Part shown: in pieces, positions 1 through 61,588 of the stretch
Position numbering within the stretch: the first letter of the stretch is position 1
Layout of the letters: every line of letters begins with the position of its first letter
Assembly (NCBI GenBank): GCA_003142095.1
Contig: PLON01000072.1
Location: 2,890 to 64,477, forward strand
Direction: 5' to 3'
DNA from: Acidimicrobiaceae bacterium
GTDB taxonomy: Bacteria; Actinomycetota; Acidimicrobiia; Acidimicrobiales; RAAP-2
Length of the DNA: 61,588 nt
The notes under the pieces: generated by a model
What the model was told of the DNA's origin: nothing
Database searches by the model: none
Seen by the model: only the letters and a program-made list of their open reading frames with translations
Translations under genes and position numbers: made by a program

Positions 1-192
1 CCACTCCTCAGTGATGATCCTCTATGTCGCCGCGCGAGAACCCATACCCAGCCAACTAGCAGGCCCGCCGCGAACGGCCACGTCGTTGAGGCGAAACCTC
101 CCCACGAAATGACGTGATGGTGCGCGGAGCGACCGATCGCTACGAACACCGCGACCACAAGCACGTCGAAACCTAGCCAACCGCAATCCGCA

Positions 193-402
193 ATGCGGTT
201 CTCCGTCTTCACCAACTACAACTTCTCGCTCAGCGTGACCGCGAATCTCTCAAGAATCGTGAACCACGCACGCGCTGGATTGTCGGAAGTCACTGCGCCC
301 AACCTAGCGATCGCCCGTGCCAATGTCCTCGTCGCGACCTATAGATTGAGTCCGCAGGGCGTCGCCGAACGGGCACGTTTCATTCGTAGGGAGGGTCAGT
401 GA
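193..402 (+). CDS. Small hypothetical protein, 69 aa
   Basis: This short frame ends in a GTGA overlap with the peptidase gene that follows (stop at 400-402, next start at 399), an arrangement typical of translational coupling. The product is mixed hydrophilic, with a basic C-terminus and no recognisable motif. I see no clear Shine-Dalgarno sequence before the ATG, and the same frame is closed by a stop at 115-117. It could be the tail of a decayed gene or a chance frame. Bases 1-192 hold nothing else I can support. Confidence 0.3.
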   Translation: MRFSVFTNYNFSLSVTANLSRIVNHARAGLSEVTAPNLAIARANVLVATYRLSPQGVAERARFIRREGQ

Positions 403-1115
403 GCGTCGAATCGGGTCCCGGTCCTCTCGCCCTGGTTGGCTCGGGCGAATACCTCGTCGAGATGGCCGACATCGAAGCGTCGCTCATTGCCGGACGTGCA
501 CCGCGCTACGTGCAACTCGCCACCGCCGCGGTCCAGGACGGGCCGTCGGTCGTCGAACATTGGCACCAACTCGGCATCGCCCAAGCAAAGCGACTCGGCG
601 TCGAACCGGTGATCGTGCCGGTCAATACTCGCGACGATGCCAACTCTCCGGCGCTCGCGGAAATGATCGAGGGCGCCGGACTGATCTACCTCTCGGGTGG
701 CGATCCCAACTACCTCGCCGATGCCCTGCGTGGCACGCTGGTGTGGGAAGCGATTGAAAAGACCTGGCGAAGCGGGGCCGCACTCGCCGGATGTAGCGCC
801 GGGGCGATGGCGCTCGGTTCGTGGATCCCGTCACTGCGCCACCCGCGAAAAGGTTCGTCACTGGGACTGGGACTGCTCGAGCACATGGGAATCGTCCCGC
901 ACTTCGACGCCTTCGCCGCGCGCGTGCCCAACCTCGTGACCCGCTTCGTCTTACCGGACGAAGGTGCAATTTCCGTGTACGGAATCGACGAACAGACTGC
1001 CCTCGTGGGCGGCCCGAAGGAATGGACGGTGCAAGGACGCGCGAGCGTATGGCACCTGAGCGCCAGCGGTCGCGAAGAGTTTCGTGCGGGCCAGAACGTG
1101 ACGACGGGCGGCTAA
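399..1115 (+). CDS. Peptidase S51-like (class I glutamine amidotransferase-like) protein
   Basis: The 238-aa protein has the S51 (dipeptidase E/cyanophycinase) fold signature. An N-terminal strand with VGSGEY is followed by a YLSGGDPNYL segment near residues 97-106 and a nucleophile elbow GCSAGAMALG with the likely catalytic Ser at about residue 133. The family contains serine peptidases and inactive relatives. The substrate cannot be read from sequence, and cyanophycin is not implied because no cyanophycin synthetase is nearby. The GTG start overlaps the upstream small frame. The stop codon overlaps, tail to tail by 4 bp, the end of the convergent thioredoxin reductase gene. Confidence 0.75.
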   Translation: MSVESGPGPLALVGSGEYLVEMADIEASLIAGRAPRYVQLATAAVQDGPSVVEHWHQLGIAQAKRLGVEPVIVPVNTRDDANSPALAEMIEGAGLIYLSGGDPNYLADALRGTLVWEAIEKTWRSGAALAGCSAGAMALGSWIPSLRHPRKGSSLGLGLLEHMGIVPHFDAFAARVPNLVTRFVLPDEGAISVYGIDEQTALVGGPKEWTVQGRASVWHLSASGREEFRAGQNVTTGG

Positions 1116-2332
1116 GCCGATACGTGTTCGGCGGTGGCCAGTTTGTCGAGGTGGTAGCGAATCTGAATCGCAGCCGCGGCCCCTTCGCCTACGGCTGAGG
1201 CCAGTTGCTTCGTCGAACCATGACGCACGTCACCCGCGACGAAGACGCCCGCCAGATTGGTACGAAACTGCTCGTCGCTCAGAATGAAACCTCGCTCGTC
1301 GAGCTGTAAGACGCCGTGCAAGAACTCGGTGTTGGGATCGAGTCCGATAAAGACGAAGACGCCGGTCGCGTCGTGGTCACGCCGCTGTCCGCTCGCGCGA
1401 TCTTCCAACTCCACGTGCTCTAACTTGCCGTCCTCGCCCGCGTGAAAACCAGCGACCTTGGTGTTCACCACGATCGTCATCTTCGGATGCTCCGCCACCT
1501 TTTCCTGCAGAAGCTTGCTGCCCGCGAGCGTCTGGTTGAACTCGACGACCGTGACGTGATCGGCAAACTGGGTGAGAAAGAGGCCTTCTTCCAGACCGCT
1601 GTTGCCTCCCCCAATCACGACTAGCTCCTTCGCCCCGCGATAGAACGGCCCGTCGCAGGTGGCGCAGAAGTGAATGCCCTGGCCAATCAGGTCCGCCTCA
1701 CCCTCGGCGTCGGTGCGTCGATACACCGTGCCCGTCGCGACGAGCACCGCGAGCGCGCGATACGTCTCGTTGGTCGCGGTCGTCACGGAGACACCTTCGC
1801 CGTCGGCCTCTATCGCGGTGACGGCGACTGCTTGGAGAATCTCGACGCCGTAGCGTTCGGCCTGTCGACGCATGCGGTCCGCCAACTCGTAACCGGCCAC
1901 GCCATCGGGAAATCCCGGGTAGTTGTCGAGGCGTTCTGTGACCCCGGCCTGCCCACCGGGGGCGGACTTTTCGATGATTAAGACGCTCTGGTTCTCGCGC
2001 GCCGCGTAGATCGCGGCCGTGAGCCCCGTCGGTCCCCCACCGATCATGATGACGTCGTACAGGGAACACTCGGCCGAACGACTGAGTCCGAGCTTCTCCG
2101 CCAGCTCGTCGTTACCCGGCTCGGTGAGGTGAGAACCGTCGGGAAAGATAATCGTAGGAATAGCCCGACTTCCGCCGTTGTAGCGTTCGACGATCTCCGT
2201 CGCATCCGGGTGTTGTTCGAGGTCGACCCAGTCGTAGGCGACGCGCTGTTCGGCGAGAAACGTCTTGGCCCGACGACAGTCCGGACACCAGCTCGCTCCG
2301 ATAACGGTGATGGTGTTCGAATCGATATCCAT
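1112..2332 (-). CDS. Glutaredoxin-thioredoxin reductase fusion protein
   Basis: The 406-aa protein joins two redox modules. Residues 1-83 form a glutaredoxin/mycoredoxin-like domain with WCPDC (Cys16, Cys19) and the cis-Pro motif AIPT. Residues 92-406 form a thioredoxin reductase with FAD site GGGPTG (98-103), redox centre CATCDG (Cys223, Cys226) and NADPH site GGGNSG (241-246). By family knowledge the reductase passes NADPH electrons through FAD to its CxxC. Fusion suggests the attached Grx-like domain is the direct acceptor (inference). The ATG is chosen because AAAGGAG lies 6 nt upstream. The longer frame upstream of it has no such support and would run into the neighbouring gene. Confidence 0.88.
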   Translation of the reverse strand: MDIDSNTITVIGASWCPDCRRAKTFLAEQRVAYDWVDLEQHPDATEIVERYNGGSRAIPTIIFPDGSHLTEPGNDELAEKLGLSRSAECSLYDVIMIGGGPTGLTAAIYAARENQSVLIIEKSAPGGQAGVTERLDNYPGFPDGVAGYELADRMRRQAERYGVEILQAVAVTAIEADGEGVSVTTATNETYRALAVLVATGTVYRRTDAEGEADLIGQGIHFCATCDGPFYRGAKELVVIGGGNSGLEEGLFLTQFADHVTVVEFNQTLAGSKLLQEKVAEHPKMTIVVNTKVAGFHAGEDGKLEHVELEDRASGQRRDHDATGVFVFIGLDPNTEFLHGVLQLDERGFILSDEQFRTNLAGVFVAGDVRHGSTKQLASAVGEGAAAAIQIRYHLDKLATAEHVSA

Positions 2333-2394
2333 CGCTCTCCTTTGACCGATGACGATACTGTCTCGACCGGACCCCTTCGCGTTACGTGCGCACT

Positions 2395-2967
2395 CTAATG
2401 GCGAGGAACGCGCCGATATGTTGCGACCACCACACCCTCGCCCGTCGAGATGACGTCGAAGAGATTCCACAACGCCGGGTTCAATCCCTCGTCAAAGAGA
2501 CGCTTACCCGCCCCGACAATGATCGGGTGTAACCACAGTCGGTATTCATCCACGAGGTCGTTTTGGTGGAGGTAATGCGCCAACGTGCGACTCCCCACGA
2601 GAACCAGTTCCCGACCGGGAAGTTCCTTGAGCGTCGCCACAGCGCGCGCGACGTCGCCACGCAATAACGTCGCGTTCCAGGTCACGTGCGTAAGTGTGGT
2701 GGACGCCACGAACTTGGGCATCTCGTTCATGCGCTGCGCCAACCCACTGTCGTCGTGTTGGCTCGGCCAGACGGCGGCGAATCCTTCGTACGTTTTTCGG
2801 CCCAGTAACAGTGCGTCGGCCTCTTGCATCTGCTCAACCATGAGACGAACGTGATCGTCGCCAATGAACTGGCGTTGCCAACCACCGCCCGGGAACTCGC
2901 TGGCGTCATCGGGAGCCTGCATGACACCGTCGAGGGAGATGAACTCTTGAACGATGACTGGTCGCAT
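2395..2967 (-). CDS. Dihydrofolate reductase family (RibD C-terminal-like) protein
   Basis: The 190-aa protein matches the family often annotated dihydrofolate reductase/riboflavin-specific deaminase C-terminal. It starts with EFISLDGVMQAP, continues with ALLLGRKTYEGFAAVWP in the middle and a VGSRTLAHYL segment later, and ends in the LFDEGLNPALWNL region. These are single-domain NADPH-binding oxidoreductases of mostly unknown substrate. It is unlikely to be the cell's folate enzyme. The start codon is preceded by a GAAAGG Shine-Dalgarno sequence. The gene lies in the same direction as the Grx-TrxR gene, 62 bp upstream of it, and could be co-transcribed. Confidence 0.8.
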   Translation of the reverse strand: MRPVIVQEFISLDGVMQAPDDASEFPGGGWQRQFIGDDHVRLMVEQMQEADALLLGRKTYEGFAAVWPSQHDDSGLAQRMNEMPKFVASTTLTHVTWNATLLRGDVARAVATLKELPGRELVLVGSRTLAHYLHQNDLVDEYRLWLHPIIVGAGKRLFDEGLNPALWNLFDVISTGEGVVVATYRRVPRH

Positions 2968-3022
2968 CCGGCGCCTTTCGTCAAGCCGTGGTCCACGTGT
3001 CGTCGGGCCTAGCGTGACGACT

Positions 3023-3628
3023 ATGCACCCCAAGGTGACGAGAAGTCAAGTCTCGCGTTATGACGGCACGTGGCGTGCCGCAACCTTGGTCGCCGCGGGC
3101 CAGTGGGGATTCGCCTTTGGCGTCGCGCTCTGCGTTGTTCTCCGTCCCGGATTCGTGCTGAAGGCGAACGAGGGAGGCGTCAGCAACTACGGCGTCCACG
3201 TGAAGACCGCGGTCCCCTACTATCTCGCTCTCAGCGTGGCGGCCGTTGGCGCCTACCTCGCCGCCACGCACGCCCGCGACTCGACGAAGCTGCCCCCACA
3301 ACTGCGCGCACTTCTCCTCTGCTACGCGGTGCTGATCATCCTCACGCTCGCCAGCACCTTCGGGTACACGCTGGATACACCCCAGCGAGATGTGCACGTG
3401 GGCGTCGGAATCGCGTTAACGGTCTTTCAAGTTGTCGCGTCACTCTGGATGTACCGCGAGCGGCGCGGCGACCTGGGACTCGTCCTCGTGCAACTGGCGG
3501 GAGTCGTGGTAGCGGCGCTCACGATCGTGGGACTGATTCGGCTTCTGTTCGCCAGCGAAATCGTGACGGGAGCTAGTTTCGCCGTTCTGCTGTTTCGAAC
3601 AACTCGCGAACTATCGACTGGCGATTAG
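3023..3628 (+). CDS. Multi-pass membrane protein of unknown function
   Basis: The 201-aa protein shows about six hydrophobic segments, including LVAAGQWGFAFGVALCVVL near the N-terminus and LVQLAGVVVAALTIVGLIRL near the C-terminus. There are short charged loops such as YRERRGDLG and no soluble domain. I do not recognise a family. The ATG at 3023 is preferred over an upstream in-frame ATG because the latter lies inside the 5' end of the divergent DHFR-like gene. The stop codon overlaps the convergent PH-like gene by 4 bp. Confidence 0.65.
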   Translation: MHPKVTRSQVSRYDGTWRAATLVAAGQWGFAFGVALCVVLRPGFVLKANEGGVSNYGVHVKTAVPYYLALSVAAVGAYLAATHARDSTKLPPQLRALLLCYAVLIILTLASTFGYTLDTPQRDVHVGVGIALTVFQVVASLWMYRERRGDLGLVLVQLAGVVVAALTIVGLIRLLFASEIVTGASFAVLLFRTTRELSTGD

Positions 3629-3984
3629 ATAAACGGAGCAGGATTGGAGTCCCCAGTACTGGGGCCGAGTCCGGCGCGGTCGCGAATGATCGCCTCCACC
3701 GCGTCAGGATCGTCCGGGGTAATAAAGGGCTTCACTCCCTTGCCGTTATCGACGATGAACGCGACCTTCTTCTTCGGTCGTTTGGTGTCAAGGTTGGCCC
3801 AGTAGCGAATGTTCCCGGTTCCCCAGATACGCCACTGGCCCGTCATCACGCCCATACCAACGCGTTGAAGGCCCTTGATCTCGCCGTAGCGAATGTGTTT
3901 CGTGCCCCAGGGGAAGTAGTAACCCCGGATGACGAGGCCCTCCGTGTCGCAGGCGATGATGCCGTCGTCGTAATCCTGGCTCAC
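3625..3984 (-). CDS. Small conserved hypothetical protein (possible PH-like fold)
   Basis: The 119-aa cytosolic protein looks like a beta-rich membrane-surface domain. The segments GLVIRGYYFPWGTKHIRY, GQWRIWGTGNIRYWANLD and KKVAFIVDNGKGVKPFIT alternate short strands with turns, as in bacterial PH-domain-like proteins. A final helix (PDAVEAIIRDRAGL) closes it. A GTG start follows AAGG at 7-nt spacing. The PH suggestion is inference from pattern only. There is no signal peptide or membrane segment. Confidence 0.55.
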   Translation of the reverse strand: MSQDYDDGIIACDTEGLVIRGYYFPWGTKHIRYGEIKGLQRVGMGVMTGQWRIWGTGNIRYWANLDTKRPKKKVAFIVDNGKGVKPFITPDDPDAVEAIIRDRAGLGPSTGDSNPAPFI

Positions 3985-4014
3985 GCGCGAACCTTATCCC
4001 TGGCTCACACGGAC

Positions 4015-4707
4015 CTACGGGAAGGTCTTTTTCGTCGCGACCACATATTTCGAGGGCGTCTTGACCGTGAATTTCTCTCCCCACTTCGAAAAGACAAGAT
4101 CGTTCGTGATCTTGCGCCCGTCTTCGGTCGCGTCCGCCACGACGGCAATGGGCAGGTACGGTGCCGTGGTCGAGACGTAAACCGTCTCGGTTCCGCTCGC
4201 ACCCGCGTTGCCGCGTAGCGCAAGAGCCGTCTGGCCATCAACGGTGGCTTCCCCGGCCTCTTTTACGGTTCCCACGTCGATGAGTTGCTGCATCACTGAC
4301 GGCACCAAAATGGCGTCAGCAATATTGCCGTAGTTCTTGTTCGTTGTCGGAACGAGGACCCACTCGTTGGCGAGTTTCGGCTTCTTCACCCCGAAGTCTT
4401 GAATGTACGCCCTGACGTTCGCGTACAGGTAGAGCTTCTTGCCGATCAGCCGTGTTGTTTCGGTGCCCCCGTCAAGGGTCTGTACCTGGTCGCCGAATTT
4501 GAGGGCACTGTCGGTTGAGAGAGTGAGGGCGACCACCCCGGCGATGGACGACGTTGAGTTGTAGTGAAAGCTTCCCTCACTGTGCATTGACGACACGCTC
4601 AGTTGGAGAATCTCGGCCGGCGTCTTGGAGCTGGCGCCCGACGCACCCGCCGACCAGCTTCCGAGCGCGACAACAACAACGGGCAGAACAAGGGTGAGGC
4701 GACGCAT
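4015..4707 (-). CDS. Secreted LppX/LprG-like protein
   Basis: The 230-aa protein begins with a signal peptide (MRRLTLVLPVVVVALG, then small residues to about residue 27). The mature part starts with the TPAEILQLSVSSM helix and continues in beta-rich segments with a GKKLYLYANV strand. This is the order seen in the actinobacterial LppX/LprAFG family, which bind lipids in a half-barrel. There is no lipobox Cys, so it is probably released or held by other means rather than lipidated. The start is the ATG directly before the signal peptide; a longer frame upstream is not supported. The substrate is unknown. Confidence 0.6.
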   Translation of the reverse strand: MRRLTLVLPVVVVALGSWSAGASGASSKTPAEILQLSVSSMHSEGSFHYNSTSSIAGVVALTLSTDSALKFGDQVQTLDGGTETTRLIGKKLYLYANVRAYIQDFGVKKPKLANEWVLVPTTNKNYGNIADAILVPSVMQQLIDVGTVKEAGEATVDGQTALALRGNAGASGTETVYVSTTAPYLPIAVVADATEDGRKITNDLVFSKWGEKFTVKTPSKYVVATKKTFP

Positions 4708-4828
4708 AACGCTCCAAGGTGTGACAAGGGTCGACGGTGAACGATTCCGAGTCATCCACTGTACCGGCGTCACGATCTCGACACACACCATGGCGTAATT
4801 GAGAATGCGCCCAAGATACGGTTGAAAG

Positions 4829-5146
4829 GTGAGACAACATCCGTTCCTCACCGATCTTGGATTCAATGCGTTGAACGCAGTGCACCGCGGTGTACTGCGC
4901 GCGAGCGAGGGCCACATCGGCGGGTCCGCCCTTGGCATCGACCCCGACTGGTACCGTAACTTCCTCGTTCACCCCGAGGCCGACTTCACCGTGGCGCGAG
5001 AGCGAAAAGCGTCGCGGGCCCCAGTCGCTACGCGCGAAGAAGCCGCCGATCTCTGGCCTCAGGTCGTTGCCGCCGATCGGCCCTACGGTAGGTACCAGCA
5101 TCGCAGCCCACGTGACGTCTCCCTCGTTCTCTTGGAGCCTCGATGA
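4829..5146 (+). pseudogene. Deazaflavin (F420)-dependent nitroreductase family gene with internal deletion
   Basis: The first 32 residues (NALNAVHRGVLRASEGHIGG) and the last 70 (WYRNFLVHPEADF, then DLWPQVVAADRPYGRYQH and LVLLEP) match the two ends of the Ddn-like F420 family. The family's central part, with the TTTGRKSG-type segment that contacts F420, is missing. The join after HIGG runs straight into SALGIDPDWYRNF, so roughly 45-50 residues have been lost in frame. The remaining 105 aa cannot form the normal cofactor site. The family match is recognised by eye; the deletion is read directly from the sequence. Confidence 0.65.
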
Positions 5147-5193
5147 GTTGCCTACGCTACGAGGTCGACGCGCTGATGGGAAGGAGGGGTGAC

Positions 5194-6099
5194 ATGAAGG
5201 AGTCGAAGAAGCAGAAGCACAAGCACGACCACGACGTCGTGAAGGCCTTCACGCGCGAACTGCTCAACGTCGCCGAAAGCGACATCAAACTGGCCGACTT
5301 CATTGTGCGCAACAACCGTAGCGAAGGGGTTCCCGATGACCCCGAATCGACGCGCAAACTTCGCTTGTCGTTTCGCCGCGTACAGTATCGCTTGGCGACC
5401 ATTGCGAGCATCGAGCCATCTCTCGGCGCGGACGAACTGATCGAACGCCTGCGCGACGTCGGCAAGCCATTTGGACGTCTGCGCGACGCCGAGGTTCTCG
5501 AAGCGGGCGTTATCAAAGCCCTCGGCAATCGGGTCGCGTCTCCCCAGGGCCGTCAGATCATGGACCTCGCCGCACGGACGCGGCGCAACCTGCAGCAAAA
5601 GACGGACGAACTTTTGAACTCCGAGAAGTACCACGACACACTGCGCGAAGTGAGTGAGTTTCGCACGTCACTTCCCACGCGCCACACGTCGTCCGAAACC
5701 TTAAGCCCCATGGCCGAGCGCGCTATGCACGTTGCCTGGCAGGAGCTTCGACGAGTCGCGAAGCAAGCCAAGCGCAATCCGAACGACAAAAACCTCCACG
5801 AAACGCGTATCGCCGCCAAGCGCGCGCTCTACGCCGCCCAGGCGCTCTCCGACGTCTTGGGCTCCCCGGTCGAAGAGTTCTCGCGCCGCGTGGACGCGAT
5901 GCAGAAGTACCTCGGCAAACAACACGACCTCGTCATTGCGTCGCAGTGGTTTCGCGACATCGCCCGGGATCACCCGAACTTGAAGAAGATCGCGAAGAAG
6001 CTCTCCATCCAAGAACGTCGACGGGCCGACAAACGATCTAATCGCTGGACGGACTACTGGCAATCGGTCAAGGATCTGCACCCCGACAAGCGTTGGTAG
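5194..6099 (+). CDS. CHAD domain protein
   Basis: The 301-aa, strongly basic, helical protein has the two-half arrangement of CHAD (conserved histidine alpha-helical) domains. The first half carries STRKLRLSFRRVQYRLATI and PFGRLRDAEVLE. The second carries NLHETRIAAKRALYAAQAL and KYLGKQHDLVIASQWF. CHAD proteins bind polyphosphate, and the conserved His and Arg/Lys residues visible here fit that role. The lysine/histidine-rich start KESKKQKHKHDHD is unusual. The ATG at 5194 is chosen for an excellent AAGGAGG located 6-7 nt upstream. No CYTH domain or polyphosphate kinase lies adjacent. Confidence 0.8.
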   Translation: MKESKKQKHKHDHDVVKAFTRELLNVAESDIKLADFIVRNNRSEGVPDDPESTRKLRLSFRRVQYRLATIASIEPSLGADELIERLRDVGKPFGRLRDAEVLEAGVIKALGNRVASPQGRQIMDLAARTRRNLQQKTDELLNSEKYHDTLREVSEFRTSLPTRHTSSETLSPMAERAMHVAWQELRRVAKQAKRNPNDKNLHETRIAAKRALYAAQALSDVLGSPVEEFSRRVDAMQKYLGKQHDLVIASQWFRDIARDHPNLKKIAKKLSIQERRRADKRSNRWTDYWQSVKDLHPDKRW

Positions 6100-6133
6100 T
6101 GCCTCGCGTTCGACCTGAGAGAATTGTCGCACA

Positions 6134-6661
6134 ATGAGTAGTTCCTCCAGTGGTGCCGGCGACGGGGCCTACCTCGTCCTCGTACTCCTCGTCGTGATCG
6201 CCGTCATGCGCAATCGCGGCATCCGCCAGAACCGTGACATGGTTCTCAACAAGGGCGAACGCCTGAGACCGATTGCGATCACCATGCTCGACCCGGTGAT
6301 CAGCATCGTGCTCATCGGCACCGTGCTGTGGAGCTTGATGACGCGCAACGACAGCCACTTCGCGGTCGCCCTCGTCGGGGCGGCGGCCGGGATACCAATC
6401 GGCACGGCCCGCGCACGCGTGATGTACGTGCGCGCGGTCGGAACCGCCAAGAGCGTGGTCTTTCGCCGCAGCGTGATCGAATATGGTCTTCTCGGATTCT
6501 TGTTGGCCCTACGCATCGCGGAGGACTCAATCTCGCACCTGCGCAGTGGCTTTGCCAGCTACGCGCTGACGGCCCTGATTGCCCTCGCCGTGGCCGAGTC
6601 GATCACGCGCGCCGCCGCGATCGGTATTCGTTATCACCGCGAAACGAACCTCGCGAGCTAA
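6134..6661 (+). CDS. Multi-pass membrane protein, hypothetical
   Basis: The 175-aa protein has a short Ser/Gly N-terminus followed by four or five transmembrane segments (AYLVLVLLVVIAVM, ISIVLIGTVLWSLM, FAVALVGAAAGIPIG, YGLLGFLLALRIA, YALTALIALAVAESI). These are separated by basic loops such as RNRGIRQNRDM. I recognise no family. It follows the CHAD gene by 34 bp in the same direction and probably shares its transcript. Its stop codon overlaps the broken end of the convergent F420-oxidoreductase remnant. Confidence 0.6.
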   Translation: MSSSSSGAGDGAYLVLVLLVVIAVMRNRGIRQNRDMVLNKGERLRPIAITMLDPVISIVLIGTVLWSLMTRNDSHFAVALVGAAAGIPIGTARARVMYVRAVGTAKSVVFRRSVIEYGLLGFLLALRIAEDSISHLRSGFASYALTALIALAVAESITRAAAIGIRYHRETNLAS

Positions 6662-7075
6662 CTCGCTCGTCCGATGATGTGATCGCAGTACGCGTCGATC
6701 GTTCCCTCGGGATCGTCGTGCATGAGTACAGCGAAAACTGATCGACGCCCAGAGCGGATAGCTCACTCAATCGATCGAGGTGTTGCTCGACCGAGCCGAG
6801 AACACAGAACCGGTCGATGATCTCGTCGGGAACGAAGCCGACGTCGGGGTTATCGGCTTTTCCGTGATGGCTGTAGTCGTAACCCTTACGCCCGCGGATG
6901 TACTCCGTCAAGGCCGGAGGAACCATTGATGAGTTCGAACCGTACCGTTCGACGATGTCGGCGACGTGGTTGCAAACCATTCCGCCGAACCAGCGCACCT
7001 GGTCGCGCTGGCAAGCGAGGTCCCTGCCCACGCACGCCGGGGCCGCCACACACACGAAAGAGAGCCAAGTCACAC
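6658..7075 (-). pseudogene. 3' remnant of an LLM-class F420-dependent oxidoreductase, frameshifted
   Basis: Reading from 7075 downwards the frame gives CVAAPACVGRDLACQRDQVRW, FGGMVCNHVADIVERYG, YIRGRKGYDYSHHGKA and PDEIIDRFCVLGSVEQHLDR. This is the C-terminal half of a luciferase-like F420 oxidoreductase. After DQFSLY the frame fails, but one base to the side it continues as LMHDDPEGTIDAYCDHIIGR and stops at 6658-6660, so one base has been lost near 6735. The N-terminal half (about 180 residues) is absent. The gene is therefore broken twice, by truncation and by frameshift. Confidence 0.75.
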
Positions 7076-7187
7076 CGGTGTTGTTTGAAATGACAGTTCG
7101 CGATGTGTGATCGCTTACGCGTTGCACGCCGCCGAGGGAAAATCTGTATTGGCGTTACAGACCGCTTTCTGATTTGATGAATGGACT

Positions 7188-7841
7188 GTGCAAGGGCTGA
7201 CTCTCTATAAATTCTTCGACGTTGGTCCAAACGCCACAACCGACGAGATCCACGCGGCCTATAGAAACCTCAGCAAGAGTTATCACCCAGACGGTGGCGG
7301 AAGTGCAGAGCTTTTTCGAGAATTGCGCGATGCTTACGGGACCTTGTGTGATCCCGTTCAACGGGCAGAGTATGACCGACGCCTGAATCCACCAAAGACC
7401 ACAACTGCTACATCTTCACGCGCTACTCCGCCGATCAGAGACCCCGAGGTTGTCGACTTGACGTGCACCTCATGCGCGAAGCGACAGCCGGTCTTTACCT
7501 CAGCCCGACGGTTTGTCTGCGTTGATTGTCACGTCGCGTGGCGTTTCGCTCAGTGTTCGAATTGCAGAACGGCATCGCACGTCCAAGAGAACTCTTCGAG
7601 TTGGCAATGCCCGCATTGTGTGACGACAACGCAAGCGACTTGGTCCATTAATGAACAATTCAGTTGCGTCATCTGCACCTCAAAGCTCACCTACCCGCGC
7701 GGGGTCAAGAGATTCGCTTGTTTGAAATGTTCGTCTCGCTACTCGCAATGTCCGAGATGCGAGACCTATGTCATCGTCACAGCAAAGCCGCAGAAGAAGT
7801 CCGTCAAATGTCCGCACTGTGGAAAGCGACACGTTAGATAA
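7188..7841 (+). CDS. J-domain protein with C-terminal zinc-ribbon array
   Basis: Residues 3-66 form a J domain (LYKFFDVGPNATTDEIHAAY, with HPD at about 33-35 and a final YDRRL). A Thr/Ser-rich linker follows. Then a Cys-rich tail carries paired CxxC motifs: CTSC, CVDC, CSNC, CPHC, CVIC, CLKC, CPRC and CPHC, enough for four zinc ribbons. J domains stimulate Hsp70 ATPase, and zinc ribbons in such proteins usually bind substrate or nucleic acid. There is no dnaK or grpE nearby. The GTG is the only start that keeps the whole J domain. Base composition is lower in GC than the flanking housekeeping genes, which suggests transfer. Confidence 0.75.
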   Translation: MQGLTLYKFFDVGPNATTDEIHAAYRNLSKSYHPDGGGSAELFRELRDAYGTLCDPVQRAEYDRRLNPPKTTTATSSRATPPIRDPEVVDLTCTSCAKRQPVFTSARRFVCVDCHVAWRFAQCSNCRTASHVQENSSSWQCPHCVTTTQATWSINEQFSCVICTSKLTYPRGVKRFACLKCSSRYSQCPRCETYVIVTAKPQKKSVKCPHCGKRHVR

Positions 7842-7886
7842 GCGAATTGAGATCGAGTTGACGAGTCGATCAATGCTCGTCAAGTC

Positions 7887-7985
7887 GTTGGTGCCCCCGG
7901 CAGTGTGTGACTTCACTAGATAGTGGACGGCATGTGTCGAGACATAGTGGACACGGTTTAGGAAACCATCGCTCTATTCACTGAG
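7887..7985 (-). repeat. Degenerate copy of tRNA-Arg(CCU), attachment-site-like
   Basis: Two blocks are identical to the intact tRNA-Arg locus and in the same orientation. GTTGGTGCCCCCGGCAGTG (19 bp) lies at 7887-7905 and at 9593-9611. A 27-bp block covering the anticodon arm lies at 7951-7977 and at 9637-9663. Between the blocks the T-arm is replaced by 45 unrelated bases (7906-7950) containing two TAGTGGAC repeats and a TGTCGAGACA hairpin. The copy cannot fold as a tRNA. Its position downstream of the tRNA 3' end is where the distal att copy of a tRNA-integrated element would lie. Confidence 0.75.
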
Positions 7986-8140
7986 ACACAGGAATGAAAC
8001 GTGCGCGCAATCCATGTTCATTTCGTCGCTTAGCGTAGGTTGATACAGTCAATTATTCTCAGGCAGATTTGAGCAGCGATGATATGTTTCGCGCGAACGA
8101 CAGTTCTAGGCACTGCACGCGTCATCGAGTAGGAGCGAAT

Positions 8141-9588
8141 TTGAACAAGTCGCATTGGGCGAAGATGATGATTGGCTTAGTCTTGATTGCGATCTTTGGC
8201 ACGGCATCGACCGATTCATTAGCTTCCCCGCCCACTTCCAAAGTGCTGTGGGGCGCCGCCATGACGATTCACGGATTACCAACGCATAACTTGCTCTTCG
8301 GTTCCGACCTGTTTTCCGTTTCGTGCGCCTCGGTCGGCAACTGCAGCGCAGGGGGAAACTACGCACTCAACTCGAAACATAGTCAAGCCTTCGTAGTGGA
8401 CGAGACGAATGGTGTGTGGGGTAAGGCACAAGCAGTCCCCGGCTTCACGCCGCGCGACGCCAGCGAGAGCACACAGGTGTATGTCATATCGTGTCCATCC
8501 GCGGGAAACTGCAGCGCCGGCGGGATTTATTCCGTGAGAGACAACAACACACTGATCTTCGTGGTGGACGAGACGAATGGTGTGTGGGGACACGCGATTG
8601 AAGTGCCCGGCTCTGCTCGTATCGACTCGGGCGGCGGCAGTTTCATTACGACAATCTCGTGCCCGTCTGCCGGAAACTGCAGCGCTGGCGGAATTTTACC
8701 CGTTGCGTATTCGCAACTATCTCGGGGGCCTTCGTAGTGGACGAGACGAATGGTGTGTGGGGCAAGGCATTAGAACTTACTGGTCCTCAGTCCTTCAATC
8801 ACAATGGCGCCGGAGTCGACTCACTCTCGTGTGCCTCTGTCGGAAACTGCAGCGCTGGCGGCACCTTTCCCAAGGGCACACACGGCGAACCGAGCTTCGT
8901 AGCGAACGAAACTAATGGAACGTGGGGTCCAGCACGCGAAATACCTAGGTTTGCGAAGCTCAACGTTGGCGGCAGTTCGGAGCTGCGGTCAATCTCGTGT
9001 GGAGCACCGGGCAATTGCGATGCCGTCGGTCAGTACCAACAGAAATCCGGCGTTACTCGGGCTTACATTGTCAGCGAATCTAAAGGAGCATGGGGACCAG
9101 CATTTAACGTTCCCGGATTAACCAAGTTGAACGGTCGGCACATGTCCTCATTGACAACAATCTCGTGTTCGTCGAAAGGCAATTGCAGTGCCGGAGGCTA
9201 TTACGGCAACGGTGATCGCCAGATCGCATTCATTGTCAATGAGAAGAATGGAATCTGGGGTACCCCAATGGCGATCCCTGGCTTAGTAGTTCTTAACAAG
9301 GATCACACCTCGTACATGCAGACAATTTCGTGTGCCTCCATTGGAAACTGTGGCGCGAGCGGTACGTACAGTGATTCGGCAGGTAACGCACAGTCCTTCC
9401 TCGTGAACGAAACGAACGGAACGTGGGGACCAGCGATCGTAATTCAAGGATTGCAGAATTTGAAAGCGGATAGTACGGACGTGCTTTCAATCTCCTGCGC
9501 CACCTCCTTCAGTTGCAGTGCTGTGGGAGGCTTCTCTGCGCCTAACAACAACGGCGCGGTCATCGTGAGTACCAAGCGCCAACATTGA
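8141..9588 (+). pseudogene. Secreted Cys-repeat protein, interrupted by one frameshift
   Basis: A TTG start at 8141 follows AGGAG at 5-nt spacing and opens a signal peptide (KMMIGLVLIAIFGTAST, cleavage after about residue 28). The mature part holds eight tandem repeats of about 55 residues. Each has an ISCxSxGNCSAGG loop with two Cys, then a FVVDETNGVWG strand and a PG-L-N turn. Similar repeat proteins occur in actinobacteria and their function is unknown. The frame breaks in repeat 3 at a run of five G (8724-8728). One extra G would restore 482 residues. Without it translation stops at 8735-8737. Sequencing error, slippage or true inactivation are all possible. Confidence 0.7.
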
Positions 9589-9600
9589 AAATGTTGGTGC
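9576..9600 (+). terminator. Hairpin over the stop codon of the repeat-protein gene
   Basis: An 11-bp stem, GCGCCAACATT with AATGTTGGTGC, closes on a GAA loop; the stop TGA (9586-9588) sits at the loop. There is no T-tract, so it is a weak terminator candidate. Its right arm is part of the 19-bp sequence repeated at 7887, so it may instead be an arm of the att-like site. Confidence 0.4.
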
Positions 9601-9609
9601 CCCCGGCAG

Positions 9610-9683
9610 TGCCCCCGGCAGGATTCGAACCTGCGCACACGGTTTAGGAAACCATCGCTCTATCCATACTGAGCTACGGGAGC
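9610..9683 (-). tRNA. tRNA-Arg (anticodon CCU)
   Basis: Reading the minus strand from 9683, the acceptor GCTCCCG pairs with CGGGGGC (9617-9611). The D-arm is GCTC...GAGC, the anticodon stem ATGGT/ACCGT encloses TTCCTAA (anticodon CCT), and the T-arm GCAGG/CCTGC holds TTCGAAT. The discriminator is A (9610) and CCA is not encoded. The last 12 bases are tandemly duplicated just downstream (9598-9609), as is common at integration sites. Confidence 0.95.
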
Positions 9684-9841
9684 GTTTTCCCTCTGCTCCA
9701 CTCCTACTCCATCATTTTGAGGGCTCGCGAGAGTGCATTGAGACGTTCTTATGATATAGCTCCAGCTCACGAAGCGCCGAGGTGCTACCAGACGTTCAAG
9801 ATACGGTTGCGCTTGAGCGATATCGCAGCCGGGAAGAGTCG

Positions 9842-10438
9842 TCAGTGTTTGAGAGACCCGCGAGCTTCGCGGATGGCGTAAAAGAGGATTACGTAACCCG
9901 CAACTGGATCAGCCCACCACCAGCCGGCGAAAGAATTCAACAATAGGCCCGCTAGCACGGCGATCGCGAGGATTCCGTCGACGAATGTGACACGACCTTC
10001 GGCAATAAGAACCGCGTTGTTCAAGGCTGCTCCGGTTTTTGCTTTGCCCGCAGCGAGGGTAAACATGGCCAGAGCCGTCGCCGTAGTCCAGGCGATGCCG
10101 ATGGGACTGTGATTTGGCCGGAAGCCAACAGCGAGAACGATCGTGCTCTGCACGGCCAGGTAGACAGACAACGCCACAAAAGCGGAACCAATCATACGCA
10201 TCGCCCTGGTTTGCCGGGTCTTCTCAACTTGAGCGAGTTCCCAGAGCACGACCGTGGACGCACCAATCTCGATCACGCTGTCTAGGCCGAATCCTGCCAG
10301 TGCAACAGATCTCGCCGCGATCGCAGCGTAGACGAGGATGGTTACTCCGACGACGTTCCAGCCAAGCGTCACCATCTCCAGTTGGCGTCCACGCTTCAGT
10401 GATCGCAGAGCGTCTACTCCGCCAAGCTCACTAGTCAC
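9842..10438 (-). CDS. Cation diffusion facilitator-like membrane protein
   Basis: The 198-aa protein has about five membrane segments and CDF-type motifs: FGLDSVIEIGASTVVLWELA in the second segment, and EGRVTFVDGILAIAVLAGL with WWWADPVAGYVI near the end. The acidic D/E residues sit where CDF proteins bind metal. The soluble C-terminal domain of classical CDF exporters is missing, as in the short actinobacterial relatives. It lies last in the arsenic gene row, 227 bp after arsC in the direction of transcription, so it may be only loosely part of that operon. The metal is unknown. Confidence 0.7.
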   Translation of the reverse strand: MTSELGGVDALRSLKRGRQLEMVTLGWNVVGVTILVYAAIAARSVALAGFGLDSVIEIGASTVVLWELAQVEKTRQTRAMRMIGSAFVALSVYLAVQSTIVLAVGFRPNHSPIGIAWTTATALAMFTLAAGKAKTGAALNNAVLIAEGRVTFVDGILAIAVLAGLLLNSFAGWWWADPVAGYVILFYAIREARGSLKH

Positions 10439-10665
10439 CGAGACAACCTACTTTTCCGATCCTGAACTCGATGTGAAGTTGATGAAACATTTTTGCTATC
10501 ACTCGCTGCCATCGTGTCCGTCCACTTCCGCATCCTTCACGCGAATGAAGGCGCCGCCCAAACCCGAATCCGCGAAAGGAACACTTTCGTTCGGAAATCC
10601 CGAGCGTTCTCATCGTCATTTTGTCGAGATTGTTGAATGATCGAGGGCTACGCTAACGCCTCCGA

Positions 10666-11313
10666 CTACTCCTGTTTGATACCGAGCCGAGCCATGAGTT
10701 CGATGACTCTCTTGCGAATCTCGTCTCTAATTGGACGGACTTCCTCAACGGACTTGCCACTCGGGTCATCAAGGTCCCAATCTTCGTAGTGCTTTCCGGG
10801 AACAAGCGGGCACGCGTCGCCACAACCCATCGTTACGACAACGTCGGCGGCTTTGAAGAACTCATCGGTCCAGGGCTTGGGGAACTGGCGCGAGATGTCG
10901 ACACCGACTTCGGCCATTACGGCGGTGGCGGACTCGTTAATGGACTCTTCAGGTTCAGAACCTCCAGACCACGCCACGGCGCGGTCACCGGCCAGTTTGG
11001 TGAACCAGCCGAGCGCCATCTGCGATCGGCCCGCGTTATGCACGCAAAGGAAGAGCACGGAGGGGACCTTTTCGTCGGAGCGATCTTCCGCGTAGACGAG
11101 AGCATCGAGACGCTGGGTCGCGAAACGTTCTGCGCCGATGACGAGCCACTTTGTTACTTTCGCCGTTGAGGCCAACTGTTGGTAGCTGTCAAACACCATC
11201 TCTCGAACGGTTTCGATTCCAAAGACACCGCGGTACTTGCTTTGTAGGTCGCTGGCCACCTTCGTTAGTCCAGCCCGCGTGCCCGGCGTCATCATCGTTT
11301 CATCGCTCATCAT
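10666..11313 (-). CDS. arsC: Arsenate reductase, actinobacterial type with N-terminal helical domain
   Basis: Residues 88-210 are a low-molecular-weight phosphatase-fold arsenate reductase, with the P-loop CVHNAGRSQ (Cys90, Arg96), the acidic PKPWTDEF region and VVTMGCGDACPLVPGK. Residues 1-75 form a helical domain (ETVREMVFDSYQQLA) seen in actinobacterial arsenate reductases. In that group reduction uses mycothiol and mycoredoxin. The mycothiol-type deacetylases elsewhere in this window fit that (inference). The gene follows the FAD oxidoreductase by 36 bp. Two in-frame ATGs (11313, 11310) lie after AAGGGGG and the exact start is uncertain. Confidence 0.88.
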   Translation of the reverse strand: MMSDETMMTPGTRAGLTKVASDLQSKYRGVFGIETVREMVFDSYQQLASTAKVTKWLVIGAERFATQRLDALVYAEDRSDEKVPSVLFLCVHNAGRSQMALGWFTKLAGDRAVAWSGGSEPEESINESATAVMAEVGVDISRQFPKPWTDEFFKAADVVVTMGCGDACPLVPGKHYEDWDLDDPSGKSVEEVRPIRDEIRKRVIELMARLGIKQE

Positions 11314-11349
11314 TCCCCCTTACTTCCTTTCCTCGTCCAAACAAGAAAG

Positions 11350-12753
11350 TCATCGCCCAATACTTTGCTGATCGCGGACCCACGCCTGAGCGCCCATTTG
11401 CACCGCGTCCCACGGACTACCCAGAGGCGGCGTATATGACAGATCGAGCTCGCCCATGGCGTCAACGTTCATCTCGTTGAAAATCGCCGCCGCCGCGATA
11501 TCAATGCGCTTCGCGATCTCGGCGTGTTTGTGGCCGAAGAGCTGGACTCCGAGAAGTCGTCCCGTCGTTCGATCGCCGGTGTAACGCATGGTGATCCGGT
11601 GGCTACCGGGGTAGTACGCCTTGTGGTCGTCGGCGATGAACTCGACGGTGAGTGGATCGAATCCGGCGGCGGCTGCTTCGTGGTCGCGCAGGCCCGTGCG
11701 CGCTGCCGCCATGTCGAAGATCTTCACGACCTGCGTACCGAGACTTCCCGCAAATTTACGACTGCCGCCGAGGGCGTTCTCGCCGGCCACGCGGCCTTGT
11801 TTGTGGGCCGTCGTACCGAGCGGCAAGTACGTGAGCCCCATCAGTCGATGATGGGTGACGACGCAATCCCCCGCGGCATAAACGCCCTCGAGATTCGTTC
11901 TCATCGTTCGATCAACGCTGATCGCCCCACCGACTCCCAGTTCGGCGCCGGCCGCACCAGCGAGTGCGGTGTTCGGCCGAACTCCGACGACCACGAGGAC
12001 CATGTCGGCGAAGACGACAATCGCGTGACCGGCCGTGTCGAGCGCATCAACTTTGAACCGACCTGTAGCGCCAGAGGGAGCTCGACCAATTTTCTTCACA
12101 GTCGTTCCCGTCTTGACCGTGACTCCGTGTCCCAACAATTCGGCGTGCACGAGGGCTCCGAGACTCGGATCTACTGTCGACAGAACTTCGGGCAACTGTT
12201 CCAGCTGCGTGACCGAGAGTCCTCGGGCGCTTAGCCCCTCGGCCATTTCGAGCCCGATGTATCCGGCACCGACGATGACGGCACTTGCAGGGTGCAGCGT
12301 CTCGAGCGTGCGCATCAGTTCGAAGGTGTCGCCCATCGAATGCAACAGATGAACGCCGTCGGCTGGCCCGAGTGCGTCGTCACCGACGAGACCATCGATC
12401 GGTGGGCGCGCCGACACGGCGCCAGTGCCCACAACGAGTTGGTCGTACTTGATGAGGTCCTCGACGCCCGTCTCGTCGACGACCAGAAGAGTACGTCCGG
12501 CGACGTCGATGTCAGTCGCCATCGAGTTCAGTCGAACGTTCATGCCGGTATCCCTGAGGTCACCGAGCGTTCGATGCGCCAGATTGTGCCAGTCCGTAAC
12601 TTCACCCGAGATGTAGTAGGGAATTCCGCAAATAGAGAAGTTGGGGTAAGCGTCGGCGACGACGACCGTGACGTCGCTTAAGGGATCGAGTTCGCGGGCG
12701 CGCAGCGCCGCGCTGATGCCGGCGTCACTTCCTCCAACGGCTACGAGATGCAT
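11350..12753 (-). CDS. FAD/NAD(P)-dependent disulfide oxidoreductase (CoA-disulfide reductase/NADH oxidase type)
   Basis: The 467-aa flavoprotein begins with VAVGGSDAGISAALRARE (FAD site). It has the single redox cysteine in NFSICGIPYYISGEV near residue 42, an NAD(P)H site VIVGAGYIGLEMAEGL in the middle, the second FAD motif VYAAGDCV, and a C-terminal dimer domain. This is the layout of CoA-disulfide reductases and NADH oxidases. Placement between acr3 and arsC suggests a role in arsenic or thiol redox (inference). AAAGG lies upstream of the ATG. A 226-bp gap precedes it on the acr3 side. Confidence 0.82.
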   Translation of the reverse strand: MHLVAVGGSDAGISAALRARELDPLSDVTVVVADAYPNFSICGIPYYISGEVTDWHNLAHRTLGDLRDTGMNVRLNSMATDIDVAGRTLLVVDETGVEDLIKYDQLVVGTGAVSARPPIDGLVGDDALGPADGVHLLHSMGDTFELMRTLETLHPASAVIVGAGYIGLEMAEGLSARGLSVTQLEQLPEVLSTVDPSLGALVHAELLGHGVTVKTGTTVKKIGRAPSGATGRFKVDALDTAGHAIVVFADMVLVVVGVRPNTALAGAAGAELGVGGAISVDRTMRTNLEGVYAAGDCVVTHHRLMGLTYLPLGTTAHKQGRVAGENALGGSRKFAGSLGTQVVKIFDMAAARTGLRDHEAAAAGFDPLTVEFIADDHKAYYPGSHRITMRYTGDRTTGRLLGVQLFGHKHAEIAKRIDIAAAAIFNEMNVDAMGELDLSYTPPLGSPWDAVQMGAQAWVRDQQSIGR

Positions 12754-12942
12754 GCGGCAATTCCTTTCATCGTGTCGAATGGACTAACGGGGATATGTGG
12801 CTATTTGGTCTTGAGGTCGCTGTCGCGACGCGCCAACGGCCGCGGACGCGACATGCGACTTCTCAGAACGAGCCAGCGAAAAGATCATGAGCAGCAGGCC
12901 GTCTCGCGAGCGAATGTCGCGGACATTTGTGACCTTATGGCG

Positions 12943-12956
12943 CTATGCATGCATAG
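12943..12956. promoter_or_regulatory. 14-bp perfect palindrome upstream of the FAD oxidoreductase
   Basis: CTATGCATGCATAG is a perfect palindrome, 190 bp before the oxidoreductase start and just past the acr3 stop. It could be an operator for a promoter internal to the arsenic cluster. No matching copy occurs at the arsR operator. Confidence 0.3.
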
Positions 12957-12979
12957 AAAGAGGATTTCTGAGCAACTCT

Positions 12980-14092
12980 TCATGTTGACTCATTCTCGAT
13001 AACGACGGAATCGTAAAAGCGGCGCTTCGCCCACAGTGACACATAGACCAACCCAACGAGCACGGGCACCTCGATGAGCGGACCGACCACACCGGCGAGT
13101 GCTTCCCCGCTGGTGACCCCAAAGACACCAATGCAGACCGCGATGGCCAACTCGAAGTTGTTACCCGCCGCTGTGAAGGCCAGAGTCGCCGTGCGATCAT
13201 AAGGAAGTCCAAGTGCTCGCCCAAGGGCGAACGACCCGAACCACATGATTGCGAAATAACACAACAGAGGCAGCGCAATACGTGCAACGTCAGTGGGCCG
13301 GGAGGTAATGGTGTGACCCTGGAGTGCGAAGAGGATAACAATGGTGTAGAGCAATCCGTAAAGCGCAAAGGGACCGAGGCGCGGCAATAGTTTCGTCTCG
13401 TACCAGTCTCGACCTCGTTTGCGTTCGCCCAACGTGCGAGTCAGGTAACCCGCGACGAGCGGTATACCGAGAAAGATTGCGACTATCGCCGCAATTCGCC
13501 CAATCGATAGATGAACGCTCTGCGTTCCGAGACCGAGCCACCCTGGCAGCAACTTCAGATAGAAGTAGCCGAGAAGGGCGAAGGCCACGATCTGGAACAA
13601 CGAATTGATCGCAACGAGCACGGCCGCCGATTCACGGTGCCCCCCCGATAAATCATTCCAAATGAGGACCATCGCGATGCAGCGCGCCAGACCCACAATG
13701 ATTAGGCCGGTTCGATACGCGGGCAAGTTGGGCAGCAGTAACCATGCCAGCGTGAACATGACCGCCGGACCGACCAGCCAGTTGAGCACTAGTGACGACA
13801 CCAGCAAACGCCGGTCACGCGTCACCGTGCCAAGTCGGTCGTAGCGCACCTTCGCTAACACCGGATACATCATGACGAGCAGCCCGATGAAAATTGGCAA
13901 TGACGTGCCCGATGTGACCTGCACCGCGTTGAGGTGGCTGTTGAGACTCGGAAAGGCTCGGCCGAGTCCGATGCCGACGACCATCGCCAGGATGATCCAA
14001 ACGGGTAGGAACCGGTCAAGAAATGACAATCGCGCGATGACTGGCACGCTCAGCGTGCTGTCCTGAGATTGCTCCGAGACGGCACCGCTCAC
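12980..14092 (-). CDS. acr3: Arsenite efflux transporter, ACR3 family
   Basis: The 370-aa protein has ten hydrophobic segments and the ACR3 signatures. These are the conserved Cys in GLARCIAMVLIWNDLSGG (segment 4), PLLCYFAIMWFGSF, and TLAFTAAGNNFELAIAV near the C-terminus. ACR3 exports arsenite from the cytoplasm. A GTG at 14092 with AGGGA upstream gives the usual length; the open frame continues further 5', but that part overlaps arsI in another frame. It lies 31 bp after arsI and is probably co-transcribed from the ArsR-controlled promoter. Confidence 0.9.
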   Translation of the reverse strand: MSGAVSEQSQDSTLSVPVIARLSFLDRFLPVWIILAMVVGIGLGRAFPSLNSHLNAVQVTSGTSLPIFIGLLVMMYPVLAKVRYDRLGTVTRDRRLLVSSLVLNWLVGPAVMFTLAWLLLPNLPAYRTGLIIVGLARCIAMVLIWNDLSGGHRESAAVLVAINSLFQIVAFALLGYFYLKLLPGWLGLGTQSVHLSIGRIAAIVAIFLGIPLVAGYLTRTLGERKRGRDWYETKLLPRLGPFALYGLLYTIVILFALQGHTITSRPTDVARIALPLLCYFAIMWFGSFALGRALGLPYDRTATLAFTAAGNNFELAIAVCIGVFGVTSGEALAGVVGPLIEVPVLVGLVYVSLWAKRRFYDSVVIENEST

Positions 14093-14123
14093 GATCGGTC
14101 CCTGACTTCGCTCAAACGAAACC

Positions 14124-14570
14124 TCAGCAGCATGACGTGGTCTCTGACGTGGTTGAGGTCGCTGTCGTGCAGCCCATTTCGTCGCCGGCCAAGGCAGGAG
14201 TCTCGCTGGCATCGGCGAGAACGGTGTAGACCTCCCAGCGCGAACCATCAGGTCCGTCCACCCACACCTTGTCCTGAAGCGCGTGGCAACAGATTGTCCC
14301 ATCCTCGATGTCGGTATCGAACCCCTCGCTAGCGAGGTAGCGAGTGGCCTCCACCACTTCGGTCGTCGAAAAGACCTCAACGCCGAGGTGGTTGATCGTG
14401 CCCGCGACCTCATGATTCTCGAAGAGAACCAACTTGAGGGGCGGCTCGGCGATGGCGAAATTCGCGTAGCCGGGACGAACCTTGGCTGGCTCAGTTTTGA
14501 AGAACTTGGAGTAGAACTCAATGGACTCTTCGAGATTCGACACATTGAGGGCGAGCTGCAGTCTGGACAC
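14124..14570 (-). CDS. arsI: ArsI/CadI-type VOC protein (C-As lyase-like)
   Basis: The 148-aa vicinal-oxygen-chelate protein keeps the residues described for ArsI: Gln5 in RLQLALNV, His61 in INHLGVEV, the Cys94-Cys95 pair in TICCHALQDKVWVDGPDG and Glu113 in RWEVY. ArsI cleaves the carbon-arsenic bond of methylarsenite, while CadI relatives bind metal. The pair of adjacent Cys favours arsenic. A Cys-rich end (TTSCC) follows the domain. The GTG at 14570 is chosen because AAGGAG lies 6 nt before it; a TTG ten codons upstream lies inside the operator. Confidence 0.85.
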   Translation of the reverse strand: MSRLQLALNVSNLEESIEFYSKFFKTEPAKVRPGYANFAIAEPPLKLVLFENHEVAGTINHLGVEVFSTTEVVEATRYLASEGFDTDIEDGTICCHALQDKVWVDGPDGSRWEVYTVLADASETPALAGDEMGCTTATSTTSETTSCC

Positions 14571-14585
14571 TTCGGTCTCCTTTAC

Positions 14586-14601
14586 ATTGACATTTGTCAA
14601 T
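14586..14601. promoter_or_regulatory. Probable ArsR operator
   Basis: ATTGACA-TT-TGTCAAT is a 7-bp inverted repeat between the divergent arsI and arsR genes. On the minus strand it contains TTGACA, a -35-like hexamer. A second half-site TTGTCAAT lies at 14628-14635 on the arsR side. Location and form fit ArsR-family operators, so repressor binding would block both directions. Confidence 0.65.
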
Positions 14602-14650
14602 TAGAAGAATAACCGTCACATCGATGCTTGTCAATAGTATCGTGGAACAA

Positions 14651-14995
14651 ATGTCGCATCCCAAGTCCATTGCCGTCGATGAGAAAGTCGTCAGTTGCTG
14701 CGGCCCGTTGGTGGGCGGTGCGATGTCCGAAGTCGAGGCTGGCGATATGGCCCAGATCTTTGGAGCCCTTAGCGATCCCATCCGACTGCGGATGCTGTCG
14801 CTCGTAGCTTCTCAAGATGAAGTCTGTAGTTGCTCGCTCGAAGAGCCTTTAGGAAAAAGCCAGCCGACCATCTCGCATCACACCAGGATTCTTGCCGAGG
14901 CTGGGCTCATCGTTGGTGAGAAGCGAGGCCGGTGGATGTGGTGGCACGTCGTTCCTGAGCGACTCGAAGATGTCGCGAGAATTCTGTCCTCTTGA
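14651..14995 (+). CDS. arsR: ArsR-family metalloregulator
   Basis: The 114-aa winged-helix repressor has GALSDPIRLRMLSLVAS, the recognition region KSQPTISHHTRILAEAGLI and the wing EKRGRWMWWHVV. Candidate arsenite ligands are Cys in DEVCSCSLEEPL (metal helix region) and an N-terminal SCCGPL pair. Reduced affinity on arsenite binding would free the divergent promoters. Start choice is uncertain: ATG 14651 has GGAA upstream, and ATG 14624 would add nine residues and sits beside the operator half-site. Confidence 0.85.
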   Translation: MSHPKSIAVDEKVVSCCGPLVGGAMSEVEAGDMAQIFGALSDPIRLRMLSLVASQDEVCSCSLEEPLGKSQPTISHHTRILAEAGLIVGEKRGRWMWWHVVPERLEDVARILSS

Positions 14996-15106
14996 GAGCC
15001 CGTGCATCTAAGGAGCGACCGAAGACGGTCCGGAGTTATAAACGTCGATCGGTGGAGACCGGCGTAATCACTAGATAATGCAGACCAAAATCGGCGCAGG
15101 CTGATC

Positions 15107-16870
15107 TCAGTACTGGTAGTTATCGGTCATCCCACCGCCGTGCAGCGCGGGAAGTGCCGTTGCGCGCATCCTCCTCAGCACTCGGTGTGATATTGGGCGA
15201 GCGTCAGGGTGCACCCCGCCGTTCGCCTCCGTCGCCGTCTGCCATTTCGCAGCGCGCTTCGCGAATGTCGCATCGTCATTTAGTTGCAAACAGTCGATTC
15301 GATCAGTCGCAATGTTGACCGTGATCGTGTCTCCATCTTCGACCAGTGCGATTGGGCCTCCCAGAAATGCCTCTGGAGCGACATGACCTACGACTATTCC
15401 TACGGAGCCACCCGAGAATCGAGCATCGGTCATTAGGCCAATGGTGATGCCCTTTTGACGGCAGAGGGTGGTGATCTTCGATGTGGGTTCGAGCATTTCG
15501 GGCATCCCAGGAGCGCCGCGCGGGCCTTCGTATCGAATCACCACCATGTCGCCGTCCTGAAATTCTTCCGGTCGCCGATCCAGAGCCTCCGTCAGAGAGC
15601 GTTCACTATTGAACACTCTCGCCCGACCTATGAAGACGTGATCGGAGATTCCACCTTCGACGCCAGCGAGTTTCAGGACGGCTCCGCCTTCGGGTGCGAG
15701 ATTTCCCGCTAAGAGTCGAAGTCCGCCAGTTTCCTTGAAGGGTCTGGCAACGGAGAAGATGACTTCATGATCCGGCAATGGCGGAGCGAGTCGTTCAATC
15801 TGGTCTCCGAGCGTCTCTCCAGTGCAGGTCATTGGGGTGCCGTCGAGGAATCCAGCCTCAAGAAGATCTCTAACAATTACCGGAATTCCACCTTTTGCTT
15901 CGATGTCCGGCATTGAGTAAAAGCCAAAGGGTCTCATGTTGACTAGAACCGGAAGTCGGCGTGAAAGCCCATTGAACTCTGCCTGGCTGAGCACCTCGCT
16001 CCAAAGATCGATTCCCGCGGCGCGCGCTATCTCGACACTGTGCAGCATCACGTTGGTCGAGCCTCCCATCGCGGCGACCACAGTCAATGCATTGCGAAGG
16101 GATACGGGGGTAACGATGTCCCGTGGACGGATATTCAAAGCGGTCATCGTAACGAGACAGTCAACGAGTTGACTTGGGAATTCGGAGATTCGACGAGGAT
16201 CGTCCGAAGCGGGTGACACCATATGCAGCGGCTCCAGACCCAATACGCCGATAAAAGTCTGCATCGTGTTGTACGTAAACATTCCGCCGCAACTTCCCTG
16301 GCCGGGACAGGCATGAAGTGCGATTCTCGTACGAACCCCGGGGTCCGGATCCGAAGCCACCTGAAAGGCCGTCACGAGATCAATGCGCTCTCCAGTGTCA
16401 GGATCGCTCCCGGGCCTAATTGAACCATCAGAAAGAATTACCGACGGCGCATTGTGCTCGAGCAGCGCTGCCACAGTTCCCACCGGAGGCTTGTCACACG
16501 CGACGACGGCAACTAGGCCGGCAACACCATTGGCGGCGAGGTGCGTGGCCGATACGTCATTCACAAGTTCTCGACCAATCAACGAATATCGCATTTCCGG
16601 TGTCCCGTTGAGCTGGCCGTCGGATACCCCCAAGGTGAATGCTGGAGAAATCAGTCGCACCGGAAGCTTGTCTTTAGAGATGCGTAGGGACAATGCGGCG
16701 TGAACCGCTGCAACCTTCTCTTGGACGCCTAAGTAGCACTGACTGTCACCAAGATTCCCCAACACGCCCCAGACCGGATCATGAATCTTCGTAACATCTT
16801 CGCCAAGAAACTCGGCAGTCCCGACCCTCTGAACGTCGCGCCCGGGATTATTCGAATTTAGGTTTCTCAT
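15107..16870 (-). CDS. IlvD/Edd family dehydratase, divergent member
   Basis: The 587-aa protein carries family hallmarks: SPAFTLGVSDGQLNGTPEMRYSL, VACDKPPVG, CPGQGSCGGMFTYNTMQ, AMGGSTNVMLH, RYEGPRGAPGMPEM and LMTDARFSGGSVG. The CDK and SCGG cysteines fit an iron-sulfur cluster. The first cluster motif, normally PCN, reads SQC here within GNLGDSQCY, so dihydroxy-acid dehydratase function is not assured and a sugar-acid dehydratase is possible. The ATG at 16870 gives family-typical length. The frame stays open 81 codons further upstream without a recognised domain. No ilv or Entner-Doudoroff genes are adjacent. Confidence 0.75.
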   Translation of the reverse strand: MRNLNSNNPGRDVQRVGTAEFLGEDVTKIHDPVWGVLGNLGDSQCYLGVQEKVAAVHAALSLRISKDKLPVRLISPAFTLGVSDGQLNGTPEMRYSLIGRELVNDVSATHLAANGVAGLVAVVACDKPPVGTVAALLEHNAPSVILSDGSIRPGSDPDTGERIDLVTAFQVASDPDPGVRTRIALHACPGQGSCGGMFTYNTMQTFIGVLGLEPLHMVSPASDDPRRISEFPSQLVDCLVTMTALNIRPRDIVTPVSLRNALTVVAAMGGSTNVMLHSVEIARAAGIDLWSEVLSQAEFNGLSRRLPVLVNMRPFGFYSMPDIEAKGGIPVIVRDLLEAGFLDGTPMTCTGETLGDQIERLAPPLPDHEVIFSVARPFKETGGLRLLAGNLAPEGGAVLKLAGVEGGISDHVFIGRARVFNSERSLTEALDRRPEEFQDGDMVVIRYEGPRGAPGMPEMLEPTSKITTLCRQKGITIGLMTDARFSGGSVGIVVGHVAPEAFLGGPIALVEDGDTITVNIATDRIDCLQLNDDATFAKRAAKWQTATEANGGVHPDARPISHRVLRRMRATALPALHGGGMTDNYQY

Positions 16871-17471
16871 CTTGCTCAGATCGGATTCACTGGCGGCGAC
16901 ATCCGCGCAGCCGGGCTCCCAACATGTTAGAGCCCCGATTTCGCGATAGAAAATTTCGGCGTTATTGGAGTCGAAAAAAAGTCGCGCGCGAAGTTCAATG
17001 GACCGAAATGTGTCCTCAAGAGTGGATTCCCCGCCTCCATTGCGAGCGACCTGAATCTGGGCGGGTACCGCCGATCGTTCATCCAGGATCTGTGGCGATC
17101 CTTTCGCCAGCAACCTGCACGGGTTATGGGAACATTCTGAGGTCGTTAGTGCTCAGTCGCGCGTACACGGCTGCGCGGCGACCGTCATCGGTGCAATCGC
17201 GTTACGAGCAGGTCAGGAGAGCCCGAAACTTGTGATAGATGTACGCCCGCTGACGTCCGGCGACATTGCGAAGGTGCCCATAGATAACGCTGGTCCGTAC
17301 GTCAGCGACGTCAAGGCGTTCAGTGAGCTTGTCGATGACGAAGCCATAGAGGTAGCTGTTGTCAGCGACGGCTACGTGTACCAGGAAGTCTTCTCTCCCA
17401 GAAACGACGTAGACACCCATGGACTTCCCTAAAGGTGATTCGACTCGTGCGGTAGTGTCCCGAAGAACAAC
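16871..17471. other. Intergenic stretch with no assignable gene
   Basis: About 600 bases separate the dehydratase from the kinase gene. An open frame at 17232-17432 (66 aa, IDVRPLTSGDIAKVP and later EVAVVSDGYVYQEV) has a GTG start but no Shine-Dalgarno sequence and no family I recognise; it may be a remnant. The upstream extension of the dehydratase frame (16871-17113) is the only other candidate. I see no hairpin terminator or RNA gene. Confidence 0.4.
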
Positions 17472-18014
17472 ATGAAGCCTGCGCTGATCTATATATACGG
17501 ACCACCCGCGAGCGGAAAACTGACGGTGGCCGAGAAACTCGCCGGACTGACCGGCTCTCCCCTTTTCCACAATCACCTCACCGTTAACGCGATCGGTTCC
17601 GTCTTCACATTCGGCAGCGAAGCGTACATGGATGTCTTGCATCGACTCCGACTCGACGTGTTTGAAACCGCCGCCAAAACGGGCGTCAGCCTCATTTTCA
17701 CGAATAACTCCGCCTGGCGAGAACCAAACGCCCGCGTTCGATTTGTTGCGTTTGCGACCGAGGCGAAACGTGCTGTCGAGGCTCACGAGGGCCGAGTTGT
17801 TTTCGTCCGCCTTAGTGCCCCCCTTGACGTCCTCGAAGAACGGCTCGCGAGCGAATCACGTCGGGATCATCAGAAGCTCCTCGACGTCGATCAACTCCGA
17901 AAGCTCGTCCTAAATTTCGACGAGTCGCCTCTTCATCACGATGACCTGTGTATTGATACCTCGGTGGTGAGCGCCGAAAATGCCGCCGAGACCATTCTCG
18001 AACTGCTTCGGTAA
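17472..18014 (+). CDS. P-loop small-molecule kinase-like protein
   Basis: The 180-aa protein begins with a Walker A motif IYGPPASGKLTVAEKLA (residues 7-23). It continues with FHNHLTVNAIG, a VSLIFTNNSAW strand, then VVFVRLSAPLDVLEERLASE and a lid region with Arg residues (SRRDHQK). The organisation is that of the shikimate kinase/chloramphenicol phosphotransferase-like group. The substrate is unknown and no resistance gene context is present. The gene stands alone. Confidence 0.7.
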   Translation: MKPALIYIYGPPASGKLTVAEKLAGLTGSPLFHNHLTVNAIGSVFTFGSEAYMDVLHRLRLDVFETAAKTGVSLIFTNNSAWREPNARVRFVAFATEAKRAVEAHEGRVVFVRLSAPLDVLEERLASESRRDHQKLLDVDQLRKLVLNFDESPLHHDDLCIDTSVVSAENAAETILELLR

Positions 18015-18177
18015 CGTCATTGTTCCCGGCAACACGGAACATTCGATACCTTCAGAGCCCCTACCAAGTATCGATCCAGCTCTAACCACGTTCATCACGT
18101 TGACGGCAAAAAAAGAACCGCGAAGCTCGCTCGGGGTCTACCGTCTCAGTAGGAGCTAACACTCGGAAGTGAGATTC

Positions 18178-18804
18178 ATGTTCGAACGTTTCACAGACCG
18201 ATCTCGTCGCGTACTCGTATACGCCCAAGACGAAGCGCGTGAACTCCACGTCGACTTCATAGGCACCGAGCACATATTGCTGGGTCTAATCCGTGAAAGT
18301 GATGGGGTTGCCGCAAAGGTCCTTGGCGCGGTGGGCGTCAACTACGACTCCGTTCGCAAGAAGGTTGAAAAAGCGGCGAGCCACGACGGCACCGCCTCAT
18401 CCGGTGCACCACCTTTCACACCGCAGGCAAAGAAAGTACTTGAGCTCGCGTTGCGCGAAGCTTTGCAACTTGGCCACAACTACATCGGTACCGAACACAT
18501 GTTGCTTGGACTTGTGCGAGAGGGAAGTGATGCAGCGACCCAAATTCTCCTTGACCTCGGTGTTGAACTCACTGACGTGCGCGACAAGGTAACGGAAATG
18601 ATGTCGGGCCATAGTCACGAGTCCGGCGGCTCTCATATCCGTGGGCAACTTGATAGCGCAGTCCTTCGCGGCATAGTGCGCAACATTGGTCAACAAATGC
18701 GCCCCGACCTTGATGCGTCAACTCTCGAGGACCGAGCCGCAAAAATTGCCGACGACCTCTTCGAGCAACTCCGCAAGGGCTGGGCGTCGCCGGGAACCCC
18801 TTAG
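18178..18804 (+). CDS. Stand-alone double ClpN-domain protein (ClpC2-like)
   Basis: The 208-aa protein carries two Clp N-terminal repeats and no AAA+ module. Repeat 1 runs from MFERFTDRSRRVLVYAQDEA through FIGTEHILLGLIRESDGVAA. Repeat 2 runs through FTPQAKKVLELALREALQLG, YIGTEHMLLGLVREGSDAA and QILLDLGVEL. A C-terminal helix-rich tail of about 60 residues follows. In mycobacteria the comparable ClpC2 binds ClpN-targeting compounds and shields ClpC1. A similar decoy or adaptor role is inference. The ATG at 18178 matches the ClpC start. There is no clp gene beside it. Confidence 0.8.
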   Translation: MFERFTDRSRRVLVYAQDEARELHVDFIGTEHILLGLIRESDGVAAKVLGAVGVNYDSVRKKVEKAASHDGTASSGAPPFTPQAKKVLELALREALQLGHNYIGTEHMLLGLVREGSDAATQILLDLGVELTDVRDKVTEMMSGHSHESGGSHIRGQLDSAVLRGIVRNIGQQMRPDLDASTLEDRAAKIADDLFEQLRKGWASPGTP

Positions 18805-18875
18805 CGATTTCTCCGCCGCGCACCACCTAATAGGCACAAGGCCGTAATCGCCCCGGTCGAACGATCAATGAAACC

Positions 18876-19640
18876 CTACAAAACCTTCGACAAGAAGCTC
18901 TTCAGGCGCTCTGATTTTGGCGCTCCGAGGACGTCGGCGGGCGTACCAGACTCCTCAATGATTCCCTCGTCCAAGAAGTACACAGTGTTGGCCACTTCGC
19001 GCGCGAACCCCATCTCGTGGGTCACAACGATCATCGTCATCCCGCTTAGGGCCAGGTCCTTCATAACATCGAGCACTTCACCGACAAGTTCGGGATCCAA
19101 CGCCGACGTCGGTTCATCGAACAGCATCAATTTCGGTTCCATTGCCAAGGCCCTCGCGATCGCGACACGCTGTTGTTGACCCCCGGACAATTGACTCGGG
19201 TAGTGCTTATCCTTCTCCGACAAACCCACTCGCGCCAGCAGCTCGCGAGCCTTCTTTCGCGCGGCGTCGGAGTCGAGACCGCGAACCTTTATTAGGCCGA
19301 TGGTCACGTTGTCGAGAACCGTCAAGTGCTGAAACAAATTGAAACGCTGAAACACCATGCCTATCTGTGAGCGCTCGGCGCAGATTCTCTTGTCGTTTAG
19401 CTCATGGAGTTTCGTCCCTCGCATTTCATAACCCACGAGTTCTCCGTCGACGCGAAGTTCCCCGGAATCGTGTTTCTCCAGGTGGTTTATGCATCGAAGT
19501 AGCGTGCTCTTTCCCGAGCCCGAGGGTCCGATAAGGCATGTCACTTCGCCGCGCACCACCGTGAGGTCGACGCCCTTGAGGACCTGGACGCCCGCGTAGG
19601 ACTTGTGCACGCCGCGCGCTTCGACCATCGGGACGCTCAC
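18876..19640 (-). CDS. Polar amino acid ABC transporter, ATP-binding protein
   Basis: The 254-aa ATPase has Walker [20 protein letters not shown]-loop [12 protein letters not shown], signature [19 protein letters not shown], Walker [16 protein letters not shown] and the switch His in [13 protein letters not shown]. The sequence is of the GlnQ/HisP class. A GTG start overlaps the permease stop by 4 bp (GTGA), so the two are translationally coupled. It is the third gene of a binding protein-permease-ATPase operon read on the minus strand. Confidence 0.93.
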
Positions 19641-20644
19641 GACGTCGCCTCCCGCACGCCGCGACGCGTACGGAACTTCGCGAGGATACCGCGTACGTCG
19701 CGCCGCAAACGCTGCAGCGGCGTGGGCGGTGGCGTGCGCAGGGCACCGCGCGCAAAGCGCCGCTCAAGATAGAACTGTCCCGTCGAGAGCACCGTCGTGA
19801 CGATGAGGTACCAGAGACTCGCCACGATGAGCAGCGGCATGATCTCGAAGTTGTTGGCCGAGATATTGTTCGTCGCCCCGAAGAGCTCGATGACCGCAAT
19901 AGTGCTGGCGAGCGAAGTGGTCTTAAGCATCGAAATGACCTCGTTCCCGGTCGGCGGAATGATCACGCGCATCGCCTGGGGTAGGACTACGACGCGCAGA
20001 GTCTGAGACCGAGTCATGCCGAGGGACATCGCCGCTTCGGACTGACCTTCGTCAACCGAGATCAGTCCCGATCGCGCGATCTCGGACATGTAGGCGCCCT
20101 CGTTGAGACTGAGTGCCACGATCGCAGCCGTGACGGGGGTGAAGAGTGTCGCCGCGTTCAGATGGAGGAACGCGATGTGCGTGAAGGGGACGCCAATCGT
20201 GATGGTGTGGTAGAGGATCGAGATGTAGTCCCAGAAGAACAGTTGGACGAGCACCGGCGTCCCGCGAAAGAACCAGGTGTAGCACCACGCTGTCATCGAG
20301 AGCAGTCGGTTCGAGGAGAGCCGCATCACGGCCAGCGCGATACCGATCACGATGCCCGCGACCATCGCGATCACCGTGAGGTAGATGGTGAGCATGAGGC
20401 CGTGCAGTACTTCTGAGGTTGTGAAGTAATGAAATACTATGTTCCAACTAAAACGCCACACGCTCGTCTGGTGACAACGTCGCGCACCGTTCACGGCGTG
20501 ACAGACGTACTGTCCCGAAGGAATCTTCGAGAACAACGTGTTCACCAACATCGCAATGAGCACGAGGGCGACCACGGCCCCCACCCACTGCCCGTAGTGA
20601 CGCACGGGGACGACCTTGACGGCGGTATCCTCGGGGGCGTTCAT
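19637..20644 (-). CDS. Polar amino acid ABC transporter, permease
   Basis: The 335-aa inner-membrane permease has an N-terminal membrane segment ([17 protein letters not shown]), an external loop with two Cys ([14 protein letters not shown]), and then the HisM/GlnP-type core. The core includes the EAA loop [24 protein letters not shown] near residue 225-250 and a [18 protein letters not shown] segment. A basic C-terminal tail follows. The extra N-terminal segment and loop are typical of actinobacterial members. It follows the binding protein by 22 bp and overlaps the ATPase gene. Confidence 0.9.
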
Positions 20645-20666
20645 AGTCGTGAGTGGTCAGCGACCT

Positions 20667-21551
20667 TTAGGAGGTTGCTCCATTGAGAACGATCTTGCTC
20701 GTCGGAAGGGCGCCGGCCGTCACGCCGTACTTGGCGAGGATCGCGTGGTACGTCCCGTTCGCGATCAACGTCTTGATGGCCGCCTGAATGGCAAGAGCGA
20801 GCTTCTGACCCGAGGCGGTCTTGGGCGTGGCGATGCCGTAGGGCGCGACTTCAATGGCGCTTCCGACGAGCTTGAACTTGCCCCCGGCCAGGGACACAAT
20901 GTAGCCAGCCACCTGGCTATCGACGAAGCCGAAATTCGTTTGACCTGAGAGCACCGCAGCGTTGGCCTCGGTCTGAGTCGGGTACGCGCGTACGACCAAC
21001 TTCTTTGAGGCGGGGCACTTCGAGACTTCAGAATTTGCGCCAGTCTGCTCGGTAGTGCCCGTCTCAACTGCGACCTTCGTGCCGCAAAAGCTCGAAAGGC
21101 CCTTGAAGGTAGCCTTCGAAGTCGAGAGAGCGTAAACGCCCTCGCCGGCCTGGAAGTAGTCGACGAAGTTCACCGACTTCTCGCGAGACTTCTCGTCGGT
21201 AAAGGAGGAGTTGCCAATCGCGTACTTGCCGGCCTTGATACCGCCGATGATGTCGTCGAAGGTGACGTTGTTCTCTTTGTACTTGACGCCCAGGGTCTTG
21301 GCGATGGCCGCCATCAAGTCGACGTCGAAGCCGACCATGGTGGTGCCGCTGATCGACTCATCGGGTGGGTACGTGGCGTCGGTGGCGACTTGGAGGGTGG
21401 TGTTCTTGTACGACGCCGGCACGAGCTTCGCGTCAGCCGCGTTGTAGGTCCCCGTTAAACCGGACGCCCCCGCCACGACAGTGGCTCCAAGAATCAATGA
21501 TCCGACGCCGGCGACGGCCAGCGCTCGACGAATTGGCAAACTCCACCGCAT
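20667..21551 (-). CDS. Polar amino acid ABC transporter, substrate-binding protein
   Basis: The 294-aa protein has a signal peptide (RRALAVAGVGSLILGATVVAGA) and the family 3 solute-binding layout: LQVATDATYPPDESI, MVGFDVDLMAAIAKTLGV, DDIIGGIKAGKYAIGNSSFT and VAVETGTTEQTGANS. The last region holds the usual amino-acid carboxylate contacts. No lipobox Cys is present, which is unusual for a Gram-positive binding protein. The ATG at 21551 has CGGGAG 7 nt upstream. It heads the importer operon, and the exact substrate is unknown. Confidence 0.88.
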   Translation of the reverse strand: MRWSLPIRRALAVAGVGSLILGATVVAGASGLTGTYNAADAKLVPASYKNTTLQVATDATYPPDESISGTTMVGFDVDLMAAIAKTLGVKYKENNVTFDDIIGGIKAGKYAIGNSSFTDEKSREKSVNFVDYFQAGEGVYALSTSKATFKGLSSFCGTKVAVETGTTEQTGANSEVSKCPASKKLVVRAYPTQTEANAAVLSGQTNFGFVDSQVAGYIVSLAGGKFKLVGSAIEVAPYGIATPKTASGQKLALAIQAAIKTLIANGTYHAILAKYGVTAGALPTSKIVLNGATS

Positions 21552-21764
21552 GATTAATCTCCCGTAACTCTCTGCCCGCCCCACGCGATGTCAGGAACCT
21601 ATTGATACCAGATATTTACTCACCACGAGCTCTGTGAAGCGACGTGGCGCAAACTATGAAAATATCGAGCGATGTAACGCAAGTTCCTGGGCGGTGACTA
21701 CTAGAGGAATGCCGCACGGACTCATGAGAGCCCAGGCACCTAGCGTTTTCTAGAAAGTCGTGAC

Positions 21765-23459
21765 GTGACATTAATTCTCATCGCCATCGTCGCTGGACTC
21801 ATCGCGGGTATTTCGCCGTGCGTGCTACCGGTCCTGCCCGTGGTGTTCGTCGCTGGTGCTACGACAAAATCCCGGTCATCGTGGCGTCGCGCTCTGTCGA
21901 TCGTGTTCGGCCTGATCGTGAGTTTTTCGATCCTCATTCTCGCGGGTGCCGAGATCGTCTCGCAGTTTCATTTGCCCCAACAGTTCTTGCGTGACCTGGG
22001 CATCGCCCTCCTCATCGTCGTCGGTGTTGGTCTCTTGTTGCCCAACCTCGGGATGTGGCTCGAGAGGCCATTCGCGCGCTTCGTCGCTCGCCAGCCCAGG
22101 TTGTCGAGGGGCGGCTTCGTCATTGGTCTTGCCCTCGGACTCGTGTTCGTCCCTTGCGCCGGACCGGTGCTCTCTACGATCATCGTCTTGGGTGCGAAGG
22201 AGCAAGTCAGTCTCATGACGTTGCTCGTCACGTTGGCGTTTTCCATTGGCGCGGCCGTTCCTCTTCTCATCGTCGCCCTCGCTGGCAGCGCTCTCGTCGA
22301 ACGCGCACGCTCGTTGCGTCAAAAGGGACCGATGCTGCGCAGAATTGGCGGCGTCGTCCTGATTGTGATGGCCATCGCAATCTCCACGAACGTGTTCAAC
22401 TCGCTGCAGGCGGACGTCCCCGGTTACACGAACGCGCTGCAACAGCACGTTGAAGGATCCTCGTCGGTGCGCAAGCAACTCGAATCGCTCAACGGAAACG
22501 TCCAAAGCTCCGACGGCTCGCTCTCGTCGTGCGTGCCGGGGGACCCCAACCTGCAGTCGTGCGGCAACGCGCCGAATTTCACGGACATCACTGCGTGGTT
22601 GAACACACCCGGCGGAAAGCCCCTATCAATCAAGGGACTACGCGGCAAGGTCGTCCTCGTCGATTTTTGGACGTACTCGTGCATTAACTGCGAGCGGACG
22701 TTGCCGCACGTGGAAGCGTGGTACAACCGCTACAAGACCGACGGACTGGTGGTCGTCGGTGTGCACACCCCGGAATTTGGCTTTGAACACGTGGTGAGAA
22801 ACGTACGAGCGGAGTCCAAGTCACTCGGCGTCGACTATCCCGTGGCCGTCGATGACAACTACGGAACTTGGGACGCCTACAACAACGAATACTGGCCGGC
22901 GGACTATCTCATTGACGCGAACGGCGTCGTGCGTCACGACGAGTTCGGCGAAGGTGGCTACGCTCTCACCGAGAATCTGATCCGCAAGCTCCTCGTAGAT
23001 GCGCACCCGGGCCTCAAGCTCCCGCCGCGTACGAATCTGCCGAACCTGACGCCGACTCAACCAACGAACCCTGAGTCTTACGTGGGCTACGAACGAATTC
23101 AGTACCTACAAAACACCACCGCCCCCGTGCAGAATCAAGCGGTCACCTATCAGTTCCCGAAGTCCTTGACGTCGGACTACTTCGCGTTCTCGGGCGTATG
23201 GACCGACCACTCGCAGGAGGCGACGGCAGGACGACACGCCAAACTCGAACTGAGTTACGAGGCGCAAGACGTGTACTTAGTGATGGGTGGTTCAGGTACG
23301 GTCACGGTCTCTGACGGCAACGGGACGGCGCCCCAGACAATCCATGTGGAGGGCGTGCCGCGCCTGTACACGTTGTTTCACGTGAAGTCGACGTCCGTGG
23401 GTACGTTGGTGATGAAAGTGTCGAAGGGAGTGCAGGCGTACGACTTCACGTTCGGATAA
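21765..23459 (+). CDS. dipZ: DipZ-type thiol-disulfide protein (CcdA domain + TlpA thioredoxin + C-terminal module)
   Basis: The 564-aa membrane protein starts with a CcdA-like six-helix domain, whose redox Cys lie in AGISPCVLPVLPVVF (Cys19) and FVPCAGPVL. A periplasm-type thioredoxin domain follows, with FWTYSCINCERTLPHVEAW (Cys306, Cys309). A beta-rich C-terminal domain with GRHAKLELSYEAQDVYLVMG completes it. The order is that of mycobacterial DipZ, which carries electrons across the membrane to extracytoplasmic thiols. A GTG start is used, and 21585-21764 upstream looks like its promoter region. No cytochrome c maturation genes are adjacent. Confidence 0.88.
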   Translation: MTLILIAIVAGLIAGISPCVLPVLPVVFVAGATTKSRSSWRRALSIVFGLIVSFSILILAGAEIVSQFHLPQQFLRDLGIALLIVVGVGLLLPNLGMWLERPFARFVARQPRLSRGGFVIGLALGLVFVPCAGPVLSTIIVLGAKEQVSLMTLLVTLAFSIGAAVPLLIVALAGSALVERARSLRQKGPMLRRIGGVVLIVMAIAISTNVFNSLQADVPGYTNALQQHVEGSSSVRKQLESLNGNVQSSDGSLSSCVPGDPNLQSCGNAPNFTDITAWLNTPGGKPLSIKGLRGKVVLVDFWTYSCINCERTLPHVEAWYNRYKTDGLVVVGVHTPEFGFEHVVRNVRAESKSLGVDYPVAVDDNYGTWDAYNNEYWPADYLIDANGVVRHDEFGEGGYALTENLIRKLLVDAHPGLKLPPRTNLPNLTPTQPTNPESYVGYERIQYLQNTTAPVQNQAVTYQFPKSLTSDYFAFSGVWTDHSQEATAGRHAKLELSYEAQDVYLVMGGSGTVTVSDGNGTAPQTIHVEGVPRLYTLFHVKSTSVGTLVMKVSKGVQAYDFTFG

Positions 23460-23670
23460 GTCCACTCTCTCCAACCTCGATGGCAGTTAGAGCAAACTGG
23501 TCGAATGAAAGTGTTCCGATTTGACCCCGACATCGCGATGACACTGGGTGGCGGCCAATCGAGTTCAAAATTTGGGCAATTGGCCTTCTCCCCATGCCAC
23601 CATATTTGAGAAGGTTGAGTTCCGCCCACGAAGTTTGGTCCGTTCGACTCGTCGGTAACGTGAAAGACCC

Positions 23671-25359
23671 ATGGCCATCCTGATCGATCTCGAGAAAGTG
23701 ACGCTTCACGGCTCTGATCGAACGATTTTCGAGGATCTGACGATGACGATCTCTTCCGGCGAGAGGATCGGTGTCGTTGGCATCAATGGCGTAGGCAAAA
23801 CCACGCTGCTCAACATCGTGGCGGGAATCGTGGTTCCGGACTCGGGTCAAATTCGACGTGGACGTGATCTCCGCGTCGAGTTTCTTCCGCAGATCCCCAC
23901 TCTGCCGGTGGGCACCGTCCGTGAGACTCTGGGGGCCGGCTGGCAGGTCGACGCTGTCTTGGATCGACTGGCCATGCTCAGCGAGGTCGACACACAAACG
24001 AGCGCGCTGTCCGGCGGCCAGTTGAAACGAGTGGCTCTCGCCCGAGTGTTCGCCGAACCAAGCGACGTTCTTATTCTCGACGAGCCCACCAACCACTTGG
24101 ATCTGCACGCCATTGAGTGGCTCGAACAACAGATCATGAACTATCTCGGCGCCATCGTTCTCGTGAGCCACGACCGTTTTCTGCTGGACCGGGTCACCAA
24201 CCGCATGATCGAAATCGACCGAGGTAAAACGTACGTGCACGCGGGTGGCTATTCGCGCCTCTTGGAAGCCCAGGCGGATCGCGAAGCACAGGCCGCCACG
24301 GCCGAACAGGTGCGACGGAACCTGGCGCGTCATGAACTCGCGTGGCTGCGCCGCGGTGCAAAGGCCCGGTCCACCAAACCCCAAGCGCGCATCGATGCGG
24401 CGAAGCGTCTCCTGGCGCAGCGGCCCGAAGCGGCGGCCAGAAGTGGCACGCTCGAATTCGGCATCGAGGCGCCGCGGCTCGGCAACACCGTCATACGGGC
24501 TCACCACGTTGGCTTTTCGTACGAAGCGGAGAAGATCATTCTGCGCGACGTCGACATCGACCTCGGACCAGGCGACCGCGTGGGGGTCGTCGGCACCAAC
24601 GGTTCGGGAAAGTCAACGTTCGTCAAGTTGCTCGCCGGTCGCCTTGAACCCACCACCGGCACCGTAAAAACGGGGCCCACCGTGGTCTCGTCCTACCTCG
24701 ATCAAGGTGGCGGCGATTTCGATCTCGACGCGACGGTTCAGGAACTGGTGGCTGGACCTCAAGGAATTCCGGGTTCACCCGAGGACGTCGCGCTCATGAA
24801 GCGTTTCTGGTTCACTGGAGCGCTACCTGTCACCAAAGCAAAAGAACTGTCGGGTGGTGAACGGCGTCGACTGCAGTTACTGCTCGCCCTCGCGGCGCGT
24901 CCCAACGTGCTTTTCCTGGACGAACCGACGAACGACCTGGACCTCGAGACCATTCGCTTGCTCGAGGAGTTCCTCAGCCAGTGGCCCGGCACGTTGGTCG
25001 TGGTCTCGCACGACCGCACGTTCCTCAGTCGCACGACGGACCGCTTACTGGAAGTGCACAACGACGGTCTGATCGCGGACGTTCCGGGCGGCATCGATGC
25101 CTGGATCGCGCGGGCGATGAGTGGGGCATCTTCACAAGCAACCATCGACGACAGCGCGCCCGATTCGGTGCCGCGAGGTCGTCAACTTCGCGACGCGGAG
25201 AAGGACGTCACGCGACTCGAGAGACGAAAGGTCACGCTGACCAAAAAGCTCCTCGAAACATCCGACCACACGGAACAAACCCGATTGGGAGTCGAGTTAG
25301 CCGACGTGCAGAAGGCACTTCACGCGGCCGAGGAGCACTGGCTGAGTCTGCTCGACTGA
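23671..25359 (+). CDS. ABC-F family ATPase
   Basis: The 562-aa soluble protein has two ATPase cassettes (Walker A GINGVGKTTLLNIVAG and GTNGSGKSTFVKLLAG; signatures LSGGQLKRVALAR and LSGGERRRLQLLL; Walker B LILDEPTNHLDL and LFLDEPTNDLDL). A basic linker (WLRRGAKARSTKPQARIDAA) connects them, and a C-terminal coiled coil (LRDAEKDVTRLERRKVTLTK) ends it, as in Uup-like ABC-F proteins. These act on ribosomes or nucleic acids rather than as transporters. The gene stands alone after dipZ. Codon use resembles the surrounding core genes. Confidence 0.9.
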   Translation: MAILIDLEKVTLHGSDRTIFEDLTMTISSGERIGVVGINGVGKTTLLNIVAGIVVPDSGQIRRGRDLRVEFLPQIPTLPVGTVRETLGAGWQVDAVLDRLAMLSEVDTQTSALSGGQLKRVALARVFAEPSDVLILDEPTNHLDLHAIEWLEQQIMNYLGAIVLVSHDRFLLDRVTNRMIEIDRGKTYVHAGGYSRLLEAQADREAQAATAEQVRRNLARHELAWLRRGAKARSTKPQARIDAAKRLLAQRPEAAARSGTLEFGIEAPRLGNTVIRAHHVGFSYEAEKIILRDVDIDLGPGDRVGVVGTNGSGKSTFVKLLAGRLEPTTGTVKTGPTVVSSYLDQGGGDFDLDATVQELVAGPQGIPGSPEDVALMKRFWFTGALPVTKAKELSGGERRRLQLLLALAARPNVLFLDEPTNDLDLETIRLLEEFLSQWPGTLVVVSHDRTFLSRTTDRLLEVHNDGLIADVPGGIDAWIARAMSGASSQATIDDSAPDSVPRGRQLRDAEKDVTRLERRKVTLTKKLLETSDHTEQTRLGVELADVQKALHAAEEHWLSLLD

Positions 25360-25374
25360 AGTTCCTCCGACTCC

Positions 25375-26274
25375 TTACTCCAGCTCCGACAGGAACGCGT
25401 CAACGACGTCGACGTAACGCTCATGCTCCTCCACGAAGGGCATGTGACTCGAATCTTCAAAGATCTCCCAGCGCACGTTGCCGATGTGATCGAAGAACGG
25501 CTGAACAGTCGCGGGCGTTGCTTCGTCGTGTCGTCCCGAAAGGAGCAGCGTGGGCGCGGTGATGTTCTCAACTCGATCGACCACGCTCCAGTCGCGGAGT
25601 GTCCCCACGCAAAGGAACTCGTTCGGTCCATTCATGGTGTTGTACACGGTTGAGTCCTTCGCCATGATCTCGAACGTTCGCATCACCTCCGGTGGGTTCG
25701 GCAAGATGCGACAGACGTGCTCGTCGTAGTACGCCGTCGTGGCGGCCTGATATTCGGGGTCGTCCAGCGTGTCGTTCGCCTCGTGTCGGTCCAGCGCCGA
25801 TTCGATGTCGGGCGGCAGTTGACCTCGCAGGATTTTGGCTTCGCTCGACCAGAGGGCCATGGAAGCGGGCGAATTACTGATCACGAGACCACGAAGTCCC
25901 GAAGGCCGACGAATGGCGTGTTCCGCCGCCAACATGCCCCCCCAGGACTGTCCGAGCAAGTCATAACGGCCTCTTATCCCGAGGGAGTCGAGAAGGTTAT
26001 CGAGTTCGGCCAGGAACAGCTCGACCGTCCAAAAGTCTTCACCGTGGTCGGGAAGATGCGTCGAGCGACCTCCCCCGAGTTGGTCGTAGTGGACAACCGC
26101 ACGTCCCGATCGTGCGAGCGCGGTTAGCGAGTCGAGATAGTCGTGCGAGCAACCGGGACCGCCGTGTGCGATGACTAAAGGCGTCACTCCCGAGTGCACG
26201 TCGCCCGTGATTCGATACCACGTCTCGTAGTCACCGAAGGGCGCGAATCCCTCGGTCGTCATGTCGTCATTCAT
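25375..26274 (-). CDS. Prolyl aminopeptidase-like alpha/beta hydrolase
   Basis: The 299-aa enzyme has the oxyanion-hole motif HGGPGCSHDYL and the nucleophile elbow LGQSWGGMLAAEHA. It also has an inserted helical cap (LRGQLPPDIESALDRHEAND), the acid loop in LLLSGRHDEATP and the catalytic His in EDSSHMPFVEE. The layout matches proline iminopeptidases of the tricorn-interacting factor F1 type. The substrate is probably N-terminal amino acids of short peptides (family knowledge). The start is uncertain between ATGs at 26295, 26274 and 26262, none with a clear ribosome site. It is convergent with the ABC-F gene. Confidence 0.82.
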   Translation of the reverse strand: MNDDMTTEGFAPFGDYETWYRITGDVHSGVTPLVIAHGGPGCSHDYLDSLTALARSGRAVVHYDQLGGGRSTHLPDHGEDFWTVELFLAELDNLLDSLGIRGRYDLLGQSWGGMLAAEHAIRRPSGLRGLVISNSPASMALWSSEAKILRGQLPPDIESALDRHEANDTLDDPEYQAATTAYYDEHVCRILPNPPEVMRTFEIMAKDSTVYNTMNGPNEFLCVGTLRDWSVVDRVENITAPTLLLSGRHDEATPATVQPFFDHIGNVRWEIFEDSSHMPFVEEHERYVDVVDAFLSELE

Positions 26275-26388
26275 GACCACGACTGTAGGGCACATGAAGA
26301 TGGATTCTTAGTTGGCTTTTAGCCACTTTTGCTTCCCCCTTGCAGAGTAGCGAGAAGGATGATCGTCACTCACCCGGAAAGGAAATTT

Positions 26389-27783
26389 GTGAATTCACTG
26401 CGCCGAGGCGTTCGCAACGCGTTCAGGAACTCCATGCGCTCGGTCGGCGTTGTGGTTATCCTGGCCGTCGCGATCGCGCTCTCCATCTCGATGCTGATCG
26501 CCCGCGACGCGGTAACGACCAAGATCAACAGTGTCCGCGCGTCGACTGGTAACACGATCACGGTCTCGCCCAAGGGATTCTACGGCTACAGCGGCGGCGG
26601 CACCCCGCTCACCACCGCCGAAGTAAACGACCTGCTGGACCTAAAGAACGTGACCTCCGTCCAAGAATCACTGAGTGAAGAGCTTCAGAGCTCTCAAACG
26701 TCACTCAAATCGCCCACCCCGAGTGGCACGCTCGGAGGGCGTTTCGGCAACTTCGGTGGCGGTAGTGGGGGTTCAACGGGATCGGACAGTAGCGGCACCA
26801 CGTTTACGATTCCGGTGCGCATCATCGGAACGAACTCTCCCGGCAACGCCCTTGTTGGTGGCGCGAACGGCGGAGGCACCGAAAAGCTGACATCGGGAAC
26901 GTCCTTTAGTCCCACGTCCAAGTCGAATGTGGCGATCGTGGGCGCGACGATGGCCTCGAAAAATAAGTTGAAGGTCGGCTCAACCTTTACGGCGTACGGC
27001 AAAACCGTCACCGTGATCGGCATCTACAACTCGGGCTCCACGTTCGCCGACTCCGACGTCTTGATGCCGCTCACAAGCCTGCAGACGTTGGCCTCCGCGT
27101 CCGGCCAGGTCACGTCCGCGACGGTTGTCGTGAACAACGTCAACAACGTCACGAGCGTGACGAAGGCCATCAACGCGAAAATCGGTTCCAAGGCTGACGT
27201 CACGTCCACCGAAGCCACGACCGAAGCGGCGTTGGCGCCGCTTAACTCGGTCAAAACAATCTCCACGTACACACTGTTCGGAGCCGTGATCGGTGCCGCG
27301 ATCATCTTGCTGCTCTCGATGCTGATGATCGTGCGCGAACGGCGTCGCGAGGTTGGCGTCTTGAAAGCTCTGGGCGCACCGAACCGATCCATCATCGGAC
27401 AGTTCATTGCCGAATCCACGACCTTCACCGTCCTGGGCGCGGTCGTCGGATTCATCATCGGTGCGGCCCTCAGTAGTCCCATCGCCTCGGCGCTCGTCAG
27501 TTCCGAGGGCTCCACCACTCCCGCGAGCGGCTTTGTCCGCGGGGCGGGTGGATTCGGGGGCGGGGGCAACGGGTTCACTCCCCCGTCGGGCACTCGCTTG
27601 CCGGGAGGTGGCCTCCACGCCACCAGCGTCAGCAACACTCTGACCACCTTGCACACCTCGGTTGGTTGGTCGACGCTGACGTACGCCTTTGTCTTCGCCG
27701 TTATCATCGCCGCGCTCGGTTCGACCGTCGCGGCCGCCACCATCGTCCGTATCCGTCCCGCTGAAGTCTTGAGGAGTGAGTAA
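26389..27783 (+). CDS. MacB/FtsX-type ABC exporter permease
   Basis: The 464-aa protein has one N-terminal membrane segment (SVGVVVILAVAIALSISMLI), a large external domain and three C-terminal segments. An LSMLMIVRERRREVGVLKAL cytoplasmic motif typical of FtsX permeases precedes them. The external part holds Gly-rich stretches (FGNFGGGSGGSTG and GGFGGGGNG), unusually flexible for the family. The GTG at 26389 is chosen because AAAGGAAA lies 4-5 nt before it; the upstream ATG has no room for a ribosome site. Its stop overlaps the next ATG (TAATG). With that ATPase it forms an exporter of unknown substrate. Confidence 0.85.
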   Translation: MNSLRRGVRNAFRNSMRSVGVVVILAVAIALSISMLIARDAVTTKINSVRASTGNTITVSPKGFYGYSGGGTPLTTAEVNDLLDLKNVTSVQESLSEELQSSQTSLKSPTPSGTLGGRFGNFGGGSGGSTGSDSSGTTFTIPVRIIGTNSPGNALVGGANGGGTEKLTSGTSFSPTSKSNVAIVGATMASKNKLKVGSTFTAYGKTVTVIGIYNSGSTFADSDVLMPLTSLQTLASASGQVTSATVVVNNVNNVTSVTKAINAKIGSKADVTSTEATTEAALAPLNSVKTISTYTLFGAVIGAAIILLLSMLMIVRERRREVGVLKALGAPNRSIIGQFIAESTTFTVLGAVVGFIIGAALSSPIASALVSSEGSTTPASGFVRGAGGFGGGGNGFTPPSGTRLPGGGLHATSVSNTLTTLHTSVGWSTLTYAFVFAVIIAALGSTVAAATIVRIRPAEVLRSE

Positions 27784-28457
27784 TGCTGAAGGTTGACAAT
27801 CTAAATAAAACGTTTCACACGGCGGCCGGTGACGTGCACGCCGTGCGCAACGTGAGCTTCAACGCCGATAACGGTGAGATGGTCGCCATCATCGGCGCGA
27901 GCGGCAGTGGCAAATCAACGCTGCTCGCGCTGCTTGGTCTCCTTGACGCGCCCGATAAGGGCAGCATCGACCTTGACGGCGTGGAGTTGGCGAACCTCGA
28001 CTCGGGCGGACGCACCAAGTACCGGTCGAGTCAGGTGGGCTTTGTCTTCCAGCAGTTCAATCTCATTCCCAATCTCAGTGCTCGCGAGAACGTCCTACTC
28101 GCCCTCGAGTACTCCCACTGGCCCAAAGCGGATCGAGCACGCCGGGCCGATGAGATGCTGGCTCTCGTGGGACTCGACGGCGAGAAATCGCGGCGTCGTC
28201 CGGCACGTCTCTCGGGCGGTGAACAACAGCGCGTCGCCATCGCGCGAGCGTTTGCGGCTCAGCCGCAGTTGATTCTCGCCGACGAGCCAACGGGCAGTCT
28301 CGACAAGTCCACCGGCCAGAAGATCGTTGCGCTACTGCGCAGCGCCGCGTCCACCCAGGGCGCCACCGTCCTCGTCGTCACCCACGACGAAAAAGTGGCC
28401 AGCCAGGCCGACCGGCGACTCGAGATTGACGACGGAGTACTCGCCGAGATCGCCTAG
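27783..28457 (+). CDS. MacB/LolD-type ABC exporter ATPase
   Basis: The 224-aa ATPase has Walker [20 protein letters not shown]-loop GFVFQQFNLIPNLSARENV, signature [16 protein letters not shown], Walker B LILADEPTGSLDKSTG and VVTHDEKVASQADR. The length and motifs are those of LolD/MacB/FtsE-like subunits. It starts one base inside the permease stop codon, so the pair is co-translated. No periplasmic adaptor gene is present, as usual in actinobacteria. Confidence 0.92.
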   Translation: MLKVDNLNKTFHTAAGDVHAVRNVSFNADNGEMVAIIGASGSGKSTLLALLGLLDAPDKGSIDLDGVELANLDSGGRTKYRSSQVGFVFQQFNLIPNLSARENVLLALEYSHWPKADRARRADEMLALVGLDGEKSRRRPARLSGGEQQRVAIARAFAAQPQLILADEPTGSLDKSTGQKIVALLRSAASTQGATVLVVTHDEKVASQADRRLEIDDGVLAEIA

Positions 28458-28501
28458 CTGGAGCGGCATCGTGAATCCTGTGCAGTAGCCTGGACTCCTC
28501 T

Positions 28502-29584
28502 ATGGGGCTCTCCATTGGCATCGTTGGACTGCCGAACGTCGGAAAATCAACGCTGTTTAACGCGTTAACGAAGAACCACGTGCTCGCCGCGAACTATCCC
28601 TTCGCCACCATCGAACCCAACGTCGGCATTGTCGCGGTCCCGGACGGTCGCCTCACGGTGTTGGCGGAGATGTTCCACTCCGAAAAGATCATCGCCGCGA
28701 CGGTGACCTTCGTCGATATCGCGGGCATCGTGCGAGGCGCCTCCACGGGTGAAGGACTCGGCAATCAGTTCCTCGCCGCCATTCGCGAATCGGACGCCAT
28801 CTGCGAAGTCGTGCGCGTTTTTGAAGATGACGACGTCATCCACGTAGATGGTCGGATCGACCCCGCGAGCGACGTCGCCACCATCGAGACCGAACTGATC
28901 CTCGCCGACCTCCAGACGGTGGAGAAGGCAATCACACGTCTCGAGCGCGACTCCAAGCGTGGCGGCGAAGCGGCCGTGAAGCTCGCCGAAGTACGAAAGG
29001 CCCAGTTGGCGCTCAACGACGGTCGGGTGATCTCCCAGCTCGCGGCAAAAGAGCTCGACCGTTCGCTGCTCTACGATCTGCACCTCTTGACGGATAAGCC
29101 CTTCATCTACGTCTTTAACGTTGACGAGGCGACTCTCTCCAACGAGGCGCGACAGCAGGAGCTGCGCGATTCGGTCGCCCCGTCGCCGAGCGTGGTGCTC
29201 TGCGCCAAAGTCGAAGCCGAACTTTCTGAGCTCGACGACGACGAAGCCCTCGAACTCTTGCAGTCCTACGGTCAGAACGAGTCGGGCCTGGCCCAACTGT
29301 CACGCGTGGGCTTTACCACCTTGGGTCTGCAAACTTTTCTAACGGCTGGCCCCAAAGAAGCACGAGCCTGGACGATCCACCAGGGCGAAACGGCGCCCGA
29401 AGCGGCTGGCGAAATCCACACGGACTTTCAAAAGCACTTCATCAAAGCCGAGGTCGTCTCCTACGCCGACCTGATCAGCGCGGGATCCATGGCGGCAGTG
29501 AAGGCCGCCGGCAAGGCACGCGTCGAGGGCAAGGAATACGTCATGCGCGACGGCGACGTTGTCGAGTTTCGAGTCGGTGTCTAG
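28502..29584 (+). CDS. ychF: Redox-regulated ATPase/GTPase YchF
   Basis: The 360-aa Obg-like protein has the P-loop [14 protein letters not shown] and the strongly conserved [20 protein letters not shown]. It also has [20 protein letters not shown], a coiled-coil insert rich in E/K, and the NVDE base-specificity motif that makes YchF prefer ATP. The C-terminal TGS-like domain ends in [19 protein letters not shown]. YchF associates with ribosomes and stress responses. It is of normal length and there is nothing odd. It stands 44 bp after the exporter genes. Confidence 0.95.
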
Positions 29585-29652
29585 CGCTATCATTTTGCTA
29601 GGCGACTGCGGCAGAGGTCGGCGCCTGGAAAACTCAAACTCCTAGGAGAACT

Positions 29653-31098
29653 ATGACCTCTGACCCTTTTACGTACAAAGTTGCTGACCTTTCTCTCGCC
29701 GACTTCGGTCGCGCTGAGATCACATTGGCCGAACACGAAATGCCCGGCCTCATGGCCATGCGAGCCGAATTTGGTGAGTCGAAGCCCTTGAAGGGCTCGC
29801 GCATCGCCGGCTCTCTGCACATGACGATTCAGACCGCAGTCTTGATCGAGACTCTCGTCGCGCTCGGCGCCGACGTGCGATGGGTGAGCTGCAACATCTT
29901 CTCGACCCAAGACCACGCGGCTGCGGCCATCGTGGTCGGTCCTGAAGGAACCGTCGAGAACCCTACGGGTGTACCGGTCTTCGCCTGGAAGGGTGAAACT
30001 CTTGAAGAGTACTGGTGGTGCACCGAGCAACTTCTTCGCTGGCCCGGCTTCGACGGACCGACCATGATCCTCGACGATGGCGGCGACGCGACGCTGTTCG
30101 TCCACAAGGGTCTCGAGTTCGAGCGAGCGGGGTTCGTTCCGTCGCCCGAGACGGCCGACTCCGAGGAGTACCGCGTTATCTTGACGGTTCTCCAGTCGAT
30201 CATTGCGTCGGGCGAGAAGGTCTTCGAGCCCATGGCGAAGAGCATCATCGGCGTCTCGGAAGAGACCACGACCGGTGTGCACCGGCTCTACGAGATGGAA
30301 CGCGACGGCACTCTGCTCTTTCCCGCCATCAACGTCAACGACGCCGTCACGAAGTCGAAGTTTGACAACAAGTACGGCGTGCGCCACTCCTTGATCGACG
30401 GCATCAACCGAGCGACCGATGTACTAATCGGTGGCAAGGTCGCGGTGGTGTGTGGATACGGCGACGTGGGTAAGGGCTCGGCCGAGTCCTTTCGCGGACA
30501 GGGCGCTCGGGTCATCGTGACCGAGATTGACCCCATCTGTGCGCTGCAAGCGGCGATGGACGGTTTTCAAGTGACGACTCTTGAAGAAGCGCTACCGATC
30601 GCCGACTTCGTCATCACCGCTACGGGTAACCGCGACATCGTCACCGTCGAGCACATGCAGATGATGAAGCACCTCGCCGTCCTCGGCAACATCGGTCACT
30701 TCGATAACGAGATTGACATGGCTGGCTTGACCAACCTCCCGGGCGTTACCCGCGAGACCATTAAGCCCCAAGTCGACAAGTGGACGTTGCCGAGTGGCCG
30801 AGCGATCATCGTGCTCTCCGAGGGTCGACTGCTCAACCTCGGTAACGCGACCGGTCACCCCAGTTTCGTGATGAGTAACTCCTTCACCGACCAGACGATG
30901 GCCCAGATCGAACTGTTCGACAACGACGGCACGTACGAGAAGAAGGTCTATGTCTTGCCCAAGCAGCTAGACGAAAAAGTGGCTCGACTGCACCTCGACG
31001 CGCTCGGCGTGAAGTTGACGACGCTCACGAAGCAACAGGCCGACTACATCGGTGTCGCCGTCGAAGGTCCCTATAAGCCCGACACCTACCGGTACTAA
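29653..31098 (+). CDS. ahcY: Adenosylhomocysteinase
   Basis: The 481-aa enzyme hydrolyses S-adenosylhomocysteine to adenosine and homocysteine using bound NAD. It has [42 protein letters not shown], the NAD motif [31 protein letters not shown] and the C-terminal [20 protein letters not shown]. The tail lysine/tyrosine of the signature is present. The insert typical of bacterial enzymes explains the length. A 68-base leader contains a TATCAT -10-like box and a GGCGAC...GCGCC hairpin. AGGAG precedes the ATG. Confidence 0.97.
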
Positions 31099-31114
31099 AC
31101 GCTTCGACGAGTAT

Positions 31115-31966
31115 CTAGCGGTATCCCGCGAAGATATCGTCCACGCGGCCTGAGAGACCCTTCGGATTGGTGACGCGCACGAACCACTCGGTACCCATGG
31201 CCTTACGGAACTCTTCGCGGCTCATCTTCATCCAGAAGGACTCCCCCACCTGGGAGTGGTGAGCCGCGAGGGCGTCATACTTGGCGTCCGTCGCCGAACT
31301 CACGTCAATGGCTGCGCCGATCTCGTCATCGGGGGTACCCATTTCGAACTCGTCTTCGGGATCGGGATCGGGCTCTCGAACAATACCCTTCGCAGCCTCG
31401 GCTTCACGTTGTTCGCGCTCTTCCCGCTCCCAGCGCTCACGCATGATGGCCATGACCGAGTTGGGAATCGCGTTGAAGTAGAGGGTCGGCTCGTAGTCGA
31501 TGAGCGCAAGCGCGGACATGGTGATGCGGTGAGCCTGGATGTGATCGGGGTGTCCGTAGAAGCCGTGTTCGTTGTACGTGACGACGACCTGGGGACGCTC
31601 TTCCATCATGACGGCGGCGAGACGTTCTGCGGCGTCCCCGACCGGAGTCGCCCAAAAAGCTGACGGGTCGTTGTTCTGGGGCCAGCCCATCATTCCCGAA
31701 TCGCGATAGCCGAGCCGGACACTTCGACTAATTCCGAGAATCTCGACAGCTCGATCGAGCTCTCCCTCGCGAATCACCACCACATCGTCGGCGTCGTGCC
31801 CGTCGGTGTCGGGCTTAATACCGCCGGGTGCGTCACCAAACTCCCCGCGCGTGCAGGTGACGAGGACGGTGCGAATTTTCTGGTCCGCGAGGACCCGATA
31901 GAGGCCGCCCGTTGAACTCGCTTCATCGTCGGGGTGGGCGTGAACCGCTAAAAACGTCAGTGCCAT
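31115..31966 (-). CDS. mca: Mycothiol S-conjugate amidase-like LmbE/PIG-L deacetylase
   Basis: The 283-aa zinc hydrolase has the metal motifs VHAHPDDEASSTGG and GFYGHPDHIQAHRI, the LGYRDSGMMGWP segment typical of the Mca/MshB family, and the C-terminal DALAAHHSQVGESFWMKM. Mca cleaves mycothiol S-conjugates during detoxification. An acidic insert (REPDPDPEDEFEMGTPDDE) is seen in actinobacterial Mca proteins. Its ATG shares one base with the stop of the upstream paralogue (TGATG), so both are co-translated. Assignment as Mca rather than MshB is by length and insert. Confidence 0.78.
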   Translation of the reverse strand: MALTFLAVHAHPDDEASSTGGLYRVLADQKIRTVLVTCTRGEFGDAPGGIKPDTDGHDADDVVVIREGELDRAVEILGISRSVRLGYRDSGMMGWPQNNDPSAFWATPVGDAAERLAAVMMEERPQVVVTYNEHGFYGHPDHIQAHRITMSALALIDYEPTLYFNAIPNSVMAIMRERWEREEREQREAEAAKGIVREPDPDPEDEFEMGTPDDEIGAAIDVSSATDAKYDALAAHHSQVGESFWMKMSREEFRKAMGTEWFVRVTNPKGLSGRVDDIFAGYR

Positions 31967-32778
31967 CAGAGTTCTCCCATCAGGTCAGTCTCGTCACCGC
32001 CTGTGTCATGTCGACTCCACGCGCGCTGGTAGTACTCGGTACTAAAGAGTAGAGAGAAGAGGTCGTCGTTCATTTCGACCAGATCCTCGTTGTCAATCTG
32101 CGTGGCGTGTGCCGCCATGGCGTCGTGCTTTATTCGTACGTAGTCGCGGGCGTCGAGCGTCGTCGCCACGACGTCGTCGGCGACGTGGGTGCTGGCGTCG
32201 AGCACCCACGCGGGCATCGAGAGGCCCAGATCCTTCGCCTGCTCGATGAGCGACGACATGATTCCTTCGGGCACCACCGAGTAGTACAGGCGCTCGACGC
32301 TCGAGGAGAGTTCGATGGCGCGACGCGTCACGACATTCGCATGGATGTGGTCGGGGTGTCCGTAAAAGCCGTTCTCGTCGTAGGTAACGACGACTCGCGC
32401 GTCCTCCTCGTCGAAGATCGAGGCGATCGTCCTCGCCACGGCGTCGACGTTCGCGTTCATGAAGGCGTCGGGGTTCTTGTTCTGGGGCCACCCCATCATC
32501 CCCGAGTCGTCGTAGCCGAGCGTCACGACGCGCGCGAAACCGAGAGTCTGCGCGGAGCGCTGTAGCTCGCTCGCTCGCGTGGCTTTCGTCTGACGAGCGT
32601 CGTGACCCTCCATGTCGCCCGAGCGACCCTGCGCGTCGAATCCGAGCTGGCCGCTCGTGCAAGTAATGAGAACGACGCGATGATCGAGGGCGGCGTAGTG
32701 CGCACTGGCGCCCGCGCCGAAGAAGGCTTCGTCGTCGGGGTGAGCGTGTACGCAGACCAGAGTGGCGGGAGAACTCAT
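31966..32778 (-). CDS. LmbE/PIG-L deacetylase, paralogue of the adjacent Mca-like gene
   Basis: The 270-aa protein has VHAHPDDEAFFGAGASAHY, LGYDDSGMMGWPQNKNPDA, ENGFYGHPDHIHANVVTR and the late AMAAHATQIDNEDLVEM. These are the same metal and signature motifs as its neighbour. It could supply the MshB step (GlcNAc-inositol deacetylation) or be a second conjugate amidase; sequence alone does not decide. It is coupled by TGATG to the downstream gene and starts only 9 bp after the NRAMP-like gene ends, so all may share one transcript. Confidence 0.75.
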   Translation of the reverse strand: MSSPATLVCVHAHPDDEAFFGAGASAHYAALDHRVVLITCTSGQLGFDAQGRSGDMEGHDARQTKATRASELQRSAQTLGFARVVTLGYDDSGMMGWPQNKNPDAFMNANVDAVARTIASIFDEEDARVVVTYDENGFYGHPDHIHANVVTRRAIELSSSVERLYYSVVPEGIMSSLIEQAKDLGLSMPAWVLDASTHVADDVVATTLDARDYVRIKHDAMAAHATQIDNEDLVEMNDDLFSLLFSTEYYQRAWSRHDTGGDETDLMGEL

Positions 32779-32787
32779 GACGAGAGA

Positions 32788-34368
32788 TTACGAGGTCAAC
32801 AGTTGGACGATACGCACGATCAGCAAAATCCCCGCCGCAAAGAGATAGCAACTCTGCGAACGCATCAGAATTGTCCGAGCGCGTGATTTGGGCATCGGCG
32901 CGAGCAGCGCCAGTCGTGGCGTGCGCCAGTCGCGCTTGTCGATGTCGTACTGCGCCGGGGGTTGCCACCTGCGCCACGCCATCGGCAGTCCCACGAGAAG
33001 ACCGAGTGCGCCTATCGCCGCGAGAACTTCCAACAAGCGAAGAACGGGAAGACTCGTAAACAACGTAGAGATCATCAAGGTGAACGACAGCACCACCAAG
33101 ACGACCACCATGAAGACGGCCACCACGTTGAGGGTTCGACCGTTCTTCCACGGCCCCATCAGCTCGCGGTCGTTGGCCAACATCAGCACGATGATCGTGG
33201 TACTGGGCAACATCAGTCCGCACAGCGCCTGCACCGCGAGGGTGATCACGCCGAGCGGCGCGCCGGGCACGACGGCCACCGTTCCGGCGAGCAGCAACAG
33301 CACCCCGAATCCGCCGTAGAAGGCCTTCGCTTCGAAGAGTCGGGCGTTGAGACCCTGGTGGCCCGACGAGAGGTCGCCAATCGCGTAGGAGCTGGCGAGC
33401 GTGACGACCGCCGCGCCAATGATTGAGGCGTTCAACAACAGAAGTGCAAAGATCGCGCCCGTGTCGTGACCGACGTAGCGACCGAGGCCGCGCGCGACTC
33501 CGAGCGCGTTCGTATACGAGTTGGTGTTTCCGTGACCGGCGAGGCCGACGGCGCAGGCCGCCACCAACGCCGAGGCCACGATCACGACAATGAACGAGCC
33601 CACGATGGTGTCGACCCGTTCGTAGTTCAGCCAACGCGGCGTGATGCGCTTGTCGACGATGTTGGACTCTTGGAAGAACAACTGCCACGGCGCGACGGTC
33701 GTACCGATGATGGAGATGATAAGGAGAACCGCACTCGAACTAGCGCCCCCGCGAATCCGCGGGATAAAGGAATGACTCGCCATCGCGGAGAACGACGGGT
33801 GCGTGACAACCACCAAGGGAATGATGATGAAGTTGATCGCGATGAAGAGCATCATGAATCGCTCCCAACGGCGAAACGACCCCGACGCCGTCACGGAGAA
33901 GAGCAGCACTACGGCGACCGGCACCGAGATGTAGGGACTTACGCCGAAGTACTCCATGGCGAGCGAGATGCCGATGAACTCGGTGACGATGATGAGAAAG
34001 TTCAAGAAGAGGATCGAAAAGATCGAGAGGTTGCCCCAGTAGCGACCGAAGCGTTCACGAATGAGACGGCCGTGGCCAACACCCGTCACGGCACCAAGAC
34101 GCGCCACCATCTCTTGGATGATGATGAGCACGGGAATCAGTAGCGGCAGGGTCCAGAGCAACGTGTAGCCGAAGTTCTGACCCGCCTGGGCGTAGGTGGA
34201 GACGCCCCCCGCGTCGTTGTCGCCCACCATGACGATGAGACCGGGACCAATGATGGCGATCAGTGTGAGAAAGCGAGCGCGGAAACCACGTCGACGTTCG
34301 TCGTCGTGCGCGCCGATGGAGCCAAACGCTCCGGCAATCTGTGTCTCTTTCGACTTCTCGCTCTGCAC
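32788..34368 (-). CDS. NRAMP-related divalent metal transporter
   Basis: The 526-aa protein has about eleven membrane segments in NRAMP order. In helix 1 the usual DPGN is replaced by GDNDAGGVSTYAQAG. In helix 6 the usual MPHN-like motif reads GTTVAPWQLFFQESNIVDKR. These changes sit at the metal site, so the ion may not be manganese; Mg-transporting NRAMP relatives are one precedent for altered sites (inference). A GTG start with AAAAGGAG 7 nt upstream is chosen, because the earlier in-frame GTG lies within the leader hairpin. It follows the PRC/MgtE-N/CBS gene, suggesting a two-gene metal uptake unit. Confidence 0.8.
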   Translation of the reverse strand: MQSEKSKETQIAGAFGSIGAHDDERRRGFRARFLTLIAIIGPGLIVMVGDNDAGGVSTYAQAGQNFGYTLLWTLPLLIPVLIIIQEMVARLGAVTGVGHGRLIRERFGRYWGNLSIFSILFLNFLIIVTEFIGISLAMEYFGVSPYISVPVAVVLLFSVTASGSFRRWERFMMLFIAINFIIIPLVVVTHPSFSAMASHSFIPRIRGGASSSAVLLIISIIGTTVAPWQLFFQESNIVDKRITPRWLNYERVDTIVGSFIVVIVASALVAACAVGLAGHGNTNSYTNALGVARGLGRYVGHDTGAIFALLLLNASIIGAAVVTLASSYAIGDLSSGHQGLNARLFEAKAFYGGFGVLLLLAGTVAVVPGAPLGVITLAVQALCGLMLPSTTIIVLMLANDRELMGPWKNGRTLNVVAVFMVVVLVVLSFTLMISTLFTSLPVLRLLEVLAAIGALGLLVGLPMAWRRWQPPAQYDIDKRDWRTPRLALLAPMPKSRARTILMRSQSCYLFAAGILLIVRIVQLLTS

Positions 34369-34545
34369 GTGCCATCTCCTTTTCGTCTCGTTGTGGTCGT
34401 TGGGCGAAACAACCACGCAGAAACGAAAGGGGCTAGAGCTCCTGTTTCATCAAGCGAAGTTGTGTCGGTACGTCGAAGGCCTTGCGGCCGGTACTAGGGG
34501 GTTTCAGAGTGACCCCCTTAGAACGAGACGGCGGCGCGTGGGCAT
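34369..34545 (-). promoter_or_regulatory. Structured leader of the NRAMP-like gene, candidate cis-regulatory RNA
   Basis: Three hairpins follow each other on the minus strand. The first (34518-34496) has a 7-bp AGGGGGT/ACCCCCT stem with a 9-nt loop. The second (34489-34478) is GGCC-GCAA-GGCC with a GNRA tetraloop. The third (34416-34393) is a 9-bp stem GTGGTTGTT/AACGACCAC with loop TCGCCC, ending 11 nt before the Shine-Dalgarno sequence. No T-tract follows the first hairpin. It does not match a riboswitch consensus I can recall (M-box and yybP-ykoY were compared by eye). Confidence 0.45.
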
Positions 34546-35805
34546 TTATTCTTCCGCCGCACTCATGCCGAACTCGGCGCGCCAGCCCTGGGGCAGTAGC
34601 TCTTCGAGTAAGTCGTCCACCGTCACGACGCCGATCATCATGTTGTGCTCATCGTCAAGCACCGGCAAGACGGTCAAGTTGAAGTCACTCATTTTTCTCG
34701 ACACGCGCAACACGTCCCAGTGCGGGTGCACGTGGGCCAAGTGCGTACGCGCGACCGACAGGGCCAGTTCGTTGGGCCGCGCCCTCACGAGTGGCGCAAT
34801 CGACGCGGCGCCGATCGGCTGACCGGCGTCGTTCAAAATGAAGACCGCTTGCAGCGACTCGGCCGGCACGCTCGACGTGCGAATTGCGTCCAGCGCATCG
34901 TCGACCGTGGCCGTTGGCCCGACCGACACGTAGTCGGGATTCATCAGTCCCCCGGCGGTGTCGGCGTTGTACGAAAGAAGTTGGCGCACTTTGGCTTGCT
35001 GCTCGCTGGGCAGCAGATCGAGAATCGGCAAGCGACGCTCCTGGTCGATCTCGGTGATGAGGTCGGCGGCGTTGTCGGGCTCCATGCGCGAGAGCAACCG
35101 CGCTGATTCCTCGTCCGAGCGTGATTCCAGGAACTCGAGCTGGTGAGTCGTATCGAGCTCTTCGAAGACGTCCGCTTCAAGTTCACGGTCGAGCCCCACC
35201 GCTTCGATGATCTCCTCACCCTCTTCGTGACTGGCCTGCTCGACGAGGTCGGCGATCTGGGCCGGGTGGAGCTTCGCGAGTTTGCGATAGGGAATGCGAA
35301 GCCGCGCGGTGGGCACGTGCGAGACAAAGGGTTCGATGGACGCGAAGTCCACAATGGAGTCGGCCTGAACGTGCGGACCGATCTTGTGACCGAAGACGCG
35401 GCGCAGAAATGTTCGACGTCGGGGGTCGACGCCCACCACTTCCCAGCGCCCATCGACCTGGGCGATCTCAATCTCGTTCGCGATCATGATCCGTCCGCGC
35501 ACCAAGTTGATGAGGTGTCGAGCGAGCAGGTCCTCCGCGAGAAGCATCTCGCCGGGACGGCGTTCGAATCGACGCAGGTCCACTCGGCGTCCCTCAAAGG
35601 TCATGCGTCCCTGGGCGAGGCCCCCGATCTTCTTGATCGAGACGAAGAGATCGCGTCCCGCAATACGAATAACGGCGCCCACGATCGGCGGGTGCGGATC
35701 GTCACCGAGGCGCGCGACCAGGTCCTGGACGCGTCCAATCTTGTCGCCGCCCGAGTCGTAGATCGGACGACGCAAGAACGTTGAGAGGTGGAGAATTTCC
35801 GTCAT
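34546..35805 (-). CDS. PRC-barrel/MgtE N-terminal/CBS-pair protein
   Basis: The 419-aa cytosolic protein has three parts. The first is an N-terminal PRC-barrel-like region (LRRPIYDSGGDKIGRVQDLV, then a second half with VGVDPRRRTFLRRVFG). The second is an MgtE N-domain superhelix (LAKLHPAQIADLVEQA, LLSRMEPDNAADLITEID, ILDLLPSEQQAKVRQLLSY). The third is a CBS pair starting at GGLMNPDYVSVGPTATVDDA. The MgtE membrane pore is missing, so it likely senses a metal or nucleotide for the transporter encoded just downstream (inference from context). The ATG has AAGG 7 nt upstream. Confidence 0.82.
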   Translation of the reverse strand: MTEILHLSTFLRRPIYDSGGDKIGRVQDLVARLGDDPHPPIVGAVIRIAGRDLFVSIKKIGGLAQGRMTFEGRRVDLRRFERRPGEMLLAEDLLARHLINLVRGRIMIANEIEIAQVDGRWEVVGVDPRRRTFLRRVFGHKIGPHVQADSIVDFASIEPFVSHVPTARLRIPYRKLAKLHPAQIADLVEQASHEEGEEIIEAVGLDRELEADVFEELDTTHQLEFLESRSDEESARLLSRMEPDNAADLITEIDQERRLPILDLLPSEQQAKVRQLLSYNADTAGGLMNPDYVSVGPTATVDDALDAIRTSSVPAESLQAVFILNDAGQPIGAASIAPLVRARPNELALSVARTHLAHVHPHWDVLRVSRKMSDFNLTVLPVLDDEHNMMIGVVTVDDLLEELLPQGWRAEFGMSAAEE

Positions 35806-35862
35806 GGTCAGCCTTGACCACAACAGGCTACCGCCTAGGCCTCAGCGGTTTTCCGGCTCCGC

Positions 35863-36891
35863 TCAGCGCGCGACGGGCGTAAAGCGCGCGAGTACACCGG
35901 CCACGAAGTCCACATCGTCGTCATCAATGCCCGCATGCGTGACGAAGCGCACGCGTTGGGGCGCGACCGTTCCACCTTCAACGCCAAGTTCCGCGAGCTC
36001 GGCCACGATCTGGCGAGCTTGCGGGTGGTTGAAGGCGACGATGTTGGTGCGGCACGTCGACGTGTTGTAGTTCGACTCGGGAAACGCTGCCGCGAAGAGG
36101 TCGGCCAGCTGACGCGCGCGAACGTGATCGTCCTTCAGTCGTTCCACCATAGTGTCTAACGCAATGAGACCGGCTGCGGCCAAGAAGCCGGCTTGACGCA
36201 TGGCGCCACCGAATCGCTTTCGCTCGATACGGGCTCGCTCAATCAGCGTCGTCGGACCGGCAAGCAGTGACCCGACGGGCGCGCACAGCCCCTTCGAGAG
36301 ACACGACATGACCATCGTGGCCGGGGCGCTGTACTCCGCGGCGCTCGTGCCCGTCGCGACAACGGCGTTAAAGAGTCGCGCGCCGTCGAGGTACACCGGA
36401 CGGTCCCCGACGGCCCGGGCGAGGGAGTTCAGATCCTCCACTTCCCAGGGGACACCGCCCGCGGTCATGTGCGTGTTCTCCACACAGACGAGGCTGACGT
36501 GGGGCTGATGGTCACCTTCAGCGTCGATGACCTCGAGCACATCGGCGAGATCGAGAACGCCCCGCGAGTCGTCAACGGTCGCGAACTGAATTGCGGAATT
36601 GCGCGACGCCGCACCCATTTCGAAGCTGACGACGTGCTGGCTGCGTCCGGCGACAACGAGGTCGCCGGGTTGGGCGAGGACCCGCAGCGCAATCTGGTTC
36701 GCCATCACGCCTGACGGCACGAAGACGGCCGCCTCCTTTTCGACGAGTTGGGCGAAGCGCGACTCGAGCTCGTTGATGGCGGGATCCTCGCCGTATCCGT
36801 CGTCCCCGACGACGGCCGTCGCGATCGCGTCACGCATCGCGGACGTTGGTTGCGTGACGGTGTCACTTCGTAGATCAACGCGTCGAGTCAT
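35863..36891 (-). CDS. Low-specificity L-threonine aldolase-like enzyme
   Basis: The 342-aa fold-type I PLP enzyme begins VDLRSDTVTQPTSAMRDAIA and contains GDDGYGEDPAINELE, FVPSGVMANQIALR, ENTHMTAGGVPWEVEDLN, YLDGARLFNAVVATG and the PLP lysine in SCLSKGLCAPVGSLLAG. These are the signature elements of bacterial beta-eliminating threonine aldolases, which split threonine into glycine and acetaldehyde. It ends with a normal C-terminal domain. It is divergent from the hotdog thioesterase with a 34-bp gap. Confidence 0.9.
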   Translation of the reverse strand: MTRRVDLRSDTVTQPTSAMRDAIATAVVGDDGYGEDPAINELESRFAQLVEKEAAVFVPSGVMANQIALRVLAQPGDLVVAGRSQHVVSFEMGAASRNSAIQFATVDDSRGVLDLADVLEVIDAEGDHQPHVSLVCVENTHMTAGGVPWEVEDLNSLARAVGDRPVYLDGARLFNAVVATGTSAAEYSAPATMVMSCLSKGLCAPVGSLLAGPTTLIERARIERKRFGGAMRQAGFLAAAGLIALDTMVERLKDDHVRARQLADLFAAAFPESNYNTSTCRTNIVAFNHPQARQIVAELAELGVEGGTVAPQRVRFVTHAGIDDDDVDFVAGVLARFTPVAR

Positions 36892-36925
36892 GATCGAAAG
36901 GCTATCGGCTCTCTAAACTGCCGCT

Positions 36926-37339
36926 ATGACCGACAACGTCTTCGATCGCATTACGCATCGTCCTAGCGTCAACGATCAACTCGGCATCGAGGTCGTGAGC
37001 GCCACGCCCGAAGAGGTGGTGCTGCGCGTCGAAGTGGGACCGAAGGTTCACCAGCCCTACGGCATCTTGCACGGCGGCGTATCGGCTCTCCTCGCCGAAG
37101 GCGCCGCGTCGATTGGTGGCGCGGTCAGTGTGGGACCCGACGAAATCGTCGTCGGCACCGAACTGAACTGTTCTCACCTTCGTTCCATGACCGAAGGAGT
37201 TCTCACCGCCGTCGCCACCCCCATTCGAAAAGGTCGACGCGTTCACGTGTGGGGTATTGAGTTACGCGACGGTAACGACACTCTCATCTGCGTTGCGCGT
37301 TGCACGTTGCAGGTCTTGCCAGCACCAGCGCCGCTTTAG
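36926..37339 (+). CDS. Hotdog-fold thioesterase (PaaI-like)
   Basis: The 137-aa protein has the PaaI/YdiI-type signature VHQPYGILHGGVSALLAEGAAS (active-site Gly/His segment near residues 47-60). Core strands include VVGTELNCSHLRSM and GRRVHVWGIELRD. Such proteins hydrolyse acyl- or aryl-CoA thioesters. It precedes the FabH-like gene by 48 bp in the same direction, consistent with an acyl-thioester theme, but the substrate is not readable. Confidence 0.82.
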   Translation: MTDNVFDRITHRPSVNDQLGIEVVSATPEEVVLRVEVGPKVHQPYGILHGGVSALLAEGAASIGGAVSVGPDEIVVGTELNCSHLRSMTEGVLTAVATPIRKGRRVHVWGIELRDGNDTLICVARCTLQVLPAPAPL

Positions 37340-37387
37340 GGTCACCATCTAGACTTCGAAGCAGAACTCGCCAGCGAAGGGGCTGAC

Positions 37388-38311
37388 ATGGGCGCACGCT
37401 TTACGGGCTGGGGCATCGCATTACCTGATCGCATCGTCACTAATGACGAACTCTCCAAGACCCTGTCGACATCGGACGCGTGGATTCAAGAGCGCACCGG
37501 CATCAAAGAGCGCCGCATCGGCGGCACGGTCACGAGTCTTGGCGCTATCGCCGGACGCGCGGCCATCGACGACGCCGGCGTCAACGCGAGCGACATCGAT
37601 TTTCTCGTCCTGGCCACGAGTGCGGCCGACCGCATCACGCCCGCGACCTCCGCGATGGTCGCCCACGAGATCGGACTCAGCTGTCCGGCGATGGACGTGA
37701 ACGCCGCGTGTAGCGGTTTCATGTACGCAGTGCGCACGGCCCAGGGCCTCTTAGAGACGGGCAACAAGCGCGTCCTCGTCGTGGGCTCGGAGCACTTGTC
37801 GCGATTCGTCGATTGGAACGATCGCAACATGGCCGTGCTGTTGGCTGACGGCGCGGGCGCCACGGTCCTCGAGTACGACCCGACCGAGAACGACATCCTG
37901 TCGTTTTCCCTCGGCGTCGAGGGCGCCGACGCGGAGCTGCTCACCTGCGAACACGAGGGCTACTTCCGCATGGACGGGGCCGAAGTCTTTCGTCGCGCCG
38001 TGCGCGTCGTCGTCGAGTCGTCCGAAAAGGCGATGGCCATGGCGGGGATCACCTCGGACGAGCTCAGCCTGATCATCCCCCACCAGGCGAATATTCGCAT
38101 TATTCAGGCCGTCTGCCAGCGCCTCAACATTGAAATGGATCGCGCCGTCGTCTCGCTTGATCGCTACGGAAACACCTCCAGCGCCTCTATTCCCTTGGCT
38201 TTTGACGACGCGCGCAAGAACGACCGCATCCATAAGGGTGACTACGCCCTCCTTACGGGATTTGGCGCCGGTATGACGTGGGCGTCGGCCGTCGTACAGT
38301 GGTCCAAATGA
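37388..38311 (+). CDS. fabH: Beta-ketoacyl-ACP synthase III (FabH family)
   Basis: The 307-aa condensing enzyme has the catalytic triad context of FabH: Cys108 in MDVNAACSGFMYAV, His in LIIPHQANIRIIQAVC and Asn in RYGNTSSASIPLAF. The early WIQERTGIKERRI segment is diagnostic for KAS III. It starts fatty-acid synthesis from acyl-CoA and malonyl-ACP or acts in a specialised pathway. No other fab genes lie nearby, so a dedicated role is possible. Its stop overlaps the next ATG (ATGA). Confidence 0.9.
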   Translation: MGARFTGWGIALPDRIVTNDELSKTLSTSDAWIQERTGIKERRIGGTVTSLGAIAGRAAIDDAGVNASDIDFLVLATSAADRITPATSAMVAHEIGLSCPAMDVNAACSGFMYAVRTAQGLLETGNKRVLVVGSEHLSRFVDWNDRNMAVLLADGAGATVLEYDPTENDILSFSLGVEGADAELLTCEHEGYFRMDGAEVFRRAVRVVVESSEKAMAMAGITSDELSLIIPHQANIRIIQAVCQRLNIEMDRAVVSLDRYGNTSSASIPLAFDDARKNDRIHKGDYALLTGFGAGMTWASAVVQWSK

Positions 38312-39150
38312 CCGGTCCCTCTCTCGTTATCTTGGCCGCGGGCCGCGCGCGTCGCTACGGGGGCGTAAAGCAACTCGCCCCGGTCGGCATGCACGGAGAG
38401 GGCGTCATCGATCTCATCGCCTCGGACGCGTACAACGCGGGCTTCGAGGACATCGTCATTGTTATAAACCACGACACCGGTCCCGAGATTCAAGAGCACG
38501 TCGCGAAGTTCTGGCCCAAGGGTCGAAAAGTCTCCTTCGCGTTCCAGACCGAGCTGCGCGGCACCGTGAGCGCGGTTCTCGCCGCCGAATCCTCGCTCGA
38601 CCTGACGCGACCCTTTGGCGTCTCCAACGCCGACGACCTCTACGGACGCGAGTCGTTTCATCTCCTCGGTGAACACCTGGCGACCAGTGAAAACAACTGC
38701 CTCGTCGGCTTCGAGCTCGAGCGCGCACTGGTGGGCGAACTGCCCGTCTCGCGTGGCACGTGCCGCGTCGTGAACGGACACCTCACCGAGATCGTCGAGC
38801 GGCGCAATGTCTCGGCCACCTTGGAGGGCTACGCCGCCGAGGACGGTCTCGAACCCGCGGTGCTGCACCCCCAGACCATTGTCTCGATGAACCTCTGGGG
38901 CTTTCAACCGTCGATCATTCCGTTGATGCACGTGTCGCTCGACCAACACGACTTCGAGAAGGAAAAGGAGATTCAGCTCTCGACGTTCGTCGGCGAGATC
39001 CTCCACCACACGCCGTTTCGCTTTGACGTCATGCGCACCGGCTCGCGCTGTATCGGCGTCACGCACGCCGAGGATCTGCCCCTGGCGCAGATCCTCGTAC
39101 GCCAGGAAATCGAAGCGGGCGAACGGCCCGAATTCGCCTTCGTCAACTAG
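38308..39150 (+). CDS. NTP-transferase (sugar nucleotidyltransferase-like) protein
   Basis: The 280-aa protein starts with the nucleotidyltransferase motif LVILAAGRARRYGGVKQLAP. It continues with VIVINHDTGPEIQEH, a TVSAVLAAESSL segment and the metal-binding GVSNADDLYGRESF. A C-terminal part with TIVSMNLWGFQPSIIPL follows, as in sugar-1-phosphate nucleotidyltransferases. The sugar is unknown. The ATG overlaps the fabH stop by 4 bp. The combination with FabH is not one I recognise. Confidence 0.78.
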   Translation: MTGPSLVILAAGRARRYGGVKQLAPVGMHGEGVIDLIASDAYNAGFEDIVIVINHDTGPEIQEHVAKFWPKGRKVSFAFQTELRGTVSAVLAAESSLDLTRPFGVSNADDLYGRESFHLLGEHLATSENNCLVGFELERALVGELPVSRGTCRVVNGHLTEIVERRNVSATLEGYAAEDGLEPAVLHPQTIVSMNLWGFQPSIIPLMHVSLDQHDFEKEKEIQLSTFVGEILHHTPFRFDVMRTGSRCIGVTHAEDLPLAQILVRQEIEAGERPEFAFVN

Positions 39151-39174
39151 ACCTTCGCCAGCGGCGAAGTGTCG

Positions 39175-42100
39175 TCAGTGCCAGTCTCGTGACGAGGGAA
39201 CCGTCGCGCCAAGCACCAGCGCCTCGACGTGTTCGGCCACGAGCGTGACAATCCCCTGACCGCGTTCGAGTGATCCACGAATGATGAGCGCCGGGGCCAG
39301 ACCGGCCACCTTCGACCAGCGAGCCCACGCACCCTTCGTAAAGATCACGTTCACGTGGCCGGTCTCGTCTTCGAGGTTGACGAAGACGGCGCCGTTCGCC
39401 GTCTCGGGGTGCTGGCGGTGCGTGACGACCCCGGCCACCAGGACCCGCGTGGCCTCGACGCTCGCGAGCGCACTCGCGCGCGTCACCCCGCGTTCGTTGA
39501 GTGACCCGCGCACTAACTCCATCGCCGTGGCCTCGGTGGTGAGACCCATCGACCACAAGTCATCGGCGACCCGCTCGAGGTCGCTCGTCGCGGGAAGGTC
39601 CGGAGCCACCTGGCCGGTCACCACGCCGGGTAGTCGGTCGGCGCTGGCCTGCGCCGCGGCGCCGGCCGACCAGGTGAGGGCGCGCCGAGACGCCCCGAAG
39701 CTGTCGAGGGCGCCGGTGGCGGCGAGCGCCTCGAGGTGCTGTTGTTGCAGTCCGGCGCGGCGCACGAGGTCGGCGCTGTCGCTCCAGGGAGCTCCCGCGA
39801 CGATCCGCTCGGCGAGGTCCGTTCCGATCGAGCGCACGTCGCTAAGCCCGAGGCGTACGAGGGGCTCCTCGGGCGAGCCCTCGAGCGACGCGCCCGCGCG
39901 CGACGCGTTGACGTCGGGGCGCAGCACCGTCACGCCGTGGCGCTTCGCGTCGGTCACGAGGCTCTGGGTCGACCAGAAACCCATGGGCTGCGCGTTCAGT
40001 AACGAGACGAGAAAGGCCGCCGGGTAGTTCACCTTGATCCAGGCCGAGCAGTACACCAGGTGGGCGAAGGAGACCGAGTGCGACTCGGGAAAGCCGAAGT
40101 TCGCGAACGCCGCCAGCGCGTCGAAGAGCTGATCGGCCGCGGCCCCGGTGATGCCGTTCTGCGCCATGCCAGCGTAGAAGCGGCTCTTTAGTTTCATCAT
40201 GCGAAGCTCCGAGCGCTTCGCGGCCATGGCCTGGCGCAGTTCGTCGGACTCGCTCGGCGAGAAGCCCGCCACGGCGACGGCCATCTCCATGAGTTGCTCT
40301 TGGAAGAGCGGCACGCCGAGCGTGCGCTCGAGGATCGGCTCGAGGCGGGGGTGCAAGTAGGTGATCGGCTCGTCGCCGCGACGTCGACGAATGTAGGGGT
40401 TCACCGCCCGACCCTGAATAGGCCCGGGACGAATGAGGGCCACCTCGATGACGAGGTCGTAGAAGCAGCGTGGCTCTACTCGCGGCAAGGTCGCCATCTG
40501 GGCGCGCGACTCCACCTGAAAGACCCCCACGGTGTCGGCCTCGCATAAGAGGTCGTAGACGGCGTCCTCCTGGGGCAGCGTCGCGAGGTCGAGGGCAACC
40601 CCGTGAAACTCCTTGACGACGTCGATCGCTCGGTGTAGCGCCTCGAGCATGCCGAGTCCCAAGAGATCGAACTTCACGAGACCAATGGCCGCGCAGTCGT
40701 CCTTATCCCACTGCAGGACGCTGCGCCGGGGCGTACGACCCCACTCCACGGGACAGACCTCGAGCACGGGTCGGTCGCAGAGCACCATGCCCGCCGAGTG
40801 AATGCCGAGGTGACGTGGTCGGTCCAATAACTGCGCGGCCATGGTGGTGACGATCGGTGCGACCCCCGAGTCGCCCGGGGTCATCGTCGAGCGATCGACG
40901 TGGTCGCGAATGTAGTTAACTTCTTCTTCGCTGTAGCCGAGAGCTCGCGCCACGTCGCGCAGCGCCGACTTCGAGCGGTACGTGATCACGGCCGCCACCT
41001 GGGCGGCGTGGTGACGCCCGTAGCGGGTATAGACGTACTGGATCACCTCTTCGCGCCGGCCCGATTCGATGTCGACGTCGATGTCGGGAGGACCGTCGCG
41101 CGCCGGCGAGAGAAAGCGCTCGAAGAACAAGTTGAGCGACACGGCGTCGGCGTTGGTGATGCCGAGGGAGTAGCAGACCGCCGAGTTCGCCGCCGAGCCT
41201 CGCCCCTGACAGTAGATGTCGTTCGTCCGACAGAACTCGGTGATGTCCCAGACCGTCAAGAAGTACCCGGCGAAGCCGAGGGTCTTGATCACGGAGAGTT
41301 CGTGGTCGATCTGACGCCACGCCCCCACCACCCGTTCGTGCTCGCGCGTTCCGTAGCGCTGCGTGGCGCCCGCCGCCACGATCTCTTCTAGGTACGACTG
41401 TTCGTCGTGACCCGCGGGAGTCGCGAACGCCGGGAGGTTCGGCGCCACCAGGCGAAGGTCGAAGGCCAGTTCACTCACCAGCTCTCCGGCGGCATCGACG
41501 ACCCCGGGCCAGCGCGCAAAGCGTCGACGCTGCTCGGCGTCACTGCGCAGGTGCGCGAGCGGCGAGGCGCTCTGCCACCCCTCCATCTCCTCGAGACTCT
41601 GACGGGCGCGAATCGCCGCCAGCACGCTGGCGCGAGGAAAATCGCTCGGCGTGGCGTAGTGCACGTTGTTCGTCGCCACCACCGCCACGTTCGCGCGCAC
41701 CGCCAATTCCGCGAGGACGTCGTTGCGCGCGATGTCGTCGGGTGAACCGTGATCCCAGATCTCGACCGCCACGTTGTCGCGTCCAAATCGCTCGACCAGT
41801 CGCGCGAGGGCGCGGCTAGCGGCGCGCGGTCCCTCGGCCATCAGTGCGCGCGTCAGGGGGCCCTTACGACATCCCGTCAACACCAGCCACTCGTGCGCGA
41901 CACTCGCGACCGCGTCCAACGTAAAGCGCGGCGCGCCCTTCTCCCCGCGCTCGAGGTGCGCGAGCGCGAGCATTCGTGAGAGTTGCGCGTAACCCTCGGG
42001 CGAACGGGCGAGCACCACCAGGTGCTCGCCCGAGGGATCCGACACGCCCACGCGATCGTCGTTCGCGTCGAGGGTGATCTCACTGCCGAAGACACTCGCG

Positions 42101-42279
42101 AGGCCGAGCGAGCGGGCGGCTTCGGCGAAACGCACCACGCCGTAGAGACCGTGATGATCGCAGAGCGCCAGGCCCGACAGTCCGAGGCGCGTGGCTTCGA
42201 CGACCAACTCCTCGGGATCGCTCGCGCCGTCTAAGAAGCTAAAGCCTGAGTGCGCGTGCAGTTCTCCATACGTCGCCAT
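39175..42279 (-). CDS. dnaE2: Error-prone DNA polymerase III alpha subunit DnaE2 (ImuC)
   Basis: The 1034-aa polymerase has an N-terminal PHP domain (ELHAHSGFSFLDGASDPEEL), the palm catalytic motif PDIDVDIESGRREEVIQYVY and the GRGSAANSAVCYSLGIT and RPGPIQGRAVNPYI segments. Helix-hairpin-helix and C-terminal OB-fold parts (VAGVVTHRQHPETANG, VFVNLEDETGHVNVIF) follow. DnaE2 lacks the tau-binding tail of replicative DnaE and does translesion synthesis in the SOS response. It is coupled to imuB by TGATG and is the last gene of the LexA-controlled operon. Confidence 0.96.
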   Translation of the reverse strand: MATYGELHAHSGFSFLDGASDPEELVVEATRLGLSGLALCDHHGLYGVVRFAEAARSLGLASVFGSEITLDANDDRVGVSDPSGEHLVVLARSPEGYAQLSRMLALAHLERGEKGAPRFTLDAVASVAHEWLVLTGCRKGPLTRALMAEGPRAASRALARLVERFGRDNVAVEIWDHGSPDDIARNDVLAELAVRANVAVVATNNVHYATPSDFPRASVLAAIRARQSLEEMEGWQSASPLAHLRSDAEQRRRFARWPGVVDAAGELVSELAFDLRLVAPNLPAFATPAGHDEQSYLEEIVAAGATQRYGTREHERVVGAWRQIDHELSVIKTLGFAGYFLTVWDITEFCRTNDIYCQGRGSAANSAVCYSLGITNADAVSLNLFFERFLSPARDGPPDIDVDIESGRREEVIQYVYTRYGRHHAAQVAAVITYRSKSALRDVARALGYSEEEVNYIRDHVDRSTMTPGDSGVAPIVTTMAAQLLDRPRHLGIHSAGMVLCDRPVLEVCPVEWGRTPRRSVLQWDKDDCAAIGLVKFDLLGLGMLEALHRAIDVVKEFHGVALDLATLPQEDAVYDLLCEADTVGVFQVESRAQMATLPRVEPRCFYDLVIEVALIRPGPIQGRAVNPYIRRRRGDEPITYLHPRLEPILERTLGVPLFQEQLMEMAVAVAGFSPSESDELRQAMAAKRSELRMMKLKSRFYAGMAQNGITGAAADQLFDALAAFANFGFPESHSVSFAHLVYCSAWIKVNYPAAFLVSLLNAQPMGFWSTQSLVTDAKRHGVTVLRPDVNASRAGASLEGSPEEPLVRLGLSDVRSIGTDLAERIVAGAPWSDSADLVRRAGLQQQHLEALAATGALDSFGASRRALTWSAGAAAQASADRLPGVVTGQVAPDLPATSDLERVADDLWSMGLTTEATAMELVRGSLNERGVTRASALASVEATRVLVAGVVTHRQHPETANGAVFVNLEDETGHVNVIFTKGAWARWSKVAGLAPALIIRGSLERGQGIVTLVAEHVEALVLGATVPSSRDWH

Positions 42280-43358
42280 CAGTCATAGATTCCAACGAGC
42301 CACCACCGACTCGACTCCGCCACCACCAGCAGCGCCTCGCCACTAGCGAGCACCATCTGCAGATGCGCGCGGCGACGATGACGTGACCACCACCGCTCCA
42401 CCAGCGGCCAGGGGCCAGCGAACCAGACGATCTCTCGACGTAGCGGGGAAGAGAAGATCACCGCCGCCGGAGTTGCGCTCAAGACGCCGCGCGCGCTCAA
42501 GACCACGGGTCGATTCGCCTCGTCGCGCAGCTGCAGCGGGACGAGGCGGGCCAAGGTCGTCGCCGGTGAGGGGGCGGCGAGCCGTCCGGGCCACGGCGCG
42601 TGGTCGCGCACGACCGCCGCGGGCGAGCCCCAGGGCACGAGGGTGGCCCGATCCTCGGGTCCGCGACCCCCGTGCAGGTTCGCCACCACAATCGCTTCGG
42701 CGCCGAGACGGCGCCGCACACGGTGCGCGGCCGCCTCGGCCCGATCGTCTTCGGCCCCGCGTTGACCGAAGAAGCCCTGCTGCTCTTCGAAGAGGTCCGT
42801 GTCACCACGTAGTTGCGCGAGACGATGCCCGAGACGCCGATCACGCTGGGACTCCAGCTCGGTGAGTTCACCCCGGGCCACGCGGTGCAAGACCAGAGCG
42901 TGTTGGTTGAAGCGCTCCGCCACGCGCGCCGGCTCGAGGTCCGCGAAGGCACCTAGCGTGTGCAGCCCCAAGCGCTGACACGTGGTCGCGAGGTCCTTAC
43001 GACCCAGCACCTCGAGTGGCTGCGCGCGGCGAAACGCATCGCTCGCGCCACGCGGCACGAGAACTTCTCGATGCGCCGCGAGTTCCGCACAGAACAGTCC
43101 TTCGGCGACGCCGAGCTTGGCCTCGACGCCCACCACGTCAAGAACGCACTGGCGCACCATGCGCAGTACCGCGTCGTCGCCACCAAAGAAGCGGCTCGGT
43201 CCGCGCAGCGGCATGACGTAGAGACCGAGACGCACCACCTCGGTGAAGGGACACATCATCTCCAATGCGTCGGCGAGAGCGACGGTGTTGCGCAAGGTCG
43301 AACCGTCGGGCTGCTCGATCGCGAGGGACTCGACCCACACGGCGAGGAGCTGTTCCAT
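42279..43358 (-). CDS. imuB: ImuB, Y-family polymerase-like mutasome hub, short form
   Basis: The 359-aa protein aligns with ImuB from its start: VVRLGLYVMPLRGPSRFFGG, VGVAEGLFCAELAAHR, LGLHTLGAFADLEPARVAERF and the little-finger region. The polymerase acidic residues are absent, as in all ImuB proteins, which act as a scaffold linking ImuA', DnaE2 and the beta clamp. Mycobacterial ImuB is well over 500 aa. Here the N-terminal palm is abbreviated and the C-terminal extension is short. The gene overlaps both neighbours by one base. Confidence 0.82.
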   Translation of the reverse strand: MEQLLAVWVESLAIEQPDGSTLRNTVALADALEMMCPFTEVVRLGLYVMPLRGPSRFFGGDDAVLRMVRQCVLDVVGVEAKLGVAEGLFCAELAAHREVLVPRGASDAFRRAQPLEVLGRKDLATTCQRLGLHTLGAFADLEPARVAERFNQHALVLHRVARGELTELESQRDRRLGHRLAQLRGDTDLFEEQQGFFGQRGAEDDRAEAAAHRVRRRLGAEAIVVANLHGGRGPEDRATLVPWGSPAAVVRDHAPWPGRLAAPSPATTLARLVPLQLRDEANRPVVLSARGVLSATPAAVIFSSPLRREIVWFAGPWPLVERWWSRHRRRAHLQMVLASGEALLVVAESSRWWLVGIYD

Positions 43359-44017
43359 CAGCGCGCCTCCGCGGCGCCGCGGCGATTAGGCACCACGACC
43401 ACGTGCTCGGCCCCGCGCGCGAGTTCCCCGCGACCGCTGACGTGCACCGTGAGATAGCGCGCGTCGAGACGCGACGAGGTGATCCATTCGGCCTGGGTGA
43501 CGCGAAAAAAGAGGTCCGCGGGTAGCGGCCAGGGCGCGCGTGGTTCGCTCAGCGCGATGAGCACGGTGCCGCGTTCGCGCACCCGATCCATCAAGCGTCG
43601 CGCGGACCCGTGGCCGGGGCGCGACGGCGGTCGCACGAGAACGAGGTCAACCCCATCAAGAAGATCGGCCGCCGACTCCGCCCACGCTCCTCTCGGACGC
43701 GGCACAAAGAGCACGCGACGCAGGTCGACACCCAGTTCGACCATGGCCACGACCCCGGGATCATCGACGCCCACGACGGCCGCCCAGTGGCCGTTCGTGC
43801 TGGCCTCACTCAAGAGACTGAGAGCGAGGCTCAGTCCGCCGAGACCGATCGGCGCCTCCACAACAACCGTCGATCCCCGACGCAACGCACCGTCGGGCAC
43901 GAGCGCCCGCCAGGGGTCGCCGAGAGGGACGGTACGGCTCTTCGCGAGCGACACCGGACGCACGCGGGCGAGGAGCTCAGGAGAGAGCGAGGGTCGAGGA
44001 GGAGAAAAAGCGAACAT
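43358..44017 (-). CDS. imuA: ImuA' (RecA-like mutasome accessory protein)
   Basis: The 219-aa protein shows the actinobacterial ImuA' pattern: WRALVPDGALRRGSTVVVEA, then GLGGLSLALSLLSEAS replacing a true Walker A, WAAVVGVDDPGVVAMVELGV and DLVLVRPPSRPGHG. It lacks a functional ATPase loop. It is the first gene of imuA'-imuB-dnaE2. The ATG at 44017 lies inside the LexA box and no Shine-Dalgarno sequence precedes it, so the mRNA may be leaderless. A longer frame upstream would read through the box and is not supported. Confidence 0.82.
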   Translation of the reverse strand: MFAFSPPRPSLSPELLARVRPVSLAKSRTVPLGDPWRALVPDGALRRGSTVVVEAPIGLGGLSLALSLLSEASTNGHWAAVVGVDDPGVVAMVELGVDLRRVLFVPRPRGAWAESAADLLDGVDLVLVRPPSRPGHGSARRLMDRVRERGTVLIALSEPRAPWPLPADLFFRVTQAEWITSSRLDARYLTVHVSGRGELARGAEHVVVVPNRRGAAEAR

Positions 44018-44024
44018 ATGTTCG
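44011..44024. promoter_or_regulatory. LexA (SOS) box
   Basis: CGAACATATGTTCG is a perfect 14-bp palindrome matching the Gram-positive SOS consensus CGAACNNNNGTTCG. It lies between the divergent imuA' and SRAP genes. The imuA' ATG (44017-44015) occupies its centre. The SRAP start is 62 bp away on the other side, so one LexA dimer can silence both. Confidence 0.9.
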
Positions 44025-44086
44025 TAAGAGTAGCCACTCGTCGCGACACGCGCCAGAGCCAAGGAATCACGGCAAACTGGGGACCT

Positions 44087-44791
44087 ATGTGTGGTCGTAT
44101 CGCCCTCTTTACTCCCCCCGCTCACCTCGCCCGGTTCCTCGACGCGGCCCTCGCCGCCGGGCTTGATCCCGAGGGGACGCCCAGCTGGAACGTCGGTCCC
44201 CAACGCACCCTCTTTGGCGTGAGCGAACACCATGAGGCTCGCGTGTTGGATCGCTACCGCTGGGGGTTAGTGCCGAGTTGGGCGAAAGACCCCTCGTTCG
44301 GCAATCGACTCTTTAACGCGCGCGCCGAAGGGGTCGCGGAGAAGCCCTCGTTTCGCAGCGCCTTCGCGCGACGTCCGTGCGTCATCCCCGTCGACGGCTT
44401 TTACGAGTGGGACCATCGCACCGGACAGAATCGTCAACCACACTTCTTCACACGCGTCGACGAAGAACCTCTCCTTTTCGCGGGACTCTACGAATACTGG
44501 CGTAATCCCGCCGACGCCGAGCCCGAGCCACTCGCGACGTGCACCATCATCACGACGACCCCCGGCGTGGACATGGACGAGATCCACGACCGCATGCCCG
44601 TCGTCTTACAACCCGACGACGTCGAGACGTGGCTCAACGTCGCCGAGCACTCCCCCGACGAACGGCTCTTGTTGCTGCGTCCGGCGCCCAAGGGAACACT
44701 CACGCACTACGCCGTCACGAGCGCCGTCGGTTCCGTGAAAAACGACGGACCTGAACTCACTGATCCCGTCGAACCACAGTCCCTCTTTTGA
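44087..44791 (+). CDS. SOS response-associated peptidase (SRAP, YedK/HMCES-like)
   Basis: The 234-aa protein begins MCGRIALFTPP, where Cys2 is the residue that links covalently to abasic sites. It has the conserved WGLVPSWAKD, NARAEGVAEKPSFR, VDGFYEW (catalytic Glu) and IHDRMPVVL (His) motifs. SRAP proteins shield abasic sites in single-stranded DNA as a DNA-protein crosslink. Divergence from imuA' across the LexA box puts it in the same damage regulon. GGGGA precedes the ATG at close spacing. The open frame upstream of the MCGR start is not part of the protein, because Cys must be residue 2. Confidence 0.94.
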   Translation: MCGRIALFTPPAHLARFLDAALAAGLDPEGTPSWNVGPQRTLFGVSEHHEARVLDRYRWGLVPSWAKDPSFGNRLFNARAEGVAEKPSFRSAFARRPCVIPVDGFYEWDHRTGQNRQPHFFTRVDEEPLLFAGLYEYWRNPADAEPEPLATCTIITTTPGVDMDEIHDRMPVVLQPDDVETWLNVAEHSPDERLLLLRPAPKGTLTHYAVTSAVGSVKNDGPELTDPVEPQSLF

Positions 44792-45360
44792 CCCACTTTC
44801 GTCCCGGCGAACGCATCGTCATTCGCGAGGTGCTGAACGACAAGGTGTGGACTGTTCGACCGGTCACAATTCAAGAAGACTCCGACACTCAAGTCGTCAC
44901 GTGGTTGGCACCCGGAATGTTGATCGACTATCCCGTCGGCGTGGAGCATGGTCGCACGTGCATCTCAATGTGGCTCTCGGGCGAATGGGATCTGTACGCG
45001 AAGGAGTTTCTGCCTCCGGGGGTGCTGCGCATCGCGCCGCGCGACGCGCCCTTCGAAGTCTTCGCGCCGATGATCGACGGTGGAGTGCAGTGGTGGTATG
45101 TGAACTTTCAGCGGCCCCTGCGACGTACGCCGTTCGGTTTTGACACGATGGATGAGATATTGGATCTCGTCGTCTCGCCGGACTGTCGCACGTGGCGACG
45201 CAAGGACGCTGACGAAGTAGAGCTCGCTGTCGACATGGGATTCCTCAGTCGTGGCGACGCCCAGCGTATTGAACGGAACTGCCACGCGGTCGAAGAGTCC
45301 CTGGAGCGCGGTGACGTCCCGTGGGATCGAACGTGGGCCACGTGGCGACCCGACAGTTAA
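44788..45360 (+). CDS. DUF402 family protein
   Basis: The 190-aa protein has DUF402 hallmarks: PGERIVIREVLNDKVWTVRP, VVTWLAPGM, QWWYVNFQRPLRRTPFGFDT, EILDLVVSPD and WRRKDADEVELAVDMGFLS. Members resemble nucleoside-diphosphate-metabolising phosphatases (FomD/Ntdp type) with a beta-barrel and metal-binding Asp/Glu. Its TTG start overlaps the SRAP stop by 4 bp (TTGA), so it may be induced together with SRAP. The function in this context is unknown. Confidence 0.78.
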   Translation: MTHFRPGERIVIREVLNDKVWTVRPVTIQEDSDTQVVTWLAPGMLIDYPVGVEHGRTCISMWLSGEWDLYAKEFLPPGVLRIAPRDAPFEVFAPMIDGGVQWWYVNFQRPLRRTPFGFDTMDEILDLVVSPDCRTWRRKDADEVELAVDMGFLSRGDAQRIERNCHAVEESLERGDVPWDRTWATWRPDS

Positions 45361-45408
45361 CGAGCGTTGTTTTCGAGTGAGCGCCTTCTGCGCCGTAAAC
45401 CTGGATCG

Positions 45409-45921
45409 ATGACGTTGCGACTGCGACCGTACGGCGTGGATGATGAAGCGGCCGCTGTGGCCATTCACGAATCGATGCTCTCCGACCACTTTCACTTTCT
45501 TCTCGATTGGGAAACTTCGAAGTCGTGGTCAGCGTTCCTGCAGTCCAACGAGGAACTGCGTCAGGGTCTTAATCCGTCCACGTATCGCGTTCGCGGCGTT
45601 CAACTGGTCGCCGTCGTCGACGGTGAACTCGTGGGACGCGCGTCGCTGCGTTTCGAGCTCAACGAATTCTTCGCCGAGAGAGGCGGCCACGTGGGCTATG
45701 GCGTGGCGCCCGCCCATCGGCGCAAGGGCTACGCCACGGAGATCTTGCGTCAAGCGCTGATTATCCTTCGCGCCGATGGAGTGGATCGAGTACTCGTGAC
45801 CTGCGGTAATGACAACGTCGGTTCGGCTCGCACGATTGAACAAAATGGCGGCGTCTTCGAGTCCAGTGTTCCCCCGGTCAAGGGCGACGCTATTGATATA
45901 CGTCGGTACTGGATCGAGTGA
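45409..45921 (+). CDS. GNAT-family N-acetyltransferase
   Basis: The 170-aa protein carries GNAT motif A HVGYGVAPAHRRKGYATEILRQ (acetyl-CoA pyrophosphate loop RRKGYA) near residues 100-120. The later VLVTCGNDNVGSARTIEQNGG segment is typical of RimJ/RimL-like acetyltransferases. The substrate is unknown. The start ATG at 45409 has only a weak CTGGA upstream. A strong hairpin terminator lies immediately downstream. Confidence 0.82.
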   Translation: MTLRLRPYGVDDEAAAVAIHESMLSDHFHFLLDWETSKSWSAFLQSNEELRQGLNPSTYRVRGVQLVAVVDGELVGRASLRFELNEFFAERGGHVGYGVAPAHRRKGYATEILRQALIILRADGVDRVLVTCGNDNVGSARTIEQNGGVFESSVPPVKGDAIDIRRYWIE

Positions 45922-45924
45922 TTT

Positions 45925-45988
45925 GGCCGTAGACGGCCGAAAACCCCGAGTGACCAGTGAGCCGAAACTCACCCGCCCCTCGGGGTTT
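45925..45988 (+). terminator. Compound hairpin terminator after the GNAT gene
   Basis: A first stem GGCCGT-AG-ACGGCC (45925-45938) is followed by a 10-bp stem AAACCCCGAG/CTCGGGGTTT (45941-45950, 45979-45988). The latter encloses a further GTGAG-CCGAAA-CTCAC hairpin. The outer stem ends in TTT, so it could act as a terminator for the GNAT gene, though the long loop is unusual. Confidence 0.6.
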
Positions 45989-46407
45989 CCGAGGCACGCC
46001 AACTATGCTCCGTGTCGGACAGAACATCTTTGACGGCAGGCACTTCACATCATTTGCCCGTTCCGTGCAGCGGACCGAACTCCGCTGCCCGTTGAAAGGA
46101 TTTCGTCCCTCTTGCGAGGTCCCTCATCCCCCCACTTCCTTCTCTCCTTGCGGTTCGAAGAATCGTTGGCAGGTACTACGTGAACTACGAGTGATACTGT
46201 GCCAGACTTTTTTACCGTTACCAAGCCCGCAGAGGGAAATCAAAAACTTATACCCAGGTTTGGGATACTTATCCACCAAATCTGACGATGGACGCTCACA
46301 TACCAACCACTTAGTCGCATCTTTTCCACAGTGATGACCAATTTTTCGGAGGCAAAATGATCGATTTCGAGGTCCGAATTCGACCTTCGAAAGACCTTCG
46401 CGAGGAA
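45989..46407 (+). other. Gene-free, partly AT-rich stretch with DnaA-box-like sites and an orphan ribosome site
   Basis: From about 46180 the sequence is markedly AT-rich. It holds three 9-mers near the DnaA box: TTATACCCA (46248), TTATCCACC (46269) and TTTTCCACA (46322). A CCCAGGTTTGGG hairpin lies between. A near-perfect CGGAGG (46347-46352) and ATG (46357) then open a frame that after some 17 codons runs antisense into the DUF2332 gene. This looks like the 5' end of a lost gene. Bases 45989-46180 show nothing I can name. Confidence 0.4.
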
Positions 46408-47463
46408 CTACGGAGCTGTAGTTCTTTCGAGCCATCGCCCGTGGGCGTGACACCACCCCCAGCGTATCGCGGAGCCCCCCGGACGCGTCACGACAATCTG
46501 CGACGCGGCGCGATGACGCACTTCATCTTCGACGTCAATGTCGGGCCACTTCACCATCGTTGATTCAATCGAGAGCCACGCAACGTTGTCGTTCGCGCAT
46601 CGATGCGCGACGTCGTTGAAGAACGCAATGCGTTCGTCGACAGTGAAATAAAATGCCGTCCACGTGTTCACGATGATCGTCATTGCGCTGTCGTCGCACA
46701 GTGCGAGCGCGGCACTCAAACGCTCCTTCGCATGACCGCGCAACATCGTGACGGTCGGCCACGAAGGTTGAGCGGCAATGATGGCGTCGAAGCGATCATG
46801 GCGACGACGCTCTTCGGGCCAGAGACACGACTTCAGCCAGAGGCGATCTTCATGGCTCGCAAGAAGAAGCGGATTGGGATCGACGCCCACGCGTGAGAGC
46901 ACCCTTGGCAGTGGTCGTGATCGATCGATGGGCCCCACGTCCTCACACACCAGTGTTAAGGGATTGCCGTCGTCGTGGGCACGCACGGGGAACTCGTCGA
47001 AATAGAGATTGATACCCGCGGATGCTCCTACTTCTACAACGTTGATCCTCTCGCTTTCGCCAGCAAGGTCGCGCACGACCGCTTGAATGACGGCACTTCG
47101 TCCTGGTTCGTTGGTCTGCGTCGAACGCCACAACTCTCCTCGCACGAGGTCCGGCGCGGCGTGCAGCACCTCAAGCGCGCGCGTCGCCGCGCCTTTAGGG
47201 TCCTCGAGAACACCGTGACGGGCGTCGTCGTAGATCGGACCGAGAACGTCGTGACCCCGCAACGCGGCGAGTTGAAGCGTAGCGAGCACCAACATCGGAT
47301 TTCGTTGTTCGGCGCGCACTCCCGCGAGCAACTCAAGCGCAATCGTGTCGTGCTCGAACTCGTGTAACAGAGCGCTATAGAACGGGAGTCGCTCGTAATC
47401 CTCCGGGGCCAGCGCGAAGTGATACCGCTTTCGCGCATCATCGAGATCAAACTCTTCCGTCAA
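46408..47463 (-). CDS. DUF2332 family protein
   Basis: The 351-aa cytosolic protein matches the DUF2332 family. An N-terminal helical part (FYSALLHEFEHDTIALELLAG) precedes a Rossmann-like VVEVGASAGINLYFDEF motif. VLSRVGVDPNPLLL, CLWPEERRRHDRFDAII and a late VNTWTAFYFT strand follow. The glycine motif suggests nucleotide or SAM binding, but no activity is established. A TTG start is used, with AGGA about 10 nt upstream. No operon partner is apparent. Confidence 0.75.
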   Translation of the reverse strand: MTEEFDLDDARKRYHFALAPEDYERLPFYSALLHEFEHDTIALELLAGVRAEQRNPMLVLATLQLAALRGHDVLGPIYDDARHGVLEDPKGAATRALEVLHAAPDLVRGELWRSTQTNEPGRSAVIQAVVRDLAGESERINVVEVGASAGINLYFDEFPVRAHDDGNPLTLVCEDVGPIDRSRPLPRVLSRVGVDPNPLLLASHEDRLWLKSCLWPEERRRHDRFDAIIAAQPSWPTVTMLRGHAKERLSAALALCDDSAMTIIVNTWTAFYFTVDERIAFFNDVAHRCANDNVAWLSIESTMVKWPDIDVEDEVRHRAASQIVVTRPGGSAIRWGWCHAHGRWLERTTAP

Positions 47464-47561
47464 GGTACTCAGATCCTAGAGTCACCATTCAGCGAAGTAA
47501 CGAACTCTCACAGGAGCAGTTGACGCTTACCGCTGTGGTTTCGTCGCGCCCACCAGACGTG

Positions 47562-47975
47562 TCAGTCGCGAGAGGAGTTCTCGGAGCCCGCTTGCGCGCG
47601 GCGACGCTTGCGCTCTCGACGCACTGTCAGTCGTAACTGCGTAACGCGACCAACGCCAATCGCGAGAACCACAATGGCACCTGCAGCGGCCGCCGCAAGC
47701 AACGCCACCGCAATGGGAATGCGCCCGCTCGCGCCAAAGAACTCAATGCGCACGTCGCGTGTGTTCTGAGCAATGAAGTCGATGAGCGCCACACCGAATA
47801 CCACGACTATCGTGACCGCGACCCACGCGGCGGACGTACGGGTGTGGCGCACCTCCGGTTCGCGGTCGACGGGTGCGGGCGTTCGTATTTCGCCGCCCGA
47901 GTCGTGCGCCGCGGGCGAGATTGTGGGTCGATCGTCGCCGGAAGTCTCGTTACTGCCCGCACCGAATTCGCTCAC
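47562..47975 (-). CDS. LapA-domain (DUF1049) membrane protein
   Basis: The 137-aa protein has a disordered acidic N-terminus, then two membrane segments (AAWVAVTIVVVFGVALIDFIA and IAVALLAAAAAGAIVVLAIG). These are separated by NTRDVRIEFFGASGRIP, which matches the LapA signature of a QN-x-V-F-type turn. A strongly basic tail (RRERKRRRAQ) ends it. In actinobacteria the role of such proteins is unknown. Two GTTGCAAC palindromes lie 60-77 bp upstream of the start. Confidence 0.7.
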   Translation of the reverse strand: MSEFGAGSNETSGDDRPTISPAAHDSGGEIRTPAPVDREPEVRHTRTSAAWVAVTIVVVFGVALIDFIAQNTRDVRIEFFGASGRIPIAVALLAAAAAGAIVVLAIGVGRVTQLRLTVRRERKRRRAQAGSENSSRD

Positions 47976-48035
47976 GCTCGCCCCTCTCGTTGCACAGACT
48001 AACTCCCGTAATCTCCCACGAAAAGTCCCGGCTAC

Positions 48036-48052
48036 GTTGCAACCGTTGCAAC
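48036..48052. promoter_or_regulatory. Twin GTTGCAAC palindromes
   Basis: GTTGCAAC occurs at 48036-48043 and again at 48045-48052, each a perfect 8-bp palindrome with one base between. They lie upstream of the LapA-domain gene. The rest of the gap 47976-48246 shows only a TGAGT-CC-ACTCA inverted repeat and no gene. A regulator-binding site is plausible but unproven. Confidence 0.35.
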
Positions 48053-48246
48053 CAAGTTCACTTTAGTGAGTCCACTCATGTTGCACTCCTCACGGAGTTG
48101 TTCAGCCCGGCGTGTGCCGGACCTCCCTTCCACGTGTCATCGCCAGCCGCTCAGTGAGACTCAGTCTGATGCTCGGCTCCACGCTTCACTGGGCGCTTAG
48201 CAAACTCATATGCGTGATCCAACGAATGGGGTTCAGGCCATTTCGG

Positions 48247-48319
48247 TGGAGGTGATGGGATTCGAACCCACTGCCTCTACATTGCGAACGTAGCGCTCTA
48301 CCAATTGAGCTACACCCCC
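48247..48319 (-). tRNA. tRNA-Ala (anticodon CGC)
   Basis: From 48319 on the minus strand: acceptor GGGGGTG pairs with CACCTCC, D-arm GCTC...GAGC, anticodon stem CTACG/TGTAG around TTCGCAA (anticodon CGC), T-arm GTGGG/CCCAT with TTCGAAT, and discriminator A. CCA is not encoded. It is complete, and no integrated element is visible at its 3' end. Confidence 0.95.
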
Positions 48320-48334
48320 GAAGAGGTATCTACT

Positions 48335-49105
48335 TTACCCCAATGCGCGACGGCGCTCGGGTTCGCGTTGCCATGTCTCGGCCGTCTCCGGCTCATAGAA
48401 CTCTGACGCGAACTCGTCGCCGTAATACACATACTGCTCTTCGGTCTCGGCGTACATCGGCTCGACGTCGGCGAGCTGGCGACGTTGCGGCAAACGCACC
48501 TTCAACGACTCGTCGCTGAGATATCCCTGACCCACCGCATACAGCGCCAGCGCTACGAAGAGCACGACCGAGAACCACGCAAGGGCCGCGACGTCCATGA
48601 GGATTGACACTCCCGTGAAAAACGCGACCAACGTCATCAATGTTGCTGCGGCGAGGAGACGCGTAAACATCACGCGACGCTGCGCCTTCATCGTGCGACG
48701 GCGAATCGGTGGTTCGTAGCGCTCGGTGATCTCGGGTTCGCTCGGACGCGACGAGTACGCGCGTGCGTAGTGATTACTCGGAGCGGCACTCGCCTGAACT
48801 GGCTCGTCGTACGAATAGTCCTCGCTCCACTCGTCCCAGGTCGAACGTGCTTCGAGCGTGCCCACCGTGTCGTCGCTGTGAACAACCCTCAAGTGTGGGC
48901 GGCGCGTTGTGGGTACGTGAATGGGCTGCTCATCAGGCTCATCGAGACGGTGAGCCGGAGCGACCGTGTAATCTTGACGGCTGAGGACTTCGTGCTCAGC
49001 GTGGAAAGACTGGATCGATTTTTCGGCGCCGCCGTCGCGGAACCGACGTATCGCGACCGGAGCCAAGAGTGCAACCCAGAAGAGCGCGAGAACTAGTAGA
49101 AGCAT
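48335..49105 (-). CDS. Membrane protein, SepX-like organisation
   Basis: The 256-aa protein starts with a membrane segment (LLLVLALFWVALLAPVAIRRF). A long disordered acidic/aromatic loop of about 100 residues follows, then two membrane segments (LLAAATLMTLVAFFTGVSIL and FSVVLFVALALYAVGQGYL), and a C-terminal tail rich in Tyr/Glu. This layout resembles actinobacterial SepX-type division-associated proteins, but the identification is only by shape. It sits 15 bp after the tRNA-Ala 5' end and probably has its own promoter. Confidence 0.55.
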   Translation of the reverse strand: MLLLVLALFWVALLAPVAIRRFRDGGAEKSIQSFHAEHEVLSRQDYTVAPAHRLDEPDEQPIHVPTTRRPHLRVVHSDDTVGTLEARSTWDEWSEDYSYDEPVQASAAPSNHYARAYSSRPSEPEITERYEPPIRRRTMKAQRRVMFTRLLAAATLMTLVAFFTGVSILMDVAALAWFSVVLFVALALYAVGQGYLSDESLKVRLPQRRQLADVEPMYAETEEQYVYYGDEFASEFYEPETAETWQREPERRRALG

Positions 49106-49179
49106 CCGACGTGCTTCGTGAGTCGTCGCAGTGACATTGCGACAAATTTACTGGCGCATATGGTTTTTTTGGTGGATGT

Positions 49180-49863
49180 CTAGGCCTCGTGCAGCCCGCA
49201 CTCGTCTTTATCGAGACCAACCCAACGACCGGACCGGCGATCGCCCGGAACTTGCGGTTTGAGTGTCATGGCGGCGCAGCCAATCGACGCGTATCCCTGC
49301 GCCCAGAGCGGGTGCTCGGGTAAGTCGTGGCTCGTCAGGTAATACGCCACGTCGTCGTCGCTCCAGGTCGCTAGGGGATTTGCCTTCACCAATTCGAATT
49401 TCTCATCCCACATCAGGGTTTTCATGGTCGCGCGGGTGGGCGCGTCGACGCGCTTCACGGAGGTAATCCACGCGGCGCGACCCTTCAGGGCGCGACCGAG
49501 CGGCTCGACTTTTCGCAGTGCGCAGCACTGCGCCGTGCCGCAGGGCCACGCGTCGGCGTCGGGACCCGGAGTCGTGCGCGTCATATTGAGCGACCACTTC
49601 GCCTCGAGCTGATCAGCGAAGTCGAGCGTCTCTGAGAAGTGTCCCCCGGTGTCGAGGAAGATAATTTCCGTGGCCGGTCGAAGTTCGTGCACCATGTGCA
49701 ACAGCGCCACGTCTTCGAACGAACAGGCCATCGCTACGTCGTCATCGAATCGATCGAAGGTCCATTGCAGGATCTCAAGCGGCGTCGCGCGCTCGAAACG
49801 CTCGTTCGTTTCTTCGAGTTCGCTTAAGAGCGTAGGAGTGGGTGTAATTATGGGCATTATCAC
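49180..49863 (-). CDS. cysH: Adenylyl-sulfate reductase
   Basis: The 227-aa reductase has the ATP-pyrophosphatase-like fold with DDDVAMACSFEDVALLHMV and IIFLDTGGHFSETL. Four cluster Cys occur as CGTAQCC (paired Cys) and GYASIGC. The catalytic Cys is in ECGLHE at the C-terminus. The paired cluster cysteines mark an assimilatory APS reductase rather than a PAPS-only enzyme. It is divergent from cysDN with a 54-bp shared promoter. The start may be GTG 49863 (AAGG 5 nt upstream) or ATG 49857. Confidence 0.92.
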   Translation of the reverse strand: MIMPIITPTPTLLSELEETNERFERATPLEILQWTFDRFDDDVAMACSFEDVALLHMVHELRPATEIIFLDTGGHFSETLDFADQLEAKWSLNMTRTTPGPDADAWPCGTAQCCALRKVEPLGRALKGRAAWITSVKRVDAPTRATMKTLMWDEKFELVKANPLATWSDDDVAYYLTSHDLPEHPLWAQGYASIGCAAMTLKPQVPGDRRSGRWVGLDKDECGLHEA

Positions 49864-49879
49864 GACAGCCTTACTTTGT

Positions 49880-49894
49880 CTAGTGCATTACTAG
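49880..49894. promoter_or_regulatory. Inverted repeat in the cysH-cysD intergenic region
   Basis: CTAGT-GCATT-ACTAG is a 5-bp-arm inverted repeat in the 54-bp gap between divergent cysH and cysD. It overlaps TAGAAT, a -10-like box for cysD. A shared sulfur regulator could bind here. Confidence 0.35.
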
Positions 49895-49917
49895 AATACA
49901 ATTCATCCCAAAAGATC

Positions 49918-50838
49918 ATGACGACAACCTTGCCCGCCCCGCACGCTACTGACCATCTCGACGTTCTGGAGTCCCACGCCCTCTTTATTTTGCGCGAGGT
50001 GGTGGCCGAATGTGAACGCCCGGTGCTTCTGTTCTCGGGCGGGAAGGACTCGGCGGTGCTGCTGCACCTCGCCGCAAAGGCCTTCGCACCGCAGCAACTC
50101 CCCTTTCCGGTCTTGCACATCGACACGGGTCAGAACTTTTCTGAAGTGCTGGCCTTTCGCGATCGCGCGGTCGAAGCCGCCGGCGCGCGCCTCATCGTGG
50201 CGAGCGTGCAGGACTCGATCGACCAGGGAAAAGTTGTCGACCCGGGTCCGCTCGGATCTCGTAACCGGCTCCAGACCGTGACCTTGCTCGACGCGATCAC
50301 TGATAACACGTTCGATGCCGCCTTCGGTGGTGCGCGTCGCGACGAGGACAAGGCTCGTGCGAAAGAGCGCATCCTCAGCTTTCGCGACGCCTTCGGTCAG
50401 TGGGACCCGCGCCAGCAGCGCCCCGAGCTCTGGCAGCTCTACCAGGGCAAGGTCAATCCCGGCGAACACGTGCGAGCCTTTCCGTTGTCGGACTGGACCG
50501 AACTCGACGTCTGGCAGTACATCGGACGTGAAAAGATGGATCTGCCCTCGATCTATTTCGCTCACGAACGCGACGTCGTCCAACGCGACGGCATGTGGCT
50601 CGCCGTCGGTGAGTTCGTAGAGCCCGGCGCGAACGAAGAGGTCTTTACGAAGACGGTTCGCTTTCGCACGGTGGGCGACGCCAACTGCACCGGCGCGGTT
50701 CTCTCGGGTGCGGCGACCATCGAGGCCATCATCGATGAGGTTGCGGTCGCGAACGTGTCTGAGCGCGGCGCCACGCGTGGTGACGACAAGTTCTCCGAAA
50801 CCGCCATGGAGGATCGCAAGCGCGAGGGCTACTTCTAA
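49918..50838 (+). CDS. cysD: Sulfate adenylyltransferase subunit 2
   Basis: The 306-aa protein has the PP-loop LLFSGGKDSAVLLHLAAKAF, then VLHIDTGQNFSEVLAFRD, the FGGARRDEDKARAKERILSF block and a C-terminal FRTVGDANCTGAV segment, all characteristic of CysD. With CysN it makes adenylyl sulfate from ATP and sulfate. The ATG at 49918 has no clear ribosome site, and the promoter-like box is close, so a leaderless or nearly leaderless mRNA is possible. It is immediately followed by cysN without a gap. Confidence 0.95.
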   Translation: MTTTLPAPHATDHLDVLESHALFILREVVAECERPVLLFSGGKDSAVLLHLAAKAFAPQQLPFPVLHIDTGQNFSEVLAFRDRAVEAAGARLIVASVQDSIDQGKVVDPGPLGSRNRLQTVTLLDAITDNTFDAAFGGARRDEDKARAKERILSFRDAFGQWDPRQQRPELWQLYQGKVNPGEHVRAFPLSDWTELDVWQYIGREKMDLPSIYFAHERDVVQRDGMWLAVGEFVEPGANEEVFTKTVRFRTVGDANCTGAVLSGAATIEAIIDEVAVANVSERGATRGDDKFSETAMEDRKREGYF

Positions 50839-52095
50839 GTGAAACTCGCGACGAAAGATCTCCTGCGTCTCGCCACCATTGGCTCCGTCGACGACGGCAA
50901 GTCAACTCTGATCGGGCGACTGCTCGTCGACACTCGTCAGCTTTTCGATGACCAACTCGACGCCGTCGCGGCCGCGTCAGAAAAACGCGGGATCGGCGAC
51001 CTCGACCTGAGCTTCGTGACCGACGGGCTGCGCGCCGAACGCGAGCAGGGCATCACGATCGACGTCGCGTACCGCTACGCCACAACGCCCACGCGTAAGT
51101 TCATCATCGCGGACTGTCCCGGTCACGTGCGCTACACGCGAAACATGGCAACGGGCGCGTCAACGGCCGACCTCGCACTCGTCGTCATTGACGTGGCTTC
51201 CGGTCTCAAGGAGCAGACCCGTCGTCATCTCTGTATCGCGGCCCTTCTCGGCGTGCGATCGATCATCGTGGCGGTCAACAAGATGGATATGGTCGCGTGG
51301 TCGGACCTCGCGTTCCAGGCCGTCGTCGACGAAATCGAGACTCTCTCGCGCGAACTGGGCTTTTCGTCAACGCTGGCGATTCCGGTGTCGGCGCTGCTGG
51401 GCGACAATGTCGCGACCGATTCACCCAACACCCCTTGGTACGACGGTCCCTCGGTGCTGGAGGCACTCGAGGCCTCCGAAGCGGGCTCGTGGGAGACGGC
51501 GCAAGGTGCGCGACTCCCGATTCAGTGGGTCCTTCGTCAGCCCGGAGGTGGCAGAACGTACGCCGGCATGGTCAGTGGCGAAGCCTTTCACGTCGGCGAC
51601 ATGGTCACACTGCTTCCACAGAACATAGAAACGACCATTCGCGCCATCAACTTCGGCGGTGAACCGCGCCTCGAAGCGACCGTTGGCTTGGCGGCCGACT
51701 TCGATCTCGACGATGAGACCGACGCAGGTCGCGGCGATCTCATCGCTACTCACCCCCTGCCGCTCGTGACCAAAGAGTTTGAAGCCACCATCTGCTGGTT
51801 CGGCGAAAAGCCCTTCAGCGCTAATGGACAGAGACTGCGCTTGAAGCACACGACGAAATCGACCCCGGTGCGCGTGCAGGCAATCAAGGGCGTTATCAAT
51901 ATCGAGTCGCTCTCCATTGACGAGGCCACGTCCCTTGCCACGAACGAGATCGGCCTCACCACTCTTCTCACTTCCGACGCACTCGTCGTGGACGATTACC
52001 GCGAGGACCGAGTCACGGGCAGTTTTGTGCTCATCGACGAAGTGACCAACGCCACCGTCGCCGCGGGCATGATCGGCCACGCGAGCTTTCTCTAA
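50839..52095 (+). CDS. cysN: Sulfate adenylyltransferase subunit 1 (GTPase)
   Basis: The 418-aa translation-factor-like GTPase has GSVDDGKSTLIGRLL (G1), ADCPGHVRYTRNMATGAS (G3) and AVNKMDMV (G4). Two beta-barrel domains follow, including LRQPGGGRTYAGMVSG. It activates CysD through GTP hydrolysis. The length shows that no APS kinase domain is fused, which agrees with CysH using APS directly. The GTG start follows the cysD stop with no spacing. Confidence 0.95.
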   Translation: MKLATKDLLRLATIGSVDDGKSTLIGRLLVDTRQLFDDQLDAVAAASEKRGIGDLDLSFVTDGLRAEREQGITIDVAYRYATTPTRKFIIADCPGHVRYTRNMATGASTADLALVVIDVASGLKEQTRRHLCIAALLGVRSIIVAVNKMDMVAWSDLAFQAVVDEIETLSRELGFSSTLAIPVSALLGDNVATDSPNTPWYDGPSVLEALEASEAGSWETAQGARLPIQWVLRQPGGGRTYAGMVSGEAFHVGDMVTLLPQNIETTIRAINFGGEPRLEATVGLAADFDLDDETDAGRGDLIATHPLPLVTKEFEATICWFGEKPFSANGQRLRLKHTTKSTPVRVQAIKGVINIESLSIDEATSLATNEIGLTTLLTSDALVVDDYREDRVTGSFVLIDEVTNATVAAGMIGHASFL

Positions 52096-52184
52096 TTTTC
52101 TGAGCGTTAACTCAAGTCAGCCCAGAACGTAAAGTGACGGTGCTGGCGCTGACGTAACGGCGCGACTCGGAAGGTGAGACATCC

Positions 52185-52886
52185 ATGCACTGGAACGCCG
52201 CGGAGACCGACCACCCCGAGTGGCCGACCACCATTGAGAACTACGAAGCGAAGTCCCACGTCGCACACGAGGTAGCGAAACGACTTCGCGACGGCGACGT
52301 CGTGGGGGTCGGCAGTGGATCGACCAGCATGTTGGCGCTGCGTGCCATCTTCGACGAAGCGCGGCGTCAGGAGTGGCACTTCAGTGCGGTCACCACCTCG
52401 CTAGAAATGGCGATTGCCTGCGCGGAACTGCAGGTGCCCACCACCACACTTTTGCAAGAACGCCCCGACTGGTCCTTCGATGGGACTGATGAAGTAGACG
52501 AGGCGCTCAACATGATCAAAGGCCGAGGTGGTGCGATGTTGCGTGAGAAACTTCTTCTCGCGAGTTCGCCCGAGCGATACATACTCATTGATGAGTCGAA
52601 GCGAGTGACGAAGCTCGGCGAAAAGGCTCCCGTACCCGTTGAGGTCATCCCCGAAGCATTACAGTTCGTCCAGTCGCGACTCCTCGAGGAGTTCGACGTT
52701 CGGGAGATCGAACTTAGGATGGCCGTCGCGAAAGACGGACCGGTCGTCACCGAGCATGGCAACGTCATCCTCGAGGTCACGTTCGCGAACGTGACGAGCG
52801 AACTCGACGTGCGACTCAACTGCGTACCGGGCGTCGTCGGCAGTGGCCTGTTCTTCGGCTTTCAGCCGACGATCATCAGCGCCTGA
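52185..52886 (+). CDS. rpiA: Ribose-5-phosphate isomerase A
   Basis: The 233-aa enzyme has the phosphate-binding GDVVGVGSGSTSMLALRAI, the DWSFDGTDEVDEALNMIKGR active-site block (catalytic Glu/Asp) and GGAMLREKLLLASSP. Late segments FVQSRLLEEFDVREIELRMA and NCVPGVVGSGLFFG follow, all typical of RpiA. It interconverts ribose 5-phosphate and ribulose 5-phosphate in the pentose phosphate pathway. A short N-terminal extension of about 20 residues is present. Its 3' end overlaps the broken amidase remnant on the other strand by 11 bp. Confidence 0.92.
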   Translation: MHWNAAETDHPEWPTTIENYEAKSHVAHEVAKRLRDGDVVGVGSGSTSMLALRAIFDEARRQEWHFSAVTTSLEMAIACAELQVPTTTLLQERPDWSFDGTDEVDEALNMIKGRGGAMLREKLLLASSPERYILIDESKRVTKLGEKAPVPVEVIPEALQFVQSRLLEEFDVREIELRMAVAKDGPVVTEHGNVILEVTFANVTSELDVRLNCVPGVVGSGLFFGFQPTIISA

Positions 52887-53232
52887 CGACGACGGCCCCC
52901 GCGGCCAATAATCGACCGGGAACAACGGCGTTCGCGGCAGCGGGCACAACGTCGCGCAACGCCAGTGAACCCTTCCTTGTCTGATGGCCCGCAAGATCTT
53001 CGAGGTCTTTGATCAACGTGGGGACGCCGAGAAATGCACCGCCGTTCGTCTCCCCTCGCTCGATGCGGTCAGCCGCCTCGAGCGCTTCGTCAAAGATTGC
53101 TTGAGACAGCACGTTGAGGGCCGTCGCATTCTCGATCCGCTCGATGGATGTGACCACGAGCGCGGTAGCCGTCACGCGTCGCTCGCGAACGGCCCGCGAG
53201 AGGGTCGTGATGCTTCCCGGTTCGAGAATCAC
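52876..53232 (-). pseudogene. 5' remnant of an amidase (GatA/amidase signature family) gene
   Basis: The 118-aa frame begins like a normal amidase: SRAVRERRVTATALVVTSIER, then FLGVPTLIKDLEDLAGHQTR (first catalytic Lys in LIKD), KGSLALRD and GRLLAAGAVVV. It then stops where the Gly-rich Ser-cisSer-Lys active-site region should begin, exactly at the rpiA 3' end. About three quarters of the enzyme is missing. It cannot be functional. The truncation point at rpiA suggests a deletion that fused the two loci. Confidence 0.7.
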
Positions 53233-53301
53233 GAAAGTATCCGTTGAAGCGCACGTCGACGCATTCGTCCAGTATTTACGTTCGGCAAAGGCACTTCCTC
53301 G

Positions 53302-54066
53302 TCAGCGAAACTGCAGATACGCTAACGCGACCGCCATCGTCACGCCGAGCCAGCACAACGTCATCAGGGCGCGCTCGAGTGGAAGAAGAATTGTCTGGGG
53401 AGTAAGGGCGGCGGTCGTTCCATCTGCTCTCGTAATCGTCCCCTCCACTGAGGTAGTGCGTCGACGCAGTTCGCGCGCGGGCGTCGAGAGTGTGCGTTGG
53501 ATCTGGGTGATCAATGCACCGAAGATGGCGACCACGATCACCGCTACGCCCAACGTTGCGTGTTGGGCGTAGTAGGAGGTCAGGACAGGGAATGCGCCCC
53601 AGCCAAGGACCAAGACCAGCCCGTTGTGCAGGCGGCCCGAGAACAGCTCAAGGTTGTAGCTCACAGCAATGAAAGCTCCCGCGACGATAAAGAGGGCCAT
53701 GTAATAGTTCACGAGAAACATACCGAGGACGCCCAGACCAATTGCGCCGCCGACGCCAACAATGGCCGCTGCTACGAGTTGCCATTTGGGAATCGTCGTC
53801 TTTAACGGTCGGCCGTTCAGTTCGTCGAGAGCGTGAGCACCGACACCCAACGCCAAGAAAAAGGCTACGAGTGTTTCGACGAGTCGTGTCGCGTTCACCG
53901 GTCCCACGAGACACGCCCCGATCGTCACTAACGAGAGGTGCAGCATTGTGTACGGCGGGTGGAGCACCGTCCACCACTCCCGCAACCGCCGCCGACGTAG
54001 AAATCGGGGCCGGGCGTAGAACGACGGAGCGGCGACCGGCGTCTCGTAGCTCGAACTCTCGGGCAT
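53302..54066 (-). CDS. UbiA-like membrane prenyltransferase family protein, uncharacterised
   Basis: The 254-aa protein has seven or eight membrane segments after a basic N-terminus. WWTVLHPPYTMLHLSLVTIG opens the core and AHALDELNGRPLKTTIPKWQ takes the place of the first Asp-rich UbiA motif (NDxxD). A second canonical Asp-rich motif is not evident, so catalysis is uncertain. It starts 2 bp after the stop of the methyltransferase gene and is certainly co-transcribed with it. A quinone or polyprenyl role is inference. Confidence 0.6.
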   Translation of the reverse strand: MPESSSYETPVAAPSFYARPRFLRRRRLREWWTVLHPPYTMLHLSLVTIGACLVGPVNATRLVETLVAFFLALGVGAHALDELNGRPLKTTIPKWQLVAAAIVGVGGAIGLGVLGMFLVNYYMALFIVAGAFIAVSYNLELFSGRLHNGLVLVLGWGAFPVLTSYYAQHATLGVAVIVVAIFGALITQIQRTLSTPARELRRRTTSVEGTITRADGTTAALTPQTILLPLERALMTLCWLGVTMAVALAYLQFR

Positions 54067-54068
54067 CG

Positions 54069-54818
54069 CTACGTCGTCCGATATCCCCAGATGACGACGC
54101 CACCACCGAGGCTCATCGTGCGGTACTCAACGTGCTCGATACCGGCGTTGCGCCACGCGTCGATGGTCCACGCGAGTGAATACTTCTTGTAGTGCGCGGA
54201 GATGCTCGGGCCGAGAAAACGTCCGACGTCCCACCACGCCCGACCACCGGTCGCATATCCCGCCACGGGTAGAACGAGTCGCGTGTACAACCACCACGAC
54301 CAACGCCATCCGCGCTTCTCGGGTACGGCGAACTCCAGGCTGGCGACGCGCCCGCCCGGCTTCACCACCCGAGCGAGTTCGATCAACGTCGCCTGAGGAT
54401 CGGCCACGTAGCGCAAGAGATACGTGAAGGTCAGCGCGTCAAAGGAGGCGTCGGCGAAGGGCAGTTGTTCACCGCGCCCAAGGACGAGAGAGACTCGCTC
54501 TTCGAGCCCCGCTCGTTGAATATTGGACTGGCCCTCGTGCAACATCTCAGGGCTGAGATCAAGACCCACGACGTGCGCTGAGGTCTTTTTCGCGAGTCGT
54601 TTGGTGACCGCGCACGGTCCACAAGCGACGTCCAACACCAGATTCGGATGACTCGCCGCCACCTGATCAACCATGGTTGAACGCCAGAGGTGGTCCTGAC
54701 CGAAGGAGAGAAGGGCGGCCAGTCGGTTGTACCGGCCCGGCAGCGGCGCAAAGAGCCGCTCAGCGAACGTATTAGGAGTTTTGCGCGAGGCGGACACGCT
54801 TCGACTTTTCATCATCAT
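54069..54818 (-). CDS. UbiE/MenG-like SAM-dependent methyltransferase
   Basis: The 249-aa protein has the class I SAM site LVLDVACGPCAVTKRLAKK (motif I), VVGLDLSPEMLHEGQ (motif II), LPFADASFDALTFTYLLRYV and ARVVKPGGRVASLEFAVPE. These motifs are shared with MenG/UbiE C-methyltransferases of quinone synthesis. The ATG at 54818 follows GAGG at 5-nt spacing and is the first of three consecutive ATGs. It pairs with the UbiA-like gene downstream. It is not certainly the menaquinone enzyme, since no men genes are in view. Confidence 0.78.
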   Translation of the reverse strand: MMMKSRSVSASRKTPNTFAERLFAPLPGRYNRLAALLSFGQDHLWRSTMVDQVAASHPNLVLDVACGPCAVTKRLAKKTSAHVVGLDLSPEMLHEGQSNIQRAGLEERVSLVLGRGEQLPFADASFDALTFTYLLRYVADPQATLIELARVVKPGGRVASLEFAVPEKRGWRWSWWLYTRLVLPVAGYATGGRAWWDVGRFLGPSISAHYKKYSLAWTIDAWRNAGIEHVEYRTMSLGGGVVIWGYRTT

Positions 54819-54879
54819 CGACACCTCGTTGTCGAACCTTATAGGACGGCGCACGCGGTCGCACAAGCCCGCGCAACCT

Positions 54880-55062
54880 TCACGCGCCGTGATCTTTCGG
54901 TGAGCCAGTTAAAGGGGAATTAGTGCGTGTCGACTGCAAATACTCCGCGAGCGGCTCGTAGAACCATGAACCGTCGCAGCGCTCGCCGTTGACGAAGAAC
55001 GTGGGGGTACCGTTCGCACCGCTTCGAACCGCGTACGAGCAGCACGATTGGCGTGGACACAT
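54880..55062 (-). pseudogene. 3' remnant of a DsbA-like thiol oxidoreductase gene
   Basis: The frame contains VRSGANGTPTFFVNGERCDG followed by WFYEPLAEYL. This is the cis-Pro strand and final helix of actinobacterial DsbA-family proteins. The thioredoxin CxxC half and most of the fold are missing upstream, where the acyltransferase-like gene ends at 55070. It is a remnant only. Confidence 0.55.
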
Positions 55063-55069
55063 CGCCCGT

Positions 55070-56068
55070 TCACAACTCTCCATCGAAGTCGAGCCAGCCG
55101 GTCCGAGTGCGCCAGTGATTACCACGCTGAAGAACCGCGACGACCGCGCGTTCCAGAGATGTTGTCTGAGGTAGGTGGGCTAATGCGGTGTTCGGACGGC
55201 GGAAGACAAAATCGAGGACATCCTCGTCTCCGTCGAGCCATCCCGGCACAAGCTCGAATCGTCGCTGAAAACCCACGAGATTCGAGTCAGGTCTCAGCAC
55301 CTCGACAAGGCGATCGTCCATGGTCCAACTACGACACGTCGCGAGGCGACGTTGGCTCACGGGCCACAGTTCTCCCAACAGCCGTCGCGCGTCCGCAAAA
55401 GTTCGATCCAGAGACGCGGGCGTGAGATTGGCGTCCTGAGAGATATGCAGGCCGATCGAGGGGTCACCCCGGCGAAATCCGGGACCGAGTGCTCGCGCGT
55501 CACTCTCGTCGTACCACTCGGGCGAAAGGGTTCCGACGCCGAGGGTCACGCGATGAAACTCCAACGCCCCTATCTGAAGAAGTTCTCCTCGAAGTACGAG
55601 CAGTGTCCACCACCCCGTCTCGACACCGAGACTTCCCCACTTTCGTTCGTACGTCGCGCTGTGTCGAGCGAGTATGCCCACCGAGGCGTCGATAATGTCC
55701 TCCGGCGTACCGCTCTGACGCAGATACGCAACCGTCTCGTCGTAGCAAAGAGCAAACAGATAGAAATAGAACAGCCGTCCTTCGTCACCCACGTCGTTGA
55801 GATCCGTCCAGATCGGCACAGGAGCGTTGAAATTGCCTCGATCGGCCGTCACCATCGTGTAGCCCGCCGCGAGCAGGCTCGCCCACTGTGGATTCTCTTG
55901 CACCTCGGGCCAGTGGTCCACGATTTCTTGGACCTGCACAGCAGTGAGTCCGATATTTTCGAGAATTCGAGAGAGTTCGCCCGCGTCGACGTCACGCACT
56001 CGTTCCAGTGACGCGCTCGAAGGCAACGGCCAGAACTCCGTCATCTGCGAGATCGTGTCTTTCGTCAT
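55070..56068 (-). CDS. Acyltransferase-domain (NAT_N/GNAT_C-like) protein
   Basis: The 332-aa protein has an N-terminal helical part (LSRILENIGLTAVQVQEIVDHW). The central part is FYFYLFALCYDETVAYL and TGWWTLLVLRGELLQIGALEFHR. PSIGLHISQDANLTPASLDRTF and a late CRSWTMDDRLVEVL follow. The order is that of a GNAT-related acyltransferase-like family found in Firmicutes and actinobacteria without known substrate. The ATG at 56068 lacks a ribosome site; another ATG eight codons later is possible. Overall identification is moderate. Confidence 0.6.
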   Translation of the reverse strand: MTKDTISQMTEFWPLPSSASLERVRDVDAGELSRILENIGLTAVQVQEIVDHWPEVQENPQWASLLAAGYTMVTADRGNFNAPVPIWTDLNDVGDEGRLFYFYLFALCYDETVAYLRQSGTPEDIIDASVGILARHSATYERKWGSLGVETGWWTLLVLRGELLQIGALEFHRVTLGVGTLSPEWYDESDARALGPGFRRGDPSIGLHISQDANLTPASLDRTFADARRLLGELWPVSQRRLATCRSWTMDDRLVEVLRPDSNLVGFQRRFELVPGWLDGDEDVLDFVFRRPNTALAHLPQTTSLERAVVAVLQRGNHWRTRTGWLDFDGEL

Positions 56069-56257
56069 GCGTTTACTATTACCCGAAGGCGCCCGGAGCC
56101 GACGACTACGACCACGTGTGATCGCGGTCGCACCGATGTTCGCGGCCAGAACGGCCGTTCGGGTGCCCGGCAGTCGATTTACCATGGCCGAAGTGTAGTG
56201 AGACAAGTTCGTTAAGCGCGGTGAGGGCGACGTCTTGAAAGGGCGACCGACTTAGGA

Positions 56258-57475
56258 TTGACTCTGCCCGTGGACTCCGATACTTCGCCAACACCTGTCG
56301 TCCCCACGACCGAAGTCACCTTTCGGCCCTTCGCCTTCGCCAGCACCACCGGGGTATACATTCTCATGGGAGCGGTGACGTCGCTCTTCGGACCTCTGCT
56401 CGAAAGTTTTACTCATCGTTTCCATCTGTCTCTGCCCAGCGCGGGCGTGGCTCTCAGTGTGTATTTCGTCGGCGCCACATTTGGAGTTCTGCCGGGTTGG
56501 CTCGGATTGAAGCACCTCGAAGGTCGAATTGTCCTCATCATCTCTCTCGTCGCCATCGCCCTCGGCGCGGCCGGCGCAACGTTCTCGCACTCGTGGGTCC
56601 TCTTTCTCACGAGTGTGTTGATCATTGGCTTGGGCTTTGGCGCACTCGATATTGGCCTCAACACGTTGCTCGCTCGAACCGCCCTCAATGGTCGCGCGCG
56701 TCGGCTCAGCATCGGGAACGCCGGCTACGGCGTGGGCGCAGTCGTCTGTCCCCTCATCATCATTGGACTGGGACCAAAGAACTTCCCCACGCTCTTTGGA
56801 GGACTCTGCGTCCTCGCGCTGCTTCTCTCCACTCTCAACGGGGGCGTTCACGCGCCACCCCTTCGAACAGAGCCTCTGCAGTTCGAGATTTCGCAGATGA
56901 AGGCGCAGCGCCGACCGATTCTCATCACGTTCGTGCTGGCCTACATCTTCTACGTCGCCATCGAGACGAGTTCCTCGGGCTGGATGGCGACCCAGCTGCG
57001 CGGCGTCGGCTACTCCGAGTCCGTGGGTAGCCTGGTCACCGCGGGTTTTTGGTGCGGAATGGCCGTGGGCCGCTCGTTAGGCGGGCCGCTCTTTCATTGG
57101 CTCGCCGAGAAGAAACTCGTGCTCGGCGGTCTGACGCTCGCGATCGTGCTCTGTCTACTCGCCACTGCCAATCCGGTCGCCCCCTACGCCTATCCGGCCC
57201 TCGGATTAATCATCGCGTCGATCTTTCCCATGGGTCTGATCTGGTACACGTTGCTGTGCCCGCACGACAGCGACGGGTTGTCAACGCTGATTTTCTTCAT
57301 GATGATCGGCGGGGTCGCGGGACCGGGCGCCATCAGCCTGCTGGTGTCGCACTTTGGCGTACACGCCGTGGCGCCCACTCTCGCCGTGTTCGCCGTCATT
57401 GACCTGGCTGTCTTCGCGAGCGCGCTGCGGTTTCGACCAATCGTCGTTCCTTCGGTCGCGAGTTCGCCGGTGTAA
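56258..57475 (+). CDS. Major facilitator superfamily transporter
   Basis: The 405-aa protein has twelve hydrophobic segments in two halves: N-terminal GVYILMGAVTSLFGPLLES, GFGALDIGLNTLLARTAL and GNAGYGVGAVVCPLIII; C-terminal GFWCGMAVGRSLGGPLFHWL and IFFMMIGGVAGPGAISLLVS. The pattern is FucP-like, but the sugar-binding acidic residues are not obvious and the substrate is unknown. The start is TTG 56258 or GTG 56270. It stands alone, and the transposon-like element lies 58 bp downstream. Confidence 0.85.
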   Translation: MTLPVDSDTSPTPVVPTTEVTFRPFAFASTTGVYILMGAVTSLFGPLLESFTHRFHLSLPSAGVALSVYFVGATFGVLPGWLGLKHLEGRIVLIISLVAIALGAAGATFSHSWVLFLTSVLIIGLGFGALDIGLNTLLARTALNGRARRLSIGNAGYGVGAVVCPLIIIGLGPKNFPTLFGGLCVLALLLSTLNGGVHAPPLRTEPLQFEISQMKAQRRPILITFVLAYIFYVAIETSSSGWMATQLRGVGYSESVGSLVTAGFWCGMAVGRSLGGPLFHWLAEKKLVLGGLTLAIVLCLLATANPVAPYAYPALGLIIASIFPMGLIWYTLLCPHDSDGLSTLIFFMMIGGVAGPGAISLLVSHFGVHAVAPTLAVFAVIDLAVFASALRFRPIVVPSVASSPV

Positions 57476-57533
57476 TCGCTAGCGAAGGCTGCGTTACGGT
57501 GTGCCCGTCATGGCGCCCATCCATCAATGAGTT

Positions 57534-58992
57534 CCCCTTCGGCAAACTCGGGACCTAGTGGGGCGCGGTAATTACGCCCCTAATCCAAGTTTGAGCCAAA
57601 GTTTCTCCTAGTCGTCCACCATGGTGAACGATTCGGTTGACGCTTCGTCAGGGTGCGCCGTTACAACAAGATTCTGTTGCGCGGGACTTACCTCCCCTCC
57701 ACGTCCAGTACCGGAGCTTGTCCCCGGCAGGCCTTGTCGGGCCAGGTTGATGGCCGCGTTGTGATCGCGGCCAAGCGTGAGACCACAAGCCCCGCAGTGA
57801 TACGTCCTTTGGTCAAGAGACAGTGTGGCTTTGACTGTCCCACAGTGACTGCAGGTTTTTGAAGAGGGGTAGAACCGGTCGGCGCGCACGAGCGTCGACC
57901 CGTACCACTTGGTCTTGTACTCGAGTTGACGGGTGAACTCACCCCAGGCGGCATCTTGAATGTGCTTGGCGAGAGAGCGATTCTTCACCATGCCCGTCAC
58001 GTTGAGGTCCTCGATCACGATTACGTCGTAGTTCTTCGCGAGCATCGACGTGGTCTCGTGGATGAGATTACGGCGAGCGTTGCGAATGGAAGCGTGGATG
58101 TTCTGGACTCGGCCGTTAGCTTTCTTCCACCGGTTCGATGGCGCGACACCCTGCTTCGGACCCTGGCGTCGCGAGGCGATGCGTTGCGCGTGGGCCAGCC
58201 TCTTCTCAACGGTCACGTATCGACGGGGGTTGTCCACCTCGAGGACGTGCTCTCCATCGGGAGTAGCGCCGGTGTAGAGCGTCGTGATGCCGACGTCGAT
58301 GCCGATGATCCGCTCGGGGGCTCGAGGTGCGGGGATCGCCTGGGTGATCTCGACGGTGAACGAGATCGTCCACTTCCCGCCACGCTCGGTGAGCGTGGCG
58401 GCCATTATCTTGCCGGTTCCGCGCTCAAGGTGCCGGTAGAGCTTGCGGGTGGACTCGTAGTTCTTGATTTCGCCGATGCGCGCAACGCGTACGTGGTGGG
58501 AATCAGCGAGGCGCACAGCAGACCCCATGAACCGGACCGAGCCGCCCTGGCCCTTGCGCTTGAAGCACGGGAACTTGGCACGGCCCTGGTGGAAGTTGGT
58601 GAAGGCTTTAGAGAGCCGCTGGGCCGCGTCGTTGTAAGTGCTTGAACCGTTCTCCGCCCACCACGGGGCCGCCTCGTCACGGTGCTCAGAGGTAGAGCAG
58701 ACCAAAGTGGCCAGTGTCGATCCAATCCCCCTGCGCGACCTCGATCCCCGCGTCCTTCTTCGCGCGGTTGTCATCCCAGTTGTCCTTCACCAACCCGAGC
58801 AACGTGTTGTACGCGAACCGTGATCCGCCGACGTGACTACGCAGCATCGAGGTTTGCTCGGGCGTGGGATCCAGCGCGTAGGTGTAGGCCCGGGTAAGCG
58901 TGGTGTTGCTAGCCGAGCTCGTCACCTACTCAGTATCGGGACACGCTGTGACATTCACCACGCCCCATCGGGTCCCGAGTTTGCCGAAGCAG
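57534..58992 (-). mobile_element. 1459-bp TIR-bounded element carrying only tnpB
   Basis: Terminal inverted repeats of 35 bp (57534-57568 and 58958-58992) share 29 positions, including the 19-bp block CTTCGGCAAACTCGGGACC and TGGGGCG. The 8-bp direct repeat AATGAGTT flanks the element exactly (57526-57533 and 58993-59000), as a target duplication would. Inside there is only a frameshifted tnpB. A GGGGCG/CGCCCC hairpin (57560-57580) lies between the tnpB stop and the left end. No DDE or Y1 transposase is encoded, so it looks non-autonomous. Confidence 0.8.
57608..58925 (-). pseudogene. tnpB: RNA-guided endonuclease TnpB, frameshifted
   Basis: The N-terminal frame (58925-58686) gives YALDPTPEQTSMLRSHVGGS, RFAYNTLLGLVKDNW and GHFGLLYL, then stops. 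The rest continues in another frame: HRDEAAPWWAENGSSTYNDA, FKRKGQGGS, RuvC motifs GIDVGITTLYTGATPDG, VIEDLNVTGM and GRDHNAAINLARQG, and the zinc finger CSHCGTVKATL...CGACG. Two bases are missing at about 58688, where CTC-TGG-GAG would be expected. RuvC Asp, Glu and Asp are all intact, so decay is recent. By family knowledge its guide RNA would overlap the 3' end. Confidence 0.85.
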
Positions 58993-58998
58993 AATGAG

Positions 58999-59451
58999 TT
59001 AATACTGGATCAACATGGATATGAGCGCCACGCCAACGATGGCGAGGAGTATGTCAATCGAGCGCAGCAGTTCTCGCCCCTGCTCGCGAGTCGCGACCCC
59101 GTCGCGAGCGATCGCCGCAGCAACGCGTCGCTCTTCGGGCAGCGTCCTCGCTTCCAAGTGGCCCGCGGCAGCCAGGTAACACACGAGACCCACGATCACC
59201 CAGGCGTGCGATAACGAAACCGATCGTCCTCCGCTGTACACCATGATGAAACCCGTGATCGGCAGAACATGCAAAAGGCGTGCGGCCCAGTTTCGACGCC
59301 GCGGAAAACGCAGAGCCTGCGTTCCCGCATCCGCTCCGCGCATCACGCCGAGAGCCGCGACGCGCATGGCGATGAAGACGACAATCGTTCCGACGCCCGC
59401 GATGATGTGCACCAAGAAGACCAGGTCGTACGCGACGGAGGTGGCGATCAC
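58999..59451 (-). CDS. Small integral membrane protein (DUF2269-like)
   Basis: The 150-aa protein has four membrane segments: VAYDLVFLVHIIAGVGTIVV, then a basic loop (RFPRRRNWAARLLHVLP), GFIMVYSGG, WVIVGLVCYLAAAGHLEA and a C-terminal LLAIVGVALISMLI. The early His in VHIIAG and the layout resemble the DUF2269 family. The function is unknown. Its stop codon (TAA, 59001-58999) overlaps the right 8-bp duplication of the adjacent element, so insertion happened exactly at the gene end. The GTG start overlaps the meaB stop by 4 bp. Confidence 0.65.
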   Translation of the reverse strand: MIATSVAYDLVFLVHIIAGVGTIVVFIAMRVAALGVMRGADAGTQALRFPRRRNWAARLLHVLPITGFIMVYSGGRSVSLSHAWVIVGLVCYLAAAGHLEARTLPEERRVAAAIARDGVATREQGRELLRSIDILLAIVGVALISMLIQY

Positions 59452-60407
59452 GATTCGTCGAGCAACACTTCGGCGGCGCGATACGGATCCGTTAGCCCCT
59501 CGACCAACGCGTCGATCTGCGCTTCGTAGGCGCTCTCGTGGGCGAGTTGTGCAACGCGCGAACGCACGACAGCACTGACGACTTTGTCGAGCTCCGCGCG
59601 CGTGCGCTGACGTCGAGCACTCGCCAACAGGTCCTTATCTAGAAAGCGACGATGCGCGTCGATGGCGTCGAAGAGAGCGTCCGTTCCTTCGTCGCTGGTA
59701 GCCGTCGTTTCTACGATAACGGGACGCCACTCGCGTGCGCGGCCAAGATCGAGCATCTGTTCAAGATCGCGACGAGTTTCTTTGACTCCGGGACGGTCGG
59801 CTTTGTTGATCACGAAAATGTCCGCGACTTCCAAGAGGCCGGCCTTGTTGGCCTGCATCGAGTCGCCCCAGCCGGGATTCGTCACGACCACCGTCGTGTC
59901 CGCGGCCGAGGCGATTTCAACTTCCATCTGGCCGACGCCGACCGTCTCCACGAAGGCGAACGGGAACGACGCCGCGCCGAGAACACGCAGGGCGTCAGGG
60001 ACGGCGAGCGAGAGTCCGCCGAGATGTCCCCGCGTCGCCATAGAGCGGATGAAGACGCGGTTGTCGGTGGCGTGATCCTGCATACGGATCCGGTCTCCCA
60101 ATATCGCTCCACCAGTAAAGGGTGAGCTCGGGTCGACGCAGAGGATGGCGACTTGATCGAAGGTCTCGGCGTCGCCCACTTGGCCGCGGGTAAGGGCGCT
60201 CGTGATGAGGCGATCAGTGAGGGTTGATTTGCCGGCCCCGGGCGAACCAGTGAGTCCGACGACGTAGGGCGCGGGCGCGGCGTAGGCCAGCGCGGCCGTG
60301 ACGCGGTGGTGTTCTCCTCCGGACTCCACGTAGGTCAATAGTCGCGCGAGGGCGGCACGCGAACCATCGCGGGCTTCAACAAGTAGTTCGGCGGGTTCGC
60401 GCGACAT
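59448..60407 (-). CDS. meaB: Methylmalonyl-CoA mutase-associated GTPase MeaB
   Basis: The 319-aa G3E-family GTPase has the P-loop VGLTGSPGAGKSTLTDRL, switch region LCVDPSSPFTGGAILGDRIR and FIRSMATRGHLGGLS. VETVGVGQMEVEIASAADTT, NPGWGDSMQANKAGLLEVAD, the NKADRPG base motif and a C-terminal dimerisation arm follow. MeaB loads and protects adenosylcobalamin-dependent mutases. No mutase subunit gene is within the window. The ATG at 60407 shares a base with the murA stop (TGATG); a GTG directly before it (60410) is an alternative start. Confidence 0.93.
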   Translation of the reverse strand: MSREPAELLVEARDGSRAALARLLTYVESGGEHHRVTAALAYAAPAPYVVGLTGSPGAGKSTLTDRLITSALTRGQVGDAETFDQVAILCVDPSSPFTGGAILGDRIRMQDHATDNRVFIRSMATRGHLGGLSLAVPDALRVLGAASFPFAFVETVGVGQMEVEIASAADTTVVVTNPGWGDSMQANKAGLLEVADIFVINKADRPGVKETRRDLEQMLDLGRAREWRPVIVETTATSDEGTDALFDAIDAHRRFLDKDLLASARRQRTRAELDKVVSAVVRSRVAQLAHESAYEAQIDALVEGLTDPYRAAEVLLDES

Positions 60408-61588
60408 CACGAGAACCGTTCAATATTTGCGCCCAGACCGCTCAGTCGTCCCACGAAATCGTCGTAGCCGCGGTCCATGTGCTCGAGGCCCGTGACGGTG
60501 GTTTCGCCGTCGGCTACGAGACCAGCGAGAATCAGCGCAGCGGCGGCGCGAATGTCGCTCGCACGCACCGTCGTACCGGTCAGATGATCAACGCCGCGGA
60601 TCAACGCATGATGGCCCTCCGTCGTGATGTTGGCGCCCAGGCGCACAAGTTCATCGACGTAACGAAAACGCCCGGCAAAGAGATTCTCCGTAACGACGGA
60701 CACACCGTCCGCGACGCTCAGCGTCGTGGTCAAGATGGGCTTGTAGTCCGTCGCGACGCCCGGGTAGGGCAACGTCGCGATGTCAACGCTGCGCAGTCGC
60801 CCGCGCGCTTCAACCGCAACCCCCACACCGTGACGATCGACGTCGGCACCCATGGCTTCGAACTTGCGTAGAAACATCACCATGTGCTCCGGACAGGCGT
60901 CAACGACGCGCACGGAACCGCGCGTGATCAGCCCGGACGCGAGGTAAGTGCCCGAGACCACCCGGTCGGTCACTACCCGGTGAGCTGCGGGTCCCAGTTC
61001 GGCAACGCCGTCGATCGTCAAGAGCGATGTGCCGAGTCCCTCTACGCGCGCACCCATCGCGATGAGCTGGCGTCCGAGGTCCTCGACCTCGGGTTCGCGC
61101 GCCGCGTTATCAATGATGGTGCGACCCTCGGCGAGGACGGCCGCCATCAACAAGTTGTCGGTCGCCGTGTGACTGGGATATTCAAGAGTGATGCGCGTCG
61201 CACGAAGACGAGGTGACGATGTCGTCGCGTGGATTGACGTCCGGTCATTGTGAAACGTCGCGCCCATGGCGCTCAGTCCCTCGGTGTGAAAGTTGATCGG
61301 CCGCTGACCGAAGTCGTCACCGCCCGGAAGAGCCATGTTGGCCTCACCACAGCGAGCGAGCAGGGGGCCAAGCACGACGATCGAGGCGCGCATCGCTTCA
61401 AAGAGATGGGCGGGAGCGAGCGGGTAAAGTTGGTCGGCCGGGGGCACCACGATGGTGAGTTCATGCTCTCGCGGTACGGACACCTGACAGCCCAGAGCCA
61501 CCAACAGTTCGCTCATCACCGCGACGTCGCTGATGTGGGGCACGTTCGTCAGGAGGTGTTCACCCGAGGCCAATAAGCAAGCCGCCAT
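60407..61588 (-). CDS. murA: UDP-N-acetylglucosamine 1-carboxyvinyltransferase, 5' end outside the window
   Basis: The visible 393 residues cover nearly all of MurA, which adds enolpyruvate to UDP-GlcNAc in peptidoglycan synthesis. They include [72 protein letters not shown] and [15 protein letters not shown]. The usual catalytic Cys of the LPGGCAIG loop is Asp here (about residue 91 of the visible part), as in mycobacteria, where it confers fosfomycin resistance. The frame runs off the window edge; roughly 25 N-terminal residues with the conserved KN site are missing. Confidence 0.93.

What the first reader, a model, noticed from the sequence alone, without database searches (positions are those of the whole stretch)
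57526..59000. TnpB as sole cargo of a transposon with 35-bp TIRs and an 8-bp target duplication
Seen: AATGAGTT at 57526-57533 and 58993-59000 abuts 35-bp inverted repeats (29 of 35 matching) with nothing between, and only tnpB lies inside. Known: TnpB partners (IS200/IS605, IS607) move by Y1 or serine transposases, have no TIRs and make no duplication, while DDE families such as ISL3, IS256, IS66 and IS1595 duplicate about 8 bp. Inference: a DDE-mobilised, non-autonomous element has captured an RNA-guided nuclease, perhaps for target retention or host defence evasion.
Basis: partly seen in the sequence, partly recalled or inferred. Interest (0 to 1): 0.72.

Follow-up and report, generated by a model that had tools for sequence, protein, structure and literature searches.

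The report
Bacterial TnpB nuclease riding DDE transposon
A small mobile DNA element in a group of uncultured actinobacteria carries only an RNA-guided DNA-cutting enzyme, appears to be moved by another element's cut-and-paste enzyme, and almost always sits beside a short motif that would let its own enzyme cut the empty site, which suggests how RNA-guided nucleases can keep unrelated transposons in place.

Summary
Window 57534-58992 (1459 bp) has 35-bp inverted ends (29/35), an exact 8-bp duplication and a frameshifted tnpB. In the same genus (Acidimicrobiaceae MAGs) I found 38 tnpB elements with paired ends of this type; 34 have a 7-8/8 duplication, at 33 distinct sites. One site is empty, with a single target copy, in five relatives.

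A likely driver exists: a split element in G056 with the same ends and an 8-bp duplication opens with a 573-aa DDE-like protein; two distant relatives are compact elements with 8-bp duplications. So tnpB is cargo, moved in trans (inferred).

New finding: oriented by tnpB, the three bases just outside the duplication are A/T in 30, 33 and 33 of 33 sites, against 25, 21 and 21 at the mirror positions; the nearest base follows the tnpB tree (2 changes, 9.9 expected). A TnpB target-adjacent motif must sit there if the guide begins with the duplicated bases. The right TIR pairs, with covariation, with sequence after the tnpB stop, so it may be part of the guide RNA.

Eukaryotic Fanzor transposons are the precedent; I found no bacterial case in the library searched.

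The parts
57534..58992 (-). whole element (tnpB orientation is minus), 1459 bp
57526..57533 (.). target site duplication, copy 1 (RE side)
58993..59000 (.). target site duplication, copy 2 (LE side)
57534..57568 (.). 35-bp terminal inverted repeat at the right end (RE) of the tnpB-oriented element; also predicted 3' end of the guide RNA scaffold
   Evidence: 29 of 35 matching; its outer part pairs with covariation with a segment after the tnpB stop
58958..58992 (.). 35-bp terminal inverted repeat at the left end (LE)
57608..58925 (-). tnpB, frameshifted near 58690: HTH_OrfB_IS605 part 58686-58925; OrfB_IS605 + Cas12f1-like_TNB part 57608-58774
57595..57601 (-). segment just after the tnpB stop predicted to pair with the outer RE TIR (57537-57543)
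59001..59004 (-). TAM-like motif, reads TATT on the minus strand, directly 5' of the duplicated target
   Evidence: the nearest two bases are A/T in 33 of 33 sites, the third in 30 of 33
57514..57533 (-). predicted guide (duplicated 8 bp plus flank), if the scaffold ends at the element boundary
   Evidence: inference from IS200/IS605-type boundaries (PMC10711439 passages)

Best explanation
It is a non-autonomous, DDE-mobilised transposon whose only gene is an RNA-guided nuclease. A transposase encoded elsewhere (best candidate: the 573-aa DDE-like protein of the same-TIR element) recognises the TIRs and inserts the element with an 8-bp duplication. TnpB binds an RNA that runs through the right TIR into the flank, so its guide is the duplicated 8 bp plus adjacent host DNA. 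An empty allele has the order [TAM][8 bp][flank] and can be cut; a filled one separates TAM from target and cannot. Cutting empty alleles, followed by recombination with a filled copy, keeps or spreads the element. Copies that landed beside a TAM therefore persist, which leaves the one-sided motif. Shown by sequence: TIRs, TSDs, empty sites, one-sided motif, its link to tnpB phylogeny, covarying 3' stem, purifying selection on tnpB. Inferred: transposase identity and trans action, guide RNA, cleavage, homing. The window copy itself is probably dead.
For: 38 paired-TIR tnpB elements, 34 with 7-8/8 TSD; 33 distinct sites. Empty site of the G005 copy intact in 5 of 99 genus genomes with GAAGATCC once. 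G056 element with identical 36-bp ends starts with the 573-aa protein; joining its flanks at one CTCTCAAC keeps the AEP-TOTE frame open for 506 codons, with two copies it stops after 288. 73% homologue with the same LE placement in G045. 25% homologues L250 and L251 have 30-bp TIRs (29 and 27 of 30 matching) and exact 8-bp TSDs; D276, D348, E471 invariant in five rows. LE triplet A/T 30, 33, 33 of 33; mirror RE positions 25, 21, 21; both nearest bases A/T 33 vs 13 of 33, Fisher 2.8e-8; LE-1 base 2 changes on the tnpB tree, mean 9.94, 0 of 400 shuffles as low; the other 8 flank and TSD positions tested give no such signal (lowest: RE+3, 45 of 400). RE stem: 97.8% of cells paired, 16 cells changed on both sides against 2.9 shuffled. 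tnpB open at 420 aa or more in 24 of 33; median dN/dS 0.30 over 275 of 276 pairs of these.
Against: Close homologues of the transposase were found in only 3 of 99 genus genomes (one a fragment) and not in the window's own genome. The G056 element is split over two contigs, and no RE TIR was seen after the exonuclease gene in G045 or G026. The 573-aa protein has no convincing family match (DUF659 E 0.3; none), its fold was predicted poorly (mean pLDDT 51) and matched nothing at E <= 0.001. RE flanks are also A/T-enriched (p 3e-3 to 1.5e-5), so the transposase itself may prefer such targets. 5 of 33 LE sites (TAT, AAT) do not fit NT[A/T]. For the stem, only 3 of 7 pairs change on both sides, a count that 150 of 500 shuffles reach, and a DNA-binding constraint could also explain it. 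No RNA or cleavage data exist here. 9 of 33 tnpB copies are broken.
Confidence: 0.7

Rival explanations
1. The one-sided A/T triplet is a target preference of the transposase, which distinguishes the two ends; TnpB is a passenger with no role in site choice or persistence.
For: RE flanks are also A/T-enriched (21, 21 and 25 of 33), and TSD ends show weak G...C symmetry (G 17 of 33 first, C 18 of 33 last), as a symmetric transposase preference would give. The G056 transposase element, with no tnpB seen in the parts at hand, has TAT next to the TSD on both sides.
Against: The LE side is near-fixed and the RE side is not (both nearest bases A/T 33 vs 13 of 33) although the two TIRs are nearly identical. 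The LE-1 base tracks the tnpB tree; RE bases do not. In tnpB-less L077 the LE-like end lacks the motif (one case, orientation judged by its end triplet). tnpB is under purifying selection.
Confidence: 0.2
2. The tnpB elements are mobilised by a DDE family other than the 573-aa protein, for example a more distant relative or an unrelated DDE enzyme with similar ends.
For: The close transposase is rare (3 of 99 genomes; 17 of 99 with distant homologues counted). Three 34-35% homologues have a TCGGCGTT sequence just upstream that resembles the TIR.
Against: Of the transposase loci examined, only the close homologues sit directly inside this TIR, in G056 with an 8-bp TSD on both sides. The intact ISL3 of this genome has different ends.
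Confidence: 0.2
3. This is an ordinary IS200/IS605- or IS607-type TnpB-only element, and the inverted repeats and duplications are incidental.
For: TnpB-only elements ascribed to those families are numerous (PMC3627910, passages).
Against: Paired TIRs and 7-8/8 TSDs at 33 distinct sites, empty sites, and the same TIR with other cargo. Those families lack TIRs and TSDs (PMC3627910, passages).
Confidence: 0.02

Closest known systems
Fanzor1 / Fanzor2* elements of eukaryotes and their viruses (Mariner, hAT, IS4-type, MuDr, unknown DDE families)
   Same: TnpB homologue as cargo of TIR/TSD cut-and-paste transposons, sometimes as the only gene; TIR predicted as part of the guide RNA scaffold (PMC10711439 and PMC3627910, passages)
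   Different: Bacterial host; in the Fanzors the TSD is predicted to be scaffold, here it is variable, 8 bp and appears to be guide, with the TAM-like motif just outside it and changing by clade
IS200/IS605 and IS607 TnpB elements, including IS1341-type TnpB-only elements
   Same: TnpB domains, LE/RE logic, guide expected beyond RE, TAM-like motif 5' of the empty target
   Different: Those have Y1 or serine TnpA, no TIRs and no TSDs; here 35-bp TIRs and 8-bp TSDs
IS256 / IS1249 / MULE-like DDE transposons
   Same: D, D and E with a helix-rich stretch before E; 8-bp TSD; weak profile hits of the two 25% relatives to IS1249, IS256 and MULE
   Different: The 573-aa protein itself has no such hit and is followed by a DEDDh exonuclease gene. 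DUF659 (E 0.3 and 0.0075, below cut-off) is, from recall, linked to hAT transposases, which also make 8-bp TSDs, so hAT-like descent stays open

Membership tests
TnpB (OrfB_IS605) RNA-guided nucleases | OrfB_IS605, TNB zinc ribbon and HTH_OrfB domains | tested here: met
   PF01385 3.6e-21, PF07282 1e-23, PF12323 2e-11
TnpB (OrfB_IS605) RNA-guided nucleases | RuvC D-E-D motifs in an intact reading frame | tested here: met
   24 of 33 copies open at 420 aa or more, 18 of them matching all three of my search motifs; the window copy is frameshifted
TnpB (OrfB_IS605) RNA-guided nucleases | guide RNA and RNA-guided cleavage | not testable with these tools
   only a conserved, covarying 3' region; no Rfam match at E <= 1
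IS200/IS605 or IS607 element | no TIRs, no TSD | tested here: not met
   TIRs and 8-bp TSDs
DDE transposon with TIRs and TSD | recurrent TIRs with fixed-length TSD and single-copy empty sites | tested here: met
DDE transposon with TIRs and TSD | own DDE transposase inside the element | tested here: not met
   only tnpB recognised inside; candidate transposase in a separate same-TIR element
IS256/IS1249 family (candidate transposase) | score above curated cut-off | tested here: not met
   the 573-aa protein has no NCBIfam match at E <= 1; its 25% relatives give IS1249 E 0.011 and 0.018, 14-15 bits against a cut-off of 300
Fanzor | Fanzor-type RuvC signatures (DPG, alternative E) | not tested
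   not compared; most frames match G[IV]D.G and ED[LI]N

The most novel reading that the evidence does not exclude
TnpB and its RNA take part in choosing or licensing the insertion sites of a bacterial DDE transposon: the nuclease complex meets a clade-specific NTT/NTA motif and the transposase inserts next to it, a natural RNA-guided-nuclease plus DDE-transposase partnership unrelated to CRISPR-associated transposons.
Probability: 0.1. Interest if true: 0.93.

Novelty: new variant of a known kind. Interest (0 to 1): 0.77.

Why it matters
It would be a bacterial counterpart of the Fanzor story: TnpB can leave its usual Y1 or serine transposon and serve a DDE transposon. Because each insertion carries a duplicated target and sits beside a motif that changes with the tnpB clade, the genomes themselves may record the nuclease's target motif, and the retention (homing) hypothesis becomes testable: predicted TAMs, guides and natural empty sites are in hand.

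Tried and rejected
ISL3 as driver: one intact ISL3 and one fragment in the own genome; the ends of the intact one (GGCTCTTCGGATATC) share only CTTCGG with the TIR. Rejected as likely driver.

Empty site of the window's own insertion: no match across the junction in 99 genus genomes, the own flanks apart. The test worked for the G005 copy: 8 of 99 genomes matched; five span the junction, one is G005 itself, two are short partial matches.

Reading-frame test at all 33 sites: uninformative, because GC-rich DNA gives long frames by chance.

Fold of the 573-aa protein: low confidence, no significant match. PDB sequence profile: nothing relevant. Rfam on the element: nothing.

Isolated TIRs without tnpB: apart from L077 and the transposase elements, those I looked at were single or degraded ends or contig edges and were not assigned; the output was cut, so they were not all examined. 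A set with a shared subterminal sequence (L137, L150, L163, L165, L167) stayed unexplained.

Distant TnpBs outside the genus (40-45%, L269-L271): no convincing TIR/TSD within about 1.5 kb of the match, where the locus reaches that far.

Rows dropped: before the site statistics, 4 of 38 elements with TSD under 7/8 (L119, L074, L083, L065) and one repeat of the same site (L173). Twelve other close tnpB stretches without a recognised TIR pair were never in the set (one search was a first count spoiled by duplicate loci). The sample is not exhaustive: the listing was cut.

Not searched: most subscription papers, bioRxiv beyond what PMC holds, ISfinder.

Full report
OBSERVATION. The element occupies window 57534-58992 and is bounded by AATGAGTT at 57526-57533 and 58993-59000, with nothing in between. 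The ends match at 29 of 35 positions; no other 36-mer in the window matches a TIR at more than 23 of 36. The gene recognised inside is tnpB on the minus strand (Pfam OrfB_IS605 3.6e-21, TNB domain 1e-23, HTH_OrfB 2e-11). It is frameshifted near 58690, so this copy is probably not functional.

IT IS A FAMILY. The own genome holds two further copies: L002 (74% identity; TIRs at both ends; exact TSD TGTAGTTC) and L003 (69%; intact 443-aa TnpB; right end degraded). The element DNA matches 54 of the 148 genomes searched (own included), 50 of them in the genus; some matches are only short tnpB stretches. A TIR pattern with up to 3 mismatches occurs in 56 of 99 genus genomes; the reversed control pattern occurs in 14 of 99, once or twice each, so some of the 56 are chance. 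Named records of four of these genomes read Acidimicrobiaceae (three) and Actinomycetes (one). Using a TIR profile on the fetched loci, I found 38 tnpB elements with paired TIRs; 29 have 8/8 and 5 have 7/8 TSDs; these 34 are 1457-1493 bp long. Twelve other distinct close tnpB stretches had no recognised pair; six of them run to a locus edge. The pairing allowed shifts of up to 3 bp, but 30 of the 34 sit at zero shift, and the earlier fixed-offset count gave 26 tnpB elements with 7-8/8 TSDs among 37 listed pairs, which include tnpB-less and spurious ones.

EMPTY SITES. The joined flanks of the G005 copy (L145) match without gaps in five of 99 genomes (81-94% identity over 139-142 nt), each with GAAGATCC once. 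In G056, an element with TSD CTCTCAAC interrupts an AEP-TOTE gene (Pfam 9e-77 for the part before the element); with one copy of the duplication the frame reads on for 506 codons, with two it stops after 288. The window's own empty site was not found in 99 genomes.

WHAT MOVES IT. The G056 element has ends that are identical to each other over 36 bp and match the window TIRs at 30 and 32 of 36. Its left end leads directly into a 573-aa protein, followed by a DEDDh exonuclease gene (RNase_T 4.5e-17). The element is split over two contigs, linked by its shared TSD and the interrupted gene. A 73% homologue in G045 has the same left-end placement and the same neighbour; G026 has a C-terminal fragment plus the exonuclease. 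Neither shows a right TIR after the exonuclease. Of the 11 transposase-matching loci, 8 have the exonuclease match too; L249 (30% identity) and the two 25% homologues do not. Those two (L250, L251) are compact elements with 30-bp TIRs (29 and 27 of 30 matching) and exact 8-bp TSDs. D276, D348 and E471 are invariant in five rows, and the predicted strand/helix order around them is that of an RNase H-like fold with a helical insertion, though model confidence is low (mean pLDDT 51) and no structure matches at E <= 0.001. Profile hits to IS1249, IS256 and MULE come only from the 25% relatives and are weak; the 573-aa protein gives only DUF659 (E 0.3) and its 73% homologue DUF659 (E 0.0075) with two other sub-threshold hits. 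I recall DUF659 as linked to hAT transposases. I therefore read it as a DDE transposase of the IS256/MULE/hAT-like kind without fixing the family, and the tnpB elements as its non-autonomous passengers. L077 shows the same TIRs and an exact TSD with a different cargo, an ornithine cyclodeaminase-like gene; relatives G154 and G083 carry similar genes without the TIR pair. This also argues for action in trans.

THE MOTIF BESIDE THE DUPLICATION. I oriented 33 distinct sites by tnpB. On the left (5') side, directly outside the duplication, positions -3, -2 and -1 are A or T in 30, 33 and 33 of 33 (ATT 13, ATA 8, TAT 4, TTT 3, GTA 3, AAT 1, TTA 1); background A+T is 0.38. On the right side, +1, +2 and +3 are A or T in 21, 21 and 25 of 33. 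Both nearest bases A/T: 33 vs 13, Fisher 2.8e-8; NT[A/T]: 28 vs 10, 1.4e-5. The right-side bias and the weak G...C symmetry of the duplication suggest a symmetric preference of the transposase; the left side adds something one-sided. On a tree of element interiors with 60 bp trimmed from each end, the -1 base (A or T) changes twice, against a mean of 9.94 in 400 shuffles, none as low; eight other flank or TSD positions show no such signal, the lowest being RE+3 with 45 of 400 shuffles as low. In an empty allele the order is [motif][8 bp][right flank]. If the guide begins at the element boundary, as in IS200/IS605 TnpB (PMC10711439, passages), the motif lies exactly where a TAM must lie.

THE GUIDE RNA REGION. 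The 230 nt ending at the right TIR are well conserved, including sequence after the tnpB stop. RNAalifold pairs the outer right TIR with a CTTCGG segment just after the stop. Of 231 cells of this 7-bp stem 97.8% are paired, and 16 cells changed on both sides against 2.9 in shuffles (0 of 500 as high); slid versions give 31-65% paired and 0-4 such cells. Against this, only 3 of 7 pairs change on both sides, which 150 of 500 shuffles reach, and cells count related sequences, not events. By eye, the left end of the window copy carries no such partner. The right-end triplet is C[C/T]C in 33 of 33 while the left varies. I infer that the TIR doubles as the 3' end of the guide RNA scaffold, as predicted for Fanzors. 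A shared DNA-binding constraint is not excluded.

SELECTION. tnpB is open at 420 aa or more in 24 of 33 copies, with median dN/dS 0.30 (range 0.18-0.47) over 275 of the 276 pairs of these copies (Nei-Gojobori). So TnpB function appears maintained in elements that carry no transposase.

MECHANISM AND LIMITS. Shown by sequence: the element family, its duplications, empty sites, the one-sided motif and its link to tnpB clade, the covarying stem, purifying selection. Inferred: transposase identity and trans action, guide RNA, cutting of empty alleles and repair from filled copies. The transposase is found in few genomes (close homologues in 3 of 99, one a fragment; none in the window's genome), so many copies may now be stranded.

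LITERATURE. [quoted passage not shown] PMC10711439 (passages) reports TIRs and TSDs as predicted parts of Fanzor reRNA scaffolds. In PMC9956272 the abstract start and two passages seen concern IS605 and IS607 types. Searches (listings, one of them capped at 20 of 43) showed me no title or abstract start on a bacterial DDE transposon carrying TnpB, and one search found no paper; the library lacks most subscription papers.

Noticed in passing
L077:6930-8198 (G048:C47): Same TIRs and an exact 8-bp TSD (CATTGATC) around an ornithine cyclodeaminase-like gene, without tnpB.
   Followed up: partly
L216:2324-5574 (G056:C181): The DDE-like 573-aa protein is followed by a DEDDh exonuclease gene; 8 of 11 homologous loci examined have both (not L249, L250, L251), so the pair may be a transposition module.
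   Followed up: partly
L216:1433-2256 and L217:1423-2124: An AEP-TOTE conflict-system gene is interrupted by the transposase element.
   Followed up: yes
L137, L150, L163, L165, L167: Single TIRs with a shared subterminal sequence (GTGCGGGTTCACGTCGGGCC or similar), parts of which recur elsewhere without a TIR; unexplained.
   Followed up: partly
L055, left flank: This tnpB element may be inserted in the end of a distant relative of its own transposase element: its flank TTCGGCGTTTGGCGGAGAT resembles the sequence upstream of the L243 transposase.
   Followed up: no
L142 insertion site: The right flank reads like the start of a tRNA gene; not checked with ARAGORN.
   Followed up: no
L210:522 and 1419 (G056:C203): Two right ends alike over the 60 bp shown, about 0.9 kb apart, flanking a 242-aa ORF without a Pfam match; perhaps cargo gained by using a second right end.
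   Followed up: no
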